A DNA stretch of 64,000 nt. Source: Thermoanaerobacter wiegelii Rt8.B1. GTDB lineage: Bacteria > Bacillota > Thermoanaerobacteria > Thermoanaerobacterales > Thermoanaerobacteraceae. Positions within the stretch are counted from its first letter, which is position 1, and every line of letters begins with the position of its first letter. Where the stretch lies: assembly GCF_000147695.2 (NCBI RefSeq), contig NC_015958.1, positions 1,094,501-1,158,500 on the forward strand. The letters are read 5' to 3'. Under the pieces are notes generated by a model that was not told the origin of the DNA, ran no database searches, and saw only the letters and a list, made by a program, of their open reading frames with translations. Below are positions 1 through 64,000 of this stretch, in pieces. Both the position numbers and the translations under genes were made by a program.

Positions 1-783
1 AAATCTTTTAGAAATGAAATTACTCCTGGTAATTTCATATTCAGAACGAGAGAATTTGAACAGATGGAATTAGAATTTTTCTGTAAACCGGGAGAAGATA
101 TGGAATGGTTTAGTTACTGGAGAAAATATTGCATGGATTGGCTTTTAGAATTCGGCTTAAAAGAAGAAAACTTAAGATTTAGAGACCATAAAAAAGAAGA
201 ATTGTCTCATTATAGTACTGCTACCACAGACATAGAATATAATTTTCCCTTTGGATGGGGAGAATTGTGGGGAATAGCTAATAGAACAGATTTTGATTTA
301 AGGCAACACATGGAACATTCTGGAGTTGACCTGTCTTATATGGACCCTGTAACAGGAGAAAAGTACATACCATATTGCATTGAGCCTTCTGTTGGGGTAG
401 ATAGGTTAATGTTGGCATTTTTAATAGATGCCTATGAAGAAGAAGAGTTAGAAGATGGAGAAACTAGAGTGGTTTTAAGGCTTCATCCTGCTCTTGCTCC
501 CATTAAGGCAGCAGTGCTTCCATTATCCAAGAAATTATCAGAAAATGCCTATAAGCTTTATGACCAGTTGAGAAATAAATTCGTAGTAGATTACGATGAG
601 ACAGGAAGCATAGGTAAAAGGTATAGAAGACAGGATGAGATAGGCACGCCTTTCTGTATTACTTATGACTTTGATTCGGAAAATGACCATTGTGTAACCA
701 TAAGAGATAGAGATACCATGGAGCAAGTGAGAATAAAAATTGAAGAAGTAGAGAAATATCTTGAAGAAAGGTTAAATTTTTAA
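1..783 (+). CDS. glyQS: Glycyl-tRNA synthetase, C-terminal part (5' end outside window)
   Basis: Charges tRNA-Gly in the cytoplasm. The frame is open from base 1, so the 260 visible residues are the C-terminal half of a longer protein. It is the single-chain alpha2 (eukaryote/archaea-like) class II type. Visible marks are [10 protein letters not shown] at the start, a class II motif 3 ([10 protein letters not shown]) near residue 132, and a C-terminal anticodon-binding domain with [12 protein letters not shown]. The ATG at 64 is internal and is not the start. A hairpin with a T-run follows directly. Confidence 0.95.
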
Positions 784-820
784 GGGAATCAGGCTTTTTA
801 ACTGATTTCCTTGATTTTTT
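784..820 (+). terminator. Rho-independent terminator after glyQS
   Basis: GGAATCAG pairs with CTGATTTCC (one bulged base) and is followed by a run of T interrupted by GA. It ends the glyQS transcript. Confidence 0.75.
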
Positions 821-867
821 ATGTTGAAATAATTTGTGATATAATAGGAAGGAAACGAAAAAGAAAG

Positions 868-896
868 TTGGTTATCTTATAAACTTGTGATATAAT
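868..896 (+). promoter_or_regulatory. Promoter for the ccpN-ppdK cluster
   Basis: TTGGTT, a 17-base spacer and TATAAT at 891-896, preceded by TGTG to give the extended -10 element TGTGATATAAT. A second identical 11-mer lies at 835-845 without a well-placed -35, so two start sites are possible. Confidence 0.6.
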
Positions 897-974
897 TATA
901 CTAAAGTGATAAACCGATAGAAAACGTTTATGAAACGACAGAGGAAAGTATAAATTGTCAAAAACTTTAAAGGG

Positions 975-1616
975 GTGATAAAGATTCAACTGACAAACCG
1001 CCAGCATATAATTATTGACATTGTCAAGAAACATCAACCCATTACAGGGGAACAAATAGCTGAGAAATTAAATGTCACAAGAGCGACTTTAAGACCGGAC
1101 TTGGCAATATTAACTATGTCCGGGATCTTAGAGGCGAGGCCAAAAGTGGGATATTTTTATACAGGAAAATCACCCCTCAGTTTAGTAGAAGATTATATAA
1201 AGAGCATAAAAGTAAAAGATATCAAGTCTTTACCTGTAGTGGTAGAGGAAAGTACATCAGTGTATGATGCCATTGTAACACTTTTTTTAAAAGATGTCGG
1301 GACAATTTTTGTACAGGATGGAGGATTTTTAACCGGCGCTGTTTCAAGAAAAGACTTTTTAAAAATCGCAATAGGCAACACTGATATTTATAAGGTCCCG
1401 GTGGGAATAATTATGACCCGTATGCCTAACATAGTTACAACTTATGATGATGAGCCTGTGTATAATGCTGCTGTTAAAATTATAGAGCACGAAGTAGACA
1501 GTCTTCCTGTAGTTGAGCCTGTAGTGGGAAGTGATGGAAAACAAGGATACAAAGTGACAGGAAGGATTTCAAAGACCAACATTACTAAATTGTTTGTAAA
1601 GCTTGGGGAAGGCTAG
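975..1616 (+). CDS. ccpN: CcpN-type HTH/CBS-domain repressor
   Basis: Predicted transcription factor of the CcpN (YqzB) family, which in Bacillus represses gluconeogenic genes when glycolysis is active. Residues 1-60 form a winged helix ([20 protein letters not shown]); two CBS domains follow (about 75-130 and 140-205), a usual site for adenine-nucleotide binding. The start is GTG; the GGGG ribosome site almost touches it, so the exact start is uncertain. It lies 11 bases before the PPDK regulator gene, and this neighbourhood supports a role in setting the PEP/pyruvate balance. The function is inferred from family and context. Confidence 0.85.
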
Positions 1617-1627
1617 GGGGATTTTTA

Positions 1628-2440
1628 ATGGAAGAAGGAGTATCAATTTACTTGGTTTCAGATTCTAATGTAGACACAGCAGAAAACATTGCGAGTATTG
1701 CTGCTGCCCACTTTGATACTTTTATAGAAAAAATAAAAAAATATTCTTATGTTGGAGATAAAAATCAAATAGAAGAGATTATCATGGAGGCAGCTAATGA
1801 TGCAAATAGCATAATAATCCATACTATGGTGGTCCCGGAATTAAAAGATTATCTTCTTAAAAAAGCACAGAAATTTGGCATAAAAATAGTAGATGTAATG
1901 GGACCAGTGATAAATGCTATTGAAGATAGTACTGGTATATCCCCCCATACCAATTTAGCAAAAAATAATAAAGAAGATTATTTGAAAAAAATCGAAGTAA
2001 TAGAATTTGCCGTAAAATATGATGATGGTAAAGATGCAATGGGTATACTATTGGCCGATGTAGTTGTTATAGGGGTTTCTAGAACATCCAAAACTCCTTT
2101 ATGCATGTATCTTGCTCATAAATACATAAAAGCTGCTAATTTACCCTTAGTGCCAGAAATTGAACCACCTCAAGAATTATTTGAAATCAGCCCTAAAAAA
2201 ATATTTGGGTTAACTATAGACCCTGAAGTTTTGGTAAAAATAAGGAAAGAGAGATTAAAATCTCTTGGCCTTGATGCTAATGCCATATACGCTACTGAAG
2301 AAAGAGTTAAAAAAGAGATAAAATATGCTGAGGAGGTGATGAAGAGATTAGGGTGTACTGTAATCGATGTTACAAATAAAGCTGTAGAAGAAACAGCTAA
2401 TGTTATATTAAACGTATTAAAAGGAGGAGAGATTTCATGA
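1628..2440 (+). CDS. PPDK regulatory protein (DUF299 kinase/pyrophosphorylase)
   Basis: Bifunctional regulator that inactivates pyruvate phosphate dikinase by ADP-dependent phosphorylation of a Thr next to the catalytic His, and reactivates it by Pi-dependent dephosphorylation (established for the family). The protein has 270 aa, the usual length, with the signature P-loop-like GVSRTSKTP near residue 146. Its stop overlaps the ppdK start by 4 bases, so enzyme and regulator are translationally coupled. B. subtilis YqfL is the counterpart next to CcpN. The ribosome site GGGGG lies 7 bases upstream of the ATG. Confidence 0.93.
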
Positions 2441-5070
2441 GTAAAAAGTATGTGTATTTATTTAGTGAAGGCGATGCTTCAATGAGAGACCTCTTAGGAG
2501 GAAAAGGCGCAAATCTTGCTGAAATGACGAAGTTGGGTTTACCTGTTCCCCAAGGATTTACAGTCACCACTGAGGCTTGTACAAGGTACTATCAAGATGG
2601 TAAGACTATAGCTCCAGAAATTGTTGAACAAATCTATGAATATATGGCTAAATTAGAAGAAATTACAGGTAAAAAATTTGGAGACCCAACAAATCCTTTA
2701 TTAGTATCTGTAAGGTCTGGCGCGAGAGTTTCAATGCCAGGTATGATGGATACTATTTTAAACCTTGGTTTAAATGACGAAACAGTAGAAGGCCTTGCTA
2801 AAGCTACAAACAATGAAAGATTTGCCTATGACAGCTATAGAAGATTTATTCAAATGTTCTCAGATGTTGTAATGGGAATTGACAAGAATAAATTTGAAGC
2901 TATTTTAGATGAAGTAAAAGAGGAAAATGGTGCAAAATTTGATACAGATTTAACAGCTGAAAACCTCAAAGAGGTAGTAAAAAGATTTAAAGAACTTTAT
3001 AAAAAAGAAATGGGAGTAGACTTCCCACAAGATCCAAAAGAACAACTTCTGGAAGCTGTAAAAGCAGTATTTAGGTCTTGGGATAATCCAAGGGCTATAG
3101 TGTACAGAAGACTTAACGACATACCAAGTGATTGGGGTACAGCAGTAAATGTCCAATCAATGGTATTTGGCAACATGGGTAATGATTCAGGTACAGGTGT
3201 TGCTTTCACAAGGAATCCCGCGACTGGTGAAAAGGCTTTATTTGGCGAATTCTTGATGAATGCTCAAGGTGAAGACGTTGTTGCAGGTATTAGAACGCCT
3301 CAACCAATTTCAACTTTGAAAGAGACTATGCCAGAAGTTTATAACCAATTTGCAGAAATTGCTGAGAAATTGGAGAAACACTACAAAGACATGCAGGACA
3401 TAGAGTTTACTATTGAAAAAGGTAAACTCTACATGCTACAGACAAGGAACGGAAAGAGAACTGCTCAAGCAGCTTTGAAAGTAGCTGTAGACTTAGTGGC
3501 TGAAGGTTTAATAGATGAAAAAACAGCAGTCTTAAGAGTAGATCCAAAGCAATTAGATCAGTTATTGCATCCAACCTTTGAAGCAAATGCGTTGAAAGCT
3601 GCTAAGCCTGTTGCAAAAGGTTTACCTGCTTCTCCTGGTGCTGCATCAGGAAAAGTATATTTTACTGCTGATGAAGCAATAGAAGCTGCGAAATCAAGAG
3701 GAGAGAGAGTAATTCTTGTAAGAACAGAGACATCTCCAGATGACATTGAAGGTATGTCTGTAGCACAAGGAATACTTACAACTCGTGGTGGTATGACATC
3801 TCACGCAGCTGTTGTTGCAAGAGGTATGGGTACAGCTTGCGTAGTAGGTTGTGGCGATGCAAAGATAGACGAGCAAGCAAAAGTAATGAGAATTGGCGAT
3901 ATAGAAGTTCATGAGGGAGACTACATATCTATAGATGGTAGCACAGGCAATGTTTACATTGGTGAAATAAAGACTGTTACACCTGAGCTAACTGGAGATT
4001 TTGCAACTCTCATGAGCTGGGCAGACAAATATAGAAAATTAAAAGTAAAAACTAATGCAGATATACCAAGAGATGCAAAAGTTGCAGTTCAGTTTGGTGC
4101 TGAAGGAATAGGCCTTTGCAGGACAGAGCATATGTTCTTTGATGAAGATAGAATTCCTGCTATGAGAGAAATGATTGTCTCAAAGACAGAAGAACAAAGA
4201 AGAAAAGCTTTAGAAAAATTATTGCCTATGCAAAGGTCAGACTTTGAAGGTTTGTTTGAAGTTATGGGTGAATTCCCTGTTACTATACGCCTTTTAGATC
4301 CACCATTGCATGAATTCTTACCTCATACAGATGAAGAAATTAAAGAACTTGCAGAAAACATGGGTATAACTTTTGAAGAGCTAAAAGCAACAGTAGAAAG
4401 CTTAAAAGAGTTTAACCCAATGTTAGGTCATAGAGGCTGTAGATTAGCTATAACCTATCCAGAAATTGCTGAAATGCAGACAAGAGCTATTATAGAAGCT
4501 GCTATAAACGTAAAGAAGAAAACAGGCAAAGACGTAAAACCGCAGATTATGATACCACTTGTAGGTGAACTTAAAGAGCTTAAATATCTCAAAGACATAA
4601 TAGTAAAAGTAGCTGACGAAGTTATAAAACAAAACAATGTTGAAATAAAATATCTTGTAGGAACAATGATAGAGGTACCAAGAGCAGCTCTTACAGCTGA
4701 CCAAATTGCTAAGGAAGCAGAATTCTTCTCCTTTGGTACTAATGACTTGACTCAGATGACTTTCGGTTTCTCAAGGGATGATGCTGGCAAATTCCTTGAA
4801 ACTTATTATGAAAAGAAGATATATGAATTTGATCCATTTGCTAAGCTTGACCAAGAGGGTGTTGGCAAGTTAGTAGAAATGGGTACTAAACTTGGAAGGC
4901 AGACAAGACCTGACCTTGAAGTAGGTATATGTGGTGAACACGGTGGAGACCCATCTTCTATTGAATTCTGCCACAAAGTAGGTCTTGATTATGTCTCTGC
5001 TTCACCTTACAGAGTACCTATTGCAAGACTGGCTGCTGCTCAGGCGGCAATAAAATACGATAATAAATAA
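2437..5070 (+). CDS. ppdK: Pyruvate, phosphate dikinase
   Basis: Interconverts pyruvate + ATP + Pi with PEP + AMP + PPi. At 877 aa it is full length. Order: an N-terminal ATP-grasp nucleotide domain ([10 protein letters not shown], residue 21 on), a central swivelling phosphohistidine domain with the catalytic His456 in [13 protein letters not shown], and a C-terminal TIM barrel binding PEP/pyruvate ([10 protein letters not shown] near 830). The Thr just before the catalytic His is the expected target of the regulator encoded immediately upstream. In thermophilic clostridia this enzyme can work in either direction. Confidence 0.98.
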
Positions 5071-5077
5071 TTAATTT

Positions 5078-5109
5078 CAAAGGCAGCAAATCAAAATTTG
5101 CTGCCTTTG
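5078..5109 (+). terminator. Hairpin after ppdK
   Basis: A 14-bp perfect inverted repeat (CAAAGGCAGCAAAT and its complement, 4-base loop). No clean T-run follows, so it may act as a 3'-end stabiliser or a weak terminator. Confidence 0.6.
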
Positions 5110-5195
5110 AGCATTGTTTAAGGTTATTGTTTTTTGACCATTCATGTTATAATATTAAGTAAAATTGGTAACTTTAATAGTAGGAGGAGAGTTAA

Positions 5196-5747
5196 ATGGA
5201 TAGAAACACGGCCTTAGCGCTTGTCAAAGAATATGTATCAGATGAGACTTTAATAAATCACATGATAGCGACAGGTGCTATAATGGGAGGGTTAGCTGAA
5301 AGATTAGGGCAAGATGTTGAAAGATGGGTAGTTACAGGGATATTACATGACATAGACTACCAAGAAACTAAGGACAATCCAGAGTTGCACAGTATAAGGG
5401 GTGGAGAAATTTTAAGAGAACATGGTCTTGATGAGGAAATAGTACATGCAGTTATGGCACATAATGAAATTCATGGCATTGAGAGGATAACTCTTCTTGA
5501 CAAAGCCCTTTTTGCTGTAGATCCTTTATCGGGTTTAATTACTGCAACAGCTTATGTGATGCCTTCTAAAAAATTGGAGGAAGTCCAATTAAAATCATTA
5601 AAGAAGAAGTTTAAAGACAAGACTTTTGCTAAAGGAGCAAACCGTGACCAAATCAAAACTTGTGAAGAATTTGGAATTTCTTTAGACGAATTTTTAGAGA
5701 TTGCTCTTAATGAAATGAAAAAAATCGCACCACAGATAGGATTGTGA
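5196..5747 (+). CDS. HDIG/HD-domain hydrolase family protein
   Basis: 183-aa soluble protein with an HD metal-binding fold: H22 and the pair in GILHDIDYQ (near residues 49-57), then HSIRGGEIL and AHNEIHG supplying further metal ligands. HD proteins are metal-dependent phosphohydrolases; the substrate cannot be told from sequence. It has AGGAGG 8 bases before the ATG and a TGTTATAAT extended -10 near 5145-5153. It ends 9 bases before the rnr start chosen here, so it is probably co-transcribed with RNase R. Confidence 0.85.
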   Translation: MDRNTALALVKEYVSDETLINHMIATGAIMGGLAERLGQDVERWVVTGILHDIDYQETKDNPELHSIRGGEILREHGLDEEIVHAVMAHNEIHGIERITLLDKALFAVDPLSGLITATAYVMPSKKLEEVQLKSLKKKFKDKTFAKGANRDQIKTCEEFGISLDEFLEIALNEMKKIAPQIGL

Positions 5748-5756
5748 GGAATGGGA

Positions 5757-7940
5757 ATGAGCGTAAAAGAAAGACTTTTAGAATTAATGAGAGAAGAGAA
5801 TTATAAACCTTCTAAAATAGAAGAAATAATGAAAATATTAGGGATAGACTATAGTCAAAAAAGCATTTTAGAAAAAATATTAAAAGAGATGGAAAAAGAA
5901 GGCCTTGTTTTTAAAACAAAACGAGGTAAATATGCTCTTCCTGAAAGATTAGATTTAGTAAAAGGTAAGATTGAATTTCATTCAAGAGGCTATGGCTTTT
6001 TAATTCCCGAAGATAGCAATATAAAGGACATATTCATACCTGTAAGCGGCATGAACGGTGCAATGCATGATGACACTGTTTTGGTAAGAGTTACAAAAAG
6101 GGTGGATGGAAAGAGTGAAGAGGGAGAAGTTGTAAAAATTCTCAAAAGGGCAAATACAACTATTGTTGGAACTTACGAAAAAAGTAAAAATTTTGGCTTT
6201 GTAGTACCAGACAACAAAAAGATCCATCAAGATATATTTATTCCTAAAGGAGAAGATAAAGGCGCCAAAACAGGCATGAAAGTTGTAGCCAGAATTACTA
6301 AATGGCCTGAAGGAAGGCGAAGTCCTGAAGGGGAGATTATAGAAATATTAGGGTATAAAGGAGACCCTGGTATAGATGTAATGTCCATTATAAGGGAATA
6401 TGATATTCCTGAAATTTTTCCTAAAGAGGTTTTAAAGGAAACAGAAGAGATATCGACAGAAATTCCTGAAGAAGAAAAAAAGAGAAGAATTGATTTGACT
6501 AACTTAAACTTTGTCACAATTGATGGAGAAGATGCAAAAGATTTAGACGACGCAGTATGTGTACAAAAACTTTCAGAGGAAAATTATCTTTTATATGTGA
6601 GTATTGCAGATGTGAGCCACTACGTAAAAGAAGGTTCTCATTTAGATAAAGAAGCATTAAAGAGAGGATGTAGTGTATATTTCATTGATAGAGTAATACC
6701 AATGTTACCTCCTAAGTTATCTAATGGTATTTGCAGTTTAAATCCGCAGGAAGAAAGACTGACTCTCACTGTTAAAATGAAAATAAACTCTCAAGGAGAA
6801 GTTGTAGACCATGAAATTTTTGAAAGCATTATAAAGAGCAAAGAGAGAATGACATATACGAATGTCTACAAACTCTTAGAAGAAAATGATGAAGAATTAA
6901 AAAAGAGGTATCAGTATCTATTGGAAGATTTTAAACTAATGAAAGAGCTAGCTCTTGTTTTGCTAGAGAAGAGGAAAAGAAGAGGCAGTGTAGATTTTGA
7001 TTTTCCTGAAGCTAAAGTAATAGTAGACGAGAAAGGTAAGCCACTAGATATTGTTAAAGTTGAAAGAAATATAGCTCACAGGATAATTGAAGAATTTATG
7101 TTAGCAGCTAATGAAACGGTAGCGGAGCACATGCATTGGTTAAATGTACCTTTTGTTTATAGAATTCATGAACATCCGGATATAGAAAAGTTGATTGTTT
7201 TTAATAAGTTTATTCACAATTTGGGGTATCATATAAAAGGAATTGAAGGAGGACAAATACATCCGAAGTCTTTGCAAGAATTAATAAGACAAGTGAGAGG
7301 AAAGAGTGAGCAAAGAGTTGTAGAAACTTTGCTTTTAAGGTCTTTAAAAAGAGCAAGATACAGTCCAGAAGACATTGGCCATTATGCTTTGGCGACCCAA
7401 TATTATACTCACTTTACTTCTCCTATAAGGAGATATCCTGACCTTATAATTCACAGGATAATCAAAGAATACATAAATGGAAAATTAACAGAAAAAAGGC
7501 AACGCCATTACAACAGAATTTTAAATGACATTGCTTTAAAATCTTCTGAGAGAGAAAGAGCAGCAGAAGCTGCAGAAAGAGAAATAGAAGAATTAAAAAA
7601 AGTAGAGTACATGGCAAATAGAATAGGGAATGTTTATAAAGGGATAATTTCCAACGTGACAAATTACGGATTTTTTGTAGAACTTGACAACACTGTGGAA
7701 GGGTTAGTAGATGTTGCTTCATTGGAGGATGACTATTACCATTTTGATCCAGAAAGATATGTTTTAATTGGTGAAAAGAGCAAAAAAGTTTACTCTATAG
7801 GTAAAGAGGTTTATGTAAAAGTTGTTCATGTAGATGTGGATAGGAGAGAAATAGACTTTGTTTTAGCAGAAGAAAAAGATAACTTAGAGAGTGGCTTAAC
7901 CGAGCATAAAAGCGCAGAAACATATATTGACACTATTTAA
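5757..7940 (+). CDS. rnr: Ribonuclease R
   Basis: 3'-5' exoribonuclease that degrades structured RNA and helps clear mRNA after trans-translation. Order: an N-terminal winged helix (1-60), two cold-shock/OB domains (about 65-210), the RNB catalytic domain with the acidic cluster DGEDAKDLDDAV (about 255-266), and a C-terminal S1 domain (GNVYKGIISNVTNYGFFVEL). An ATG lies 6 bases upstream at 5751 but sits directly against the GTGAGGA ribosome site, so the ATG at 5757 (727 aa) is preferred. Its place just upstream of smpB and ssrA is a conserved and functionally coherent arrangement. Confidence 0.95.
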   Translation: MSVKERLLELMREENYKPSKIEEIMKILGIDYSQKSILEKILKEMEKEGLVFKTKRGKYALPERLDLVKGKIEFHSRGYGFLIPEDSNIKDIFIPVSGMNGAMHDDTVLVRVTKRVDGKSEEGEVVKILKRANTTIVGTYEKSKNFGFVVPDNKKIHQDIFIPKGEDKGAKTGMKVVARITKWPEGRRSPEGEIIEILGYKGDPGIDVMSIIREYDIPEIFPKEVLKETEEISTEIPEEEKKRRIDLTNLNFVTIDGEDAKDLDDAVCVQKLSEENYLLYVSIADVSHYVKEGSHLDKEALKRGCSVYFIDRVIPMLPPKLSNGICSLNPQEERLTLTVKMKINSQGEVVDHEIFESIIKSKERMTYTNVYKLLEENDEELKKRYQYLLEDFKLMKELALVLLEKRKRRGSVDFDFPEAKVIVDEKGKPLDIVKVERNIAHRIIEEFMLAANETVAEHMHWLNVPFVYRIHEHPDIEKLIVFNKFIHNLGYHIKGIEGGQIHPKSLQELIRQVRGKSEQRVVETLLLRSLKRARYSPEDIGHYALATQYYTHFTSPIRRYPDLIIHRIIKEYINGKLTEKRQRHYNRILNDIALKSSERERAAEAAEREIEELKKVEYMANRIGNVYKGIISNVTNYGFFVELDNTVEGLVDVASLEDDYYHFDPERYVLIGEKSKKVYSIGKEVYVKVVHVDVDRREIDFVLAEEKDNLESGLTEHKSAETYIDTI

Positions 7941-7954
7941 AAATGTGTTATAAT
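7927..7954 (+). promoter_or_regulatory. Strong promoter for smpB-ssrA overlapping the rnr 3' end
   Basis: A perfect TTGACA at 7927-7932, 16-base spacer and TATAAT at 7949-7954. The -35 lies inside the last codons of rnr, so smpB has its own promoter besides any read-through. Confidence 0.8.
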
Positions 7955-7970
7955 ATAATAGCGACGATGG

Positions 7971-8005
7971 TGCCCTATTTGTGACACACAAGTAGGGCAA
8001 TTTTC
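7971..8005 (+). terminator. 13-bp hairpin between rnr and smpB
   Basis: TGCCCTATTTGTG pairs with CACAAGTAGGGCA (one G-T pair, 3-base loop) and is followed by ATTTTCT. It ends rnr transcripts and also lies in the leader of transcripts from the promoter at 7927, where it could attenuate smpB. Confidence 0.7.
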
Positions 8006-8027
8006 TCCTAAAGAGGGTGTTTAAAAT

Positions 8028-8498
8028 TTGGCGAAGGAAGAAATTAAAATAATCGCTCAAAATAAAAAAGCTTACCATGATTACTTTATTGAAGAGACTT
8101 ATGAAGCAGGAATAGTGCTTAGTGGAACTGAAGTTAAATCTATTAGGATGGGGAAAGTCAATTTAAAAGATAGCTTTGCAAGAGTTGAAAACAACGAAGT
8201 TTATCTTTATAATATGCATATAAGTCCTTATGAAAAAGGCAATATATTTAATAAAGACCCCTTAAGGACTAGAAAATTACTTCTCAATAGACATGAGATT
8301 AATAAACTAATTGGTTATGTGACAAGGAAGGGTTACACTTTAATTCCTACAAAGCTTTATTTAAAGCGAGGCCGTGTCAAAGTCGAATTAGCTGTAGCGA
8401 GAGGTAAAAAACTCTACGATAAGAGAGAAGATATTGCGAGAAGAGATGCAAAAAGAGAATTAGAAAAACACTTTAAAGAAAAACAATTAGGCATATAA
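8028..8498 (+). CDS. smpB: SsrA-binding protein
   Basis: Partner of tmRNA in rescuing stalled ribosomes; it binds the tRNA-like domain and occupies the decoding centre. At 156 aa it is the normal family length, with [18 protein letters not shown] in the oligonucleotide-binding barrel and the basic C-terminal tail [14 protein letters not shown] that enters the mRNA channel. The start is TTG with AAAGAGGG 9 bases upstream. The tmRNA gene begins 4 bases after its stop codon. Confidence 0.97.
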
Positions 8499-8501
8499 CA
8501 T

Positions 8502-8854
8502 GGGGGTGTACTGGTTTCGACGGGGGCAGTCGAGGTAAAAGTAGCGAGCCGAGTTGTCCGCCAGCTCGTAAAAACGGTGGAGTAAAAATAAACGCAGACA
8601 GAGAATTAGCTTACGCTGCCTAATTTAAGGTAGCCGTCCAACCTGAAATGCCCACGTTTCAGGATTGGGCGTCAAAAGAGTGGGGAACTGGTTTTGCTCA
8701 GGCTTCGGGGCAAAACCGGAACTTATGAAGCTACCGAGGCGGTTATCCTGTCGCTGGGAGAACCGCTGAGGGAAAGTTAAAACAGCGACTGCGCTCGGAG
8801 AAGCTTTTACTGTGACGCCTTCGGACCGGGGTTCGACTCCCCGCACCTCCACCA
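8502..8854 (+). ncRNA. ssrA: Transfer-messenger RNA (tmRNA)
   Basis: The 5' end GGGGGTG pairs with CACCTCC before the encoded ACCA end. The conserved start GGTTTCGACGGGGG and the 3' T-arm GGTTCGACTCCCC are present. The tag frame runs from the resume codon GCA at 8594 to TAA at 8621-8623 and encodes ADRELAYAA, ending in the usual AA degradation signal. GC-rich paired segments between 8630 and 8800 are the pseudoknots. Length 353 nt is typical. Confidence 0.97.
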
Positions 8855-8865
8855 AAAATAAATAT

Positions 8866-8941
8866 GGGGCTGTAGCTCAGTTGGGAGAGCGCCACAATGG
8901 CATTGTGGAAGTCGTGGGTTCAAGTCCCATCAGCTCCACCA
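8866..8941 (+). tRNA. tRNA-Ala (anticodon GGC)
   Basis: 76 nt with encoded CCA. Acceptor GGGGCTG/CAGCTCC, D-arm GCTCAGTTGGGAGAGC, anticodon stem CCACA/TGTGG with loop ATGGCAT, and T-loop TTCAAGT all fold normally. It starts 11 bases after tmRNA and is likely processed from the same transcript. Confidence 0.95.
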
Positions 8942-8961
8942 GAAAAGTACTGAAAAATGGG

Positions 8962-9000
8962 AGCACTTAGGGTTCATTTGCCTAAGTGCTTTTCTTTTTT
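8962..9000 (+). terminator. Terminator after tRNA-Ala
   Basis: AGCACTTAGG and CCTAAGTGCT form a 10-bp stem followed by TTTCTTTTTT. It ends the smpB-ssrA-tRNA unit. Confidence 0.9.
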
Positions 9001-9144
9001 ACTACAAAATTGTTGTAATGGCCTAAAAAGATATAAAAGTTTATACATAAGTGTAATGGTAAAAATAGGATTTACAGGATTTATAAATAATTATGACTAA
9101 AAATTTATAAAATTGTAGCCGTGGCCACAGTTTTATTTATGTAT

Positions 9145-9155
9145 TGTGATATAAT
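9145..9155 (+). promoter_or_regulatory. Extended -10 element for DUF969-DUF979-pcp
   Basis: TGTGATATAAT, 38 bases before the DUF969 start. No good -35 stands 17 bases upstream, consistent with a promoter relying on the TG extension. Confidence 0.55.
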
Positions 9156-9192
9156 TACAAAAAAATAAATCCATTTTAAAGGGGGATAGTTT

Positions 9193-9885
9193 ATGATTAA
9201 GTTAATTGGTATTTTAATCATTATTGTGGGATTTATCTTGAAGCTCGATACTTTAGCAGTGGTTTTAATTGCTGGTATTGTGACTGGCCTGGTGGCAGGG
9301 GTACCTTTTCCTAAAATTGTAGAAATTTTAGGAAAAGCTTTTGTAGACAACAGATACATGTCTATATTTATTATCTCATTGCCTGTAATTGGAATACTTG
9401 AAAGGTATGGTCTCCGTGAAAGGGCTGCATATGTAATAGGAAAAATAAAAGCAGCTACAGTGGGAAAAGTAACTGCTTTATATTTAGTACTTAGGACATT
9501 GGCAGCGATGTTCGGCTTAAGGCTTGGGGGACATGTACAATTTATACGACCTTTGATATTACCTATGGCAGAAGGGGCAGCAATGAATAGATATGGCGAA
9601 ATAAAAAGCGAAGACCATGAAAGGATTAAGGGCTTAGAAGCTGCAGTAGAAAACTATGGTAATTTCTTTGGGCAGAATGCTTTTGTTGCAGCAGGAGGTG
9701 TTTTGCTAATTGTTGGTGTATTAAAAGAATTAAACTATACTGTAGAAGCTTTAGATATCGCAAAAGCGTCAATACCTATCGCGTTAATAATAATGGTAGT
9801 TGGTACTTTGCAGTTTTTCTATTATGACAGAAAATTTGACCAAAAGTATGGGATAAGAACGAGGTCCAAAAAAGAAAATAGGTAA
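9193..9885 (+). CDS. DUF969 membrane protein
   Basis: 230-aa integral membrane protein with about five to six hydrophobic segments (strong ones near 5-35, 55-70, 150-175 and 195-215) and a conserved loop LRTLAAMFGLRLGGHVQFIR. It forms a pair with the DUF979 protein 25 bases downstream; the two are usually encoded together and often next to pyroglutamyl peptidase or 5-oxoprolinase genes. Together they probably make a two-part transporter, possibly for 5-oxoproline. That substrate is an inference from gene neighbourhood, not from any motif seen here. Confidence 0.8.
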   Translation: MIKLIGILIIIVGFILKLDTLAVVLIAGIVTGLVAGVPFPKIVEILGKAFVDNRYMSIFIISLPVIGILERYGLRERAAYVIGKIKAATVGKVTALYLVLRTLAAMFGLRLGGHVQFIRPLILPMAEGAAMNRYGEIKSEDHERIKGLEAAVENYGNFFGQNAFVAAGGVLLIVGVLKELNYTVEALDIAKASIPIALIIMVVGTLQFFYYDRKFDQKYGIRTRSKKENR

Positions 9886-9910
9886 AATGCTTAGGAAGGA
9901 GGAGTATTGA

Positions 9911-10867
9911 ATGCTTAAGGATTCTTTAACTGAAATCCTATACATTATGATGGGCATAGTTTCTTTTTACTCAGCGTATGCTACACTAAAAGAAAAAAAT
10001 CATCCTTCAAAAATCCCTACTGCTTTATTTTGGGGGTTATTAGGAATAATTTTTACATTTAGTCGAATAGGCTTATTGTGGGGTAATAAAAACATTTATA
10101 TACCTGATATATATACAGGATACATGGTTATTGTATTGACTCTATTATCTGCATTTCGATTAGTCAAAATTGGAAAATTTGATGAATCAACCTCAGAATT
10201 TAAAGAACAAATGTCACAAAAAATTGGCAATCTAATTTTTGTTCCAGCTTTGGCTCTTGGCATAGTTACATTTATTGTTGCTCAAATATGGACAAAACAA
10301 CTTGGCTCTCTTGTTGCATTTTGGATATCAACTGTAGTAGCTGCAATTTTAGCATTGGTGATTACAAAAGGGAAAGTTAAAGAAATGGCTGATGATGGTA
10401 GAAGATTACTTGAAGTAGTAGGACCTATAAGCATTTTACCGCAACTTCTTGCTGCTTTAGGAGCCGTTTTCACAGTTGCAGGTGTAGGTGAAGTAATAGC
10501 AAGTGGGATAAAGACAATTATTCCTCAGGGTAATATACTTTTAGGGGTAATTGCTTATTGTGTAGGAATGGCTCTATTTACAATGATAATGGGCAATGCT
10601 TTTGCAGCATTTGCGGTTATTACAGCAGGAATTGGAATTCCTTTTGTAATAGCTCAAGGAGGGAATCCGGTGATAGTAGCGGCTTTAGGTATGACAGCAG
10701 GATATTGTGGAACTTTAATGACACCAATGGCAGCAAATTTTAACATAGTTCCGACTGCAATATTGGAAATGGAAGATAAGAAATATGGAGTTATAAAATA
10801 TCAAGTTCCTGTAGCTATTGCCATGCTCATTATTCACATAGTACTAATGTATTTTTGGGCGTTTTAA
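9911..10867 (+). CDS. DUF979 membrane protein
   Basis: 318-aa membrane protein with about nine hydrophobic helices and a Gly-rich segment (MTAGYCGTLMTPMAANFNIVP, residues about 260-280) resembling the substrate loops of ion-coupled carboxylate transporters. It has a strong ribosome site (GGAAGGAGG), is partner of the upstream DUF969 protein, and is followed after 26 bases by pcp. The operon suggests import of pyroglutamate or pyroglutamyl peptides, or export of the 5-oxoproline that Pcp releases. Confidence 0.8.
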   Translation: MLKDSLTEILYIMMGIVSFYSAYATLKEKNHPSKIPTALFWGLLGIIFTFSRIGLLWGNKNIYIPDIYTGYMVIVLTLLSAFRLVKIGKFDESTSEFKEQMSQKIGNLIFVPALALGIVTFIVAQIWTKQLGSLVAFWISTVVAAILALVITKGKVKEMADDGRRLLEVVGPISILPQLLAALGAVFTVAGVGEVIASGIKTIIPQGNILLGVIAYCVGMALFTMIMGNAFAAFAVITAGIGIPFVIAQGGNPVIVAALGMTAGYCGTLMTPMAANFNIVPTAILEMEDKKYGVIKYQVPVAIAMLIIHIVLMYFWAF

Positions 10868-10893
10868 TATTTTTATGAAAGGGTGATATGATA

Positions 10894-11505
10894 ATGAAAA
10901 TACTCGTAACAGCTTTTGATCCTTTTGGGGGGGAAAATATTAATCCTTCTTATGAAGTATTAAAAAACTTGAAAGATAATATAGAAGGTGCGGAGATAAT
11001 TAAGATTCAAGTTCCTACTGTTTTTTATCTTTCTGTTGAGAAAGCAATAGAAAAAATAAAAGAAGTTAAGCCGGATGCAGTTCTAAGTATTGGACAGGCT
11101 GGCGGACGATATGATATAACTGTTGAAAGAATAGCGATTAATATTGATGATGCTAGAATTCCAGATAATATAGGGCAACAACCAATTGATACCCCGATTG
11201 ACCCTGAAGGTGCTCCAGCCTATTTTGCTACTATTCCCATAAAAGAGATAGTAGAAGAGATAAAAAAAGAAAATATACCGGCATCAATTTCTAATACAGC
11301 AGGTACGTTTGTGTGCAATCATTTAATGTATGGAATTCTCAATTATGTTCACAATAACAGATTAAATATTAAAGCAGGCTTTATTCACATACCTTATTTG
11401 CCAGTGCAAGTTTTGAATAAGCCTTATACTCCTTCCATGTCTTTAGGGGATATGGTTAAAGCTATAGAAACTGCTATAAAAGTAATTGCAAAAAAAAGTA
11501 GATAG
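10894..11505 (+). CDS. pcp: Pyrrolidone-carboxylate peptidase
   Basis: Cysteine peptidase (family C15) removing N-terminal pyroglutamate from peptides. The 203-aa product starts with the family-typical MKILVTAFDPFGGE. The catalytic triad is visible: Glu in VERIAIN (near 79), the nucleophile Cys in TAGTFVCNHLMYG (near 140), and His in FIHIPYLP (near 163). An ATG 6 bases earlier is in frame, but AAAGGGTG fits 10894 better. Last gene of the DUF969-DUF979-pcp group. Confidence 0.95.
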   Translation: MKILVTAFDPFGGENINPSYEVLKNLKDNIEGAEIIKIQVPTVFYLSVEKAIEKIKEVKPDAVLSIGQAGGRYDITVERIAINIDDARIPDNIGQQPIDTPIDPEGAPAYFATIPIKEIVEEIKKENIPASISNTAGTFVCNHLMYGILNYVHNNRLNIKAGFIHIPYLPVQVLNKPYTPSMSLGDMVKAIETAIKVIAKKSR

Positions 11506-11580
11506 CAGTTATTTAGGAGAAACAAAAAAATTATTTGTATATGGGGAGAGATTATTACTTTCTATGATGATGGCAGCGTT

Positions 11581-11778
11581 TTGCCAAGTATTGATGAATT
11601 AGAGTTGTATTTTGGAGATAATCATGAAATTATGTATCTGAGAGAAAAAAGAGAAGTGTTTTATGAGGATGGCAAGAAAGAATATGTAGATATTTATGTA
11701 TATAAAAAGGACATAAAAAACGAGCCTCATATTTATATTGCAACGGGTGATTGGAGGGTATTTTTACTAAATAGATGA
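11581..11778 (+). CDS. Small conserved-looking protein, start unresolved
   Basis: 65 codons from a TTG at 11581, rich in charged residues and ending IYIATGDWRVFLLNR. The frame stays open upstream to 11506 and reads GEIITFYDDGSV just before the TTG, which looks like real protein. No ATG/GTG/TTG precedes that segment in frame. An ATG at 11541 is out of frame by one; one G fewer in its GGGG run would give MGEIITFYDDGS in frame. So the true start is either a rare codon or lies behind a frameshift. I do not recognise the family. Confidence 0.55.
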   Translation: MPSIDELELYFGDNHEIMYLREKREVFYEDGKKEYVDIYVYKKDIKNEPHIYIATGDWRVFLLNR

Positions 11779-11789
11779 AACTATTTTAG

Positions 11790-11819
11790 GCATGGGGATT
11801 TTATGCTCCATGCTTTTTT
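11790..11819 (+). terminator. Terminator after the small 65-aa gene
   Basis: GCATGG pairs with CCATGC and is followed by TTTTTT. Confidence 0.8.
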
Positions 11820-11972
11820 GATATAAAAGATCAAAATATAGAAATATAATTTTGAAAATAGTATAATAAATTTTAAGGTTGACTTTTTTAATTAAACATA
11901 TTGTAAAAATAGTAAAATTGTTGGTGCAATTTTTATTGTTTCAAACAGGAGAGAGTGGGGAGCTGAAAGGGG

Positions 11973-12659
11973 ATGACTATAAGTTCGGTATATAATGAAA
12001 TGTTTGATATAAATCGACAGAAAGATATGAGAAAATTTTTCCTTAATATAGCTATACAGGGATATAAAAAGAGTTTTTTGAAAAATGAAACTATAACAAT
12101 TAATTATAACAAACCATATATTGCCATAATAACGAAAGGATTGATAAAGCAATTTATTTCAAATAAAAATGGAAAGATAAAAGTTCTTTATTTGCTGCAA
12201 CCAGGGGAAATATTTGGAGAATTTTCCTATTTAGGAGGAGGATTTGATTTAATTGAAGGCCAAGCTATAAAAGATAGTGAAATATCTATTATTTTTGAAG
12301 ATAAATTAAGTTCTATTCTGGAAACAAATCCTGATATGTATAAATATATTGCTCATAGCATGAGCAGAAAATTTAGAATTGTTACTATGCAGATGAGCGA
12401 TTTGATTTTCAAAGATTCAATGGGAAGACTGTGCGATTTTCTAATTAGATTATTCTATCAACAAGGCAAGAAGATAAAAAAAGGTTATATAATAGATATT
12501 CCTTTAACTCATGAGAATATTGCCAATTTAATAGGATGTGATAGAGTAACGGTTACAAAAGGACTAAATAAGTTAAAAAAAGAAGGTTTAATTGAGATAG
12601 ATGGAAAAAAGATTATAATAAAAGACCTTCGCTACCTTGAAAATTATGCGGATTCATAA
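11973..12659 (+). CDS. Crp/Fnr-family transcriptional regulator
   Basis: 228 aa: an N-terminal cyclic-nucleotide-binding-like beta barrel (about 35-130, with LLQPGEIFGEFSYLGG at the turn), a long dimer helix, and a C-terminal winged helix (LTHENIANLIGCDRVTVTKGLNKL, about 172-195). No cluster of cysteines for an Fe-S centre is present, so it is not an Fnr-type oxygen sensor. The ligand is unknown. GGGG touches the ATG directly, so the start is not certain. Neighbours on both sides face other ways; no target gene can be named. Confidence 0.88.
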   Translation: MTISSVYNEMFDINRQKDMRKFFLNIAIQGYKKSFLKNETITINYNKPYIAIITKGLIKQFISNKNGKIKVLYLLQPGEIFGEFSYLGGGFDLIEGQAIKDSEISIIFEDKLSSILETNPDMYKYIAHSMSRKFRIVTMQMSDLIFKDSMGRLCDFLIRLFYQQGKKIKKGYIIDIPLTHENIANLIGCDRVTVTKGLNKLKKEGLIEIDGKKIIIKDLRYLENYADS

Positions 12660-12685
12660 CATTTAAGCATGATATAATAAATAAC

Positions 12686-12709
12686 AACCCCGCTTTAAGT
12701 GGCGGGGTT
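12686..12709. terminator. GC-rich hairpin between convergent genes
   Basis: AACCCCGC and GCGGGGTT with an 8-base loop. No long T-run on either side; it probably serves both converging transcripts. Confidence 0.6.
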
Positions 12710-12731
12710 AGTAATTTGTGAAACATATAGT

Positions 12732-13238
12732 TCACTTAACCTTTTCAATTATGGCTTTTACAAAAGCTACCAAATCATTTGGAGTTCTGGAGGTTATTAA
12801 ATTTCCATCTACAACTACTTCTTCATCTACATACTGGGCTCCTGCATTTATTAAGTCATCTTTTATTGAGAAAAAGCTTGTCACTCTTTTTCCTTTTAAA
12901 TTGCAAGCGGAAGCCATAATCCAGGGGCCGTGGCAAATAGCCGCCATGGGCTTTTGCAGTTTTTCCATTTCTTTGACAAAATTAATAGTGTCATTACATC
13001 TCCTCATGTAATCAGGTGAATAACCTCCAGGGACTATTACTGCATCATAATCTTTGGCTTTTACATCTTTTGAAGCATGGGTGCTTTTCATTGGATATCC
13101 ATGTTTTCCTGTATATACTTTGTCTTTTTCTGGACCTATTAAATGTACTTCATATCCCTCTTCTTTAAGTCTATAGTATGGATATAGTAGTTCTGGCTCT
13201 TCATACATATTCTCAATTAATATAGCAATTTTTTTCAT
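12732..13238 (-). CDS. DJ-1/PfpI family protein
   Basis: 168-aa class I glutamine-amidotransferase-like fold. The nucleophile elbow AICHGPWIM holds the conserved Cys (near 101), with the acidic residue in NMYEEPELLYP (near 14) and VIVPGGYSPDYMR forming the active-site surroundings. Family members act as intracellular peptidases, glyoxalases or protein/nucleotide deglycases; which applies cannot be decided here. It stands alone on the minus strand with its own ribosome site (AGAGGTG). Confidence 0.9.
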   Translation of the reverse strand: MKKIAILIENMYEEPELLYPYYRLKEEGYEVHLIGPEKDKVYTGKHGYPMKSTHASKDVKAKDYDAVIVPGGYSPDYMRRCNDTINFVKEMEKLQKPMAAICHGPWIMASACNLKGKRVTSFFSIKDDLINAGAQYVDEEVVVDGNLITSRTPNDLVAFVKAIIEKVK

Positions 13239-13313
13239 AAGAATTCACCTCTTAGGATTTTTATGGTTAATATTATTGTAACATTTATGGCAACTTATGT
13301 CAAGAAATTAAAA

Positions 13314-13696
13314 TTATGAAGGGAATTCTTTAAGGTAAGACAGGAATTCATTAAATAAAGGGGAGGGGTATTTGTCTTTGTTTCCCACTGTTGTGCTTGC
13401 CCCAATGCGAAGTTTTCCGGCTTTTAAGTTTGAAATATCTAAAAAGTACTTTGGGCTTCCTCAACTAAAGAAGATATTCTTTTAGCGTATTCTTTTAAAA
13501 CTTCTCCTGCATATGTCAACAAAAGTTTTTTGTTCATTCTTTCAAATAATTTTACATTTAGTTCCTGTTCTAATTCAGAGATTGTTTGGCTTATTGAAGG
13601 CTGTGTCATATAAAGCTTTTTTGCTGCTTTTGACATGCTGCCACTTTCGCAAACTGTCAAAAAAATTTTCAGTTGCCTTAAATTCATATTAACCAC
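13314..13696 (-). pseudogene. Decayed LysR-family regulator (frameshift plus internal deletion)
   Basis: The first 85 codons encode a full LysR helix-turn-helix (MNLRQLKIFLTVCESGSMSK, then AAKKLYMTQPSISQTISELE) and stop at 13439. Past the stop, another frame continues the family: DISNLKAGKLRIGASTTVG, the start of the effector domain. One extra T in the T-run at 13441-13445 (minus strand) would join the frames. After TTVG the frame runs straight into a C-terminal-looking KDKYPSPLFNEFLSYLKE and a stop at 13314, so about 190 residues of effector domain are missing. Divergent from the flavin oxidoreductase it probably once controlled. Confidence 0.85.
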
Positions 13697-13699
13697 CTC

Positions 13700-13715
13700 A
13701 TAAGTTTTCCCTTAT
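13700..13715. promoter_or_regulatory. LysR-type operator candidate
   Basis: ATAAG-N6-CTTAT, a dyad of the T-N11-A type, lies between the LysR remnant and the oxidoreductase gene, where an autoregulatory LysR site is expected. Confidence 0.5.
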
Positions 13716-13790
13716 ATGTTGTATAAAATTATATTATTTTACTTATGTCAATGCAAGTTTTAAAATATAACTATGAAAGAGGTGGTCAAT

Positions 13791-15608
13791 GTGTTATTAA
13801 AAGAAGGGAAAATAGGGAATGTTAAGTTAAAAAATAGGATAATTATGTTGCCTACTGTTACAAATTTATCAAATGAGGGTTTTGTAAGCGAAAGAGAAGT
13901 AGAATATTATAAAAGAAGATCAAAAGGTGTCTCATTGGTCATTGTGGGTGCAAGCTATGTAAATAAGCTGGGGAAATTTTTTGTAAATCAAATAGGAATA
14001 GATGATGACGACAAAATACAGGGACTTAGAAAATTATCGGAGGTAATTCACCAAAATGGGGCACAAGCTGCTATTCAACTTGCAATGCACAATCCAAAAT
14101 ACAAGCCATCAGATTTTACAAAAGAACAGATACAAGGCTTTGTACAAGATTTTATAAGTGGAGCAATAAGGGCGAAAAAGGCTGGTTTTGATGCTGTGGA
14201 GTTGCACTTTGCCCATGGTTGGTTTGTAAATCAATTTTTATCTCCTGATACAAACAAAAGGACTGACGAATACGGAGGAAATTTTGAAGGAAGGACAAAG
14301 TTTGCACTTGATATATTGCGAGAAGTTAAAAAAACTATTCCGGAGATGACAGTAATTTGTAGGATTAATGGCAGTGATTTTACAGATGAAGGTTTTACGA
14401 TTGAAGAGAGTGCAAGATTCGCAAAACTGTTAGAATACCATGGTGCTGATGCTTTAGATATATCGGGAGGTGTATCTTCCACATCAGAATACCATATCTC
14501 TCCTATGGGGATTGAAGATAAGCCTTTAATTGGAATTGCAAAGAGGATAAAGGAAAATGTAACTATACCTGTTATAGCGGTTGATAAGCTCGGCAGTGTT
14601 TATGATTGGGAAAAAATTTTAGAAGAGGGTATAGCTGATTTTATAGGCATAGCCCGAGGACTTATAGGAGATCCGGACTTAGTAAAAAAGTTGATAAAAG
14701 GACAAGAAGATATAAGGTATTGCATTCACTGCAATCAGGCGTGTATTGCATACATTCAAAAAGGACTTTCTGTTTCTTGCATGATTAATCCAGAGGTAGG
14801 TAGAGAAAAAGAATTTGAAGTAAAGACCGATAAACCTTTAAATATAGCTGTAATTGGCGGTGGACCTGCTGGTATGTCCGCAGCTAAATATCTCGCTAAA
14901 AAAGGCCATAATGTTACTTTGTTTGAAAGAGAAAATAAACTTGGTGGACAACTAAATGTAGCAAAAGTGCCTCCCCATAAACAAGAGATAGGAAAAGTTA
15001 TCGAATATCTGGAAAATGATTTAAAGAAATACAATGTCAAAGTACATTTAAATAAAAAAATAAGTTTAAATGAAATAAAAGAAATGCCTTATGACAAAAT
15101 TGTCATTGCTACAGGCTCAAAGCCAGCTAAAATCAATTTAGATGCAGATATAAAGCCTTACACGGCTATTGAAGTATTGGAAGGAAATATTCCAAAAGGA
15201 AAAGATATTGCAATAATTGGTGGAGGCCTTACTGGACTTGAAACAGCCGAATACCTTGCTGAAAAAGGGAAAAATGTGACAGTTTTAGAAATTAAAGGAG
15301 AAGTTGGCGAAGGGATATACCCAATGGTTAAAAAACTGCTTTTAAATAGATTAAAAGAACTTAAAGTTGATATAATCACAAATGCTTTAATAAAAGAAAT
15401 ATCTGGTGGAAAACTCATGTATACTTCCAAAGACACATATAAAGTAGTCAAAGTGGAGGATGTAGTTTTAGCAGTTGGAAATTTACCTGATACTGAATTT
15501 GAGGAACTAAAAAATGAGAACAGATATTATTTCATTGGTGACTGCAAAACTGTTGCTTCTGCAGTAGAAGCGATAAGGGATGGAGCAGAGCTTTCACTCA
15601 TTATATAG
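13791..15608 (+). CDS. NADH:flavin oxidoreductase with Fe-S cluster and FAD domain (2,4-dienoyl-CoA reductase/OYE type)
   Basis: 605-aa multidomain flavoenzyme. Residues 1-330 are an FMN-binding TIM barrel of the old yellow enzyme family (FDAVELHFAHGWFVNQFLSP). A Cys cluster CIHCNQAC...VSC near 310 binds a [4Fe-4S] centre. The C-terminal half has two dinucleotide-binding motifs, for FAD (IAVIGGGPAGMSAAKYL) and NADH (IAIIGGGLTGLETAEYL). Relatives reduce enoates, 2,4-dienoyl-CoA or trimethylamine-like substrates; the true substrate is not visible. The GTG at 13791 is chosen because AAAGAGGTGG stands 5 bases before it; an ATG at 13773 has no ribosome site. Followed closely by a hydrolase gene. 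Confidence 0.92.
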   Translation: MLLKEGKIGNVKLKNRIIMLPTVTNLSNEGFVSEREVEYYKRRSKGVSLVIVGASYVNKLGKFFVNQIGIDDDDKIQGLRKLSEVIHQNGAQAAIQLAMHNPKYKPSDFTKEQIQGFVQDFISGAIRAKKAGFDAVELHFAHGWFVNQFLSPDTNKRTDEYGGNFEGRTKFALDILREVKKTIPEMTVICRINGSDFTDEGFTIEESARFAKLLEYHGADALDISGGVSSTSEYHISPMGIEDKPLIGIAKRIKENVTIPVIAVDKLGSVYDWEKILEEGIADFIGIARGLIGDPDLVKKLIKGQEDIRYCIHCNQACIAYIQKGLSVSCMINPEVGREKEFEVKTDKPLNIAVIGGGPAGMSAAKYLAKKGHNVTLFERENKLGGQLNVAKVPPHKQEIGKVIEYLENDLKKYNVKVHLNKKISLNEIKEMPYDKIVIATGSKPAKINLDADIKPYTAIEVLEGNIPKGKDIAIIGGGLTGLETAEYLAEKGKNVTVLEIKGEVGEGIYPMVKKLLLNRLKELKVDIITNALIKEISGGKLMYTSKDTYKVVKVEDVVLAVGNLPDTEFEELKNENRYYFIGDCKTVASAVEAIRDGAELSLII

Positions 15609-15619
15609 AGGTGATTTAA

Positions 15620-16210
15620 ATGGTTATAAAAGATGAGTATTTAAATATAAAAGGCAGTAAAATTCATTATTTAGAAATAGATAAAGAGAGTAGCAAAGAT
15701 ACAGTGATATTATTGCATGGCAAAAGATACAATGCTTATGATTGGATAAATTCAGGGATAGCTGAAAGTTTGTCTAATGAAGGTTTTAAGGTGATATGTC
15801 TCGAATTTCCCGGATATGGTTCTTCTGAAGAGTGTGATTTAGAAAAGGAAGAGGTTTTATTAGAATTTGCAAAAAACTTAAATATGTCTTCTTTTCATCT
15901 TGTAGCTCCCTCTTTTAGTGGGGAGATATCTATAAAATTTGCTCTCAAATATAGCAATATGCTTAAAAGTTTGACAATTGTGGATAGCATAAATGTAGAT
16001 AAATACAAAGAAAAATTAAATGAAATATATGTGAAAACATTGATTGTATGGGGAAAGAAGGATGATATTGCACCCTATGAATTTGCGGAAATATTAAAAA
16101 ATAATATCAAAAACAGTACATTAGTTGTGTTTGAAAATTTGGGACATACCTGTTATTTTGATGATGCAAAAAAGTTCTCTGAGGTGTTGATAAATTTTAT
16201 AAGAGCATAA
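15620..16210 (+). CDS. Small alpha/beta hydrolase
   Basis: 196-aa alpha/beta-hydrolase fold. ILLHGKRYNAYDW carries the oxyanion HG; the nucleophile is Ser in APSFSGE (near 94; the usual first Gly of GxSxG is replaced); the acid is Asp in WGKKDDIAP (near 147) and the base is His in ENLGHTCYF (near 174). It lies 11 bases after the flavin oxidoreductase, so the two are probably one operon and may act on the same compound. A shortened cap region explains its small size. Confidence 0.88.
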   Translation: MVIKDEYLNIKGSKIHYLEIDKESSKDTVILLHGKRYNAYDWINSGIAESLSNEGFKVICLEFPGYGSSEECDLEKEEVLLEFAKNLNMSSFHLVAPSFSGEISIKFALKYSNMLKSLTIVDSINVDKYKEKLNEIYVKTLIVWGKKDDIAPYEFAEILKNNIKNSTLVVFENLGHTCYFDDAKKFSEVLINFIRA

Positions 16211-16214
16211 ATTA

Positions 16215-16246
16215 AAGGGGCTGTCTTTAGGATGGCCTTTTTTTTA
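16215..16246 (+). terminator. Terminator after the hydrolase gene
   Basis: GGCTGTC and GGATGGCC pair with two G-T pairs around TTTA, followed by eight T. Confidence 0.75.
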
Positions 16247-16248
16247 TG

Positions 16249-16276
16249 TTGACAAATACAAAATTTCGTGTATAAT
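16249..16276 (+). promoter_or_regulatory. Promoter of the small ferredoxin gene
   Basis: A perfect TTGACA, 16-base spacer and TATAAT at 16271-16276 with a TG extension. Confidence 0.85.
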
Positions 16277-16329
16277 GTATACATGATACCCCTAAACAGA
16301 GGGGGAGTATTTTTAATGGAGGTAGAATC

Positions 16330-16545
16330 ATGAGAGTAGCAAGAATCGATGAAAATATATGCGACAGGTCACCTTTTTGTCCAGCAGCAATGAGCTGTAG
16401 ATTTAAGGCTTTTAAAGTTACGTTTGGAGGGTCATTTAGGATAAACATAAGCATCGATGAAGAAAAGTGCACAGGGTGTGGTGTTTGTACGAGATATTGT
16501 CCTCATGGAGCAATTGAGCTTGTTGAAAAAGAAAAAGCTTCATAA
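16330..16545 (+). CDS. Small ferredoxin-like 4Fe-4S protein
   Basis: 71-aa soluble electron carrier. The C-terminal half has a textbook cluster motif CTGCGVCTRYCPHGA. The N-terminal half has three cysteines in an irregular pattern (CDRSPFCPAAMSC), which does not match a normal second cluster; it may bind an atypical centre or none. The ATG follows GGAGGTAGAATC. It is monocistronic, with its own promoter and a terminator; the group II intron sits directly behind that terminator. Confidence 0.88.
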   Translation: MRVARIDENICDRSPFCPAAMSCRFKAFKVTFGGSFRINISIDEEKCTGCGVCTRYCPHGAIELVEKEKAS

Positions 16546-16549
16546 AAAT

Positions 16550-16574
16550 AAGGCACGCTTAAGTGCCTTATTTT
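16550..16574 (+). terminator. Ferredoxin terminator, target of the group II intron
   Basis: AAGGCAC and GTGCCTT form the stem, followed by ATTTT. The intron begins 3 bases later, the classic insertion point of group IIC introns. Confidence 0.85.
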
Positions 16575-16996
16575 ACGTGCGCCCGGCATGGGCGATAACT
16601 AGGCGGTGAAAGTCCGCTGTGGGCTTGGTAGTGGGAACCACTAGCCAAGAGCAAGGGTGTCCATCGTGAGGTGGAATCTGAAGGAAGCTTAAGGCAAAAT
16701 CTCGGTCTGATGAACAAGAACCAGATAAGAGGCTGAATTGGGATGGATGAGTTTGCGTAACAAAACGAAGTCCAACACTACCCGAATCCCATACAGTAAA
16801 TCTGGCAGATATATGAGATGAAAGTTATCGTTCTTACCCGGGGAGGTCTCAAGGATAAGTCATGGAAGTAAAATCTGAAGTGACAACCCATGCAGTGATG
16901 TATGGCTGAACCTTGAGAAGTCAGCAGAGGTCATAGTACTTATCTAGACATGAATAGATAAGGAAGGACCGAACGTTAGGAGGTTTTGGAAATCTT

Positions 16997-17468
16997 ATGG
17001 ACTCGAAAGATATGCGAAGACTGCAGACAACTCAACAAAGAGGCTATCCGTTGAATAGAGAAATGGAATTTCAAAAGACAACGGAAGTGCATAGTATATC
17101 ATCGGCGTCGGAAGATGGAAGAAACGAAGTACAAAGATATACCGGCAAGATGCTTGAAATGATAGTAGAACGAGGGAACATGGAAGCAGCATACAAGCGC
17201 GTTGTTGCAAATAAAGGAAGCCATGGAGTCGATGGGATGGGAGTAGATGAACTTCTACCGTATCTCAAAGAAAACTGGGCAACCATAAAACAACAACTGC
17301 TGGAGGGGAAATACAAACCACAACCAGTGCGAAGAGTAGAAATTCCCAAACCTGATGGAGGAAAAAGACTACTAGGAATACCTACAGTACTAGACAGACT
17401 AATACAACAAGCAATAGCCCAAATACTAAATAAAGTCTACAACCATACATTTTCTGATAGCAGTTATG
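16997..17468 (+). pseudogene. ltrA: Group II intron reverse transcriptase/maturase, 5' part
   Basis: Encodes the first 157 residues of a group IIC maturase: KRVVANKGSHGVDGM (RT0/RT1) and PVRRVEIPKPDGGKRLLGIP (RT1). Reading continues 18 codons into the transposon as unrelated residues and stops. Joining this part to 20679-21619 across the insert restores an unbroken 470-residue frame through SDSSYGFRPGRSA, proving that the transposon arrived after the intron. Confidence 0.93.
17463..17468. repeat. Target-site duplication, left copy
   Basis: GTTATG, repeated at 20673-20678 on the other side of the transposon. One copy exists in the reconstructed maturase frame. Confidence 0.9.
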
Positions 17469-17486
17469 TGTCATTTCTCAAATTAA
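17469..17486. repeat. Transposon left terminal inverted repeat
   Basis: 18 bp, 17 of 18 matching the right end. It extends as TTTCTCAAATTAATTCAGCC, which is matched by the internal right-end repeat at 20581-20600 with two differences. Confidence 0.92.
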
Positions 17487-17533
17487 TTCAGCCCAAAACC
17501 GATAAAATTTTTCAGATTAAATAATCTTGTGAT

Positions 17534-17592
17534 AAAATTAATGCTAAAGGAATGTGAAAAAAATTCATCACATTCTTTTAGCATTAATTTTT
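17534..17592 (+). terminator. Long hairpin inside the transposon left end
   Basis: AAAATTAATGCTAAA...GAATGTGA pairs with TCACATTC...TTTAGCATTAATTTT (over 20 bp with a small bulge) and is followed by TTTTT. It sits between the end and the first gene. It is placed to stop transcripts entering from outside (here from the intron RNA), a device known from IS10-type elements; that role is inferred. Confidence 0.7.
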
Positions 17593-17610
17593 AATTGGAG
17601 ATGTTGTTTT

Positions 17611-18192
17611 ATGCAAATAATTTTTCATGTTGATAACATTGAAGAATATTTGCAAAGAAGTAAAGATTACAATTTTCCTGACCCACCAGACAGATGCCCT
17701 CATTCTGACTGCAAGTGCAGAGTAAAACTAAAAAAGCACGGTTTTTACTACCGTTACTATTTAGATGGACCTAACTGTGTAAAAATAGCCATAAGAAGGT
17801 ATATATGCCCTGTGTGCAAAAGGACTCTTTCCTACCTCCCTGATTTCTGTATTCCTCATTTTCAGTATTCTTTCAATATGATTGTAAAGTCTTTAAAAGA
17901 GACACTTACAAGAGAAAAAACTCTCAGTTCTTTCATAAATGACTTAAAAAGAAACTTCCCTACCATACTATTTTCAAGACAGCATATATATTTTTACACC
18001 AAAAGGATAATGAATAATTTAAGTTTTATCATATATGGATTAAGGCAAATAGACCCTTACATAAAGTTATTCGAGGTTAGTTCTCAAAGAGAGAGGGCCA
18101 GAGAGATTTTGGACATAATAAACATTGTACCACTCTTTTCCCAACGGTTTTATGCTCATTGCCAAAAATCATTTCTGGCCCCTCTCACATAA
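17611..18192 (+). CDS. DUF6431-like zinc-binding transposon protein
   Basis: 193-aa protein, first gene of the transposon. The N-terminal half holds two Cys pairs, C29-x4-C34 with C36 (RCPHSDCKC) and C66-x2-C69 (YICPVCKRT), typical of a zinc ribbon, and then LPDFCIPHFQYS. The C-terminal half is helical and basic. It resembles the DUF6431 family found beside DDE transposases and ExeA-like ATPases in clostridia; its biochemical role is not known. DNA-end binding or target choice are possible. The ATG at 17611 follows GGAG; an upstream in-frame ATG lies inside the hairpin and is not used here. Confidence 0.75.
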   Translation: MQIIFHVDNIEEYLQRSKDYNFPDPPDRCPHSDCKCRVKLKKHGFYYRYYLDGPNCVKIAIRRYICPVCKRTLSYLPDFCIPHFQYSFNMIVKSLKETLTREKTLSSFINDLKRNFPTILFSRQHIYFYTKRIMNNLSFIIYGLRQIDPYIKLFEVSSQRERAREILDIINIVPLFSQRFYAHCQKSFLAPLT

Positions 18193-18328
18193 TTTTAGCA
18201 TTAAACATGAAAGATTTAAATAAAAATTTTGATTTTTTCTTAGCAACATAGCTTTTTCCTTTAATGTCTCCCAGATATGAGCTAAAATTACGATTAAGAA
18301 ATCAAAAAAGTGAAGGGGGAACATATAA

Positions 18329-19642
18329 ATGCTTGATGAAAAAGCGAGAGAAGCTATAGCATTAAAGAGATTTTCACTGATAAGTCCGGTGTTAAACGGA
18401 CAGGTAAAAAATCAGAAAGAATATTTTGATGCTCTTTCCGATAAACCTATTGAGATACCTTATCTTGGAATGAGAAGATATACTCCTAAGACACTTAGAG
18501 GGTGGCTGTATCAGTATTTAAGAGGTGGTATAGAAGCGTTAAAGCCGGGTTATCGAAGTGACAGAGGCAAATACAGAAAGATAGACTTTGAACTTTCAGA
18601 GAGAATAAAGCAAAAGAAGCTTGAACATCCTGAAATGCCCAACAAACTTCTTTATGAGACATTGATAGGAGAAGGAATAATATCACCGAATAAAGTATCC
18701 CTTTCGACATTCTATAGGTTTTTGAAAAACATTCCTGTAAAATCTCTAGATAAAGAAAAAGAGGGTAAAACAAAGAGATTTTCCCATGAATACATCAATG
18801 AACTGTGGCAAACTGATGTCATGTATGGGCCATATATTAAAGAAGGTAAAACAAAAAGACAAACGTACCTTATTGCATATATAGATGATGCTTCAAGGCT
18901 TTGTACCTATGCTCGCTTTTACTATACCCAGAATTTTTTAGCTTTAAGAGACTCATTTAAAGAGGCGGTGCTAAGAAGGGGGATACCCAAAATGCTTTAC
19001 ACTGACAACGGAAAGATATATAGAAGCACTCAATTGGAATATATCTGTGCTTCACTAGGCACATCTCTTATTCACGCTGAGCCTTTTTCACCTCATTCAA
19101 AAGGAAAAATAGAAAGATTCTTTCATACGGTGAGAATGAGATTCTTAAGCACAATAGATCCTACCTCCGTAAAGAGTATAGATGAACTCAACATGATGTT
19201 TTTTAAATGGCTGGAGGAAGATTACAACAGAAAAGAACACAGCAGTATTGGCATGAGTCCTTTAGATTTTTTCATGTCACAAATATCAAGAATAAATATG
19301 TGTAACATAGATATGTTGAATGAATGTTTTCTCATAAGAGTAAATCGTAAGGTAAATAAGGATGCTACACTTAAAGTGGAAAATATACTTTATGAAACAG
19401 AAGAAAAGTTTAAAAATATGCACTTAGAAGTCAGATATGACCCTGAGTGGCTTTAGGATAATACACCGCTTCTACTTTATTATGAGGGCAAAAAAGTGGG
19501 GGAAGCGTATAAAGTGAACTTTCATGAGAATGCTAAAATTCCTGCTGCGTATATAAAAGGCAAAAATGACGTAAACGAAAATGAAGAAATAAGTGATTTT
19601 ACCAAGCATAAAGTAATCTCTTTTAACGATATCATTGATTGA
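18329..19642 (+). pseudogene. DD35E transposase (Mu/TnsB-like) with in-frame amber codon
   Basis: Integrase-core transposase. Residues 1-135 carry helix-turn-helix DNA-binding regions; the catalytic triad is D163 (WQTDVMYG), D226 (YTDNGK) and E262 (SKGKIERFF), giving DD35E spacing. Codon 376 is TAG (19454-19456). The same frame continues for 61 more sensible codons (NTPLLLYYEGKKVGEAYKV) to TGA at 19640, forming the small C-terminal barrel typical of this family, so the gene is 437 codons with a nonsense mutation. The truncated 375-aa product keeps the catalytic core but loses the tail. GGGGG ribosome site 10 bases upstream. Confidence 0.88.
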
Positions 19643-19659
19643 AAGAGAGGTGCCTTAAA

Positions 19660-20460
19660 GTGTTTACCCAATATTTTGGAATGAAATTTAATCCATTTTC
19701 TAAAGAGATAAGTGTAAACGACCTTTACATAAGTGAAGACATTGCTGAATTAAATGCCAGGTTAAAATATTTACAAGAAACAAGGGGTATAGGACTTATC
19801 GTTGGGGAGGCCGGTTCAGGTAAATCTACTGCATTAAGAAGATATGCTGAAAGCCTCAACCGTTCTACATTTAAACCATGTTATTTCGCTTTATCTACAC
19901 TTACAGTGAGAGAATTCTATCAAGCATTGGCTATGATTTTAGGCGAAACACCCTCATACAAAAAAGTAACGCTCTTTTACCAGATACAAAGAGCGATAAC
20001 AGAACTTTACTATAGCCAGAAAATAACTCCTGTCATAATATTAGATGAAATACAACTGGTTTCTAATGATGTTCTTGAAGATTTGAGAATAATATTTAAC
20101 TTTAATACGGATTCTCAAAACCCGTATATATTGATACTTTCAGGACAACCACACATAAGAAACAAACTAGCTCTCAATGTAAACAGTGCACTAAGGCAAA
20201 GAATTTCTATAAAGTATGTGATGCAAGGGCTAAAAAAAGAAGAAATTCAAGATTATAAAAAAACAAGAATGAAAATAGCCGGAATGATGGATGATATATT
20301 TACACCATCAGCATATGAAGCAATATATTCCCTAACAAAAGGGCTCCCAAGGATAATAAATAACCTGGTAACAGCTTCTTTACTCTATGCGTATTCTAAA
20401 AGGCTAAGAGAAATAGACGAAGAAGTAATATACCAGGCACAAAATGAAATCAGTTTATGA
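19660..20460 (+). CDS. ExeA/TnsC-like AAA+ ATPase of the transposon
   Basis: 266-aa AAA+ ATPase. It begins with the ExeA-type signature MFTQYFGMKFNPFSKEI. Walker A GEAGSGKST (49-57), Walker B IILDE (126-130), sensor region ILSGQPHIRNKL. Homologues in Tn7, Tn5053, Tn552 and IS21 choose target DNA and activate the DDE transposase. GTG at 19660 is chosen because GAGAGGTG lies 8 bases before it and the family start fits; a TTG at 19639 overlaps the transposase stop. It ends 4 bases before a hairpin terminator. Confidence 0.9.
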   Translation: MFTQYFGMKFNPFSKEISVNDLYISEDIAELNARLKYLQETRGIGLIVGEAGSGKSTALRRYAESLNRSTFKPCYFALSTLTVREFYQALAMILGETPSYKKVTLFYQIQRAITELYYSQKITPVIILDEIQLVSNDVLEDLRIIFNFNTDSQNPYILILSGQPHIRNKLALNVNSALRQRISIKYVMQGLKKEEIQDYKKTRMKIAGMMDDIFTPSAYEAIYSLTKGLPRIINNLVTASLLYAYSKRLREIDEEVIYQAQNEISL

Positions 20461-20500
20461 GAGTAGCACTTTTTGTGTTACTCTCAATTTTATTATATAT
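20461..20500 (+). terminator. Terminator of the transposon genes
   Basis: GAGTAGCAC and GTGTTACTC form a stem (one G-T pair) followed by TCAATTTTATT. Confidence 0.7.
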
Positions 20501-20580
20501 TAATTAAATAAAATTTCAATAACAGATATTAACATATTTTGGCGGTAATGCTCTTGGAAAGTGAAAAAAATTTTTAATCA

Positions 20581-20600
20581 GGCTGTAATAATTTGAGAAA
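20581..20600. repeat. Internal right-end transposase-binding repeat
   Basis: On the minus strand it reads TTTCTCAAATTATTACAGCC, matching the left end at 17474-17493 at 18 of 20 positions. A weaker copy lies near 20629-20645 (minus strand TTTTCAAATTATAAT). Confidence 0.75.
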
Positions 20601-20654
20601 AAATACTTTTATGCACTTAAAAAATGCCATTATAATTTGAAAATCTTTGGAGAT

Positions 20655-20672
20655 TTAATTTGAGAATTGACA
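20655..20672. repeat. Transposon right terminal inverted repeat
   Basis: 18 bp ending in TGACA, the inverse of the left end with one mismatch. Confidence 0.92.
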
Positions 20673-20678
20673 GTTATG
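20673..20678. repeat. Target-site duplication, right copy
   Basis: GTTATG, identical to 17463-17468. Confidence 0.9.
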
Positions 20679-21619
20679 GATTCAGACCAGGACGCAGTGC
20701 AAAAGACGCAATAAAAGCCGCAGAAGCATACATAAATGAAGGATACACATGGGTTGTAGATATGGACTTAGAAAAGTTCTTTGACAGAGTAAACCACGAC
20801 ATAATAATGTCCAAACTAGAAAAGCGGATAGGAGATAAAAGGGTACTAAAGTTAATACGAAGATACCTAGAATCAGGAGTAATGATAAACGGAATCAAAG
20901 TATCAACAGAAGAAGGGACACCCCAAGGAGGGCCATTAAGTCCCCTATTAGCAAACATAATGTTGGACGAACTAGACAAAGAACTTGAGAAACGAGGGCA
21001 TAAATTCTGCCGATATGCAGATGACTGCAACATATATGTAAAAAGCAGGTCTGCAGGAAACAGAGTAATGAAGAGCATAAAGAAATTCATAGAAAGCAAA
21101 TTAAAACTAAAAGTCAACGAAGCAAAAAGTGCTGTAGATAGACCATGGAGAAGAAAATTTCTTGGATTTTCATTCTATACAAAAGAAAACGAAGTAAGAA
21201 TAAGAATCCATGAAAAATCCATCAAAAGGTTTAAGGAAAAAGTAAGAGAAATAACCAATCGGAACAAGGGAATAAGCATGGAAAACAGAATAAAAAGACT
21301 AAATCAAATAACAACAGGATGGGTCAACTATTTTGGATTAGCAGACGCGAAAAGCATAATGAAAACCCTTGACGAATGGATAAGGCGAAGACTAAGGGCA
21401 TGTATATGGAAACAATGGAAGAAGATAAAAACGAAGCATGATAACTTAGTAAAACTAGGAGTAGAAGAACAAAAAGCCTGGGAATACGCCAATACAAGGA
21501 AAGGCTACTGGAGAATATCCAATAGCCCAATCCTAAATAAGACTCTTACAAATAAATACTTTGAAAGCATAGGTTATAAGAGTTTATCCCAAAGATATCT
21601 AATTGTACACAATTCCTAA
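20679..21619 (+). pseudogene. ltrA: Group II intron reverse transcriptase/maturase, 3' part
   Basis: Residues 158-470 of the maturase: GFRPGRSA, MDLEKFFDRVNHD, EGTPQGGPLSPLLANI (RT4) and the catalytic FCRYADDCNIYV (RT5), then the thumb and domain X (GWVNYFGLADAKSIM). There is no HNH endonuclease domain, as normal for class IIC. An in-frame AGAATT... stretch from the transposon end precedes it, but no start codon with a ribosome site, so it is unlikely to be made alone. Confidence 0.93.
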
Positions 21620-21689
21620 TGAACCGCCGTATACCGAACGGTACGTACGGTGGTGTGAGAGGACGCTGAATAAAATAATTATTCAGCTC

Positions 21690-22922
21690 CTACTCGATAT
21701 TTGCCTTTTCTACTAATTTAATTCTATGCATTGTAGAAGGATGAGAATAAGAAAACCATTCTATAAAAGGCGGCGGAGCTACATCCAATAAACTTTTTTT
21801 AGCAAGGTCAATCTGAAGTTTTATTACAGGTTTTTTGTCGTGAAGGTACTCTACAGATAGTAAATCTGCTTGTTTTTCCATCTGCCTTGATATGTAATTT
21901 TGTATTGGAGTTGTGTCAAAATTTATAAGTAGTATAAACAAATATATCATCGCTAAAACTGCAGGAGTCATTCTTTTACCATAAGGGAGAAATAGGCTTG
22001 AGTGAATTAAAATATTAAGAAAATAAAGGCCTATTACAAGTCCTACTATGCCTATTAACATACTTTTTAATACGTGATTTTCTTTCCAATGACCTGCTTC
22101 ATGAGCTATAACTGCCTTTATTTCATCCTCTGGATAATTTTTTAATAATGTATCATATAATACAATCCTACTTGTCTTTCCAAATCCATAAAAGTAGGCA
22201 TTGGCAAGAGTAGTCCTTTTACTTGCATCCATTTCTTGAATCTTATCTATTTTTATTCCCGCATTTTTTGATATTTCCTTTACCATGTTTATTATTTTTT
22301 GGTCTTTGATTGGGGTGAATTTATTAAATAAAGGTGCTATAAAAGTAGGATAGACGTAAATTTGCACAAACATAATTATCGTCAAAAAGACTGCAGCACT
22401 TACCCACCAGTTATTAGGCCATTTATTTAGAGCCACAAATAAGAGCAATACTCCCATTGACGAAAAAACAAAGTCTAAAGCCGCACTTTTAAAATAATCA
22501 CTCCACCAAGAAGCCATTGTCTGTACAGAGAAACCCCATTCAACTTGAACAGAATGGCTTAAAAGGCTAAAGGGTAGAGATATTAACCTTAAAATTACCC
22601 ATAAGGCAATAAAATATAAAAAGACATTCACATAGTATTTACCTGAAGCTAATTTTTCGGTATAGTATGAAAGCTTGATAGCATTATTCCCAAATACAAG
22701 CCATAACAAAAAAGCTGCTTTTGTCAAAAAAGAAGTTATGTAAATCAATCGATTTATTTTGTGATACTTTTGCGCTTTTGATATTTCTGCAGGGGAAAAA
22801 TATTTGTAGACTTCATGAGGTATATTTCCTGGAAATAATGTATAATAAAGGTATAAAACAGAAAATATTGTGGCAATTAATATAAGTATCAGCCACAATT
22901 TATTGAATTTTATAAAAGCCAT
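21690..22922 (-). CDS. M48-family (Ste24-like) membrane metalloprotease
   Basis: 410-aa integral membrane zinc protease of the CAAX-protease-1 type. About seven hydrophobic helices; the zinc motif is HEAGH (in VIAHEAGHWKENH, near 265) with the third ligand Glu in MEKQADLLSVEYL. In bacteria the role is probably membrane-protein quality control rather than prenyl-protein processing. ATG at 22922 has GAAAGGA 9 bases upstream; a GTG at 22940 is in frame but overlaps that site. The C-terminus reads VEKANIE and its TAG (21690-21692) falls in the last bases of the group II intron, so the natural end may have been altered. Confidence 0.92.
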   Translation of the reverse strand: MAFIKFNKLWLILILIATIFSVLYLYYTLFPGNIPHEVYKYFSPAEISKAQKYHKINRLIYITSFLTKAAFLLWLVFGNNAIKLSYYTEKLASGKYYVNVFLYFIALWVILRLISLPFSLLSHSVQVEWGFSVQTMASWWSDYFKSAALDFVFSSMGVLLLFVALNKWPNNWWVSAAVFLTIIMFVQIYVYPTFIAPLFNKFTPIKDQKIINMVKEISKNAGIKIDKIQEMDASKRTTLANAYFYGFGKTSRIVLYDTLLKNYPEDEIKAVIAHEAGHWKENHVLKSMLIGIVGLVIGLYFLNILIHSSLFLPYGKRMTPAVLAMIYLFILLINFDTTPIQNYISRQMEKQADLLSVEYLHDKKPVIKLQIDLAKKSLLDVAPPPFIEWFSYSHPSTMHRIKLVEKANIE

Positions 22923-23068
22923 AGTCTTCAATCCTTTCACAAAGTTTTACCTAACAATATTATATCTCATTGGAGGAAAAAATAGTTGTGCAAATAAAAT
23001 TATTTGCTTTTTTGTATAAATACTTATATTATATATTTGTAAAATGTAGTAAAATGCGAGGGATATAT

Positions 23069-24757
23069 ATGAAAACACTTCTTGTAGGAATCAATGCAAA
23101 ATATTATCACACAAATCTTGCTATAAGAAATATAAGAAAGTTTTGTCATCCTTATGATATAGAGATTTTTGAAACTACTATAAATGACAGTACAGATTTT
23201 ATGCTAGAAAGTGTTGTAGAAAAGGAACCAGACGTAGTAGGTATATCTTGTTACATATGGAATATAGAAATAGCATTAAATTTGGCTGAAAATATAAAAA
23301 AGATACTTCCGAAAGTAATATTGGTTTTGGGGGGACCTGAGGCTTCTTATGATGTAGATAATCTTTTGTCAAAAGGCTTTGTAGATTACATAGTTTTAGG
23401 GGAAGGGGAAATTGCTTTTAAAGAATTATTGGAAGCGTTAGAAGGAAAAAGGGATATAAAAGAAGTTGCAGGAATTAGCTATAAGGTTGATGGGCAAATA
23501 GTAATTCAACCACAAAAAGATTATGTCAACTTAAATGAAGTTCCCATATCTTATGAGGAAGAGGAAGATTTGAGCAATAAGCTTGTGTATTATGAGACTT
23601 CAAGAGGTTGTCCTTTTAAATGTGCTTATTGTCTTTCTTCTATTGACAATAAATTGAGATATGAAAGCCTTGAAAAAGTTGAAAGGGATTTAAAGTGGTT
23701 TGTAGATAAAAATGTGAAAATATTAAAACTTATTGATAGGTCTTTTAATTCAAATAGAAAGAGAGCAAGAGAGATTTTAAATATTATGAAAAAAATAGGT
23801 GGAGATACTGTATTTCACTGCGAAGTTAACCCTGAGCTTGTGGATGAAGAGTTTATAGAAGAATTAAAAGGGTTGGAAAAAAGAATACAGTTTGAAGTAG
23901 GAGTTCAGACTACAAATAAGAATAGCCTAAAAAAAATATCTCGTATTACTGCAGTTGAAAAAGCCTTGAGAGGAATAAAACTGCTTAGAGAAGCGGGAAT
24001 AAAACTGCATGTAGATTTGATAGCGGGACTTCCTGAAGATAGCTTTGGGACTTTTAGTAAAGCTTTTGATGATGTGTATAATTTAAAACCTGATGAAATA
24101 CAGTTGGGATTTTTAAAAGTATTAAAAGGTACTCCTTTAATGAGAAAAGTGGGGGAGTTTAAAATAGTTTATGATAGTAAGCCCCCCTATGAGGTCTTGT
24201 ATACAAAGGATATTAGTTATCAAGAGTTAGTCATTTTAAAAGGTATAGCATTCCTTTTTAACAAATACTATAATTCTGGAAAATTTAAAAAAACTCTTGA
24301 ATATTTGGAGAATAAATTTGAAAGGCCATTTGACTTTTATCTTGAATTTTATAAGTACTGGAAGGAAAACGAGCTATTATATAAAAATCATTCATTAAAA
24401 GCCTTATACGATATTTTATATAAATTTTCTCTTGAAACACTCGATGTCGATGAGGATTTAATAAAAGACATTATAAAATTTGATTTTTTGTATTTTAATG
24501 CTGCCAAAGATTTACCTGATTGTGTAAAAGAAAAATATGAGAAAGGTCAAGAGATTTTTAAAAAGTATCTTAAAGATGAAAATTGGTTGAAAAAAAATCT
24601 TCCACAAGCTGTTGGACTTTCCAGTCTTGAATTGTCAAAGAGAGTGACTTATGAATTTTTTAAACACGATGTGACAGCAGATTTTAAAAAAGAAAATTTA
24701 ATAATAATTTTCCTTCATGAAGAAGAACAAACTTATTATACAAAATTAATTTTGTGA
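23069..24757 (+). CDS. B12-binding-domain radical SAM protein
   Basis: 562 aa. Residues 1-150 form a cobalamin-binding-like Rossmann domain (ILVLGGPEASYD). The radical SAM motif is CPFKCAYC (near 190), in TSRGCPFKCAYC, followed by the barrel; the C-terminal third is DUF4080-like. Such enzymes often act as methyltransferases or anaerobic biosynthetic enzymes; no substrate can be assigned. ATG at 23069 has GCGAGGG 6 bases before it. Starts further upstream (from 22970) would add a hydrophobic stretch without a ribosome site and are rejected. It appears monocistronic. Confidence 0.87.
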   Translation: MKTLLVGINAKYYHTNLAIRNIRKFCHPYDIEIFETTINDSTDFMLESVVEKEPDVVGISCYIWNIEIALNLAENIKKILPKVILVLGGPEASYDVDNLLSKGFVDYIVLGEGEIAFKELLEALEGKRDIKEVAGISYKVDGQIVIQPQKDYVNLNEVPISYEEEEDLSNKLVYYETSRGCPFKCAYCLSSIDNKLRYESLEKVERDLKWFVDKNVKILKLIDRSFNSNRKRAREILNIMKKIGGDTVFHCEVNPELVDEEFIEELKGLEKRIQFEVGVQTTNKNSLKKISRITAVEKALRGIKLLREAGIKLHVDLIAGLPEDSFGTFSKAFDDVYNLKPDEIQLGFLKVLKGTPLMRKVGEFKIVYDSKPPYEVLYTKDISYQELVILKGIAFLFNKYYNSGKFKKTLEYLENKFERPFDFYLEFYKYWKENELLYKNHSLKALYDILYKFSLETLDVDEDLIKDIIKFDFLYFNAAKDLPDCVKEKYEKGQEIFKKYLKDENWLKKNLPQAVGLSSLELSKRVTYEFFKHDVTADFKKENLIIIFLHEEEQTYYTKLIL

Positions 24758-24821
24758 ATTTGTTTTTAAAGGTAAGTGTGATAAAATTTGTATAGTAATT
24801 GAAAAATGAGGAGGCATATTT

Positions 24822-25553
24822 ATGAAACCTTTAGTAATCGCCCATAGAGGAGATTCAAGAAATGCTCCAGAAAACACATTAGCATCTTTTAAAAGGGCTT
24901 TAGAAATGGGAGCTGACGGTATTGAATTGGACGTGCAGCTTACTAAAGATGGACAACTAGTAGTGATTCACGATGAAAGGGTAGACAGGACTACAGACGG
25001 AATTGGCTTTGTAAAAGATTTTACTTTAAAAGAGCTTAAGAGGCTAGATGCTGGCATAAAATTTGACAAGAAGTTTGCAGGGGAGAGAATACCAACTCTT
25101 TATGAGGTTTTTGAACTCATTGGACATAAAAATTTTATTATAAATATAGAGATAAAAAGTGGAGTTGTACTTTATCCAGGAATTGAAGAAAAGCTTATCA
25201 AAGCGATAGAGGATTATGACTTTGAGGATAGAGTAGTTATTTCTTCTTTTAACCATTATAGCTTAAGGGATGTAAAGAGAATGGCACCGGAGCTTAAAAT
25301 TGGGCTTCTTTATCAATGTGGGCTTGTAGAACCATGGCACATGGCAATACGAATGAAAGCGTATTCTCTGCATCCTTTTTATTTTAATATAATACCTGAA
25401 TTAGTAGAAGGATGTAAAAAGAATAATATAAAATTATTTCCTTGGACTGTTGATAGGAAAGAAGACATGGAAATGATGATAAAAGCAGGTGTGGATGCAA
25501 TTATCACTGACGACCCACAAACTTTGATAAATCTTTTAGAGAAGGGAGAATAA
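24822..25553 (+). CDS. ugpQ: Glycerophosphodiester phosphodiesterase
   Basis: 243-aa cytosolic GDPD. Splits glycerophosphodiesters from lipid turnover into glycerol-3-phosphate and an alcohol. Key motifs: AHRGDSRNAPENT (catalytic His near 8), ADGIELDVQLTKDG (metal Glu and Asp near 40) and VIHDERVDRTTDG (second His near 54). TIM barrel; no signal peptide. One base separates its stop from the ATG of the MFS gene downstream, so uptake and hydrolysis may once have been linked. Confidence 0.93.
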   Translation: MKPLVIAHRGDSRNAPENTLASFKRALEMGADGIELDVQLTKDGQLVVIHDERVDRTTDGIGFVKDFTLKELKRLDAGIKFDKKFAGERIPTLYEVFELIGHKNFIINIEIKSGVVLYPGIEEKLIKAIEDYDFEDRVVISSFNHYSLRDVKRMAPELKIGLLYQCGLVEPWHMAIRMKAYSLHPFYFNIIPELVEGCKKNNIKLFPWTVDRKEDMEMMIKAGVDAIITDDPQTLINLLEKGE

Positions 25554-25554
25554 T

Positions 25555-26759
25555 ATGTCCTCGCGATTGAATTATTTGAAGATATTTAATTTAGGCCTTG
25601 GTTTTATGGTAATTTCCATGATTTGGGCAGCATATAATGCCTATATGCCCATTTTTCTTGGTAATTTTACAAAAAGCAATACTTTAATTGGGTTTGTAAT
25701 GAGTTGGGACAACATTGCTAACCTTTTTATACTTCCATTTTTTGGGGCTTTAAGCGATAATACGCGAACAAGAATAGGCAGGCGAATGCCATATATACTT
25801 GTAAGCATGCCTCTTGCTGGCGTTTTATATGCTTTGCTTCCACTTCAGACAAAACTTTTATCGCTTCTTGTTATAGATTTGCTGTTTAACATTGTTGTAG
25901 CTACGTATAGGACTCCTATGGTAGCTTTAATGCCAGATATTGTAGAAGAAGAGCACAGAAGCAAAGCTAATGGAGTCATAAATTTTATGGGAGGATTAGG
26001 TTCATTAATAATATTTTTTATTGGATCTCAGCTTTATAAAATAAACAAAGCATATCCCTTCTTCTTGTCAGGGATTTTATCATTAATTATACCTATAGTT
26101 TTATTTTTAACAATTAAAGAACCTAAAATAGTTGTTAATGAGGAAAAAAAGAAAAACAGAGTATTTTAAAGGCCCTTGCAACTGTGGTAAAAGATCAAAA
26201 TAAAGCACCCTTTTATACTCTCCTGTCAATTTTTATGACAATTGCGGGTTTTGCTGCAGTTGAAACTTTTTTCACAAGGTATTGCAAAATAGCTTTAGGG
26301 ATAGACGAAAGTGTTTCTTCTTTTGCAATGGGTTTTTACGCTTTGGCATTTTTAGTTTTTGCCTTACCTGCTGGATTTATAGCTACAAAAATAGGGAAAA
26401 GAAAAACCATGATGATTGGAGCTTTTGGACAAGGAATTTTATTTTTAATATTTATGATAGTACGTGATTTTAGGACAATCCAAATTTTGATGCCTTTTGC
26501 TGGAATGTTTAATGCTTTATTTACAATAAATTCTTATCCTCTTGTAGTGAGCTATACTTCAGCTGAAAAAATAGGGACATATACAGGACTTTATTATTTC
26601 TTTTCATCCCTGGCCGCAATAGTTACTCCTTCCTCTTTTGGAGCTATTATGGATTTTATAGGATTTAACAAGTTATTTTTAGCAGCGTCTATATGTTTAT
26701 TTATATCTTTTGCTTTTCTATGGATAATTGGTGAAAAATATGAAAACACAATGTCGTGA
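25555..26759 (+). pseudogene. MFS transporter, frameshifted
   Basis: A twelve-helix major facilitator gene split into two frames. The first 204 codons (six helices, LSDNTRTRIGRRMPYILVS as the loop 2-3 motif) stop at 26169 after EEKKKNRVF. A second frame picks up directly with LKALATVVKDQNKAPFY and runs for six more helices to 26759 (GFIATKIGKRKTMM). One extra T in the four-T run at 26164-26167 restores a single protein of about 402 aa. It resembles sugar/GPH-like carriers. Either a recent pseudogene or a base-calling error. Confidence 0.88.
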
Positions 26760-26773
26760 AAATATCAGTTTTT

Positions 26774-26784
26774 TGTGATATAAT
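26774..26784 (+). promoter_or_regulatory. Extended -10 element before the macro-domain gene
   Basis: TGTGATATAAT, 37 bases before the ATG. Confidence 0.55.
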
Positions 26785-26821
26785 TTTAAGCGTAAATAAA
26801 AATTAAAATTAGGGTGATGAA

Positions 26822-27346
26822 ATGAAAGAGAGAATAAAATTAATAAAGGGGAATATTGTGGATCAAGAAGTAGATGCTATTGTAAATGCTGCAAATTCTT
26901 CTTTATCTGGAGGTGGTGGGGTAGACGGAGCTATTCATAGAGCGGGTGGCCCTTCTATCGATGAGGAGTGCAGAATTATAAGAGAAAAACAAGGAGGATG
27001 CCCTACAGGTCATGCGGTTATAACTGGAGCAGGTAATTTAAAGGCTAAATATGTTATTCACGCTGTTGGACCTATATGGAGAGGCGGCAATCATAATGAA
27101 GATAATTTATTAGCAAGTGCTTACATAGAAAGCCTTAAATTGGCGGATGAATACAATGTAAAAACTATAGCTTTTCCCTCTATAAGCACAGGAGCATATG
27201 GTTTCCCTGTAGAAAGAGCTGCAAAAATAGCTTTAAGAGTAGTATCTGATTATCTTGAAGGTAGCAATATAAAAGAAGTGAGATTTATACTTTTCAGTGA
27301 TAAAGATTATGAAGTATATTCAAAAGCTTATGAGGAATTGGAATAA
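26822..27346 (+). CDS. Macro-domain ADP-ribose hydrolase (O-acetyl-ADP-ribose deacetylase type)
   Basis: 174-aa single macro domain of the YmdB/MacroD type. Binding motifs are [20 protein letters not shown] (near 18-37) and the phosphate loop [10 protein letters not shown] (near 119-128). It removes ADP-ribose from acidic residues or deacetylates O-acetyl-ADP-ribose. AGGGTGATGAA precedes the ATG. Monocistronic, ending at a terminator shared with convergent uppP. Confidence 0.92.
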
Positions 27347-27358
27347 ATAAAATAAATA

Positions 27359-27393
27359 AAAAGGATAGGCCATAAATGGGTCTACCCTTTTTT
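27359..27393. terminator. Terminator between the macro-domain gene and uppP
   Basis: AAAAGG-TAG-CC pairs imperfectly with GG-CTA-CCTTTT and is followed by a T-run. Confidence 0.65.
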
Positions 27394-27400
27394 GTTTTTA

Positions 27401-28210
27401 TTATTTAACTATCTTTTCAGATATTAGAAGTAACATAAGTAGTCCTACAATTAGTCTATAATAAGCAAATGGTTTTAAAGGATGTTTTGCGAGATAGGAC
27501 AAAAATTTATCTACTACAAATAAAGCGGTTATGAAGGACATTATGAATCCTACTGTAAGAGCTTCCCATTCCAATAAGGACATGGCAGTAAAACTTTTGA
27601 TAAGTTCAAAGCCTGTTGCTGCCAACATTGTAGGTATAGCTAAAAAGAAAGAAAATTCTGCAGCTGCTTTAACTGATAAACCTACAAGCATACCTCCCAT
27701 TATAGTAGAAGCAGACCGTGACATTCCAGGGAAAAGAGACATAACTTGTGCTATACCTATCCAGAAAGATTTTTTTGTGTCTACTTTGTCCATGTTGTCA
27801 ATTTTATATCTTTTTCCGAAAGTATCTTCTATGACTATCATCATTATTGCACCTACAATGAGGGCAATTGCTACAGTGAAGGGCGAAAATAAATGCTCTT
27901 CAATGTATTTGTGAGTAAATAATCCTATAACTGCTGCTGGTATAAAAGCTATAAAGATTTTGAACCACAAATTAAATCCCCAATCTCCAGGTTTTAAATT
28001 TTTAAGAGAAGCAAATATTTTTCCCTTGTAATAATATACAACTGCTAAAATAGCTCCCAATTGAATGACGATTTCAAACATTGTAGCAAATTTTCCGGTA
28101 AAATTAATAAAGCTTCCTACAATGATTAAATGTCCTGTAGAGGAGATGGGGAGAAATTCAGTTAACCCTTCTACGATTCCCATTATAAAAGCTTTGATTA
28201 ATAGTTCCAT
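27401..28210 (-). CDS. uppP: Undecaprenyl-diphosphatase
   Basis: 269-aa membrane enzyme that dephosphorylates undecaprenyl pyrophosphate, recycling the lipid carrier of peptidoglycan synthesis; it also gives bacitracin resistance. Both active-site motifs are present: EGLTEFLPISSTGHL (near 14-28) and PGMSRSASTIMGG (near 160-172). About eight hydrophobic helices. Two ATGs compete; the one at 28210 stands 7 bases from AAAGGGG and is chosen. Monocistronic. Confidence 0.95.
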   Translation of the reverse strand: MELLIKAFIMGIVEGLTEFLPISSTGHLIIVGSFINFTGKFATMFEIVIQLGAILAVVYYYKGKIFASLKNLKPGDWGFNLWFKIFIAFIPAAVIGLFTHKYIEEHLFSPFTVAIALIVGAIMMIVIEDTFGKRYKIDNMDKVDTKKSFWIGIAQVMSLFPGMSRSASTIMGGMLVGLSVKAAAEFSFFLAIPTMLAATGFELIKSFTAMSLLEWEALTVGFIMSFITALFVVDKFLSYLAKHPLKPFAYYRLIVGLLMLLLISEKIVK

Positions 28211-28354
28211 TACCATACCCCTTTGTCTTAAATTTTGTAACCTCTATTATTTTATATGATTAATAAGGACTAATCAATCAAAAAAATGTAAATTTAATTT
28301 ATTTTTAATTTGCAAAATATGATATAATGTAATCAAGACCTGAGAGGTGATTGC

Positions 28355-28623
28355 ATGGTGATGGAAGGGACTTTTTCGTTTATTGTTGCTATTTTAATAT
28401 TAGTTTTTATTTTATGGCTTTTAGGTAAATCTCTAAGGTTGATGGTAAAGTTTGTATTAAATGCTTTAGTGGGTTTTGTGATGCTTTTGTTTTTTAATTT
28501 TTTGGTGTTCTATTTGGGGTTTACTTGCCTGTCAATATAATTACTTCATTTATTACAGGAGTTTTTGGAATAGCAGGTATAGCAATTTTGCTGATTCTTA
28601 AATATTTATTCCATGTCATATAG
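28355..28623 (+). pseudogene. bofA: BofA-family sporulation protein, frameshifted
   Basis: Small membrane protein of the pro-sigma-K processing inhibitor family. The first frame gives two hydrophobic helices and stops at 28540. In the next frame the sequence continues GVLFGVYLPVNIITSFITG and GIAGIAILLILKYLF to TAG at 28621, the conserved C-terminal half of BofA. One extra T in the six-T run at 28498-28503 restores about 89 residues. GAGAGGTGA lies upstream of two nearby ATGs (28355, 28361). BofA restrains the SpoIVFB protease in the forespore membrane of Bacillus. Confidence 0.8.
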
Positions 28624-28931
28624 GTTCCTTTTTAGGAACTTTCAGTTTGCTGACAAAGTTAAAAAATTTTTCAAAGGAGATATTTTGCATCGTCGCTCCG
28701 ATGTTCCAAAGCGACAAAACTAAAGCTCGACCTTCAGGCTCCGGCAGGGTACCGGGCACAATCGGCATCCATGCCTTAAGGTGCCCGCCTTCGCCATCCG
28801 TGGCTTCGGCCCTGCCTACGCCCTCGGTCTTGCTAAGTTTTGTTATCGCTTTGTAACAAGTCACTCCTTATGCAAAATATCTCCTTTACGAAAGTTTGTC
28901 TACAGTCTGTAGGTTCCTTTTTAGGAACTTT
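28621..28931. repeat. GC-rich hairpin element flanked by 22-bp direct repeats
   Basis: A 267-bp insert (28643-28909) lies between two identical 22-bp copies of a terminator (28621-28642 and 28910-28931; stem GTTCC/GGAAC). Its arms are long imperfect inverted repeats: AAAGGAGATATTTTGCAT at 28673-28690 is perfectly inverted at 28870-28887, and CAAAGCGA and CAAAACT are inverted further in. Inner arms are nested: GGCAGGG/CCCTGCC and CGGGCAC/GTGCCCG. The core is about 60% G+C against about 33% around it. It looks like a MITE or a structured RNA element. Reading frames inside it on both strands are by-products of the GC content. Confidence 0.75.
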
Positions 28932-28992
28932 TTTGTTTATTATTTTTTGTTTTGGGAATTATATTAGTGAATCTTACAATTGGAGGTATGTT

Positions 28993-29193
28993 ATGGACAT
29001 AAAAAAAGCTGTGCTCGACAACTTAAAAGGAAGAACAAAAGAGGAAATTAAAGGGTTTATACAGGAGGTTGTTGACAGCAAAGAGGAAAATGCAATACCA
29101 GGATTGGGGGTGATTTTTGAAGCGACGTGGGAAAAGTTGAGCAATGAGGAGAAAGACAGTATGATGAATTTGATAATGAGGGGAATATCTTAA
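28993..29193 (+). CDS. sspI: Small acid-soluble spore protein, SspI family
   Basis: 66-aa spore protein: [20 protein letters not shown] start, [20 protein letters not shown] core, all matching the SspI pattern. Such proteins are made in the forespore under sigma-G. TGGAGG sits 6 bases before the ATG. Longer frames from 28840 run back into the hairpin element and are not real. Together with bofA it shows that the organism is, or recently was, a spore former. Confidence 0.9.
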
Positions 29194-29219
29194 AAGCCGA
29201 GGTTTAGTCCTCGGCTTTG
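29193..29219. terminator. Terminator between sspI and the convergent permease
   Basis: AAAGCCGAGG and CCTCGGCTTT, a 10-bp perfect stem with a 6-base loop, starting at the sspI stop. Confidence 0.8.
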
Positions 29220-29222
29220 TAA

Positions 29223-30578
29223 TTATAATAAAAATATTGTAACAAGATATGCTGCTATAAGACCTGCTATTGCAGGTACCATGTTTTTTTTAGCGATTTT
29301 TTCGGCTTCTACGTCTATTACTGTAGAAACAGCTACGGTACTCCAAGGTATTATTGTACCACCTCCTGTCCATATTGCGGCTATCTGCCCTATAGAAGCT
29401 AAAATTGCTGGGTTTAGATTTAAAGTTGAAGAAAAAGTTTTAGCAATAGCACCTATTAAAGGAAGTCCAGAAAATCCAGAGCCGGATAAACCAGTCAGAA
29501 CTCCTAATGAAAATTCTAATAAAGAAACAGTGTACTTATTTAATGGAATGTGCTGAGATAAATACATTCCTAAATCTACAAGATATCCTTTTGCATGAGG
29601 ACTTATAACTTCCTTTGCCATGCTTGTTTCTCCAAGGAGAAAAAAGGCGCTGATGACTATAATTGGGGCAAAGGTTCTCATTCCAGTTATGAAACCTTCT
29701 CTTAAATATTCGCGGGTTTTATCTAGAAAATTTTTTTGTACTAAAGTAGAGGCAATTAGAACTATTATAGATGTTCCTCCTATCAAAGCAGTGGCCGCGT
29801 TAGAGTGAATTCTAAATAACAGCATCAAAATTATGTCTAAAATAAAAAGTCCTACTGCGATTATTGAAACCACCACACTATTAAAAGGAGGAGAAGGCTT
29901 GTCAGCATTATTAATGTCTAAATGATTGTTTCGCTGTTGTTTTTTACTTTGCTGCAATGTAATAAAATAAAGTATAAGAATGCTTACAGCTGAAGCTGTA
30001 GCCCAAATAGGTAAACTTGCCAATATTAATGTGTGAATTGGTATACCTGTTGCCCTAGCTGTTATAGAGGGAGCTCCTTGTATGAAAAAGTCTCCTGATA
30101 ATGCTGATCCAAAGCCAAAAATTGAAACAATAGAGGCAAGGCTTACTTTGTCAATACCCGATTTTAAAGCGGGATTGATGAGAACCGCACCGATTAAGCC
30201 GACTGCAGGGGCAGGCCATATAAAAAATGATAAAAACATCGTTAAAAAACCTATTATCCAAAAAGAAAAAGTAGTAGTTTTTAAATATTTTATAAAAGGT
30301 TTTGTTATGATTATATCTGCGCCTATGTCATCTAAAGCTTTTGACATAGATATTATAAGAGATATTATTACTATGATTTGCCACAACCTTTTTCCTGACA
30401 CAAAAATTGCAGTGTAAAGTATTTGAACTGCTTTTAAGATATTTCCAGTTGATAGAAATCCAATTAAAAATATTGCTAATATTATGGGTAAAATTATATC
30501 TTTTCTCATTAAAAGTAAAATCAATATAATTAAAATCATTATTAGATATGCTATGTGGGATGCAGTCAAGGTAACCAT
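29223..30578 (-). CDS. Large ion-coupled permease of unknown substrate
   Basis: 451-aa membrane protein with about eleven to twelve hydrophobic helices and an inverted two-half layout: FWPAPAVGLIGAVL in the first half and SGSGFSGLPLIGA plus WTGGGTIIPWSTVAVS in the second, which look like re-entrant substrate loops of the GntP/CitMHS/DASS-like group. A hydrophilic loop (about 212-232) joins the halves. Substrate is probably a carboxylate, but nothing in the neighbourhood confirms it. ATG at 30578 follows GAGAGGTG; a TTG 15 bases upstream overlaps that site. Confidence 0.75.
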   Translation of the reverse strand: MVTLTASHIAYLIMILIILILLLMRKDIILPIILAIFLIGFLSTGNILKAVQILYTAIFVSGKRLWQIIVIISLIISMSKALDDIGADIIITKPFIKYLKTTTFSFWIIGFLTMFLSFFIWPAPAVGLIGAVLINPALKSGIDKVSLASIVSIFGFGSALSGDFFIQGAPSITARATGIPIHTLILASLPIWATASAVSILILYFITLQQSKKQQRNNHLDINNADKPSPPFNSVVVSIIAVGLFILDIILMLLFRIHSNAATALIGGTSIIVLIASTLVQKNFLDKTREYLREGFITGMRTFAPIIVISAFFLLGETSMAKEVISPHAKGYLVDLGMYLSQHIPLNKYTVSLLEFSLGVLTGLSGSGFSGLPLIGAIAKTFSSTLNLNPAILASIGQIAAIWTGGGTIIPWSTVAVSTVIDVEAEKIAKKNMVPAIAGLIAAYLVTIFLL

Positions 30579-30674
30579 TTCAACACCTCTCAATATTTTT
30601 CATAGTTTTATGATAGCTATATTTTGAGTTTTTATACCTTTTATAAAGTGGTATAATTGTTATGAGGTGTTATA

Positions 30675-30941
30675 ATGAACAAGATTGCAATGATTGCTTT
30701 ATTAACTTTAAATGTATTTTCTTTTGTTTTAATGGGTATTGATAAATATAAAGCGTTACATAAACTTTGGAGAATAAGTGAAAAGACCTTTTTCTTTTTA
30801 GCACTATTTGGCGGTTCAATAGGCGTATGGCTCGGTATGTATTTTTTTAGACATAAGACAAGACATAAATTATTTACGATAGGAATACCCTTGATTATTT
30901 TTTGCCAAATTTTATTGTTTTTTTACATAAAAGTTTGGTAA
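30675..30941 (+). CDS. DUF1294 membrane protein
   Basis: 88-aa protein with three hydrophobic helices and the DUF1294 signature MGIDKYKAL...RISEKTFFFLALFGGS and the RHKTRHKLF loop. Function unknown; homologues elsewhere are fused to cold-shock domains. Divergent from the permease gene, sharing an 96-base intergenic region with a TATAAT near 30651. Confidence 0.85.
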   Translation: MNKIAMIALLTLNVFSFVLMGIDKYKALHKLWRISEKTFFFLALFGGSIGVWLGMYFFRHKTRHKLFTIGIPLIIFCQILLFFYIKVW

Positions 30942-31041
30942 AACAATGCATATAATAAAAACTTGCAAGAAAAACTATTTTTTTATAAAAGATTATTTGC
31001 TATAATATAGTTGAGAAATTAACAAATAGGAGGGGACATCG

Positions 31042-32220
31042 ATGAAAGCAATGACTATAAAACCAGGAGTAAGTAAAATTGGCGCAGTACATTGGGAGAG
31101 AAGATTATTCGACTCTTTAATACCCCTGCCAGATGGTACGAGTTATAATGCTTATTTGATAGAAGGAAAGGATAAAATAGCCCTTTTAGATACTGTAGAT
31201 CCGATGACTTCGGATGTTTTGATAGAACAGTTAAAGGATGTAGAAAAAATTGATTATATAATAGCACATCATGCAGAGCAAGACCATTCGGGATGTATTC
31301 CTTTAGTCCTTGAGAAATATAAAGAGGCTAAGGTGATATGTACCCCTAAAGCAAAAACTTATTTAATGGATTTACTTTTAATACCTGAAGACAAATTTAT
31401 TACTGTAGAAGACGGTGAAACTTTAGATTTAGGAGGAAAGACGTTAAAATTCATACATGCCCCGTGGGTACATTGGCCAGAAACAATGTTTACTTACCTT
31501 GTAGAAGATAAAATCCTTTTTACGTGTGACTTTTTAGGTTCCCACCTTGCAACTTCTGAACTTTATGCAACAGATGAGTGCAAAGTGTATGAGGCAGCAA
31601 AAAGATACTATGCAGAAATAATGATGCCTTTTAGAAACTTTATAGAAAAGGACTTAGAAAAAATAAAAGATTTAGATATAGATATAATTGCTCCCAGTCA
31701 TGGTCCTGTGTACAATAACCCTAAATTTATCTTAGATGCTTACAATGAATGGGTTTATGCAAAACCTAAAAATATAGTCGTAATACCTTATGCTACCATG
31801 CACGGCAGTGTGAAAAAAATGGTGGAATACCTACAGACTGCTCTTGTGGCAAAGGGCGTCATTGTAAAGCCTTTTGATTTGTCTGTTACAGATATAGGTG
31901 AATTGGCTATGGCATTAGTGGATGCTGCTACAATAGTTATAGGTACTCCAACAGTACTTACAGGTGCTCATCCAATGGTGGTTTATGCTACTTATTTGGC
32001 CAATGCTTTAAAGCCGAAGACAAAGTTTGTTTCAATTATAGGCTCTTATAATTGGGGTAGCAGGGCACAAGATCAGCTTTCTCAAATGATTACCAATTTA
32101 AAAGTAGAGGTTATTTCACCAGTTTTCATAAAAGGATTCCCAAAAGAAGAAGACTTTAAGGCTCTTGATAAGTTAGCTGAAGAAATAGTGAAAAAACATG
32201 AAGAAGCTGGAATTTTATAA
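31042..32220 (+). CDS. fprA: A-type flavoprotein (FprA), flavo-diiron protein
   Basis: 392-aa cytoplasmic O2/NO reductase that protects anaerobes. The N-terminal metallo-beta-lactamase-like domain (1-250) holds the diiron ligands (HHAEQDHSGC near 79-88, later H and D residues in HAPWVHWPE and CDFLGSH). The C-terminal flavodoxin domain (from about 255) binds FMN (PYATMHGSVKKM). No C-terminal rubredoxin domain, so it needs a separate electron donor. AGGAGGGG lies 8 bases before the ATG. Monocistronic with a terminator shared with arsC. Confidence 0.95.
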   Translation: MKAMTIKPGVSKIGAVHWERRLFDSLIPLPDGTSYNAYLIEGKDKIALLDTVDPMTSDVLIEQLKDVEKIDYIIAHHAEQDHSGCIPLVLEKYKEAKVICTPKAKTYLMDLLLIPEDKFITVEDGETLDLGGKTLKFIHAPWVHWPETMFTYLVEDKILFTCDFLGSHLATSELYATDECKVYEAAKRYYAEIMMPFRNFIEKDLEKIKDLDIDIIAPSHGPVYNNPKFILDAYNEWVYAKPKNIVVIPYATMHGSVKKMVEYLQTALVAKGVIVKPFDLSVTDIGELAMALVDAATIVIGTPTVLTGAHPMVVYATYLANALKPKTKFVSIIGSYNWGSRAQDQLSQMITNLKVEVISPVFIKGFPKEEDFKALDKLAEEIVKKHEEAGIL

Positions 32221-32223
32221 TTT

Positions 32224-32256
32224 AAAAGCACTCGTGATTAGTGCGAGTGCTTTTTT
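32224..32256. terminator. Terminator after fprA, overlapping the arsC end
   Basis: AAAGCACTCG and CGAGTGCTTTTTT, a 10-bp stem with a T-run. Its right half codes for the last residues of arsC on the other strand. Confidence 0.88.
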
Positions 32257-32675
32257 ATGTCTTCTATCAAATTTTTTACATTTTCTTTGATTATATCTCT
32301 TATTTCACGAAATTTATTTAAAACTTCTTCTTCTGTGCCTGTTGCTCTTGCAGGGTCTTCTAAGTCCCAATGGAGGCTTTTTATTGAAGGAGGCAAAGCA
32401 GGACATTTATCTCTTGCATCACCACATAAAGTTATCACATAATCTGCTTTAAAAAGGATATTTTCATCCAATAAATCGGAAGTTTGATTGCTTATGTCAA
32501 TTCCTATTTCCTTCATAACTTGTACAGCTTTTGGGTTTAAACCGTGAGCTTCTACACCACCACTATATACTTCAAAATCATCTTTTCCATAATATTTGCC
32601 AAAACCTTCTGCCATTTGACTTCTACAGGAATTGCCAGTGCATATAAAATACAAAATTTTTTTATTTTTTGACAC
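32238..32675 (-). CDS. arsC: Arsenate reductase, thioredoxin-type
   Basis: 145-aa low-molecular-weight phosphatase fold. The P-loop CTGNSCR (Cys12, Cys17) and the redox pair Cys84 and Cys91 ([11 protein letters not shown]) form the three-cysteine relay of thioredoxin-coupled ArsC, so arsenate rather than tyrosine phosphate is the likely substrate. No arsB/arsR stands beside it, which is unusual. GTG at 32675 has AAAGGGGG 7 bases upstream; an ATG 27 bases earlier has no ribosome site. Confidence 0.9.
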
Positions 32676-32798
32676 GTAACATCCCCCTTTTTGTTTATTC
32701 ACAAATTATTATAAATGATTGTAGATTATAAAACAATTCGCTTTTTGTTAAGAATATGTTAAATTCTTTTGAGTAAAATAAAGTAGAGGTGATGTTTA

Positions 32799-33107
32799 AT
32801 GTTCAATTATCCATACGGGCAAAATTCCATAGCGCCTGGTATAATTGTTACACCAGACAATGGAAATGCAAATTTAAAAGTACCTACAGATACATTTAGC
32901 ATATATGTAAATGGGAAATATGTGGGAGAAAAAATCCTTATTGCACAAGGAGATTTAGGGGAAAACTCTGTAAAAGAGTACCTTATGAATCAAGGTTTTA
33001 CGGATTTTAGTTATACAATTGATGGAAAAAATATTTATATAGACACCTATGAAGAAAATGCTAAAAATATGATAAATTATTTAAAAGTGTATTTAAGAAT
33101 AAGGTAA
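32799..33107 (+). CDS. Uncharacterised 102-aa protein
   Basis: Soluble acidic protein beginning MFNYPYGQNSIAPGIIV, with no membrane segment or recognised motif. The middle (DTFSIYVNGKYVGEKILI) and end (YTIDGKNIYIDTYEENAKNM) look like beta strands and one helix. AGAGGTGATG precedes the ATG and a good terminator follows, so it is a real single gene. I do not recognise the family. Confidence 0.75.
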   Translation: MFNYPYGQNSIAPGIIVTPDNGNANLKVPTDTFSIYVNGKYVGEKILIAQGDLGENSVKEYLMNQGFTDFSYTIDGKNIYIDTYEENAKNMINYLKVYLRIR

Positions 33108-33132
33108 AAGGGACTAAAATAGGTCCCTTTTT
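33106..33132 (+). terminator. Terminator after the 102-aa gene
   Basis: AAAAGGGAC and GGTCCCTTTTT with a short loop. Confidence 0.85.
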
Positions 33133-33252
33133 AAAATTTGTTATATTGCAGATAAAAACAAGGGAAAATAATAGTGTAAAGGTATTAAGCAGGGTTTTTC
33201 CTTGCTTTTTAAATGAAAGCATGTGATTTTCGTCATTTAAATTTTTAAAATG

Positions 33253-33263
33253 TGTGATATAAT
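33253..33263 (+). promoter_or_regulatory. Extended -10 element before gnd
   Basis: TGTGATATAAT, 62 bases before the gnd ATG. Confidence 0.55.
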
Positions 33264-33324
33264 TATATAACACCCTCAAGTAAAAAATATTATACAACAA
33301 TAATTATTATTAAGGAGGATTTAT

Positions 33325-34221
33325 ATGAAGGTAGGTTTAATTGGATTAGGACGAATGGGATTTAATCTTGCTTTAAATATGAGAGACCATGGGCATGAGG
33401 TAGTAGCATATAACAGGTCACCTGAGAAAATAAAGGAGGCTGAAAAGGAAGGAATAAAAGGAGCTTATACAATTGAAGATTTAGTAAAAAAACTTGAAAG
33501 GAGAAGAATAATATGGCTTATGGTACCTGCAGGAGACCCTGTTGACGAAATGATAGAAAAATTAGTTCCCTTGCTTGAAGAACATGACATCATAATAGAC
33601 GGCGGCAATTCCTACTATAAAGATACTTTAAGAAGGTATGAGATGCTTAAAGAAAAAGAAATTGATTTTGTAGATGTAGGCACAAGTGGAGGAATTGAAG
33701 GAGCAAGACATGGGGCTTGCACCATGATAGGAGCAGAAGATGAGGTCTTTAAATATATTGAACCTCTAATTAGGGATATAAGTGCGGAAAACGGTTATTT
33801 ACATACAGGCAAAAACGGCTCAGGACATTTTGCAAAAATGGTTCACAACGGCATAGAATACGGAATGATGCAAGCTATAGGAGAAGGGTTTGAGGTTTTA
33901 GAGAAGAGTCAGTTTGATTTTGATTTAAAAGAAGTGGCCAGAGTTTGGAGTCATGGGTCAGTGATTCGCGGATGGCTTATGGAGCTTATGGAAAAAGCTT
34001 TTGAAAAAGACCCCAAATTGTCTGGGATAAAAGGAGTAATGCACTCTTCTGGAGAAGGACTCTGGACGGTAGAAGAAGCTTTAAACCTCAAAGTGCCAGT
34101 GCCTGTAATTGCACAGTCTTTATTTATGAGATATCGTTCAGAGCAAGAAGATACATTTGCAGGAAAGGTTGTAGCTGCTTTGAGAAATGAGTTTGGAGGA
34201 CATGCGGTGGAAAAGAATTAA
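33325..34221 (+). CDS. gnd: 6-phosphogluconate dehydrogenase, decarboxylating
   Basis: 298 aa, the short bacterial form. Oxidises 6-phosphogluconate to ribulose-5-phosphate + CO2. Rossmann motif GLIGLGRMGFNLALNM at the N-terminus; substrate loop DGGNSYYKDT (near 92) and DVGTSGGIEGARHG (near 118); catalytic Lys in GHFAKMVHNGIEYG (near 172). It lies 13 bases before zwf, so the two NAD(P)H-forming steps of the oxidative pentose phosphate path share one operon. Confidence 0.95.
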   Translation: MKVGLIGLGRMGFNLALNMRDHGHEVVAYNRSPEKIKEAEKEGIKGAYTIEDLVKKLERRRIIWLMVPAGDPVDEMIEKLVPLLEEHDIIIDGGNSYYKDTLRRYEMLKEKEIDFVDVGTSGGIEGARHGACTMIGAEDEVFKYIEPLIRDISAENGYLHTGKNGSGHFAKMVHNGIEYGMMQAIGEGFEVLEKSQFDFDLKEVARVWSHGSVIRGWLMELMEKAFEKDPKLSGIKGVMHSSGEGLWTVEEALNLKVPVPVIAQSLFMRYRSEQEDTFAGKVVAALRNEFGGHAVEKN

Positions 34222-34234
34222 TAGAGGTGGTTTT

Positions 34235-35692
34235 ATGGCTAAAAATAATATATCTAATATAATGGTTATATTTGGCGGGACAGGGGATTTGACTCACAGA
34301 AAACTTATGCCTGCTTTGTACAATTTGAAATACCAAAAAATTCTTCCTGAAAATTTTGCTGTTGTATCCATAGGAAGAAGAGATAAAACAGAGGAACAAT
34401 ATAGGAAGGAAGTATTAGAGTCCGTTAAAAATTATTCGAGATTTGACATTGATGAAAAAGTTTGGCAAGATTTAAGTGAAAGGATATATTATAAGAGATT
34501 TGACTTTGTATATGATAATGGCTATATGGAATTAAGTTTTTTTTTAAAAGAACTTGATGAAAAATACAATACAAAGGGCAATAGGGTATACTATCTTGCA
34601 GTAGCTCCAGAATATTTCGGTATAATTGTTGAAAAACTCTATAGGCATGGTATGGTAAATAATGAGACTTCCTGGCAAAGGGTGGTCATAGAAAAACCTT
34701 TTGGAGAAGATTTGGAATCGGCACGGAAATTAAATAAAATAATAACTGATGTTTTCACGGAAAGGAATACCTACAGGATAGACCATTATCTGGGAAAAGA
34801 GATGCTTCAGAACATAATGATAATTAGATTTGCTAATGTATTTTTTGAACCTGTGTGGAACAGAAGGTATATTGATAATGTTCAGATTTCTTCAAATGAA
34901 ATAGTCGGAATAGAAAATCGCGGTGGGTATTATGAAAAAGCCGGGGCGTTACGAGATATGGTACAAAATCACATGCTTCAACTTCTAACTTTAACGGCAA
35001 TGGAACCGCCTGTAAACCTCGATACAGAATCTATAAGAGACGAGAAGGTAAAAGTTCTAAAGTCTTTGGAGATATTTACTCCAGAGGCTGTTGAGAAAAA
35101 TGTTGTGAGAGGTCAGTATGCAGGATATAGACAAGAAGACAAAGTTTCCCCTACTTCTAATACAGAGACATTTGTAGCTTTGAAAGTGCATGTAGAAAAT
35201 TTTCGCTGGGCAGGAGTACCTTTTTACATTCGCACAGGCAAAAGAATGCCGGAAAAGTCCACACAAATTGTAATACAGTTCAAACAATTGCCAGGAATCT
35301 TGTATTTTAAAGAATATAAAAATTTATTGCCAAATTTATTAGTTATAAAAATTCAACCTGAGGAAGGTGTAAAGCTTCAATTTAATGCAAAAGTCCCTGG
35401 GGCAGGAGATATCTCCATACAACCTGTAGATATGGATTTTTGTCAAAATTGCCAGATTTCAAATAATTCTCCAGAAGCTTATGAAAGACTTCTTTACGAT
35501 GTCATGAGAGGAGATTCTACTTTATTTACGCGATGGGATGAGTTAGAATATTCTTGGAAGTTTGTAGATGCTATTGCTGAAGCATGGAAAGATAAAACGC
35601 CTGACTTTCCTAATTATCAGCCAGGGACCTGGGGACCTAAAGAAGCAAATGAGCTGTTACTAAGGGACAATAGAATGTGGTGGAATGTATAA
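34235..35692 (+). CDS. zwf: Glucose-6-phosphate 1-dehydrogenase
   Basis: 485 aa. Oxidises glucose-6-phosphate to 6-phosphogluconolactone. Nucleotide-binding GGTGDLTHRKLMPAL near the N-terminus (cofactor loop), active-site RIDHYLGKE (near 183-191), EKPFGEDL before it. ATG at 34235 follows AGAGGTGG; the longer frame from 34187 overlaps gnd and is not used. The lactonase gene is not in the window. Confidence 0.96.
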   Translation: MAKNNISNIMVIFGGTGDLTHRKLMPALYNLKYQKILPENFAVVSIGRRDKTEEQYRKEVLESVKNYSRFDIDEKVWQDLSERIYYKRFDFVYDNGYMELSFFLKELDEKYNTKGNRVYYLAVAPEYFGIIVEKLYRHGMVNNETSWQRVVIEKPFGEDLESARKLNKIITDVFTERNTYRIDHYLGKEMLQNIMIIRFANVFFEPVWNRRYIDNVQISSNEIVGIENRGGYYEKAGALRDMVQNHMLQLLTLTAMEPPVNLDTESIRDEKVKVLKSLEIFTPEAVEKNVVRGQYAGYRQEDKVSPTSNTETFVALKVHVENFRWAGVPFYIRTGKRMPEKSTQIVIQFKQLPGILYFKEYKNLLPNLLVIKIQPEEGVKLQFNAKVPGAGDISIQPVDMDFCQNCQISNNSPEAYERLLYDVMRGDSTLFTRWDELEYSWKFVDAIAEAWKDKTPDFPNYQPGTWGPKEANELLLRDNRMWWNV

Positions 35693-35711
35693 AAAAAAGG
35701 GGGTAAATTAA

Positions 35712-36329
35712 ATGAAAATATACGATATTTCGATGGAAATTCACGAAAATATGACTGTTTACAAAAATAAAAAAGAAAAAAGGCCTAAACATACTATTAC
35801 CGTTGATAGTGGCGATGTGAGAGAGTCCCGTATTAGCATGGACATGCATACAGGAGCGCATATTGATGCTCCTCTACACATGATTAGGGAAGGAGATACA
35901 GTAGGAAATATAGACCTCAATAAGGTTATAACTAAATGTAAAGTATTTGACTTTACAAATATATCTGATAAAATAACATCGGAAGACCTTGCAAGTAAAG
36001 ACATTCAAAAAGGAGATTTTATAATATTTAAAACAAGAAATTCTTTTAGAGAGGATTTCGATTTTGAATTTGTCTATTTGGATAAAAGCGGTGCCCAGTT
36101 TTTAAAAGAAAAAGGTGTAATTGGTGTAGGTATTGATGCATTAGGAATTGAGAGAAATCAGCCGGAGCATGAAACTCACAAGATTCTTTTAGGAGCAGGT
36201 ATAGTTATTCTTGAGGGACTACGGTTAAAAGATGTAGAAGAAGGAGAATATTTCTTATATGCTGCGCCTTTAAAAATTAGAGGTGCCGAAGCCTCCCCTA
36301 CAAGAGCTGTTTTGATAAAGGAAGAGTAA
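35712..36329 (+). CDS. Cyclase/kynurenine-formamidase-like hydrolase
   Basis: 205-aa metal-dependent amidohydrolase of the cyclase family (PF04199). The metal-binding signature HTGAHIDAPLHM (near 47-58) and a later HETHKILL fit the family pattern. Members hydrolyse formylkynurenine or other cyclic amides; no kynurenine genes are present, so the natural substrate is open. GGGGG lies 9 bases before the ATG; 19 bases after zwf, possibly co-transcribed. Confidence 0.88.
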   Translation: MKIYDISMEIHENMTVYKNKKEKRPKHTITVDSGDVRESRISMDMHTGAHIDAPLHMIREGDTVGNIDLNKVITKCKVFDFTNISDKITSEDLASKDIQKGDFIIFKTRNSFREDFDFEFVYLDKSGAQFLKEKGVIGVGIDALGIERNQPEHETHKILLGAGIVILEGLRLKDVEEGEYFLYAAPLKIRGAEASPTRAVLIKEE

Positions 36330-36335
36330 AAAATC

Positions 36336-36575
36336 ATGAAGTTAAAATGGTCTAAGGGCAAAAATTTTGTTTTTGGAAAAATCTCATATGATGAAGAAAA
36401 TACAGATGAATATATAGAACTTTTATTTGAAAAATTCGGCAAAGAATTTTTTGAAGAAGTATATTTAGAGTATCAAAAAGGTACGACTATTGACGTAGCT
36501 TTTAAAGAGGTGCTAATCAAGCATAATAAGCTAAAACCCTTAAATATAAAAAAATTGAAAATAAAAAAGCAATAA
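36336..36575 (+). CDS. Uncharacterised 79-aa basic protein
   Basis: Starts 6 bases after the cyclase stop. Highly charged; the first half is acidic (SYDEENTDEYIELLFEKFG), the tail is very Lys-rich (NIKKLKIKKQ). No recognised domain. The ribosome site (GGAAGAG) is inside the end of the cyclase gene, suggesting translational coupling. Confidence 0.65.
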   Translation: MKLKWSKGKNFVFGKISYDEENTDEYIELLFEKFGKEFFEEVYLEYQKGTTIDVAFKEVLIKHNKLKPLNIKKLKIKKQ

Positions 36576-36665
36576 GTCAGATTTACTGGCTTGTTGTTCT
36601 ATTGCATTTTTATAGGGCTAAAGGTACAATATAGTTAAGAAAACTTTTACGTAAGGGGATTTTGT

Positions 36666-37334
36666 ATGAGAGAATACAGTGTATTTGATATTATGGGGCC
36701 TGTGATGATTGGACCCAGCAGTTCTCATACAGCAGGGGCCGCAAGGCTTGCGAAAATTGCTCGAGAAATTGTGGAAGAGGATATATCAGAAGTGGAATTT
36801 GTATTGTATGAATCTTTTGCCCGTACATATAGGGGACATGGTACGGATAAGGCTCTTGTGGCAGGGATATTAGGTTTTGACCCAGATGATGAGAAACTGC
36901 CTCATTCTTTTGAAATAGCAAGACAGCAAGGGATAAAGTTTAAATTTACTGAAAGTGACGAAGAATCACCACATCCCAATACTGTAAAAATGATAATAAC
37001 AGGTAAAAGTGGACAGAAAAACAGCATTTTAGGATGTTCTATTGGTGGAGGAAATGTGCTTTTAAAAGAGATAAATGGCATAGAGGTAGAGTTTACTGGT
37101 GAATATGAAACGTTGATTACAAATCACATAGATAGACCAGGGATAGTGGCAAATGTCACTAAAATTTTTGCAGATTACAAAATAAATATAGCTTTTATGA
37201 GAGTGTACAGGCATTCAAAAGGTGACAAAGCTATTATGGTCATAGAATCAGACCAAAAAATACCTGATGCTGCAAAAGAAACCATAAAAAACATTGATGG
37301 AATTTTAAATGCCATAATAATAAATCCTATGTAA
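36666..37334 (+). CDS. sdaAB: L-serine dehydratase, beta subunit
   Basis: 222 aa. With the alpha subunit it makes an oxygen-sensitive [4Fe-4S] enzyme converting L-serine to pyruvate + ammonia. The N-terminal part contains the conserved MGPVMIGPSSSHTAGAARLA; an ACT domain follows at about 150-222 (DRPGIVANVTKIFADYKINI), a likely serine-sensing module. Twelve bases separate it from the alpha subunit. Confidence 0.95.
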   Translation: MREYSVFDIMGPVMIGPSSSHTAGAARLAKIAREIVEEDISEVEFVLYESFARTYRGHGTDKALVAGILGFDPDDEKLPHSFEIARQQGIKFKFTESDEESPHPNTVKMIITGKSGQKNSILGCSIGGGNVLLKEINGIEVEFTGEYETLITNHIDRPGIVANVTKIFADYKINIAFMRVYRHSKGDKAIMVIESDQKIPDAAKETIKNIDGILNAIIINPM

Positions 37335-37346
37335 TGGAGGTATAAA

Positions 37347-38240
37347 ATGTATCAATTTAATCATGGTTATGAACTATTAGAACTTACAAAAAAATTTAAC
37401 TTACCAATATCGCAAATTGTGGTGCTAGCGGAGCAAGAAAAGACAGGAGAAGACCTTGATACAATTTTTCAAAAGATGAGAAATAACCTCAAAGTAATGA
37501 AAGAAGCTATTAATAAAGGTTTAAATGAAGATTTAAAATCAGTAAGTGGTTTATCAGGTGGAGATGCAAAAAAACTATATGAAAGAATAATCATTGGCAA
37601 TACTCTTTCTTGTGAAACAATGGCAAAAGCTGCTGCTTCTGCTCTTGCAGTGACAGAAGTAAATGCTTCTATGGGTAAAATTGTTGCTGCTCCTACTGCA
37701 GGTTCCAGTGGAGTTATTCCGGGAGCTCTTATTACGGTGGCGAGAAAATTTGGCAAAAGTGATGATGATATGACAAGAGCTCTTTTCACTGCTACCGGCA
37801 TAGGTATTATAATAGCTAAAAATGCTACTTTATCTGGAGCTGAGGGGGGATGTCAAGCAGAAGTAGGTTCTGCTTCAGCGATGGCTGCAGCAGCTTTAGT
37901 AGAACTTATGGGGGGAACAGCAGAACAGTGTTTGACGGCAGCTTCTTTTGCTATAATGAATTTGCTAGGGCTTGTATGCGACCCCGTTGCAGGGTTGGTA
38001 GAAATCCCTTGTGAAAAGAGAAATGCCCTTGGGGCGCTTAATGCTATGATATGCGCTGATTTTGCAATAGCAGGAATGGACAGTGTCATACCCTTTGACG
38101 AAGTGGTAGAAGCTATGTATAAAGTAGGGAAAGCTATACCTTACGCTTTAAGGGAAACTGCAGAAGGGGGACTTGCAAAGACTCCTACAGGGATAAGGCT
38201 TAAGAAAGAGATATTTGAAAAAGTTGAACGGGGGGATTAA
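37347..38240 (+). CDS. sdaAA: L-serine dehydratase, alpha subunit
   Basis: 297-aa catalytic subunit. Conserved PTAGSSGVIPGAL (near 113-125), and cysteines likely to hold the Fe-S cluster: in ANGC-type segment SGAEGGCQAEVGSA (near 165), CDPVAGLVEIPCEKRN (near 211-222). Gly-rich and Ala-rich as usual. GGAGG 7 bases before the ATG; pepF starts one base after its stop, so the three form an operon for amino-acid and peptide use. Confidence 0.95.
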   Translation: MYQFNHGYELLELTKKFNLPISQIVVLAEQEKTGEDLDTIFQKMRNNLKVMKEAINKGLNEDLKSVSGLSGGDAKKLYERIIIGNTLSCETMAKAAASALAVTEVNASMGKIVAAPTAGSSGVIPGALITVARKFGKSDDDMTRALFTATGIGIIIAKNATLSGAEGGCQAEVGSASAMAAAALVELMGGTAEQCLTAASFAIMNLLGLVCDPVAGLVEIPCEKRNALGALNAMICADFAIAGMDSVIPFDEVVEAMYKVGKAIPYALRETAEGGLAKTPTGIRLKKEIFEKVERGD

Positions 38241-38241
38241 A

Positions 38242-40032
38242 GTGGAGGTTTTAAAAGATAGAAGCGAAATTGAAGATAAGTATAAATGGCGACTTGAAGA
38301 TATATATGAAAATGAGAATTTGTGGGAAGAAGACTATAACAAGACTAAAGAGCTTTTAAAAGAGATTGTAAAGTTTAAAGGCAAAATTAACACTTCAAGA
38401 AATTTATTAGAGGTACTAAAACTTAATGACCAAATTGGGATGACAGCCAGCAAAATTTTTGCCTATGCCCGTATGAGAAGAGACGAAGATAATACTAATC
38501 CCAAATATCAAGCTTTGACTGACAAGGCCATGAGACTCAATGTTGAAGTTATGAGTACTACTTCTTTTATAGCTCCAGAGATTTTATCCATTGATACACA
38601 AAAATTAATGGAAATGATAGAAGAATTAGAAGAATTAAAGATTTATAAGCAATATCTTGAAGATTTAATCAGGTTTAAACCTCATGTACTTTCATCGGAA
38701 GAAGAAAAAATATTAGCAGAAGCAGAAACATTGGCAGAATCTGTTTCAAATGTATATACTATGTTGAATAATGCTGACATGAGATTCCCCACTATTAAAG
38801 ATGAAGAAGGCAAAGAAGTAGAAGTGACTCATGGCAATTTTGTACGCTTCATGCAGAGTAAAGACAGAAACGTCAGAAAAGCCGCATTTAACGCCATGTA
38901 TGACACATACAAAAAATTTATAAATACTTTTGCTTCTACAATGGCAGGAAATGTAAAGAAAGATATTTTCTACGCGAAGACACGGAAATATAATTCTTCA
39001 TTGGAAGCCTCACTATTTGAAGATAATGTAAGTGTAGAAGTTTACAACAATCTTATAGAGACAGTACATAGTAGACTTGATGTATTACATAGATATGTGA
39101 AGCTTAAAAAGAAGCTTTTAGGTTTAGACGAACTTCACATGTATGACTTGTATGTGCCCTTGATACAGGAATATGATAAGAAATTTACATATGAAGAAGC
39201 AATTAACCTCGTGCTAGAAGGACTACAACCGTTAGGAGATGAATACATAAATTTACTAAGGAAAGGATTTAATTCTCGTTGGGTGGACGTATATGAAAAT
39301 CGAGGAAAAACTTCTGGAGCTTATTCATGGGGAACTTATGGCACTCACCCTTATGTACTTTTAAACTATCAGGGCAAATTAAATGATGTATTTACAATTG
39401 CCCATGAAATGGGACATTCTTTGCATACCTATTACTCAAATGCGACCCAGCCCTATGTGTATGCAGGTTATAAGATTTTTGTGGCAGAAGTAGCTTCTAC
39501 TTGCAATGAAGCTATACTTATGAATTATCTTTTAAAAAATTCTAAAGATGAAAAAGAAAAACTTTATCTTTTGAACCACTTCTTTGAGGAATTTAGAGGG
39601 ACAGTCTATCGGCAAGTTATGTTTGCTGAGTTTGAAAAACTCATACATGAAATGGCAGAGAGAGGAGAACCTCTTACAGCGGAAGTGTTAAACAAAAAAT
39701 ATTATGAATTAAATAAGCTCTACTATGGAGATGACATAGTGGTAGATGAAGGAATAAGCTATGAGTGGGCGAGAATCCCACATTTTTATAGAAATTTCTA
39801 TGTTTATAAATATGCTACTGGATTTTCTGCGGCAATAGCTATTTCTCAGATGATATTAAATGAGGGGGAAAAAGCTGTAGAAAGGTATAAGGAGTTTTTA
39901 AAGAGCGGGAGCTCTGATTATCCCTTAAACCTTTTAAAGAAGGCAGGAGTGGATTTAACTACTCCAAAACCAGTAAATGAAGCTTTGGATGTTTTTGAAA
40001 AATTGCTTGATGAGTTTGAAAAAATACTATAA
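38242..40032 (+). CDS. pepF: Oligoendopeptidase F
   Basis: 596-aa cytoplasmic zinc metallopeptidase (M3) cleaving short peptides. Zinc motif HEMGH in IAHEMGHSLHTYYS (near 390), with the third ligand Glu about 25 residues later in AEVASTCNEA. Mostly helical N-terminal lid. GTG at 38242 is chosen because GGGGGG lies 6 bases before it and it directly follows sdaAA; the longer frame from 38215 overlaps sdaAA. Supplies free amino acids, including serine for the genes upstream. Confidence 0.94.
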   Translation: MEVLKDRSEIEDKYKWRLEDIYENENLWEEDYNKTKELLKEIVKFKGKINTSRNLLEVLKLNDQIGMTASKIFAYARMRRDEDNTNPKYQALTDKAMRLNVEVMSTTSFIAPEILSIDTQKLMEMIEELEELKIYKQYLEDLIRFKPHVLSSEEEKILAEAETLAESVSNVYTMLNNADMRFPTIKDEEGKEVEVTHGNFVRFMQSKDRNVRKAAFNAMYDTYKKFINTFASTMAGNVKKDIFYAKTRKYNSSLEASLFEDNVSVEVYNNLIETVHSRLDVLHRYVKLKKKLLGLDELHMYDLYVPLIQEYDKKFTYEEAINLVLEGLQPLGDEYINLLRKGFNSRWVDVYENRGKTSGAYSWGTYGTHPYVLLNYQGKLNDVFTIAHEMGHSLHTYYSNATQPYVYAGYKIFVAEVASTCNEAILMNYLLKNSKDEKEKLYLLNHFFEEFRGTVYRQVMFAEFEKLIHEMAERGEPLTAEVLNKKYYELNKLYYGDDIVVDEGISYEWARIPHFYRNFYVYKYATGFSAAIAISQMILNEGEKAVERYKEFLKSGSSDYPLNLLKKAGVDLTTPKPVNEALDVFEKLLDEFEKIL

Positions 40033-40210
40033 TGAATCAAGAGGGCAGTAAAAGAGACTGTCCTTTTTGTTTTTTAATAATCAGTAGAACCAGAATTTAA
40101 AGACATGTATTTATATTATTTTGGCAAAGAGCCAGAGGAGGTTTAAAAACTGCTTACTTTTATCTATTTAATGTTGTATAATAATAAAGTAAACAATTTT
40201 TCCAAACAAA

Positions 40211-40290
40211 AGTTCAAACACTGGGGACGGTTCCTTCCGTCCGATTTCAACTTAAAGTTCAGATAAAAGGAACTGTCCCCTTTGTCTGAA
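40211..40290. repeat. GGGGAC-type palindromic repeat
   Basis: TTCAAACACTGGGGACGGTT...CCTT is inverted 45 bases on as AAGGAACTGTCCCC...TTTGTCTGAA. The GGGGACxGTTCCTT core resembles REP-like repeats common in Firmicutes and moved in trans by IS200/RAYT-type transposases. It lies between a TATAAT near 40177 and aroB. The preceding 40033-40200 holds a 21-codon stub (PEFKDMYLYYFGKEPEEV then stop) of an unknown gene and nothing else I recognise. Confidence 0.7.
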
Positions 40291-40315
40291 AATAAAAAAG
40301 TGTGAGGTGTGAACT

Positions 40316-41386
40316 TTGGATTTTATAACAGTTGATTTGAAAGAAAGGTCTTATCCTATTTATTTTGCCTATGATTATTTGGATAAAGTAGGAGAAATAG
40401 TAAAGAAACATGTGAGAAGCAGTAAAACATTTGTAATAACTGATTCTAATGTTTATCCTTTGTATTTTGAAAAACTCAATGAAAGTCTTAAAAAAAGTCG
40501 TTTTGATGTGTCATATGAAGTTATTCCTGCAGGGGAAACAAGTAAAACAATGGAAATGGCACAAAGGCTTCTTGAAAAAGCTTATGACTATGGACTTTTA
40601 AGAGACAGTTCAGTTATAGCTCTTGGAGGAGGCGTTGTAGGAGACATAGCTGGATTTGTCGCAGCAACTTACATGAGGGGAATAGACTTTGTGCAAATTC
40701 CTACGACTTTGTTGGCGCAGGTTGATAGCAGTGTAGGGGGCAAAGTAGCAGTCAATCTAAAAAAAGGCAAAAACATAATAGGAGCTTTTTATCAACCTAA
40801 AATGGTATATATAGACACTGCCGTTTTAAATACGTTAGATAAAAGAGAAATACTTGGTGGGTTAGCTGAAATAATCAAATATGGTATTATATGGGATTTT
40901 AGTTTATTTGAGTATATTGAAAGCAACATTTATGAAATTTTAGATTTAAAAGAAGATAAATTAAGGCATATAATCAAAAAATCTTGCGAAATAAAAGGGA
41001 AAATCGTATCTCTTGATGAAAAAGAAGAAAACCTGCGTTCAATATTAAATTTTGGCCACACAATAGGACATGCCATTGAAGCTTTAACAGGTTATCAAAG
41101 ATACATTCATGGAGAAGCAGTCGCTATAGGTATGGTATACGCTTGTAAACTTGCATTAAATTTAGGGTATATTGATGAAAAATATTTTGAAAGAATTTTT
41201 TCTTTAATACAAAGGACAGGATTACCTACAGATTATGAGGATTTGCACAAAGAAGACATCGTAGAGGCTATAAAACTTGATAAAAAGAGTAGAGAAAGCA
41301 AAATAAATTTTGTTCTTCTTCGTGGTTTAGGAAAAGCTGAAGTTACGACTGTTAAAGAGGAAGAAATTTTAAAAGTTTTAAAATAA
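40316..41386 (+). CDS. aroB: 3-dehydroquinate synthase
   Basis: 356 aa. Second step of the shikimate pathway, turning DAHP into 3-dehydroquinate with NAD+ and a divalent metal. NAD-binding GGGVVGDIAGFVAATYMRG (near 103-121), metal ligands in LAEIIKYG (near 185), HTIGHAIE (near 249) and the later His in YIHGEAVAIG. Start TTG with GAGGTG 7 bases upstream. It stands apart from the pheA operon, with its own terminator. Confidence 0.95.
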   Translation: MDFITVDLKERSYPIYFAYDYLDKVGEIVKKHVRSSKTFVITDSNVYPLYFEKLNESLKKSRFDVSYEVIPAGETSKTMEMAQRLLEKAYDYGLLRDSSVIALGGGVVGDIAGFVAATYMRGIDFVQIPTTLLAQVDSSVGGKVAVNLKKGKNIIGAFYQPKMVYIDTAVLNTLDKREILGGLAEIIKYGIIWDFSLFEYIESNIYEILDLKEDKLRHIIKKSCEIKGKIVSLDEKEENLRSILNFGHTIGHAIEALTGYQRYIHGEAVAIGMVYACKLALNLGYIDEKYFERIFSLIQRTGLPTDYEDLHKEDIVEAIKLDKKSRESKINFVLLRGLGKAEVTTVKEEEILKVLK

Positions 41387-41408
41387 GCGGGTAACCGCTT
41401 TTTTCTTT
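41386..41408 (+). terminator. Terminator after aroB
   Basis: AAGCGG-gtaa-CCGCTT followed by TTTTCTTT. Confidence 0.88.
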
Positions 41409-41437
41409 ATCTTTTTTAGACTTTATGAAAAATTTAC

Positions 41438-41466
41438 TTGACTTTACTTATGCAAAGTATTAAAAT
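41438..41466 (+). promoter_or_regulatory. Promoter of the pheA-aroF-tyrA-aroA operon
   Basis: TTGACT, 17-base spacer, TAAAAT. No T-box or trp-like leader lies between it and the pheA start (35 bases), so control is not by those devices here. Confidence 0.7.
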
Positions 41467-41500
41467 ATCACCAATATTATAAATTGTAAGGGGGTGTTGG

Positions 41501-42325
41501 ATGAAAATTGGTTATTTAGGGCCTAAAGGAACATTTTCTGAAGAAGCTGTTATAAAATACACACAAGGTGTTGAAAGTTGTGAAGTTGTAGAGTTTAACA
41601 CCATTCCGGAAGTCATAAATTGTATAAGCAATAGCTTATGCGAAGAGGCAGTAATTCCTATTGAAAACTCTATTGAAGGTTCTGTAAATATTGCCGTAGA
41701 TATGCTGATAAACGACGCAAATGGGATAATGATAAAAGGAGAGGTGATAATACCTATTTCCCATTGCTTGATTTCGGATGCTCCAGTTGAATTTAAAGAT
41801 GTACATTGTATACTTTCTCATCAGCAGGCAATTGCTCAGTGCAGGGAATATATATCTAAAAAATTTCCCAAAGCGGAAGTAAAAGCTACAGACAGTACTG
41901 CCCAAGCAGTCTTAGGTGTCAAATCTAAACCTGGAGTAGTGGCGATAGGTCCTGAAAGAGCAGCTGTTATTTACGGTATGAGAATAATTGATAGGGACAT
42001 ACAAGATGTAAAAGAAAATTATACAAGGTTTTTGGTCCTTTCTCAAAAGGACGGGGTTGTCACAGGTAAAGACAAGACATCAATAGTATTTTCTGTTCCC
42101 AATGTACCAGGCAGTTTATATAACGCTTTAGGGGTTTTGGCCAACAAAAAAATCAATATGACAAAAATAGAATCTCGACCTTCAAGGAAAAAACTTGGGG
42201 AATATGTTTTTTGGGTGGACATTGAGGGGCATAGAGAAGATGAGATAGTAAAGGATGCCTTAGAGGAGTTAAAAGGTAGAACGGATTTTTTAAAAGTATT
42301 AGGTTCATATCCTAAATTTAAGTAG
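41501..42325 (+). CDS. pheA: Prephenate dehydratase
   Basis: 274 aa. Makes phenylpyruvate from prephenate. Catalytic domain 1-180 with ATDSTAQAVLGV (TRF-like loop region near 128) and NYTRFLVLS (the essential Thr near 173); the regulatory ACT domain follows (about 190-270) with ESRPSRKKLGEYVFWVDIEG, the phenylalanine-binding motif. So feedback inhibition by Phe is expected. No chorismate-mutase domain. GGGGGTG 5 bases before the ATG. Confidence 0.95.
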   Translation: MKIGYLGPKGTFSEEAVIKYTQGVESCEVVEFNTIPEVINCISNSLCEEAVIPIENSIEGSVNIAVDMLINDANGIMIKGEVIIPISHCLISDAPVEFKDVHCILSHQQAIAQCREYISKKFPKAEVKATDSTAQAVLGVKSKPGVVAIGPERAAVIYGMRIIDRDIQDVKENYTRFLVLSQKDGVVTGKDKTSIVFSVPNVPGSLYNALGVLANKKINMTKIESRPSRKKLGEYVFWVDIEGHREDEIVKDALEELKGRTDFLKVLGSYPKFK

Positions 42326-42349
42326 AACGGTAGAATGGAGGAATTGGAA

Positions 42350-43366
42350 ATGGTAATTGTTATGAATATTGATGCCACTGAGAAGCAAATCTCTGATATT
42401 ACAAATCTTTTAACATCTCTTGGTTTAGGTTACCACATTTCAAAAGGTGAGGAAAAGATAGTCATAGGTGTTATCGGTGATAAGAAAAAATTGGAAGGTA
42501 AGGCTATTGAAATGATGGAGGGTGTTGAAAAAGTTATTCCTATTGTAGAACCTTACAAACTCGCCAGCAGAATTTTCAAACCAGAGCCTACCATCGTGGA
42601 AGTAGAGGATATAAAAATAGGTGGAAACAACATAGTTATAATGGCAGGACCTTGCGCAGTAGAAAGCAGAGAACAACTTTTTGAAAGTGCTATGGCTGTT
42701 AAAAAAGCGGGAGCTCAATTTTTAAGAGGAGGGGCATTTAAACCGAGAACATCTCCTTACTCCTTCCAAGGCCTTGAAGAAGAGGGCTTAAAGATGCTAA
42801 AAGAAGCTAAAGAACTTACTGGACTTAAGATTGTTACAGAAGTTATGGATGTCCATTCAGTTGAACTAGTGGCGGAATACGCTGATGTTATACAAATAGG
42901 TACAAGAAATATGCAAAATTTTCCATTACTTAAAGCAGTAGGTAGAATCAATAAGCCTGTTTTATTAAAGAGAGGACTTGCGGCAACATTAGAAGAGTGG
43001 TTAAGTGCTGCGGAGTATATCCTAAGCGAGGGTAATAAAAACGTCATCCTATGTGAAAGAGGAATAAGGACGTTTGAAACTTATACACGAAATACTTTGG
43101 ATTTAAGTGCAGTCCCAGCCATAAAAAAGTTGAGCCATTTGCCTATAGTTGTTGATCCCAGTCACGGGACTGGGAAATGGCACCTTGTAGCTCCTATGGC
43201 TAAAGCTGCTATAGCAGCAGGAGCCGATGGCCTCATTATTGAGGTACATCCAGACCCTAAAAATGCATTATCCGATGGGGCTCAATCCCTTACTCCTGAA
43301 AATTTTGAGACTTTGTGTGAGGACATAAAGGTTATCGCTAAAGCAGTAGGGCGTGATTTTGTATGA
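42350..43366 (+). CDS. aroF: DAHP synthase (3-deoxy-7-phosphoheptulonate synthase)
   Basis: 338 aa. Condenses PEP and erythrose-4-phosphate in the first shikimate step. Residues 1-70 form a ferredoxin-like regulatory domain; the barrel begins near 90 with [10 protein letters not shown] and continues with [15 protein letters not shown] and VDPSHGTGK. This is the type I-beta enzyme with an N-terminal FL domain, as in Thermotoga, where Tyr inhibits. ATG at 42350 has GGAGG 8 bases upstream; the ATG at 42335 overlaps that site. Erythrose-4-phosphate supply links to the pentose phosphate genes upstream. Confidence 0.95.
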
Positions 43367-44205
43367 TAAAAAATGCGGTTATTGTAGGATTGGGTCTTAT
43401 AGGGGGATCAATGGCAAAAGCATTAAAAAAATACACAGATATAGACATTATTGGTGTTGATCTAAATAGAGACAGTTTACAAAAAGCATTAGAAGAAGGA
43501 GTAATTTCTTACGGCGTGACAGACCTTGATTTTCAAGTAGATGCTGATGTAGTTTTTATATGCACGCCTGTTGGAAAAGTTGCTGAAAAGGCTAAAAATA
43601 TACTTCCTTATTTAAAAAAAGGTTGTATTGTAACTGACGTTGGAAGTACAAAAAAAGTTATAATGGAAGAAGTGCAAAAATTTTTACCCGATGAAATTTT
43701 TTTCATCGGGGGCCATCCTATGGCTGGCACAGAGAAGGCAGGTTATGATAACGCTGATGCAGATTTATTTGTCAACTCTAATTATTTGTTGACACCTTTT
43801 GATAATGTAAAGGAAGATGTTTTAGATTTATTAATAAATGAAGTAATAATAAAAATAGGTGCAAAACCGGTAATAATGGATTATAATAAACACGATGCCA
43901 TTGTCGGAATAATAAGTCATGTACCTCATATTCTTTCTGCTACCCTTACGAATTTTGCTCATGATAAATGCAGTGAAGCATTTAAATACGCAGCTGGTGG
44001 GTTTAAAGATACTACGCGAATTGCCTTGTCTCAGACTGAAATATGGAAAGATATAATTTATACGAATAGGGAAATTATTTTAGATTTATTAAAAAACTAT
44101 AAAGAAGTCTTGACTGACTTTATTAGTTATTTAGAAAATGATGATATTGACAGCATACAAAAATTTCTTGAAGACGCGAGAAAATATCGAAACACTATAA
44201 CTTGA
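43363..44205 (+). CDS. tyrA: Prephenate dehydrogenase
   Basis: 280 aa. Oxidatively decarboxylates prephenate to 4-hydroxyphenylpyruvate for tyrosine. NAD motif [14 protein letters not shown] at the N-terminus, [12 protein letters not shown] (near 121-132, catalytic His) and [12 protein letters not shown] (near 185). No ACT domain, unlike many Gram-positive TyrA proteins, so Tyr sensing may fall to AroF. The start overlaps the aroF stop by 4 bases. Confidence 0.94.
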
Positions 44206-44214
44206 GGTGTTGTT

Positions 44215-45486
44215 ATGGATATTGAAGTTAAAAAGAAAAGATTTTTAAAAGGTATTATCTCAGTCCCTGGAGACAAGTCAATATCCCATAGAGCTGTAAT
44301 GATTGGGTCAATTGCGGAAGGGATTACAGAAATTGAAAATTTTCTTTTAGGAGAAGATTGTATATCTACTATTAATTGTATGAAGAATTTAGGAGTTGAC
44401 ATTGAATTAAAAGGGACAAATGTTAAAGTTCATGGAAAAGGGCTTTATTTAAATAAAAGCGAAAAAATCCTTGATGTAGGAAATTCGGGTACTACCATTC
44501 GGCTTTTGATGGGTATTCTCGCTGGTCAAAAGTTTGAGACAACGCTTACAGGTGATGATTCTATAAAGAGACGCCCTATGGGAAGAGTGATAACTCCTCT
44601 TAGTATGATGGGAGCGAAAATAGAAGCAAGAGAAGGAAATTTTGCACCTCTTACGGTTTTTGGAAACAAACTTAAAGGCATATATTACAAAATGCCAATT
44701 GCCAGTGCACAGGTTAAGTCCAGCATAATGTTGGCAAGCCTTTACGCCGATGATAAAACGACTATTGAAGAACCCTATCCTTCAAGAAATCACACGGAAC
44801 TCATGTTTAGTTCTTTTGGTGCTAAAGTAGAAGTAACTGGTACAAAAATAACCTGTTATCCTGGCTACAAGTTACAAGGGCAGAAAATTGTTGTGCCAGG
44901 GGATATATCGTCAGCAGCGTATTTTATTGTTGCTGCAACTATTGTTCCAAATTCTGAGGTTACCATACAAGATGTAAATGTCAATCATACCAGAACTGGT
45001 ATTATTGATGTTATAAAAGAAATGGGTGGAAATGTTGTTCTCACTAATGAAAGAGTTGTAAATAACGAAAAAGTTGCGGATATTACGATTAAAACTTCAA
45101 GGTTAAAAGGAATTGAAATTGGAGGAAGTCTTATTCCAAGGCTTATTGATGAAATTCCAGTAATAGCAGTTGCGGCAGTCTTTTCAGAAGGGAAAACGGT
45201 GATAAAAGATGCCGAGGAGTTAAAAGTAAAGGAAAGCAATAGAATAAATACAATCACTTCGGAACTCAAGAAAATGGGAGCAAAAATTTTTGAAACGGAA
45301 GATGGAATGATTATAGAAGGCACAGGATTTTTAAAAGGGAATACTGTGGAAAGTTATAATGACCACAGGATTGCCATGTCTTTATGGGTTGCTGGACTTA
45401 TGGCAGAAGGAGAAACTAAGATAAAAAATGCTGAATGTGTAAATATTTCGTATCCGGATTTTTATAAAACCTTTGATATGCTATAA
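44215..45486 (+). CDS. aroA: EPSP synthase (3-phosphoshikimate 1-carboxyvinyltransferase)
   Basis: 423 aa. Adds PEP to shikimate-3-phosphate. Motifs: [17 protein letters not shown] (near 20), [15 protein letters not shown] (near 86-100), [15 protein letters not shown] (near 306) and [16 protein letters not shown]. Ala/Gly replaces none of the obvious PEP-loop residues; the Gly of GNSGT is present. Nine bases after tyrA; last gene of the aromatic operon. aroC, aroD/E and aroK are not in the window. Confidence 0.95.
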
Positions 45487-45504
45487 TATCATTGGTGAGG
45501 AATA

Positions 45505-46194
45505 ATGAAAGAAAAAATACTGATTATAGAGGATGAAAAGCACATAGCCCGTTTTTTACAATTGGAATTTGAACATGAAGGATATACTGTTACTGTAACT
45601 TACGATGGAGTTTCTGGCTTAAAGGAAGCACTGGAAGGGGACTATGACCTTGTGCTTTTGGATATAATGCTTCCGGGAATTGATGGATTTGAAGTTTTAA
45701 AAAAAATAAGAGAACATTCTGACATACCTGTTATAATGCTAACTGCCAAGTACGAAGTAAAAGACAAGGTAGAAGGACTTGACATTGGAGCTGACGATTA
45801 TGTTACAAAACCCTTTTCTATAGAAGAGCTTTTTGCAAGGGTAAGGGCTGCCTTGAGAAAGAAAAAGCCGCATCTTAAGAAAGATGTGTTAAAATACAGC
45901 GACATCATTATGGATTTGACAACTCATGAAGTAAGAAGAGCAGGGATAAAAATTGAACTTACAAAAAAAGAATTTGACCTTTTAGAATATTTGATTAAAA
46001 ATGCAAATATAGCATTGACAAGAGAAAAAATCCTTGAGGGCGTGTGGGGCTATGATTATTATGGGGATACCAATATAGTGGATGTATATATAAGGTATTT
46101 GAGAAGCAAAATTGACGATCCCTTTGACCGTAAGCTAATTCACACTATAAGGGGAGTGGGGTACACTTTAAAGGAGGATAAAGATGAAGATTAA
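45505..46194 (+). CDS. OmpR-family response regulator
   Basis: 229 aa. Receiver domain with phospho-acceptor Asp in LVLLDIMLPGIDG (near 51), Thr in MLTAKYE and Lys in YVTKPFS; C-terminal winged helix (IELTKKEFDLLEYL...VDVYIRYLRSKID). Overlaps the kinase gene by 11 bases. It begins 18 bases after aroA, so it may receive read-through from the aromatic operon. Signal unknown. Confidence 0.94.
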   Translation: MKEKILIIEDEKHIARFLQLEFEHEGYTVTVTYDGVSGLKEALEGDYDLVLLDIMLPGIDGFEVLKKIREHSDIPVIMLTAKYEVKDKVEGLDIGADDYVTKPFSIEELFARVRAALRKKKPHLKKDVLKYSDIIMDLTTHEVRRAGIKIELTKKEFDLLEYLIKNANIALTREKILEGVWGYDYYGDTNIVDVYIRYLRSKIDDPFDRKLIHTIRGVGYTLKEDKDED

Positions 46195-47557
46195 GCTGTG
46201 GCCCCGCCGCATAACTTTGAGGATAGCTCTTCTTTATTCTGCAGTTTTTTCAGTGATATTGATTGTGCTTAATGCTTCTGTGCTTTACGGCTTAAAATAT
46301 TATTTAATATACCAAGCAATGGACCAAGTAACAAGCCAGGCAGAGGCTATAAAAAGTAAACTGGGGGAAATAAAAGGGGACGTCAATTTATCTGAAAAAG
46401 ATTTGATTTTTTCAAGCATACCAAATGAAAATATTTATACAAAAATATTTGATGAAAAAGGGAATGTCATCTATTCTTCTAAAAGATTAGAAAGAATTAA
46501 TATTCCTCATGATGTAAACATAGATATTCCTGTTAAAATTGACAAATATGATAAGGATTTGACTTACCTCAATACCATTTTTAAAAGCGATGATAAAGTG
46601 TTCTATATTCAAGTGATAAAAGACATGGAAAATGAATATTTGTTTTTGAAGCTACTTTTTATTTTGATGTTTTTTGCTGATGCAGCAGGAATTTTTGTGT
46701 CCTTTATTGCAGGATATTTCGTTACAAAGAGGGCTTTAAGACCTGTGGATTATATGATAAAAGAAGTGAGAGAGATAGATGCCCATGGGTTAAATAAAAG
46801 ACTTAAAATATATGGAGAAGATGATGAACTTACAAGATTGGCAAAAACCTTCAATGGTATGCTGGATAGGTTGGAAGACTCTTTTAAAAGGCAGAACATG
46901 TTTGTTTCTGATGCTTCTCACGAACTTAGAACCCCAATTTCTGTAATAAAAGGGTATATTGACATGTTGGATAGATGGGGAAAAGAAGACAAAGCCGTTT
47001 TGCAAGAGGCTATAGAGGCAATTAAAAGAGAAACGTTAGACATGGAGCATCTCATTGAAAGACTCCTTTTGTTGGCAAAAGGAGATAATAAGTCAATAAA
47101 GTTAAATAAGGAACAATTTAATTTAAAGGATGTAATAAAAGAAGTTGCAGAGGAAATAAAAATGTTAAATGAAAGCAAAAATATAGTTGTAAAAGGGCAA
47201 AATGACATAAATATAACGGCTGACAAAAAACTCATTAAAGAGCTTATAAGGATATTTTTAGACAATGCAGCAAAATACACTTCTTCAGATGGCAATATAG
47301 AAATTGATGTGGGGAAAGATAATTCAAAAGCCTATATAAAAATTAAAGATGATGGCATAGGTATACCACAAGAAGATATTCCACATATTTTTGATAGGTT
47401 TTACAGAGTAGACAAAGCGAGAGCTAAGGAGACAGGTGGGGCAGGATTGGGATTAGCTATTGCTAAGTGGATTATTGAGGAACACAAAGGAAGTGTCACT
47501 GTAAAAAGTGAAGTAGGGAAAGGTAGTGAATTTACCATAACATTGCCTTTAAGGTGA
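46184..47557 (+). CDS. Membrane sensor histidine kinase
   Basis: 457 aa. Transmembrane helices near 10-33 and 157-180 enclose an external sensor of about 120 residues without recognised motif; then HAMP (about 180-235), the H-box VSDASHELRTPISVIKGY (phospho-His near 250), and an ATPase domain with N-box FLDNAAKYT, DDGIGIP and GGAGLGLAI. Pairs with the response regulator it overlaps. Confidence 0.94.
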   Translation: MKIKLWPRRITLRIALLYSAVFSVILIVLNASVLYGLKYYLIYQAMDQVTSQAEAIKSKLGEIKGDVNLSEKDLIFSSIPNENIYTKIFDEKGNVIYSSKRLERINIPHDVNIDIPVKIDKYDKDLTYLNTIFKSDDKVFYIQVIKDMENEYLFLKLLFILMFFADAAGIFVSFIAGYFVTKRALRPVDYMIKEVREIDAHGLNKRLKIYGEDDELTRLAKTFNGMLDRLEDSFKRQNMFVSDASHELRTPISVIKGYIDMLDRWGKEDKAVLQEAIEAIKRETLDMEHLIERLLLLAKGDNKSIKLNKEQFNLKDVIKEVAEEIKMLNESKNIVVKGQNDINITADKKLIKELIRIFLDNAAKYTSSDGNIEIDVGKDNSKAYIKIKDDGIGIPQEDIPHIFDRFYRVDKARAKETGGAGLGLAIAKWIIEEHKGSVTVKSEVGKGSEFTITLPLR

Positions 47558-47643
47558 TGTTATTTTTTTATCGAACTTTGCTCTTGAAATCCTATATATT
47601 GTGTGGTATTATAATAATACAACAATATATAGAGGTGATTAAA

Positions 47644-47802
47644 ATGAAAAACCAAGTGGCAGAGGATAAAAAACAGCTAAAAGAAAATAAAGCTGATCAA
47701 AATAATGTAAATGTGTTTACATGTCCGGATTGCGGTGCTAAATTGGTTCATGAGGGAGGATGTGTTTTCTGTCCTTTCTGTGGCTACAGTGAGTGCCAGT
47801 AA
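47644..47802 (+). CDS. Small zinc-ribbon protein (NrdJ-tail-like)
   Basis: 52 aa: a charged N-terminal half and a zinc ribbon TCPDCGAKLVHEGGCVFCPF followed by CGYSEC. The order CPxCG...GGC...CxxCGYSxC closely resembles the C-terminal zinc domain of B12-dependent ribonucleotide reductase, here standing alone. GAGGTG precedes the ATG; a TATAAT lies near 47608. Longer readings from 47554 overlap the kinase gene and lack a ribosome site. Confidence 0.75.
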   Translation: MKNQVAEDKKQLKENKADQNNVNVFTCPDCGAKLVHEGGCVFCPFCGYSECQ

Positions 47803-47828
47803 GTACCTATCTTTCCACCAGTTTAATA

Positions 47829-47857
47829 TGGACACAAATTAAATATCCGGCTATAAT
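47829..47857 (+). promoter_or_regulatory. Promoter of the riboswitch-controlled hydrolase
   Basis: TGGACA, 17-base spacer, TATAAT at 47852-47857; transcription would begin just before the aptamer. Confidence 0.75.
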
Positions 47858-47865
47858 TTAGTTAA

Positions 47866-47980
47866 AAAAGATGCCGAATCCCCGATAAGGGGTACGGGGG
47901 AACTAAATTGGGGTGAATCCACATTTGTGGTAGGGTGGCCCTAACCCGAACCCGTCAACTAACCTCGGAGGCAAAAGGGG
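47866..47980 (+). ncRNA. ydaO/yuaA cyclic di-AMP riboswitch
   Basis: Conserved blocks in order: GCCGAATCCCC, GGGTACGGGGGAA, TTGGGGTGAATCC, GTAGGG, CCGAACCCGTCA and CTAACCTCGGAGGC, which is the ydaO consensus. The closing stem pairs TGCC (47872) with GGCA (47970). In this class c-di-AMP turns expression off, usually of wall-remodelling or osmotic genes. The ribosome site AAAGGGGG follows directly. No separate terminator is seen, so control may be partly at translation. Confidence 0.93.
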
Positions 47981-47987
47981 GAACAAC

Positions 47988-48788
47988 ATGTTTAATATTC
48001 ACATCAAAGTCAAACCTCTCATCGCATCAGTTATAGCCGGATTGTTTATTTCCCAATCAATATTTGCTGCAACTTACACAGTTAAACCCGGCGATACCTT
48101 ATGGGGCATAAGTCAAAAATACGGGACTACCTATACTAAGCTGATGTCTTTAAACGGCCTTCAAAGTACCATAATATATCCAGGGCAAGTTTTACAAGTG
48201 CCGGGTAGTGATAACACATATGTTGTTCAGAAAGGTGACAGCTTGTACTTAATTGCTTTAAAATATGGAATTACTGTTGATATGCTTAAATCTGCAAACG
48301 GATACAAAAGCGACATAATATATCCTGGACAAGTCTTTATTATACCAAATGCTTCTTCTAATAGAACATATCAAGATGTCAGCAGAGGCTCTATTGAAAG
48401 AGGCGTAATACCCTACACAAAAGAGGAATTTGACCTCCTTGCGCGACTAGTCACAGCAGAAGCAGATGGTGAACCTTATAAGGCAAAAGTAGCAGTTGCA
48501 GCTGTAGTAATAAACAGGGTTAAAAGTGGCATTTTTCCTAACACTATAAAAGACGTAATATACCAAGTTGATGATTACGGTAACTACCAATTTACTCCTG
48601 TACTAAATGGCTGGATAAACAGACCTGCTTCAGCTGATGCTATAAGTGCAGCAAGAGATGCGTTAAGTGGTGTTGACCCAACAAACGGAGCCTTGTATTA
48701 TTTTGACCAGAGTTCTACAAATGCGTGGCTGTGGTCACTACCTATAGCGGCAAGAATAGGTAATATGGTTTTTTGTTACGGCAGGTAA
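47988..48788 (+). CDS. LysM-SleB cell-wall hydrolase
   Basis: 266-aa exported protein. Signal peptide 1-27 (ends SIFA-A); two LysM repeats ([17 protein letters not shown] and [17 protein letters not shown], about 29-115) bind peptidoglycan; a C-terminal SleB/hydrolase_2 domain (about 145-266: [20 protein letters not shown]) is a lytic transglycosylase-like enzyme (catalytic Glu in TAEADGE). Related to spore cortex and wall hydrolases. The c-di-AMP riboswitch upstream links its synthesis to wall or osmotic stress. Confidence 0.94.
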
Positions 48789-48807
48789 AATTTCCGATGA
48801 GAGGGTC

Positions 48808-48838
48808 AAAAACGGGTACAACTTAAGTACCCGTTTTT
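48808..48838. terminator. Bidirectional terminator
   Basis: AAAAACGGGTAC and GTACCCGTTTTT, a 12-bp perfect stem between convergent genes. Confidence 0.9.
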
Positions 48839-48841
48839 GAT

Positions 48842-49402
48842 TTAGGAAAATAATTTATACAAAGTAGAAAGACCAAAGGCGATAAATATAAAGGAAGATA
48901 GATATTTTAAATATTTTGAAGGGATTCTTTTATTGAAATAGATACCTACAATTATTCCTAATACATCTGCTAAAAATATTCCCAGAGTAGTGCCTATTAA
49001 TATATAAAAAGGACTATTATAGGAGACAGTCAAAGCTATAGCAGCTAATTGCGTTTTGTCTCCAAATTCTGATAGTACATATGTACTTATAATAGTTGCA
49101 ACAGGTCCATATTTTGAATTTTTTATTTTTTCCTGTTTAGTTTCTTTTTCTAACAAAGTTGTAATTCCAAAAAACAAAAATAATAAAGCAGCTAAAAATT
49201 TTATATAAAAAATTGGAATATATTCGGTGATATATGAACCGAATATCACAGCAATTCCATTGTTTATTAGGGCAGCGATAAATATGCTTGTAAGAACAGT
49301 CCTGACTTTAAAAAGAGTAGCAAAAGCCATTGACATAAACTGTGACTTATCTCCCATCTCAGAAGTAAAGATAAGGATGAAGGATGTGACAAGTGCCTCC
49401 AT
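48842..49402 (-). CDS. GDT1/TMEM165 (UPF0016) manganese exporter
   Basis: 186-aa membrane protein with six hydrophobic helices and the two inverted signature motifs EMGDKSQ (near 15) and EFGDKTQ (near 113). Family members move Mn2+/Ca2+ out of the cytoplasm. The Mn2+ riboswitch in its leader makes Mn2+ export the best assignment. AGGCAATAAAATGG precedes the start. Confidence 0.93.
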   Translation of the reverse strand: MEALVTSFILIFTSEMGDKSQFMSMAFATLFKVRTVLTSIFIAALINNGIAVIFGSYITEYIPIFYIKFLAALLFLFFGITTLLEKETKQEKIKNSKYGPVATIISTYVLSEFGDKTQLAAIALTVSYNSPFYILIGTTLGIFLADVLGIIVGIYFNKRIPSKYLKYLSSFIFIAFGLSTLYKLFS

Positions 49403-49446
49403 TTTATTGCCTCCCCGATTATTATATTTGCTCTATAAATAAATTA

Positions 49447-49568
49447 GGACCTTTACATAATATGTCAAACATATTATGTAAAGGTCTCGTTCTTTAAGGT
49501 AAAGCCAGGGCTACCCGATATGTTGACTTTACCGCATATAAGCTATGCGAACTACTCCCCTTTACTCA
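49447..49568 (-). ncRNA. yybP-ykoY manganese riboswitch with overlapping terminator
   Basis: Read on the minus strand: AAAGGGGAGTAG at the start, GTAAAGTCAACA, GGGTAGCCCTGGCTTTACC, then AACGAGACCTTTAC. These are the conserved parts of the yybP-ykoY class. The terminal stem strand GACCTTTAC is also the 5' arm of a 17-bp perfect terminator hairpin (GACCTTTACATAATATG and its complement, 49447-49485). Mn2+ binding should hold the closing stem and prevent the terminator, turning the exporter on. Confidence 0.92.
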
Positions 49569-49572
49569 ATAT

Positions 49573-49601
49573 ATTGTAAAAAAATTATCATAAAATGTCA
49601 A
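49573..49601 (-). promoter_or_regulatory. Promoter of the manganese-exporter gene
   Basis: On the minus strand TTGACA, 17-base spacer, TACAAT. Transcription starts at the riboswitch. Confidence 0.8.
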
Positions 49602-49641
49602 TAGGAGTAATGCAAACAAAAATAATGTCAAATTATTTGGT

Positions 49642-49926
49642 TTATTTTTTTAACATTTTTACTATTTCTGTATATTCGTCTAAAGTGATTTCGCCGCGAA
49701 CGTATCTTAATTTGGCAATTTCTAAGGCTTCATTATTAGGAGCTGTATCGTGTTTTTTAAAAAAGTTAACATTTCTAATATGTTTTACTAGCAAGTAAAT
49801 TACTACACCTATTAAAATTAAGAACAATATATTGGCAAGTCCCCCACCGAACCAAGTTCCATAACCACAAGGATAATATCCTCCAAACCAACGACCTAAA
49901 CCACCCGGCATATATCCTCCAAACAT
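49642..49926 (-). CDS. SHOCT-domain mini membrane protein 1
   Basis: 94 aa: a Gly/Tyr/Trp-rich N-terminus (GRWFGGYYPCGYGTWFGGG), one transmembrane helix (about 30-47), and a C-terminal SHOCT domain (EIAKLRYVRGEITLDEYTEI). SHOCT is a short oligomerisation module at the ends of diverse proteins. Function unknown. One of three such proteins grouped around a two-component system. GAGGAGG ribosome site. Confidence 0.85.
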   Translation of the reverse strand: MFGGYMPGGLGRWFGGYYPCGYGTWFGGGLANILFLILIGVVIYLLVKHIRNVNFFKKHDTAPNNEALEIAKLRYVRGEITLDEYTEIVKMLKK

Positions 49927-49957
49927 TATTTTTTCCTCCTCTCCAAATATTTATATT

Positions 49958-50146
49958 TTACAAAATACTTTTTAATTTGTTATACTCTTCTTCTGTAATT
50001 TCGCCTTTAGCCAAGCGTATATCGAGTATTCTTTTTGCTTCGTTTGTTTGGTAATTTTTGTTTTCATGCAAATTATTAATCATTCTTTGCAGGTCACCTG
50101 TTTTGTACAAATAAAAACCAATTGCCAAAATTAATATAAGACACAT
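49958..50146 (-). CDS. SHOCT-domain mini membrane protein 2
   Basis: 62 aa: N-terminal transmembrane helix (CLILILAIGFYLY), short linker, C-terminal SHOCT domain (RILDIRLAKGEITEEEYNKL). ATG at 50146 follows GAAAGGAG at 9 bases; a start at 50173 would overlap that site. Encoded 31 bases before SHOCT protein 1, same strand, likely one transcript. Confidence 0.82.
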   Translation of the reverse strand: MCLILILAIGFYLYKTGDLQRMINNLHENKNYQTNEAKRILDIRLAKGEITEEEYNKLKSIL

Positions 50147-50329
50147 ACTTTTCAACTCCTTTCTGTTTATCAAAAAATTGTTAACTTCTTTTCATCTTTA
50201 TTTTAAAACTTACTTTTGAAGAAAATATGAAGAGAAAAAAAGATATAAAACTACTGGTAGACGAGTTTTATTTGAATGATTTTTTTAAAATAGGTTGTTA
50301 GATTTTCATAAGCCGTGAGGTATAATATT

Positions 50330-50363
50330 ATGAAGAAAGAAATTTATCAACTTCTTTCTTCAT
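50330..50363 (+). promoter_or_regulatory. Leader hairpin before the second two-component system
   Basis: ATGAAGAAAGAA and TTCTTTCTTCAT, a 12-bp perfect stem, starts about 4 bases after a TATAAT at 50321-50326 and so lies at the very 5' end of the transcript. It may protect the mRNA; no T-run follows. Confidence 0.55.
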
Positions 50364-50409
50364 ACGTTATTCATAATTTTACAATAAAATAATAAAGGGC
50401 GGATGAAAG

Positions 50410-51105
50410 ATGGATAAAAAAATATTTGTTGTTGATGACGAAATAAAAATACTGGAAGTTGTAAAGTCATATCTTGAGCGTGAGGGATTTAGCGTTATTA
50501 CAGAAACTAATGGTAATAACGTGTTAAATACCTTCAAAAAAGAAAAACCGGATCTTGTTATACTTGATCTTATGTTGCCAGGTATTTCAGGAGAGGAACT
50601 GTGCAAGAGGATACGGCAGTTTTCCAATGTTCCGATATTGATGCTTACAGCAAAAGTTCAAGAAAGTGATAAAATTAATGGATTTTCTATAGGTGCTGAT
50701 GACTATCTTACAAAACCATTTAGCCCACGTGAATTGGTTATGAGAGTAAAAGCAATATTAAGAAGAACAACAGATGATGTACCTCTTGCTGAAGTAATGT
50801 CTTTTAATAACGATGACCTTGTGGTCGATTTAAAAGCACACACGGTGAAGAAAAAGGGAGTGGTTGTAAATCTTACTCCAAACGAATTCAAAATTTTAAA
50901 GCTTTTAATTCGGAATCCTAACAGAGTCTTTACAAGAGAAGAATTAATTGAAAAAGTTATGGGATTTGACTATGAAGGCTATGACAGGACGATTGATGCA
51001 CATATTAAAAATTTAAGACAAAAAATTGAAGACGATACAAAAAATCCAGTGTATATTAAAACGGTGTATGGCGTTGGATATAAATTTGGTGATGGAAATG
51101 CTTAA
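50410..51105 (+). CDS. OmpR-family response regulator (SHOCT locus)
   Basis: 231 aa: receiver with Asp in LVILDLMLPGISG (near 53), Lys in YLTKPFSP; winged-helix output (VNLTPNEFKILKLLIRN...TIDAHIKNLRQKIE). Divergent from the two minus-strand SHOCT genes and upstream of the kinase and SHOCT protein 3, so it is the likely regulator of this cluster. Overlaps the kinase gene by 14 bases. Confidence 0.94.
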   Translation: MDKKIFVVDDEIKILEVVKSYLEREGFSVITETNGNNVLNTFKKEKPDLVILDLMLPGISGEELCKRIRQFSNVPILMLTAKVQESDKINGFSIGADDYLTKPFSPRELVMRVKAILRRTTDDVPLAEVMSFNNDDLVVDLKAHTVKKKGVVVNLTPNEFKILKLLIRNPNRVFTREELIEKVMGFDYEGYDRTIDAHIKNLRQKIEDDTKNPVYIKTVYGVGYKFGDGNA

Positions 51106-52453
51106 AAATAATTTAAGAACAAGGACGGCTATTATATTTATTTCGATAGCCCTTATATCGATTGTTATTGTAAGTATTACCACAAACATCTTAATAATAA
51201 ATAGCTTTGGAAATTATGTTACAAAGTCAACAGATAAAGAATTTAGCAATATAGCTAACACTCTTGCTGCAGTGTATAAATCTGATGGAGGCTGGAAAAG
51301 TACAACAGGGCGTGAAATTGCTCATGCAGCTATGATGGAAGGATATGGATTAAGGCTTAGAGATAAAGATGGCAAGATTATATGGGATTTTTCTTCAATG
51401 TCATATATGATGAATATGATGGGAAAATGGAATAAAAGAGATATTTCTGAAAAAACTCTTCCTATCATTGTAGATGAAAAAACAGTAGGATATGTGGATA
51501 TAATTTATTATGGGCCCATAATGATGAGTGACTTAGATTTTAACTTTTTATGTGACATTAGCAGATATAATGTTATAGCAACAGTAGTAGCTATTTTTAT
51601 AGCATTGATTATAAGTATTTATGTGTCAAATTATATTACAAGACCGTTAATTAATATTACGGAAGTTGCTAAAAAGCTTGAAAAAGGTGATTTTACTGCA
51701 AAGGTGTATGATATACCTAAAGAAGAAGAGCTATTTAAGCTTACAGCTGCGATAAACCATCTTGGAGAATCTTTAAAATATCAGGAAATACTGAGAAAAC
51801 AAATGACCTCTGACATTGCCCATGAGCTTAGAACACCATTGACAACATTGCACAGCCATATTGAAGCAATGCTTGATGGGGTTTGGGAGCCGACGCATGA
51901 AAGACTGAAGAGTTTAAATGAAGAAGTCTTAAGACTTATAAACATTGTAAAAGACCTTGAAACATTGAATAAATTTGAATCTGACATGTTAAAGCTTAAT
52001 AAAATCAAATTTGACGTAAGCGAATTAGTAAAGAACATTTTAACAAATTTTGAAGCATCTTTTGCTGAAAAAGAACAAGAAGTTGTAAAGAACATAGAAG
52101 ATAACATTATGTTGTTTGGTGATAAGGACAGAATAGCACAGGTCTTCGTTAACCTAATATCAAATTCAAATAAATATACTCCTGTAGGTGGCAAAATAAA
52201 AATAGCCTTTTATAAAGATGGCGATTATGCAGTATTTATTGTAGAAGATAATGGAATGGGTATATCAAAAGATGATATTCCTTTTATTTTTGAAAGGTTT
52301 TACAGAGGAGAAAAATCAAGAAATCGTGAAACAGGTGGAAGTGGAATAGGGCTTTCGATTGCAAAAGTCATAGTACTAGCCCATGGAGGCAAAATAAACG
52401 TTGAAAGCGAGATAAATAAGGGGAGTAAGTTTACTGTTAAAATTCCCCTATAA
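51092..52453 (+). CDS. Sensor histidine kinase (SHOCT locus)
   Basis: 453 aa. Transmembrane helices near 13-35 and 160-182; the extracellular loop between them is Met-rich (SSMSYMMNMMGKWNKRD and MMSDLD), which could bind soft metals such as Cu or Ag; that is inference. HAMP, H-box MTSDIAHELRTPLTTLHSH (phospho-His near 263), N-box NLISNSNKYT and GGSGIGLSI follow. The ATG at 51092 lies in the end of the regulator gene; another at 51098 is possible. Confidence 0.93.
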   Translation: MEMLKNNLRTRTAIIFISIALISIVIVSITTNILIINSFGNYVTKSTDKEFSNIANTLAAVYKSDGGWKSTTGREIAHAAMMEGYGLRLRDKDGKIIWDFSSMSYMMNMMGKWNKRDISEKTLPIIVDEKTVGYVDIIYYGPIMMSDLDFNFLCDISRYNVIATVVAIFIALIISIYVSNYITRPLINITEVAKKLEKGDFTAKVYDIPKEEELFKLTAAINHLGESLKYQEILRKQMTSDIAHELRTPLTTLHSHIEAMLDGVWEPTHERLKSLNEEVLRLINIVKDLETLNKFESDMLKLNKIKFDVSELVKNILTNFEASFAEKEQEVVKNIEDNIMLFGDKDRIAQVFVNLISNSNKYTPVGGKIKIAFYKDGDYAVFIVEDNGMGISKDDIPFIFERFYRGEKSRNRETGGSGIGLSIAKVIVLAHGGKINVESEINKGSKFTVKIPL

Positions 52454-52460
52454 AAACTGG

Positions 52461-52492
52461 TTCATAAGTTTTTCATAATGGCGGTGTATAAT
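52461..52492 (+). promoter_or_regulatory. Promoter with TTCATAA direct repeats before SHOCT protein 3
   Basis: TTCATAA at 52461 and again at 52472, 11 bases apart (one helical turn), then TATAAT at 52487-52492. OmpR-type regulators bind such tandem sites over a missing -35. A related TTCATAA lies 9 bases before the TATAAT of the regulator gene itself (50305-50311). Confidence 0.6.
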
Positions 52493-52525
52493 TATTTTTG
52501 AAAGGAAAAAAGGAGGGAAAATATT

Positions 52526-52774
52526 ATGATGAGAATGATGTATGGCTGGGGTTGGGGATATGGCATAGGTGGATTTATTTGGAGCATTGTCTGGATGGCA
52601 ATAGAGATAGGTTTAATAGTTGCTGCAATATACTTTATTATATCATTATTTCGAGGCACAAAAAATAGAAACAAAGAGAGCGATGCGATAGAAATTTTAA
52701 AAGAAAGATATGCAAGAGGGGAAATGAGCGAAGAGGAATATCTTGAAAGAAAAAAACGACTTGAAGAAAAATAA
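52526..52774 (+). CDS. SHOCT-domain mini membrane protein 3
   Basis: 82 aa: Met/Gly/Trp-rich N-terminus (MMRMMYGWGWGYGIGGF), one transmembrane helix (about 20-44), C-terminal SHOCT domain (EILKERYARGEMSEEEYLER). Same build as the two upstream SHOCT proteins. AAGGAGGG 9 bases before the ATG. Own promoter with probable binding sites for the neighbouring response regulator. Confidence 0.85.
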   Translation: MMRMMYGWGWGYGIGGFIWSIVWMAIEIGLIVAAIYFIISLFRGTKNRNKESDAIEILKERYARGEMSEEEYLERKKRLEEK

Positions 52775-52856
52775 TTGTAGTATGTAGGTATATTTAAATT
52801 TGATTTAAATTATGATACCCTTAATTTGTAATAATCAAAATAGGGAGAGAAGTTAC

Positions 52857-53582
52857 ATGTATTTAATAAACTATGTTTCTGATGACTTTCAAAAAAACTT
52901 GAAAAAATCAGATATAGTTATAATTCCTGTAGGCTCTGTTGAGGCTCATGGACATCACCTTCCTTTGGGAACTGATATTTTTTCGCCTAGACTTTTTTGT
53001 GAAATGATTGAAAGAAAAATTGGCGATTATGTGTGGATTGCACCTGAAATACCATATGGGCAAAGTTACGACTTATCTGTCTACCCTGGCACAATTCATG
53101 TGCCTTCAGAAGTATTAGCGGAGTACGTGTATGCAGTGGGTAAAAGCTTATATGAAAATGGGCTTAAAAAGCTTATATTTTTAAACGGACATGGAGGGAA
53201 TATAAATGCTCTCAATCTTGCCAGTGAAAAGCTAGTCCAGCTTGGAATGGTAGTTTTAACAATAAATTGGTGGCTGGACTTTACAAAGGAAATACTTACT
53301 ATTACACAAGGTCAAGGCCATGCAGGAGAAGATGAAACATCTGCCATTTTATATTACGATGAGAGACTTGTTCAAATGGATAAAGCGACAAAAAATTTAA
53401 AGAAACCTCTATATCGCATTTATTTTAAAGACAGAGGAAAAATACTTTATGAAAATGCCATGTCTGGAGATGCTACTCTTGCAACAAAAGAAAAAGGTGA
53501 AAAAATTTTTGAATTATTGACAGATAAAATTATAAAGATAATCCTTGATATTCGTGAAGGAAGGTATTTTGTAGAGGAATAA
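52857..53582 (+). CDS. Creatininase-family metalloamidase
   Basis: 241 aa. Metal-binding motifs PVGSVEAHGHHLPLGTD (near 25-41: Glu, His, Asp) and FLNGHGGNINAL (near 104), GHAGEDETS (near 157). The family includes creatinine amidohydrolase, MftE-like peptidases and pyrimidine/flavin formamide hydrolases; no mycofactocin or flavin genes are near, so the substrate is open. ATG at 52857 follows GGGAGAG; an ATG at 52812 has no ribosome site. Confidence 0.9.
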   Translation: MYLINYVSDDFQKNLKKSDIVIIPVGSVEAHGHHLPLGTDIFSPRLFCEMIERKIGDYVWIAPEIPYGQSYDLSVYPGTIHVPSEVLAEYVYAVGKSLYENGLKKLIFLNGHGGNINALNLASEKLVQLGMVVLTINWWLDFTKEILTITQGQGHAGEDETSAILYYDERLVQMDKATKNLKKPLYRIYFKDRGKILYENAMSGDATLATKEKGEKIFELLTDKIIKIILDIREGRYFVEE

Positions 53583-53611
53583 GGGGAAAAGACATGATTG
53601 TATCTTTTACA

Positions 53612-53656
53612 ACAAGCCTTAAAAGCTTTTAAATGAAGCTTTTAGGGCATTTTTAT
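53612..53656 (+). terminator. Terminator after the creatininase-family gene
   Basis: CCTTAAAAGCTT and AAGCTTTTAGGG form a 12-bp stem (G-T pairs) followed by CATTTTTATTTT. Confidence 0.8.
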
Positions 53657-53776
53657 TTTATAAAATTTTCTAAACTTTTAATTTCATTTTTTCGTTGTGT
53701 ATTTACTTTTTTTGCGATATAATGTAAACAAGTATTATAACCTGATATAAATGTTAGGTTATATGAGGTGGAAATT

Positions 53777-54331
53777 ATGATTAGGGAAGATATATTTGGG
53801 AATTTTCCTCAAATTGCTCATACAGCTTACATAGATAACACAGCGATTTTAATTGGCAATATTGTAGTAGGAGAAAATGTCTACATAGGACCTAATGTTG
53901 TTATTAGAGCAGATGAAGTTGATGAAAATTACAAAGTGGGTAAAATTGTTATTAATGATGGTGCAAGTATTTATGATGGAGTCAATATAAATACAATAGG
54001 GGCTTCAAAAATTGAAATAGGGAAAAATGCTATTATTTCCAATGGAGCAATAATAAAGGGAGAATGCTATATTGGGAATTGCTGTAATATCAATATAAAA
54101 ACTATAATATTTAACTCTTACATTGGTGATAATTGTTACATTGGAATAAACGCTATATTGGAGAATGTAAAAATAAATGACAATATGATGGTGGAGTCTG
54201 GAAATATTTTAAATGAAGGCAATGTAGCTTTATTGGTGAAACCAATTTCAAAAGAAAAAATTGATGTAATTTACAAAATGAGTTCTGCAAATAAAATTTT
54301 AGTAAATGGCTACAAGTTAATAGGATATTGA
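53777..54331 (+). CDS. Left-handed beta-helix (hexapeptide) protein, gamma-CA-like without zinc ligands
   Basis: 184 aa of hexapeptide repeats (IGNIVVGENVYIGPNVVIRA, later GDNCYIGINAILENVKI) and a short C-terminal helix: the fold of gamma-carbonic anhydrase/PaaY. The three zinc-binding histidines are not there; the only His is near residue 15 (IAHTAYI). So it is unlikely to be a carbonic anhydrase and may be an acyltransferase-like or structural protein. ATG at 53777 is used because GAGGTGG stands before it. -10 TATAAT near 53717. Confidence 0.8.
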   Translation: MIREDIFGNFPQIAHTAYIDNTAILIGNIVVGENVYIGPNVVIRADEVDENYKVGKIVINDGASIYDGVNINTIGASKIEIGKNAIISNGAIIKGECYIGNCCNINIKTIIFNSYIGDNCYIGINAILENVKINDNMMVESGNILNEGNVALLVKPISKEKIDVIYKMSSANKILVNGYKLIGY

Positions 54332-55684
54332 TTATTTTTCTTTTTTCAAAAGTCTCCACGCTGTTTTGTCAATAAGATATTTATTAGAAGTAGTGGTAGC
54401 AGATAAATATATTGCATCAAAGTCTATATTTATCGGAATAGTGATATGAACTATTCTATTTTTTATATTGACATCTCCTTTTCTATTGACTATTTTTCCA
54501 TTTGTAGCTTTTACATTTATTCTTGTAATTTCTTTATGACCTTTAAATAGTATACCATATAAGTTGTATTCATAAAGTGGCTTTGCAGGTTGTCTACACT
54601 TTATAGCTACGTGTAAATTATTGTTTTGCATGTATGCATATACTCCTGTTATATCAACACTTCCATTTTCATAATCTCTAAAATTATCATATTCTGGATC
54701 TATTATCACTTTATAATCATCAAATTTACGGTTTTTATTGTATTTTTTCAATATACCGTCTTCATAAAACCCATACAGCTCTGTTTTTCTGTCAAAGGCC
54801 AATAAAAAGTCTTTCATCACTTTTATCTGAGTTTTATACATCATTATTGCTTCTCCCTTTTTGTCAATATCGGTTTTTGCAAGAGGGTATAGATGCCACT
54901 CTGTTCCTGTCTTCAAAAGATTTTGAGGAGGATTTAGATTTAATTGAGGGTGTTTTCCAAAAGGCAGTGGCCAGTCTGTGCGATGAACTATGTAAAGAAA
55001 TTGAGGGAGATTTTCTTTTTTAAGAAGATATAAGGTATATTTTACAAAACTATTTGTTGCCCAATGGTCGGGATGAAGCTCATTTGGATGAGGATATACA
55101 ATAAGCGTAGGGTCATATTCTTTTATAATTTTTGTTAAATCTTTTATTATGTTTTCTCCTTTGTATTCTACTTTCAGAGTGTATGAATTATCATAGGGGC
55201 TTATTGCTGTCTTAGTACCAAAGCTTTTATAAGGTACATTCCAATATTTCCACCAAAGAGGAGCTAAACCTTTATCAGGATATCCTAAAAAAATAATGTT
55301 TTTCCCTTTTACTCCTAAGTATTTTAAAGCAGAAAGAGTCTCTTTCTGTCTATCGTATCCAAGACGCAAAAAATCATGAGGGGTTGGAAAAGGAATGTCA
55401 TAATTTTCAATAACTGCCCTTTTAAAGGAATCTCCATTAGTTATTATTACGACTTTTACCTCACCACCATATCTCATAGTGTCTTGAATAAGGCCAGCTG
55501 AAGCCAATGTTTCATCGTCAGGGTGAGGTGCAAAGACTAATACTCTTTGATAAATTTGAGGAGTTGGATAAAGTTTTTTAACAGGAGTTTTGCTTTCATA
55601 GTTATAAGTTTTTAATTCTAATCCAGCAAAGGCTACAAAAAGTATTAAAATAATTATTGCAATGTATTTCATTTTTTTATTCAT
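54332..55684 (-). CDS. Membrane-anchored PIG-L-family deacetylase
   Basis: 450 aa. N-terminal membrane anchor (about 7-23), then a PIG-L/LmbE zinc deacetylase domain: FAPHPDDETLASAG (His54, Asp56/57) and later HPNELHPDHWATN (near 210, third ligand). A C-terminal beta-rich domain (about 320-450) follows. The catalytic part probably faces outside, so it may deacetylate GlcNAc in wall or exopolysaccharide. Divergent from the ROK regulator and nagB, which handles glucosamine-6-phosphate: a coherent amino-sugar locus. Convergent with the gene before it, no terminator between. Confidence 0.87.
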   Translation of the reverse strand: MNKKMKYIAIIILILFVAFAGLELKTYNYESKTPVKKLYPTPQIYQRVLVFAPHPDDETLASAGLIQDTMRYGGEVKVVIITNGDSFKRAVIENYDIPFPTPHDFLRLGYDRQKETLSALKYLGVKGKNIIFLGYPDKGLAPLWWKYWNVPYKSFGTKTAISPYDNSYTLKVEYKGENIIKDLTKIIKEYDPTLIVYPHPNELHPDHWATNSFVKYTLYLLKKENLPQFLYIVHRTDWPLPFGKHPQLNLNPPQNLLKTGTEWHLYPLAKTDIDKKGEAIMMYKTQIKVMKDFLLAFDRKTELYGFYEDGILKKYNKNRKFDDYKVIIDPEYDNFRDYENGSVDITGVYAYMQNNNLHVAIKCRQPAKPLYEYNLYGILFKGHKEITRINVKATNGKIVNRKGDVNIKNRIVHITIPINIDFDAIYLSATTTSNKYLIDKTAWRLLKKEK

Positions 55685-55728
55685 TATAAGACACCTTCCT
55701 TGTATATTTGTAGTCTCAAAATTTATTA

Positions 55729-55758
55729 TTTACATTTTTCAAATTATTATGGTATAAT
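55729..55758 (+). promoter_or_regulatory. Promoter of the ROK-nagB operon
   Basis: TTTACA, 18-base spacer, TATAAT at 55753-55758. Confidence 0.65.
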
Positions 55759-55772
55759 AATTACAGGAAAAT

Positions 55773-55787
55773 GTTCGGATATCGAAC
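55773..55787. promoter_or_regulatory. Palindromic operator 1 (GTTCG-N5-CGAAC)
   Basis: Perfect 5+5 dyad with centre GATAT, about 8 bases past the expected transcription start of the ROK-nagB operon. Confidence 0.6.
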
Positions 55788-55802
55788 TAATTTTTTTAGA
55801 TA

Positions 55803-55825
55803 ATTAGTTTAGATAATGAACTAAT
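55803..55825. promoter_or_regulatory. Palindromic operator 2 (ATTAGTT-N9-AACTAAT)
   Basis: Perfect 7+7 dyad resembling XylR/NagC (ROK) operators, just before the ribosome site of the ROK gene. Autorepression is the likely result. Confidence 0.7.
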
Positions 55826-55837
55826 GGAGGCGAGATA

Positions 55838-56983
55838 TTGAAAGACTATACTAAAGGCACTTCAGGGTTAATTAAAAATATCAATAAAGCCAATGTTTTA
55901 GATGTTATTAAAAAGATGCAACCCATATCGAGAATAGAGGTTTCTAAAGTTTTAAAAATGAGCAAATCTACTATTTCTGCCATTGTAGATGAGTTGATTG
56001 AAGAAGGTTTGGTAATAGAAAATGGTTACGGAGAAAAAGGTACAGTAGGGAGAAAGCCTATACAGCTTTCTTTTAATCCTGATGCTAGATTTGTTATAGG
56101 GATAAGTGTTGAATCTACGAATTCGATAGGAATTCTGACTAATTTAGAGGGGAAAATTTTGAAAAAGATAAAATGGGAAACTGGCATTAAAGAACAGGCT
56201 TTTAATGGAATTGTGAAAGGGATAAAAGAACTTACTGAGGAAGATAAAAATATAATAGGAATTGGTATTGGTCTTCCAGGAATTACAGATATACAAGCAG
56301 GAGTTGTGGATGCACCGGGACTCAAATGGAATAATTTTGAATTAAAGAAAAGGCTGAGGGAAATTTTTAATTATAACATCTACGTAGATAACAGTGTAAA
56401 TTATGCTGCACTGGGAGAGAGATGGATTGGTTGTTGCCGTGAAATAGAGAATTTTGTGCTTATAAACATAGGAAATGGTATAGGCTCGGGAATATATGTA
56501 AATGGTACTTTATTACGAGGCAATAGTTACGCTGCAGGGGAAGTAGGGTACATGGCCATAGGAGAGGATGCTTTTGAAAGAGTTTATTCTTACGAGGATT
56601 ATGGTTATTTTGAAAGAAAGGCTTCTTTGTCTTCTTTAGTTGAATCAGTTTCTAAAAGTTTGTCTTATGTAAAAACTATGGAGGGTGTAGTAAAAGAATA
56701 TAAAAAACAAAATCCTGCTTGTGTACAAGCTGTATCTCAATTTATTAAAAATTTAAGCATGGGTATTGCCAATATTGTAAGTATTTTAAACCCAGAAGCA
56801 ATAATAATTGGAGGAGACATCCTAAACTATGAAATTGATATACGCCAGGAGTTAAAGGAGAAAGTGAAAAGGATTGTGCCTTTTGATTTTGACATTAAAG
56901 TAGCTCAACTTGGTGAAGATGCTTCTGCTATTGGGGCGGTAGCCGATGTGCTTTTAAATACAAATAATTTAATTTTACTATAA
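55838..56983 (+). CDS. ROK-family transcriptional repressor (NagC/XylR type)
   Basis: 381 aa. Winged helix at 1-75 (ISRIEVSKVLKMSKSTISAI), then a sugar-kinase-like ROK domain: GIGIGLPGITDIQAG (near 140), the zinc motif region CREIENF...GNGIGSGIYVNGTLLRG and GEVGYMAIG (near 230). The usual CxCGxxGC zinc cluster after it is not complete (FERVYSYEDYGYFERKAS), so zinc binding may be lost. It is a repressor answering to a sugar or sugar phosphate; with nagB 12 bases downstream, GlcNAc-6-P or GlcN-6-P is the best guess. Start TTG, GGAGG 8 bases before. Confidence 0.9.
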   Translation: MKDYTKGTSGLIKNINKANVLDVIKKMQPISRIEVSKVLKMSKSTISAIVDELIEEGLVIENGYGEKGTVGRKPIQLSFNPDARFVIGISVESTNSIGILTNLEGKILKKIKWETGIKEQAFNGIVKGIKELTEEDKNIIGIGIGLPGITDIQAGVVDAPGLKWNNFELKKRLREIFNYNIYVDNSVNYAALGERWIGCCREIENFVLINIGNGIGSGIYVNGTLLRGNSYAAGEVGYMAIGEDAFERVYSYEDYGYFERKASLSSLVESVSKSLSYVKTMEGVVKEYKKQNPACVQAVSQFIKNLSMGIANIVSILNPEAIIIGGDILNYEIDIRQELKEKVKRIVPFDFDIKVAQLGEDASAIGAVADVLLNTNNLILL

Positions 56984-56995
56984 GGAGGCCATAAG

Positions 56996-57757
56996 ATGAA
57001 AGTAATTATAACTGTAAATTATGACGAAATGAGTAAAAAGGCAGCAGAAATTGTGAAAAAGCAAATCAAAGAAAAACATAATACGGTTTTGGGGCTTGCT
57101 ACAGGTTCTACGCCTCTGGGGATGTATAAACATTTAATTGAGATGTATAAAAGAGGGGAAATAGATTTTTCTAATGTCATTACTTTTAATTTAGACGAAT
57201 ACATTGGTTTATCTCCAGACCATCCTCAAAGCTATCATTATTTTATGTTCCACAATTTTTTCAATCATATTAACATTAAAAAAGAAAATGTTCATATTCC
57301 AAATGGCATAGCCGAGGATTTAGAAGAAGAGTGTAGAAAATATGAAGAAGAAATTGAAAAAGCAGGTGGGATTGACTTGCAAATATTAGGTATTGGTGTC
57401 AATGGACATATAGGATTTAATGAGCCGGAGGAGAGCATAGAGACTAAAACTCATGTAGTTACTTTGACAGAAGATACAATAAATGCTAATAAGAGATTTT
57501 TTAAAAGCGCAGAGGAAGTACCAAGAAAGGCGATTACTATGGGACTTGGAAGTATCATGAAAGCAAAGAAAATTGTCCTTTTGGCTTCTGGAAAAAATAA
57601 AGCAGAGGCAATAAAAGAAACTATAAAAGGACAATTGACTACTAAAGTGCCTGCTACTGTTTTAGCTTTACATCCCGATGTAATTATAATAATTGATAAG
57701 GAGGCTGCTTCACTTATACCCGATGAAGATTTAAAAGAAATAGAAGTAATTGTTTAA
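56996..57757 (+). CDS. nagB: Glucosamine-6-phosphate deaminase
   Basis: 253 aa. Converts glucosamine-6-phosphate to fructose-6-phosphate + ammonia. Motifs [15 protein letters not shown] (near 34), [16 protein letters not shown] (active-site Asp near 68-72), [11 protein letters not shown] (near 137, catalytic His) all present. No nagA is in the operon, so the deacetylation step must come from elsewhere, possibly the divergent PIG-L enzyme acting outside. Confidence 0.96.
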
Positions 57758-57779
57758 TAGGCGAAAGCCTATTTTTTTA
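57754..57779 (+). terminator. Terminator after nagB
   Basis: AATAGGC-gaaa-GCCTATT followed by TTTTTATTT. Confidence 0.9.
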
Positions 57780-57866
57780 TTTAGCAAGATTTTGCAATTG
57801 AGATATAATATAATTGTCAGGGAAAAATAGGTTACAAAAGGTGCTACTTTAAAGGAGAGATAAGCT

Positions 57867-59201
57867 ATGATAAAGGTGATGATGGAAGGATTTAAATTAT
57901 ATAACCATAATAAATGGCCTCGTGAAAAAATAATGGAATATAGCAGTAAGCGTATGAGAGAAATGATAAAACATGCCTATACTTCCAGCAATTTTTATAA
58001 AACTCTCTATAAAAGAGCAGGAATAGAATATAAAGATTTGGACGCTGTTCCTATTGAAGAATTGCCTGTGATAGATAAAGAAATGATTAGAAATAATTTT
58101 TTTGATATAGTTACTGATTCTATCTCTTCCAAAGAGATAGAAATGGCAATGAAAAATAGTGAATTAATGGTGAGGATAGGAAAATATATCCTTGTTCATA
58201 CTTCCGGCAGCACAGGCAAGCCTTGTAATTTTCTGTATGATATAGATGCTTTGGATATGATAGAAGCCAATATGGTTCGGATAAGCATAGGCGGGAAAAA
58301 GGAAATTGGATGGAGTGATTTCCCTATAAAGGTATTGTACGTAGCTTCTGTAGGCAGCGGTTATGCTTCTACTGTACTTGCTATGAATGGAATTAAAAAA
58401 TATCGAGCTAAAAGTATGGTATTAAATGCTGCAGACCCTATTGATACTTGGAAAGATAAAATTAAAAATTTCAATCCTAATTATTTGGCTGGTTATCCTT
58501 CCTGCATAAAAATATTGGCTGATATGCAACAAAGAGGCGAAATAAATATAAAGCCTAAGAAAATAATTACAGGAGGAGAGCCTTTAAGTAAAGAAATTTC
58601 CAATTATTTAAGCTCTGTTTTTGATGCTGACGTAATAGATTATTATGGTTGTACAGAATCAATATTTTTAGGTATGGGAACTAGCTGGTATGAAGGTATG
58701 TATCTCATGGATGATATGAATTATGTGGAAGTTGATGAGTTTGGCAGGTTAATCATAACTCCATTGTATAACAAAATTTTTCCTCTTATCCGTTATCGAC
58801 TGAATGATGTGGTAGAAGGATTTGATAGAGAATATAAAGGTCCTTTACCTTATACTCATATTAAAAGAGTAATAGGAAGAGAAGAAGAGATAATGTGGTT
58901 TAAAAATGAAAATGGTGATAAGGACTTTCTTCATCCTCTTTTTATTGATGACCTTGATGTTGAAGGAATAAAAGAATACCAGTTTGTCCAGACAAGTGAT
59001 GAAAGCCTTATATTGAACTGTGTCAAACTACCTAATGCCGGTGAAGATGTTGAAGAAGAAATCAAGAGACAACTTGACCAGTTTTTGAGTAAAAAGAAGC
59101 TTAGAAATGTAAAATACGAGGTACATTTTACAGACACGCTTCAGATTGATAAGATAACTGGAAAGGTAAAAATGGTCATAAATGCTATAAAACAAGAATG
59201 A
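57867..59201 (+). CDS. Adenylate-forming enzyme of the phenylacetate-CoA ligase/CapK family
   Basis: 444 aa. ATP-binding loop HTSGSTGKPCNF (near 112), the middle motif YYGCTES (near 262), and a later IKRVIGREEEIM linker (near 334) fit PaaK/CapK. These activate aryl or acyl acids as adenylates; some serve in capsule or natural-product synthesis. It stands alone, so the acid is unknown. GGAGAG 8 bases before the ATG; TATAAT near 57804. Confidence 0.87.
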   Translation: MIKVMMEGFKLYNHNKWPREKIMEYSSKRMREMIKHAYTSSNFYKTLYKRAGIEYKDLDAVPIEELPVIDKEMIRNNFFDIVTDSISSKEIEMAMKNSELMVRIGKYILVHTSGSTGKPCNFLYDIDALDMIEANMVRISIGGKKEIGWSDFPIKVLYVASVGSGYASTVLAMNGIKKYRAKSMVLNAADPIDTWKDKIKNFNPNYLAGYPSCIKILADMQQRGEINIKPKKIITGGEPLSKEISNYLSSVFDADVIDYYGCTESIFLGMGTSWYEGMYLMDDMNYVEVDEFGRLIITPLYNKIFPLIRYRLNDVVEGFDREYKGPLPYTHIKRVIGREEEIMWFKNENGDKDFLHPLFIDDLDVEGIKEYQFVQTSDESLILNCVKLPNAGEDVEEEIKRQLDQFLSKKKLRNVKYEVHFTDTLQIDKITGKVKMVINAIKQE

Positions 59202-59514
59202 AAGTATTGCGCGATTGGTATAGTTTTAAGAAAATGATACTCATTTTTGTACGAAAGTGCAAAAAACTATAATGCTTTACTGAAAATTTATACTTTTGTA
59301 CAGTTGACAAATTTGTGAAAGAATTAAACGATAAATATAAAGAAATTACCAGTAAGATTTTGATTATAAAAATGAAAAATTATTATTTAAGTAAAAGTAA
59401 AGAAGAGTTAGGCAGCAAAGCTTTTAATCCTTTGCTGCCTTTTTTAAAATTTTAGCTCTATAATAAAAATGGAGGAGTGGTGGCTATTTTAAAAAGGAAA
59501 GCAGCTTTTGTTTT
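59202..59514. other. Intergenic stretch without a supported gene
   Basis: 313 bases. It holds a TTGACA-like box near 59305, an open frame of about 50 codons (VDKFVKELNDKYKEITSKIL...) without start or ribosome site that runs into the terminator, and the terminator at 59411-59447. The low-complexity A-rich part may be a gene remnant. Codon and base use change at about 59470, where the ABC island begins. Confidence 0.6.
59411..59447 (+). terminator. Terminator between the CapK-like gene and the ABC island
   Basis: GGCAGCAAAG and CTTTGCTGCC, 10-bp stem, then TTTTTT. Confidence 0.88.
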
Positions 59515-61746
59515 TTAGTCTACTTGTTCTCTTAAAACCTCAACCGGCATGATCTTTGCCATCTTTCTTCTGACCAGAAATCTTGAGACTACAAAGACAA
59601 AAAACAACACAGCAAATGTTGAGAAGATGCTTTTTGTACTTACATCAAGCATCATGGCAAAGTCTATGTCTTTTGTTGCCGCATTCATTAGACTATCCAT
59701 TGTTATCTTTGAGAGAGGAACGCCTATTATAAATCCTGCTAAAAATGAAAAGTTGTTAAAGCCAAGCATCATTTTAAAGATACTGCCTTCTCTATATCCC
59801 AGCATTTTTAATATCCCTATGTTTTTCTTGTTCTCATTGACAGTGAGGGTAGACAAAACATACACGATCAAGAGGGCAAGGATTGCTGCAACAAGTGCCA
59901 TAACTTCAATTGTCTTTGAAAGGTCACCAGCCGAAGCTTTTATTGTATTTACAAGCTCAGATTTTGAGTAGCTTTCAAAAATCAAGTTATTGCTAAGGCT
60001 TAGTTTTTCTTTTGAAAATATGCCAATATACTCTTCCCTGCTGTAACCAAATATCTTGTTGAAACTCTCAAGGTCCATATATCCACTGTTGCCTACTGGA
60101 AGATCAGCTATCTTGTAAACTTTTAAGGTGTACTTTTTATCTGTGAACTTGCTCTTTATGTGAATTTTATCTCCCTCTTTAAGACCAAGCTTGTTTGCCA
60201 AAGGTCTTGATATAACAAGCTTATTCGAAATTGGGATTTCATTGCCTTTATTATCATAGAGCTTTATCATCTGTGAATCTTTTTTAATACCGTATATCAT
60301 AATACTCAATTTTCTTCCTTCAATATCAAAAGACATCACATTGTATGGCTCTGCTTGGTTTGTCAGCTTTATTTCAGGATGTGTGGAAACTGAGTTTAAG
60401 AGGTAAAGATATTCATATTTGAAGTTTTTTTCATACGTCCTTTCAATGGCAACAACAATTGAATCCTTTGCTGTCATGCCGTACATCATAAGTATTGTGG
60501 AAAAGATTATACCAACTGCTAAAACAAGCTCTCTTGCAAAATGTCTGTAGCCGTAGTTTAACATAATCTTTGTCTGAAATTCAAACCTGTCGAAAAACTT
60601 TATGTCAGGAAGTTTGCCAAACTTTATCTCGTCAACACCATGAAGCATCTGAACAATCGTGAGCTTGAAAAAGTTTTTGAGCGCAAGGTACCCTGAGATG
60701 AATATAAATACTGCTGGCAGCGCCAGTGCAACAAATATGTGCTGCCATGGCAAAACATTTTTCAGCTTTGGCAGGGTAAAATATGACCTGTAAAATTCTG
60801 AAAGCGGATACGCTTCAAAATACCCAAGCAGAATACCCAAAATTGAACCTGTTAACCAAATATAAAGTGGAAATCTCATGAAAACTCTAAACACATCTTT
60901 CTGGGTATAACCCATGGAATAGAGTGTGCCAATTTCTGCGTGCATGGTGTTTATTATCCTTCGCATGACGATAAAGAGTATAAACGATGATACAAGAATT
61001 ATAAAAAGACTAAGAGGCAATGTCATCCTCTTTGCATTTTCAAGCTTCATCTCTGTGTAAATTATTCTTGGATTTTCACTTTTCTCAACGAATTTTAAAA
61101 GATGCCAGTTAGAATTTATAAAACTCTTGAAATCTTCGATATTGTTGAGTCTTCATTTATAGCTGTAGTAGTGAACAGGAAGAGCAGGAAACAGCTTTTT
61201 CATGTCATTTTCTGTCATCAGCACAACGCCAAAGTGTTTTGGGTCTGGAAGAATGTCCTGGTCGTTTTTTATAATGTAAATGTAATCAGGAAGATAGCCA
61301 ATTCCACTTACTGTAAACTTTTTATTCAAAATTGTTATACTATCGTTTGTGTGATACTGGTGAGCTTTGAAAAAACTTGGGTCAAGCAAAACTTCACCGT
61401 CTTGTGGCTTTTTTCCAGCTTCTATATAGGGCTTGTTTATTCTATCTGAAATTGAAAATATTCTAAGTGTGATTCCATTCTCTTGAACCTCATAAAAAAG
61501 CCTCTCCTCAAGCTCAACACCAAATTTTTCTTTCAAGAGTTTTTCATCAATATTCTGAGAGGTAATAAAATACCCATCCTCTTGCACATAGTCTTTTATG
61601 AACATCTTATAGTTGACGTCTATGTCTTCCATTGACACAGCAAAAAGGGTATATGTCATTGAAGCAATTGCAACAAGCATTATGATAGAAAAGAACTGTA
61701 AAAATTCTCTTTTCATAACCCTCAAAGGGATTTTTTTGATTAACAT
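59515..61746 (-). pseudogene. FtsX-like ABC permease with in-frame stop
   Basis: One frame of 743 codons interrupted by TGA at 61153-61155 (codon 198). The first 197 residues hold a membrane helix and an extracellular domain; the same frame continues after the stop (RLNNIEDFKSFINSNWH...) through helices, a second extracellular domain and the C-terminal FtsX triple (about 665-735, ending MPVEVLREQVD). It overlaps the ATPase gene by the TAATG arrangement. Without read-through the exporter cannot form. G+C is higher than in neighbours and codons differ (more CTT, GAG, GCA), suggesting transfer. Confidence 0.87.
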
Positions 61747-62444
61747 TACCAGCTTACCTCCTGAGCTGAAATCTTTTGAGGATTCTCTGAAAATTCAACA
61801 AGCCTTCCGGACCTGAGCCTCAAGGTCGCATCTGCCATTTTAGAGATGGCAAGGTTGTGTGTTATTATCAAAATGGTTGTGCCAAACCTCTTGTTTACAT
61901 CCTCCAAAAGCTTTAGAACAAGCTTGCTGCTTTCATAGTCAAGCGCACCTGTTGGCTCATCGCACAGAATCATTGCAGGATTTTTGACAACTGCCCTTGC
62001 AATTGCAACCCTCTGCTGCTGACCGCCAGATAGTTCAAAAGGAAATTTATTCTTTTCTGAATACACATCCATCATCTCAAGCACCATGTCAACATCTAAA
62101 GGATTTTTGCTTAAAGCCGCGCTGGATAACACATTTTCGTACACAGTAAGACCGTTTATCAGGTTGTAAAATTGAAAAACAAACCCAACATAGTCGCGTC
62201 TGTAGTCAGAAAGCTTTTTCTGGTCCATTGCAGTTATCTCTTTTCCATCAACAAAGATTCTGCCCTCTTCTGCCCTGTCAAGCCCACCAAGAATGTTAAA
62301 AAGAGTAGTTTTGCCAGAACCAGATGGACCAATCACAGTGTAGATTTTACCTCTTTCAAGCTCAAAGCTCACCTCATTTAGCGCTCTGATTTCATTTTTG
62401 CCAATCCTGTAGATTTTGGAAAGCTTTTCTGCTTTGACAAACAC
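61746..62444 (-). CDS. MacB/LolD-type ABC transporter ATP-binding protein
   Basis: 232 aa. Walker A GPSGSGKTT (near 38), Q-loop FVFQFYNL, signature LSGGQQQRVAIARA (near 138), Walker B AMILCDEPTGALD, H-loop ITHN: complete. The family drives FtsX-type permeases that export peptides or lipoproteins or move antibiotics. GTG start with AAGGAGAGG 7 bases upstream. Its permease partner downstream is broken by a stop, so it may have no working partner. Confidence 0.92.
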   Translation of the reverse strand: MFVKAEKLSKIYRIGKNEIRALNEVSFELERGKIYTVIGPSGSGKTTLFNILGGLDRAEEGRIFVDGKEITAMDQKKLSDYRRDYVGFVFQFYNLINGLTVYENVLSSAALSKNPLDVDMVLEMMDVYSEKNKFPFELSGGQQQRVAIARAVVKNPAMILCDEPTGALDYESSKLVLKLLEDVNKRFGTTILIITHNLAISKMADATLRLRSGRLVEFSENPQKISAQEVSW

Positions 62445-62467
62445 AGTATATCCTCTCCTTCAGCAAC

Positions 62468-62578
62468 GTCCGATATATCCACAAGATGATAGGGTTTTGT
62501 TGCAAAATGTTTTATAAGTGCATCTGTGATAAGATCTTTTTTTTCCTGTGCAAGATTAAAAAAGGTAGCCTTTGGCAT
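62468..62578 (-). pseudogene. TetR-family regulator stub
   Basis: Only the first 37 codons remain: MPKATFFNLAQEKKDLITDA, then LIKHFATKPYHLVDISD, the first helix and start of the second of a TetR DNA-binding domain. The recognition helix and everything beyond are missing; the frame runs on into the ATPase ribosome site and codes nonsense to 62378. GAGGTG precedes the ATG at 62578. A deletion seems to have joined the stub directly to the ATPase leader. Confidence 0.8.
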
Positions 62579-62596
62579 CAACATCACCTCAAGATT

Positions 62597-62625
62597 ATTA
62601 TGACTCATTAGTCACAAAATGTCAA
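62597..62625 (-). promoter_or_regulatory. Promoter with TetR-type operator in the spacer
   Basis: Minus strand: TTGACA (62625-62620), 17-base spacer, CATAAT (62602-62597). The perfect dyad TGACT-N4-AGTCA (62601-62614) fills the spacer, the standard spot for a repressor. Its own repressor gene is now a stub, so the promoter may be constitutive. Confidence 0.75.
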
Positions 62626-62634
62626 AAATAAAAT

Positions 62635-62670
62635 CCTCAATGGCAAAATAGCCATCAAGGGTTTTTGATT
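62635..62670. terminator. Bidirectional hairpin at the edge of the ABC island
   Basis: CCTCAATGGC and GCCATCAAGG (G-T pairs allowed) with T-runs on both sides. Confidence 0.65.
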
Positions 62671-62712
62671 TTTCTTAAAGTGAATTCTCTTTTCTTTCTT
62701 GTTTGAACATAG

Positions 62713-62741
62713 TTGTACTGTATCAGAAAATGTGGTAATAT
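62713..62741 (+). promoter_or_regulatory. Promoter of ccdA-tlpA
   Basis: TTGTAC, 17-base spacer, TAATAT. Confidence 0.5.
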
Positions 62742-62779
62742 AGTATTAGTCACACCCTATAGGGGAGGGAGGTGTAGAC

Positions 62780-63436
62780 GTGCCAATTTACACAGCATTT
62801 TTAGCAGGAATTGTTTCTTTTTTATCACCCTGTGTTTTGCCTTTAATTCCCGCTTATGTGTCATATATTTTCGGAAATAAAAAGAATAATTTAATAAATT
62901 TGTTTCTCTTTGTTTTGGGATTTAGCATAGTGTTTGTTTTAATGGGGGCGACTGCAAGCCAACTAGGAAAGCTTTTTTTAGCCTATAAAGACATTTTTAG
63001 GAAAGTAAGTGGGATAATAATTGTGCTTTTTGGACTTCAAATGACTGGGATTTTTAGACCACTATTTTTAAATAAAGAAGTCAAATTAATAAATATGGAA
63101 AAGGTACAGACCGGTTATATAGGGTCATTAGTATTGGGTATAACTTTTGCAGCAGGGTGGACACCTTGTGTAGGTCCAATTCTCGCTTCGATATTGTTGT
63201 ATGCTGGGGCGGTCAGTACTTTAAGTGTAGGCGTGATATTGCTTTTTGCATATTCTATGGGGCTTGGCATACCTTTTATAGTTACAGCCTTATTGATTGA
63301 CAAGTTTAAAAGTATGTATAAAAGGATTAACAAAATATTGCCTTATATTGAGGTAATAAGTGGGGTTATTCTCATAATATTTGGAGTTCTTTTATATTTT
63401 AACATGCTAATCAAGATAAGTGGATATTTTTATTAA
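62780..63436 (+). CDS. ccdA: CcdA-type thiol-disulfide membrane protein
   Basis: 218 aa, six transmembrane helices. Carries electrons from cytoplasmic thioredoxin across the membrane. The redox pair is one Cys in each half: SPCVLPLIPAYVSY (near 17) and GWTPCVGPILAS (near 131). Start GTG with GGGAGGGAGG upstream. It precedes a membrane-anchored thioredoxin by 12 bases, its likely electron acceptor. Confidence 0.93.
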   Translation: MPIYTAFLAGIVSFLSPCVLPLIPAYVSYIFGNKKNNLINLFLFVLGFSIVFVLMGATASQLGKLFLAYKDIFRKVSGIIIVLFGLQMTGIFRPLFLNKEVKLINMEKVQTGYIGSLVLGITFAAGWTPCVGPILASILLYAGAVSTLSVGVILLFAYSMGLGIPFIVTALLIDKFKSMYKRINKILPYIEVISGVILIIFGVLLYFNMLIKISGYFY

Positions 63437-63448
63437 GAGGTGGTTAGT

Positions 63449-64000
63449 GTGAAAAATAAAAGTCTAATTTTTACTATAATTGCTGTGATAGTTATAGGGG
63501 CACTTATTTTCGTCTTAAATAATTACACAAAAAGTGCTCAACCTTCCCCTTCTCAAGTGGCAGAAAATAATACTCCTAGCAATAATGAAGATCAAAATAC
63601 AAGTTCAAATGCAAATGCAAATAAAACTGAGCAAAGTGAGCCTAAGATAGGGAATCAAGTAGGAGATGTAGCACCAGATTTTACGCTAAAAGATTTAGAT
63701 GGCAATACTGTGACCTTGTCGAGCTTAAGAGGAAAAAAAGTTATACTAAACTTTTGGGCAACAACTTGTCCTTATTGCAAAATTGAAATGCCAGCTTTAA
63801 ATCAGTTTATAAAAAGTCATAAAGATGATACGGTCTTACTTGCGATAGATTTGGGTGAAAGCCCATCAAAAGTGAAGCAGTATTTAGAAGGAAAAGGATA
63901 TGAATTTACTGTACTACTGGATACTGATTTAAGTACTATTTATGATTATCAAGTTCAGTTTATACCTATGTCTTATTTTATAGATAAAAACGGGGTCATA
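63449..64000 (+). CDS. Membrane-anchored thioredoxin-like protein (TlpA/ResA type), 3' end outside window
   Basis: 184 residues visible. N-terminal anchor (about 5-24), a Ser/Asn-rich linker (about 28-68), then a thioredoxin fold: PDFTLKDLDGNTVTLSSLRG and the active site WATTCPYCKIEMP (CPYC near 110). It faces outside and probably reduces disulfides in extracytoplasmic proteins with electrons from CcdA. GTG start with AAGAGGTGG 7 bases before it. The frame runs off the window at 64000. Confidence 0.9.
   Translation, partial: MKNKSLIFTIIAVIVIGALIFVLNNYTKSAQPSPSQVAENNTPSNNEDQNTSSNANANKTEQSEPKIGNQVGDVAPDFTLKDLDGNTVTLSSLRGKKVILNFWATTCPYCKIEMPALNQFIKSHKDDTVLLAIDLGESPSKVKQYLEGKGYEFTVLLDTDLSTIYDYQVQFIPMSYFIDKNGVI

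Follow-up and report, generated by a model that had tools for sequence, protein, structure and literature searches.

We report that a 267-bp palindromic sequence downstream of bofA in Thermoanaerobacter wiegelii Rt8.B1, within the 64,000-nucleotide stretch of DNA analysed here (the window), is with high confidence a non-autonomous IS1182-family MITE, which targets and duplicates terminator stem-loops and carries a conserved, divergent TwoAYGGAY RNA. The orphan Rfam RNA TwoAYGGAY gains a genomic identity in this way, i.e. it is largely the body of mobile elements, and the empty sites in related genomes provide natural evidence for transposition by stem-loop duplication, only replacement being documented for the IS1182 family in the papers accessible to us. 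If, moreover, the link to CsrA considered at the end is true, a transposon is distributing binding sites for a global post-transcriptional regulator among the 3' ends of genes.

Structure of the element downstream of bofA

A 22-bp terminator hairpin, TAGGTTCCTTTTTAGGAACTTT, is present in two identical copies, at positions 28621-28642 (the terminator stem-loop of the bofA transcript) and 28910-28931 of the window, and between them are 267 bp (28643-28909). Within this sequence, two perfect 18-bp arms of an outer hairpin (28673-28690 and 28870-28887) are nested in a larger arm pair of 28 nt with 86% complementarity, in keeping with the original prediction of a long inverted-repeat element with an 18-bp arm inside a duplicated 22-bp terminator. 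Its figure of about 60% G+C agrees with the middle only (66% in the centre and 56% in the RNA core, see below) and is too high for the entire element, which has 48%; the value for the whole window is 34%. The element starts with CAGTTTGCTGACAAA (28643-28657, plus strand) and ends with an inverted CAGACTGTAGACAAA (28895-28909, minus strand), which match the terminal inverted repeat (TIR) pattern given below with one mismatch and exactly, respectively, and it has no gene-like ORF of its own. The RNA fold of the stretch has a predicted energy of -128.9 kcal/mol compared to -74.9 +/- 5.1 for shuffled sequences (z = -10.6), and the nested inner arms are parts of a branched RNA encoded on the minus strand.

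The bofA gene itself (28355-28620) is apparently frameshifted, by a true mutation or a sequencing error; its ORF ends at 61 amino acids, and a longer BofA, which continues to ...LLILKYLFHVI/HAI, is present in four congeners.

Multiple copies, duplicated stem-loops and empty sites

BLAST searches of the window's genome (2.79 Mb, one contig) gave 47 matches at approximately 40 loci, and between 12 and 36 matches were detected in each of eight congeners, i.e. the sequence is not a single-copy one. In nearly all extracted genome copies a complete terminator stem-loop stands before the element and is repeated after it. Specifically, flanking repeats were identified for 21 of the 22 copies with both ends defined (alignment scores 12-27, lengths 13-32 bp), and for these 21 copies nearly all of the repeats are stem-loops or parts of stem-loops. 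As a control, the left flank of one copy was paired with the right flank of another, and only one of 462 such mispairs reached a score of 12. Since the length of the duplication varies with the stem-loop that was hit, it is not fixed but corresponds to the length of the target stem-loop. The original prediction was right to regard 22 bp as unusual for a transposase with a fixed stagger.

For six copies we joined the left flank, one hairpin and the right flank, and searched for the resulting predicted empty sites across the genus. Relatives contain all six as contiguous sequences. For the window site, a genome of the same species has the empty version (all 420 positions, 99%), as do four other congeners; the sequence reads ...CATATAGGTTCCTTTTTAGGAACTTTTTTG... 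with one hairpin only. Taken by itself the locus displays a pair of repeats and nothing else, and might in principle have arisen by chance if recombination doubled the terminator and a hairpin then evolved between the two copies. We consider such an origin vanishingly improbable given that the same 267-bp sequence lies within different duplicated terminators dozens of times and that relatives have the empty sites. Together, these data bear out a repeat inserted into a terminator.

The copies also include length variants. Four (L020, L022, L029 and L042) are approximately 327-335 bp long and have some 62 additional bases close to one arm, while one (L044) is 98 bp, with the ends kept and the RNA core deleted.

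Ends shared with IS1182 elements

The TIR pattern CAGnYTGTnGACAAA has 79 matches in the genome compared to three for the reversed control, and it bounds both the MITE copies and four IS elements of approximately 2.23 kb in the same genome. All four encode an IS1182-family transposase (NCBIfam NF033551, 490.9 bits, cut-off 270) with DUF772 (PF05598) and DDE (PF13751) domains, and each lies between exact copies of a terminator hairpin, e.g. GCTGCTGAAACCTCAGCAGC. IS1182 copies bounded by the same ends also occur in a second bacterial family, where the hairpins duplicated on either side measure 25-31 bp. Hence, MITE and IS treat the target alike, both hitting and duplicating a stem-loop, and it is the shared ends together with this shared target behaviour that link the transposase to the MITE. 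On the basis of these sequence comparisons, the element is very probably moved by a DDE transposase of the IS1182 family. The suggestion that the element could be a MITE thus stands, as it is short, non-coding, present in multiple copies and has TIRs in common with autonomous IS1182 elements. Bacterial MITEs and palindromic repeats such as Correia, RUP, ERIC and REP are likewise short, non-coding and hairpin-forming, and they are mobilised in trans, as is predicted for the present element; unlike these, it targets a structure, duplicates a variable 13-32 bp and has within it an RNA module that is conserved and covaries.

The original prediction had proposed retro-copying or recombination at terminators as the route of insertion, and a related alternative is that the element inserts downstream of terminators in the manner of a group II intron. 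Group IIC introns insert after terminators, and the window's genome has 24 copies of a group II intron, one of which is located in the window directly after a terminator hairpin. The element, however, has no linked reverse transcriptase, it is bounded by TIRs and by a full target duplication of a kind that intron insertion does not make, and its ends and target behaviour are those of an IS1182 DDE transposon. A retro-copying or intron-like origin is thus very improbable, and neither it nor recombination is needed as a route when IS1182 elements with the same ends and the same hairpin duplications are present in the same genome.

The group II intron in the window covers positions ~16577-21699. 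An insertion divides its reverse-transcriptase ORF into two parts (16997-17524 and 20660-21619), and among the ORFs of this insertion are an integrase-type transposase and an AAA ATPase, both named by inspection of their translations. Moreover, a non-coding group II intron (RF02001, RF01998, RF00029) interrupts the left TIR in four IS1182 copies (L074/L076/L077/L078) and two MITE copies (L007/L015 and L018), with the junctions reading hairpin-TCAG(TTT/ACT)GT, then GTGCGCCC...CTACTCGAT, then TGACAAA. It seems that IS1182 insertion re-creates the hairpin-plus-spacer target of the intron, such that one mobile element nests inside the other.

Duplication of the target and effect on neighbouring genes

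The IS1182-family elements IS1272 and TnSha1 target palindromes and terminator hairpins regardless of sequence, and they delete or replace the stem-loop without leaving a duplication (PMC4923244, PMC5678879). Duplication of the stem-loop, referred to as "pathway b", is only a proposal made on paper for the IS1182 family (PMC5678879). The elements studied here resemble this family in that the partner IS in the same genome has a DUF772 and DDE transposase and in the targeting of hairpins. They differ from IS1272 and TnSha1, since the whole stem-loop is kept and doubled instead of being lost by replacement of the IS1272 type, and the MITE itself, unlike IS1182 members, has no transposase. The present elements look like a natural instance of "pathway b". 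In a possible mechanism, the IS1182 DDE transposase would act in trans on the CAGnYTGTnGACAAA ends of the MITE and attack the target hairpin as a cruciform, and gap repair would copy the hairpin on both sides, giving a duplication as long as the hairpin, i.e. approximately 13-32 bp. The outer hairpin copy would retain its T-run (A-run for the opposite strand), whereby termination would survive and the insertion would be nearly harmless.

In the window, the right-hand hairpin (28910-28931) does retain a T-run and is still a complete terminator for plus-strand transcripts, which means that bofA transcripts should still end there after read-through of the element; with this terminator retained, an insertion at the foot of the hairpin should be mild. 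The GGA strand of the RNA core (see below) is antisense to bofA. Among copies with unambiguous orientation the RNA strand is sense to the incoming gene in 15 and antisense in six (p = 0.08, not significant), and many copies are located between convergent genes. Given the antisense orientation here and the weak bias across copies, transcription of the RNA from host genes is not assured.

The RNA core and its strand

The minus strand of positions 28700-28860 matches the full-length Rfam model RF01731 (TwoAYGGAY) with 29.4 bits, which is below the gathering cut-off of 43, as is the best score in the window's genome (37.7). The cut-off is passed in other families by elements that have the same ends as the MITE, e.g. 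L168 with 51.8 and L152 with 61.2. TwoAYGGAY was described as a candidate structured RNA whose function is unknown (PMC2864571). The window core has the same branched layout, with two terminal AYGGAY-loop hairpins, AUGGAU (28767-28772, minus strand) and ACGGAU (28796-28801, minus strand), within a closed, covarying multibranch structure; it differs from TwoAYGGAY proper in that the window copy scores below the gathering cut-off. The structured RNA that the original prediction offered as an alternative to a MITE is therefore present, and the element is both a MITE and an RNA carrier. The RNA is not an undescribed one, as its core matches a named Rfam family, albeit under the curated score for the window copy.

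The covariance check among 26 genome copies revealed two-sided compensatory changes in 17 of the 40 predicted pairs, and the conservation of the inverted repeats is not lost. The predicted fold of the GGA strand is more stable than that of the complement in each of the 21 genome elements, probably due to purine-rich (tandem G-A) internal loops, which become C-U on the other strand. A strand test based on G-U versus A-C asymmetry gave no signal (80 vs 89 G-U pairs among the genome copies). Among 35 genome copies, conservation of GGA is 97-100% in both loops, as against 43-54% for the base that precedes it and a column mean of 83%. The compensatory changes, the strand-specific stability and the near-invariant GGA argue that the RNA matters, and that it does so on the GGA strand.

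An alternative is that the element is only a DNA palindrome, whose arms matter as a transposase substrate or as a hairpin at the replication fork, with the likeness to TwoAYGGAY as a by-product of shared ancestry. This would fit a mobile element that is palindromic throughout and has a near-random orientation relative to genes. It would not account for the preservation of GGA on the same strand in both loops while the preceding base varies, nor for the phylum-wide data, where fold stability is strand-specific in 32 of 34 genomes, GGA hairpins are found at 78 of 90 core loci on one strand and at one of 90 on the complement, and the same core is present in repeats with unrelated ends. We therefore regard the DNA-only explanation as unlikely and favour a MITE with a conserved RNA strand.

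As to other structured RNAs in the window, a tmRNA gene followed by a tRNA gene (8502-8938) and a c-di-AMP riboswitch (47862-47988) are ordinary.

TwoAYGGAY across the phylum

RF01731 was detected in 35 of 299 genomes of the phylum and is multicopy in most carriers; the copy counts per genome are lower bounds, as at most nine candidates were scored per genome in the first look. For further analysis 90 loci were fetched from 34 carrier genomes. At 21 of these, representing five families, both ends are IS1182-type TIRs (at most three mismatches), and most of these elements are 263-274 bp long. Twelve of the 21 have a flanking duplication with a score of at least 11 and up to 26; a search for exact repeats missed most of these duplications, and it was necessary to define the ends first and then compare the flanks. 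RF01731 itself is thus largely mobile, given its multiple copies in most carriers and the IS1182-type ends. Across the phylum, such MITEs maintain the RNA part as a module; it is not mere filler DNA.

In other carrier genomes the core is present inside repeats with quite different palindromic ends, e.g. CAAATATGTTGTGCC or TGTCATATAACATC (L110/L140 in G274, L115 in G212 and L128 in G019). One RNA core appears to have been joined to at least two kinds of end, and these sequences suggest that other transposases may move the same RNA core. No mention of mobility of TwoAYGGAY was found in the accessible parts of PMC2864571 and PMC4333381, and a search confined to open-access texts, seven of which name TwoAYGGAY, found no report of a link between this RNA and transposons.

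As is usual for an Rfam RNA family, TwoAYGGAY might instead be a fixed host sRNA gene that is located near terminators by happenstance, and several species of a sister genus do have a single copy at one intergenic site. Such an explanation is very improbable, considering the approximately 40 copies at different loci in the window genus, the empty sites in relatives and that most carriers across the phylum are multicopy; a largely mobile RNA agrees with all three. The single sister-genus copy has an S41-type peptidase gene on one side and a glycerate kinase gene on the other. It is present in opposite orientation in different species (L063, L064 and L067 vs L065 and L066) and is flanked by inverted GACAATTTTGA, an apparent in-place inversion.

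A possible link to CsrA

Both loops of the core read ANGGAN, in agreement with the ANGGA-in-a-hairpin-loop feature of CsrA-binding RNA, and the ANGGAN hexaloop is the site bound by the CsrA homologue RsmE (PMC7652899). TwoAYGGAY was proposed earlier, from motif matches, to be a CsrA-binding RNA (PMC4333381). The window's genome has csrA. Among the phylum genomes, csrA is present in 34 of 35 RF01731 carriers compared to 175 of 264 (66%) non-carriers (Fisher p = 4.6e-5; the genomes are related and not phylogenetically independent), and at the genus level the corresponding numbers are 27 of 28 and 123 of 186 (p = 6e-4). Two controls were examined; the IS1182 transposase shows no association with csrA (47/61, p = 0.21), and group II introns show a weak one (87/108 vs 122/191, p = 0.0025). 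Since group II introns are also csrA-associated, part of the csrA signal is background; the association of TwoAYGGAY exceeds that of the introns (p = 0.016). The co-occurrence supports a putative TwoAYGGAY-CsrA link, with motility as a plausible confounder, and we give even odds to the prediction that the two ANGGAN hairpin loops bind CsrA.

With ANGGAN at its hairpin tips and two predicted sites per RNA, which would suit the CsrA dimer (PMC7652899), the core resembles CsrA-sequestering RNAs of the CsrB/RsmY type. These are fixed genes with many GGA sites, whereas the present element is transposon-borne and scattered, and its binding is a prediction. The putative binding may serve the element or neighbouring transcripts, or it may act as a sponge for the host. 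A broader and more tentative proposal, to which we assign somewhat less than an even chance, is that TwoAYGGAY is a mobile CsrA-binding module carried by several unrelated terminator- or hairpin-associated MITEs in csrA-bearing bacteria, SINE-like with a regulatory-RNA body, which would seed sponge sites in 3' regions genome-wide and either tune the CsrA level of the host or serve the maintenance of the element.
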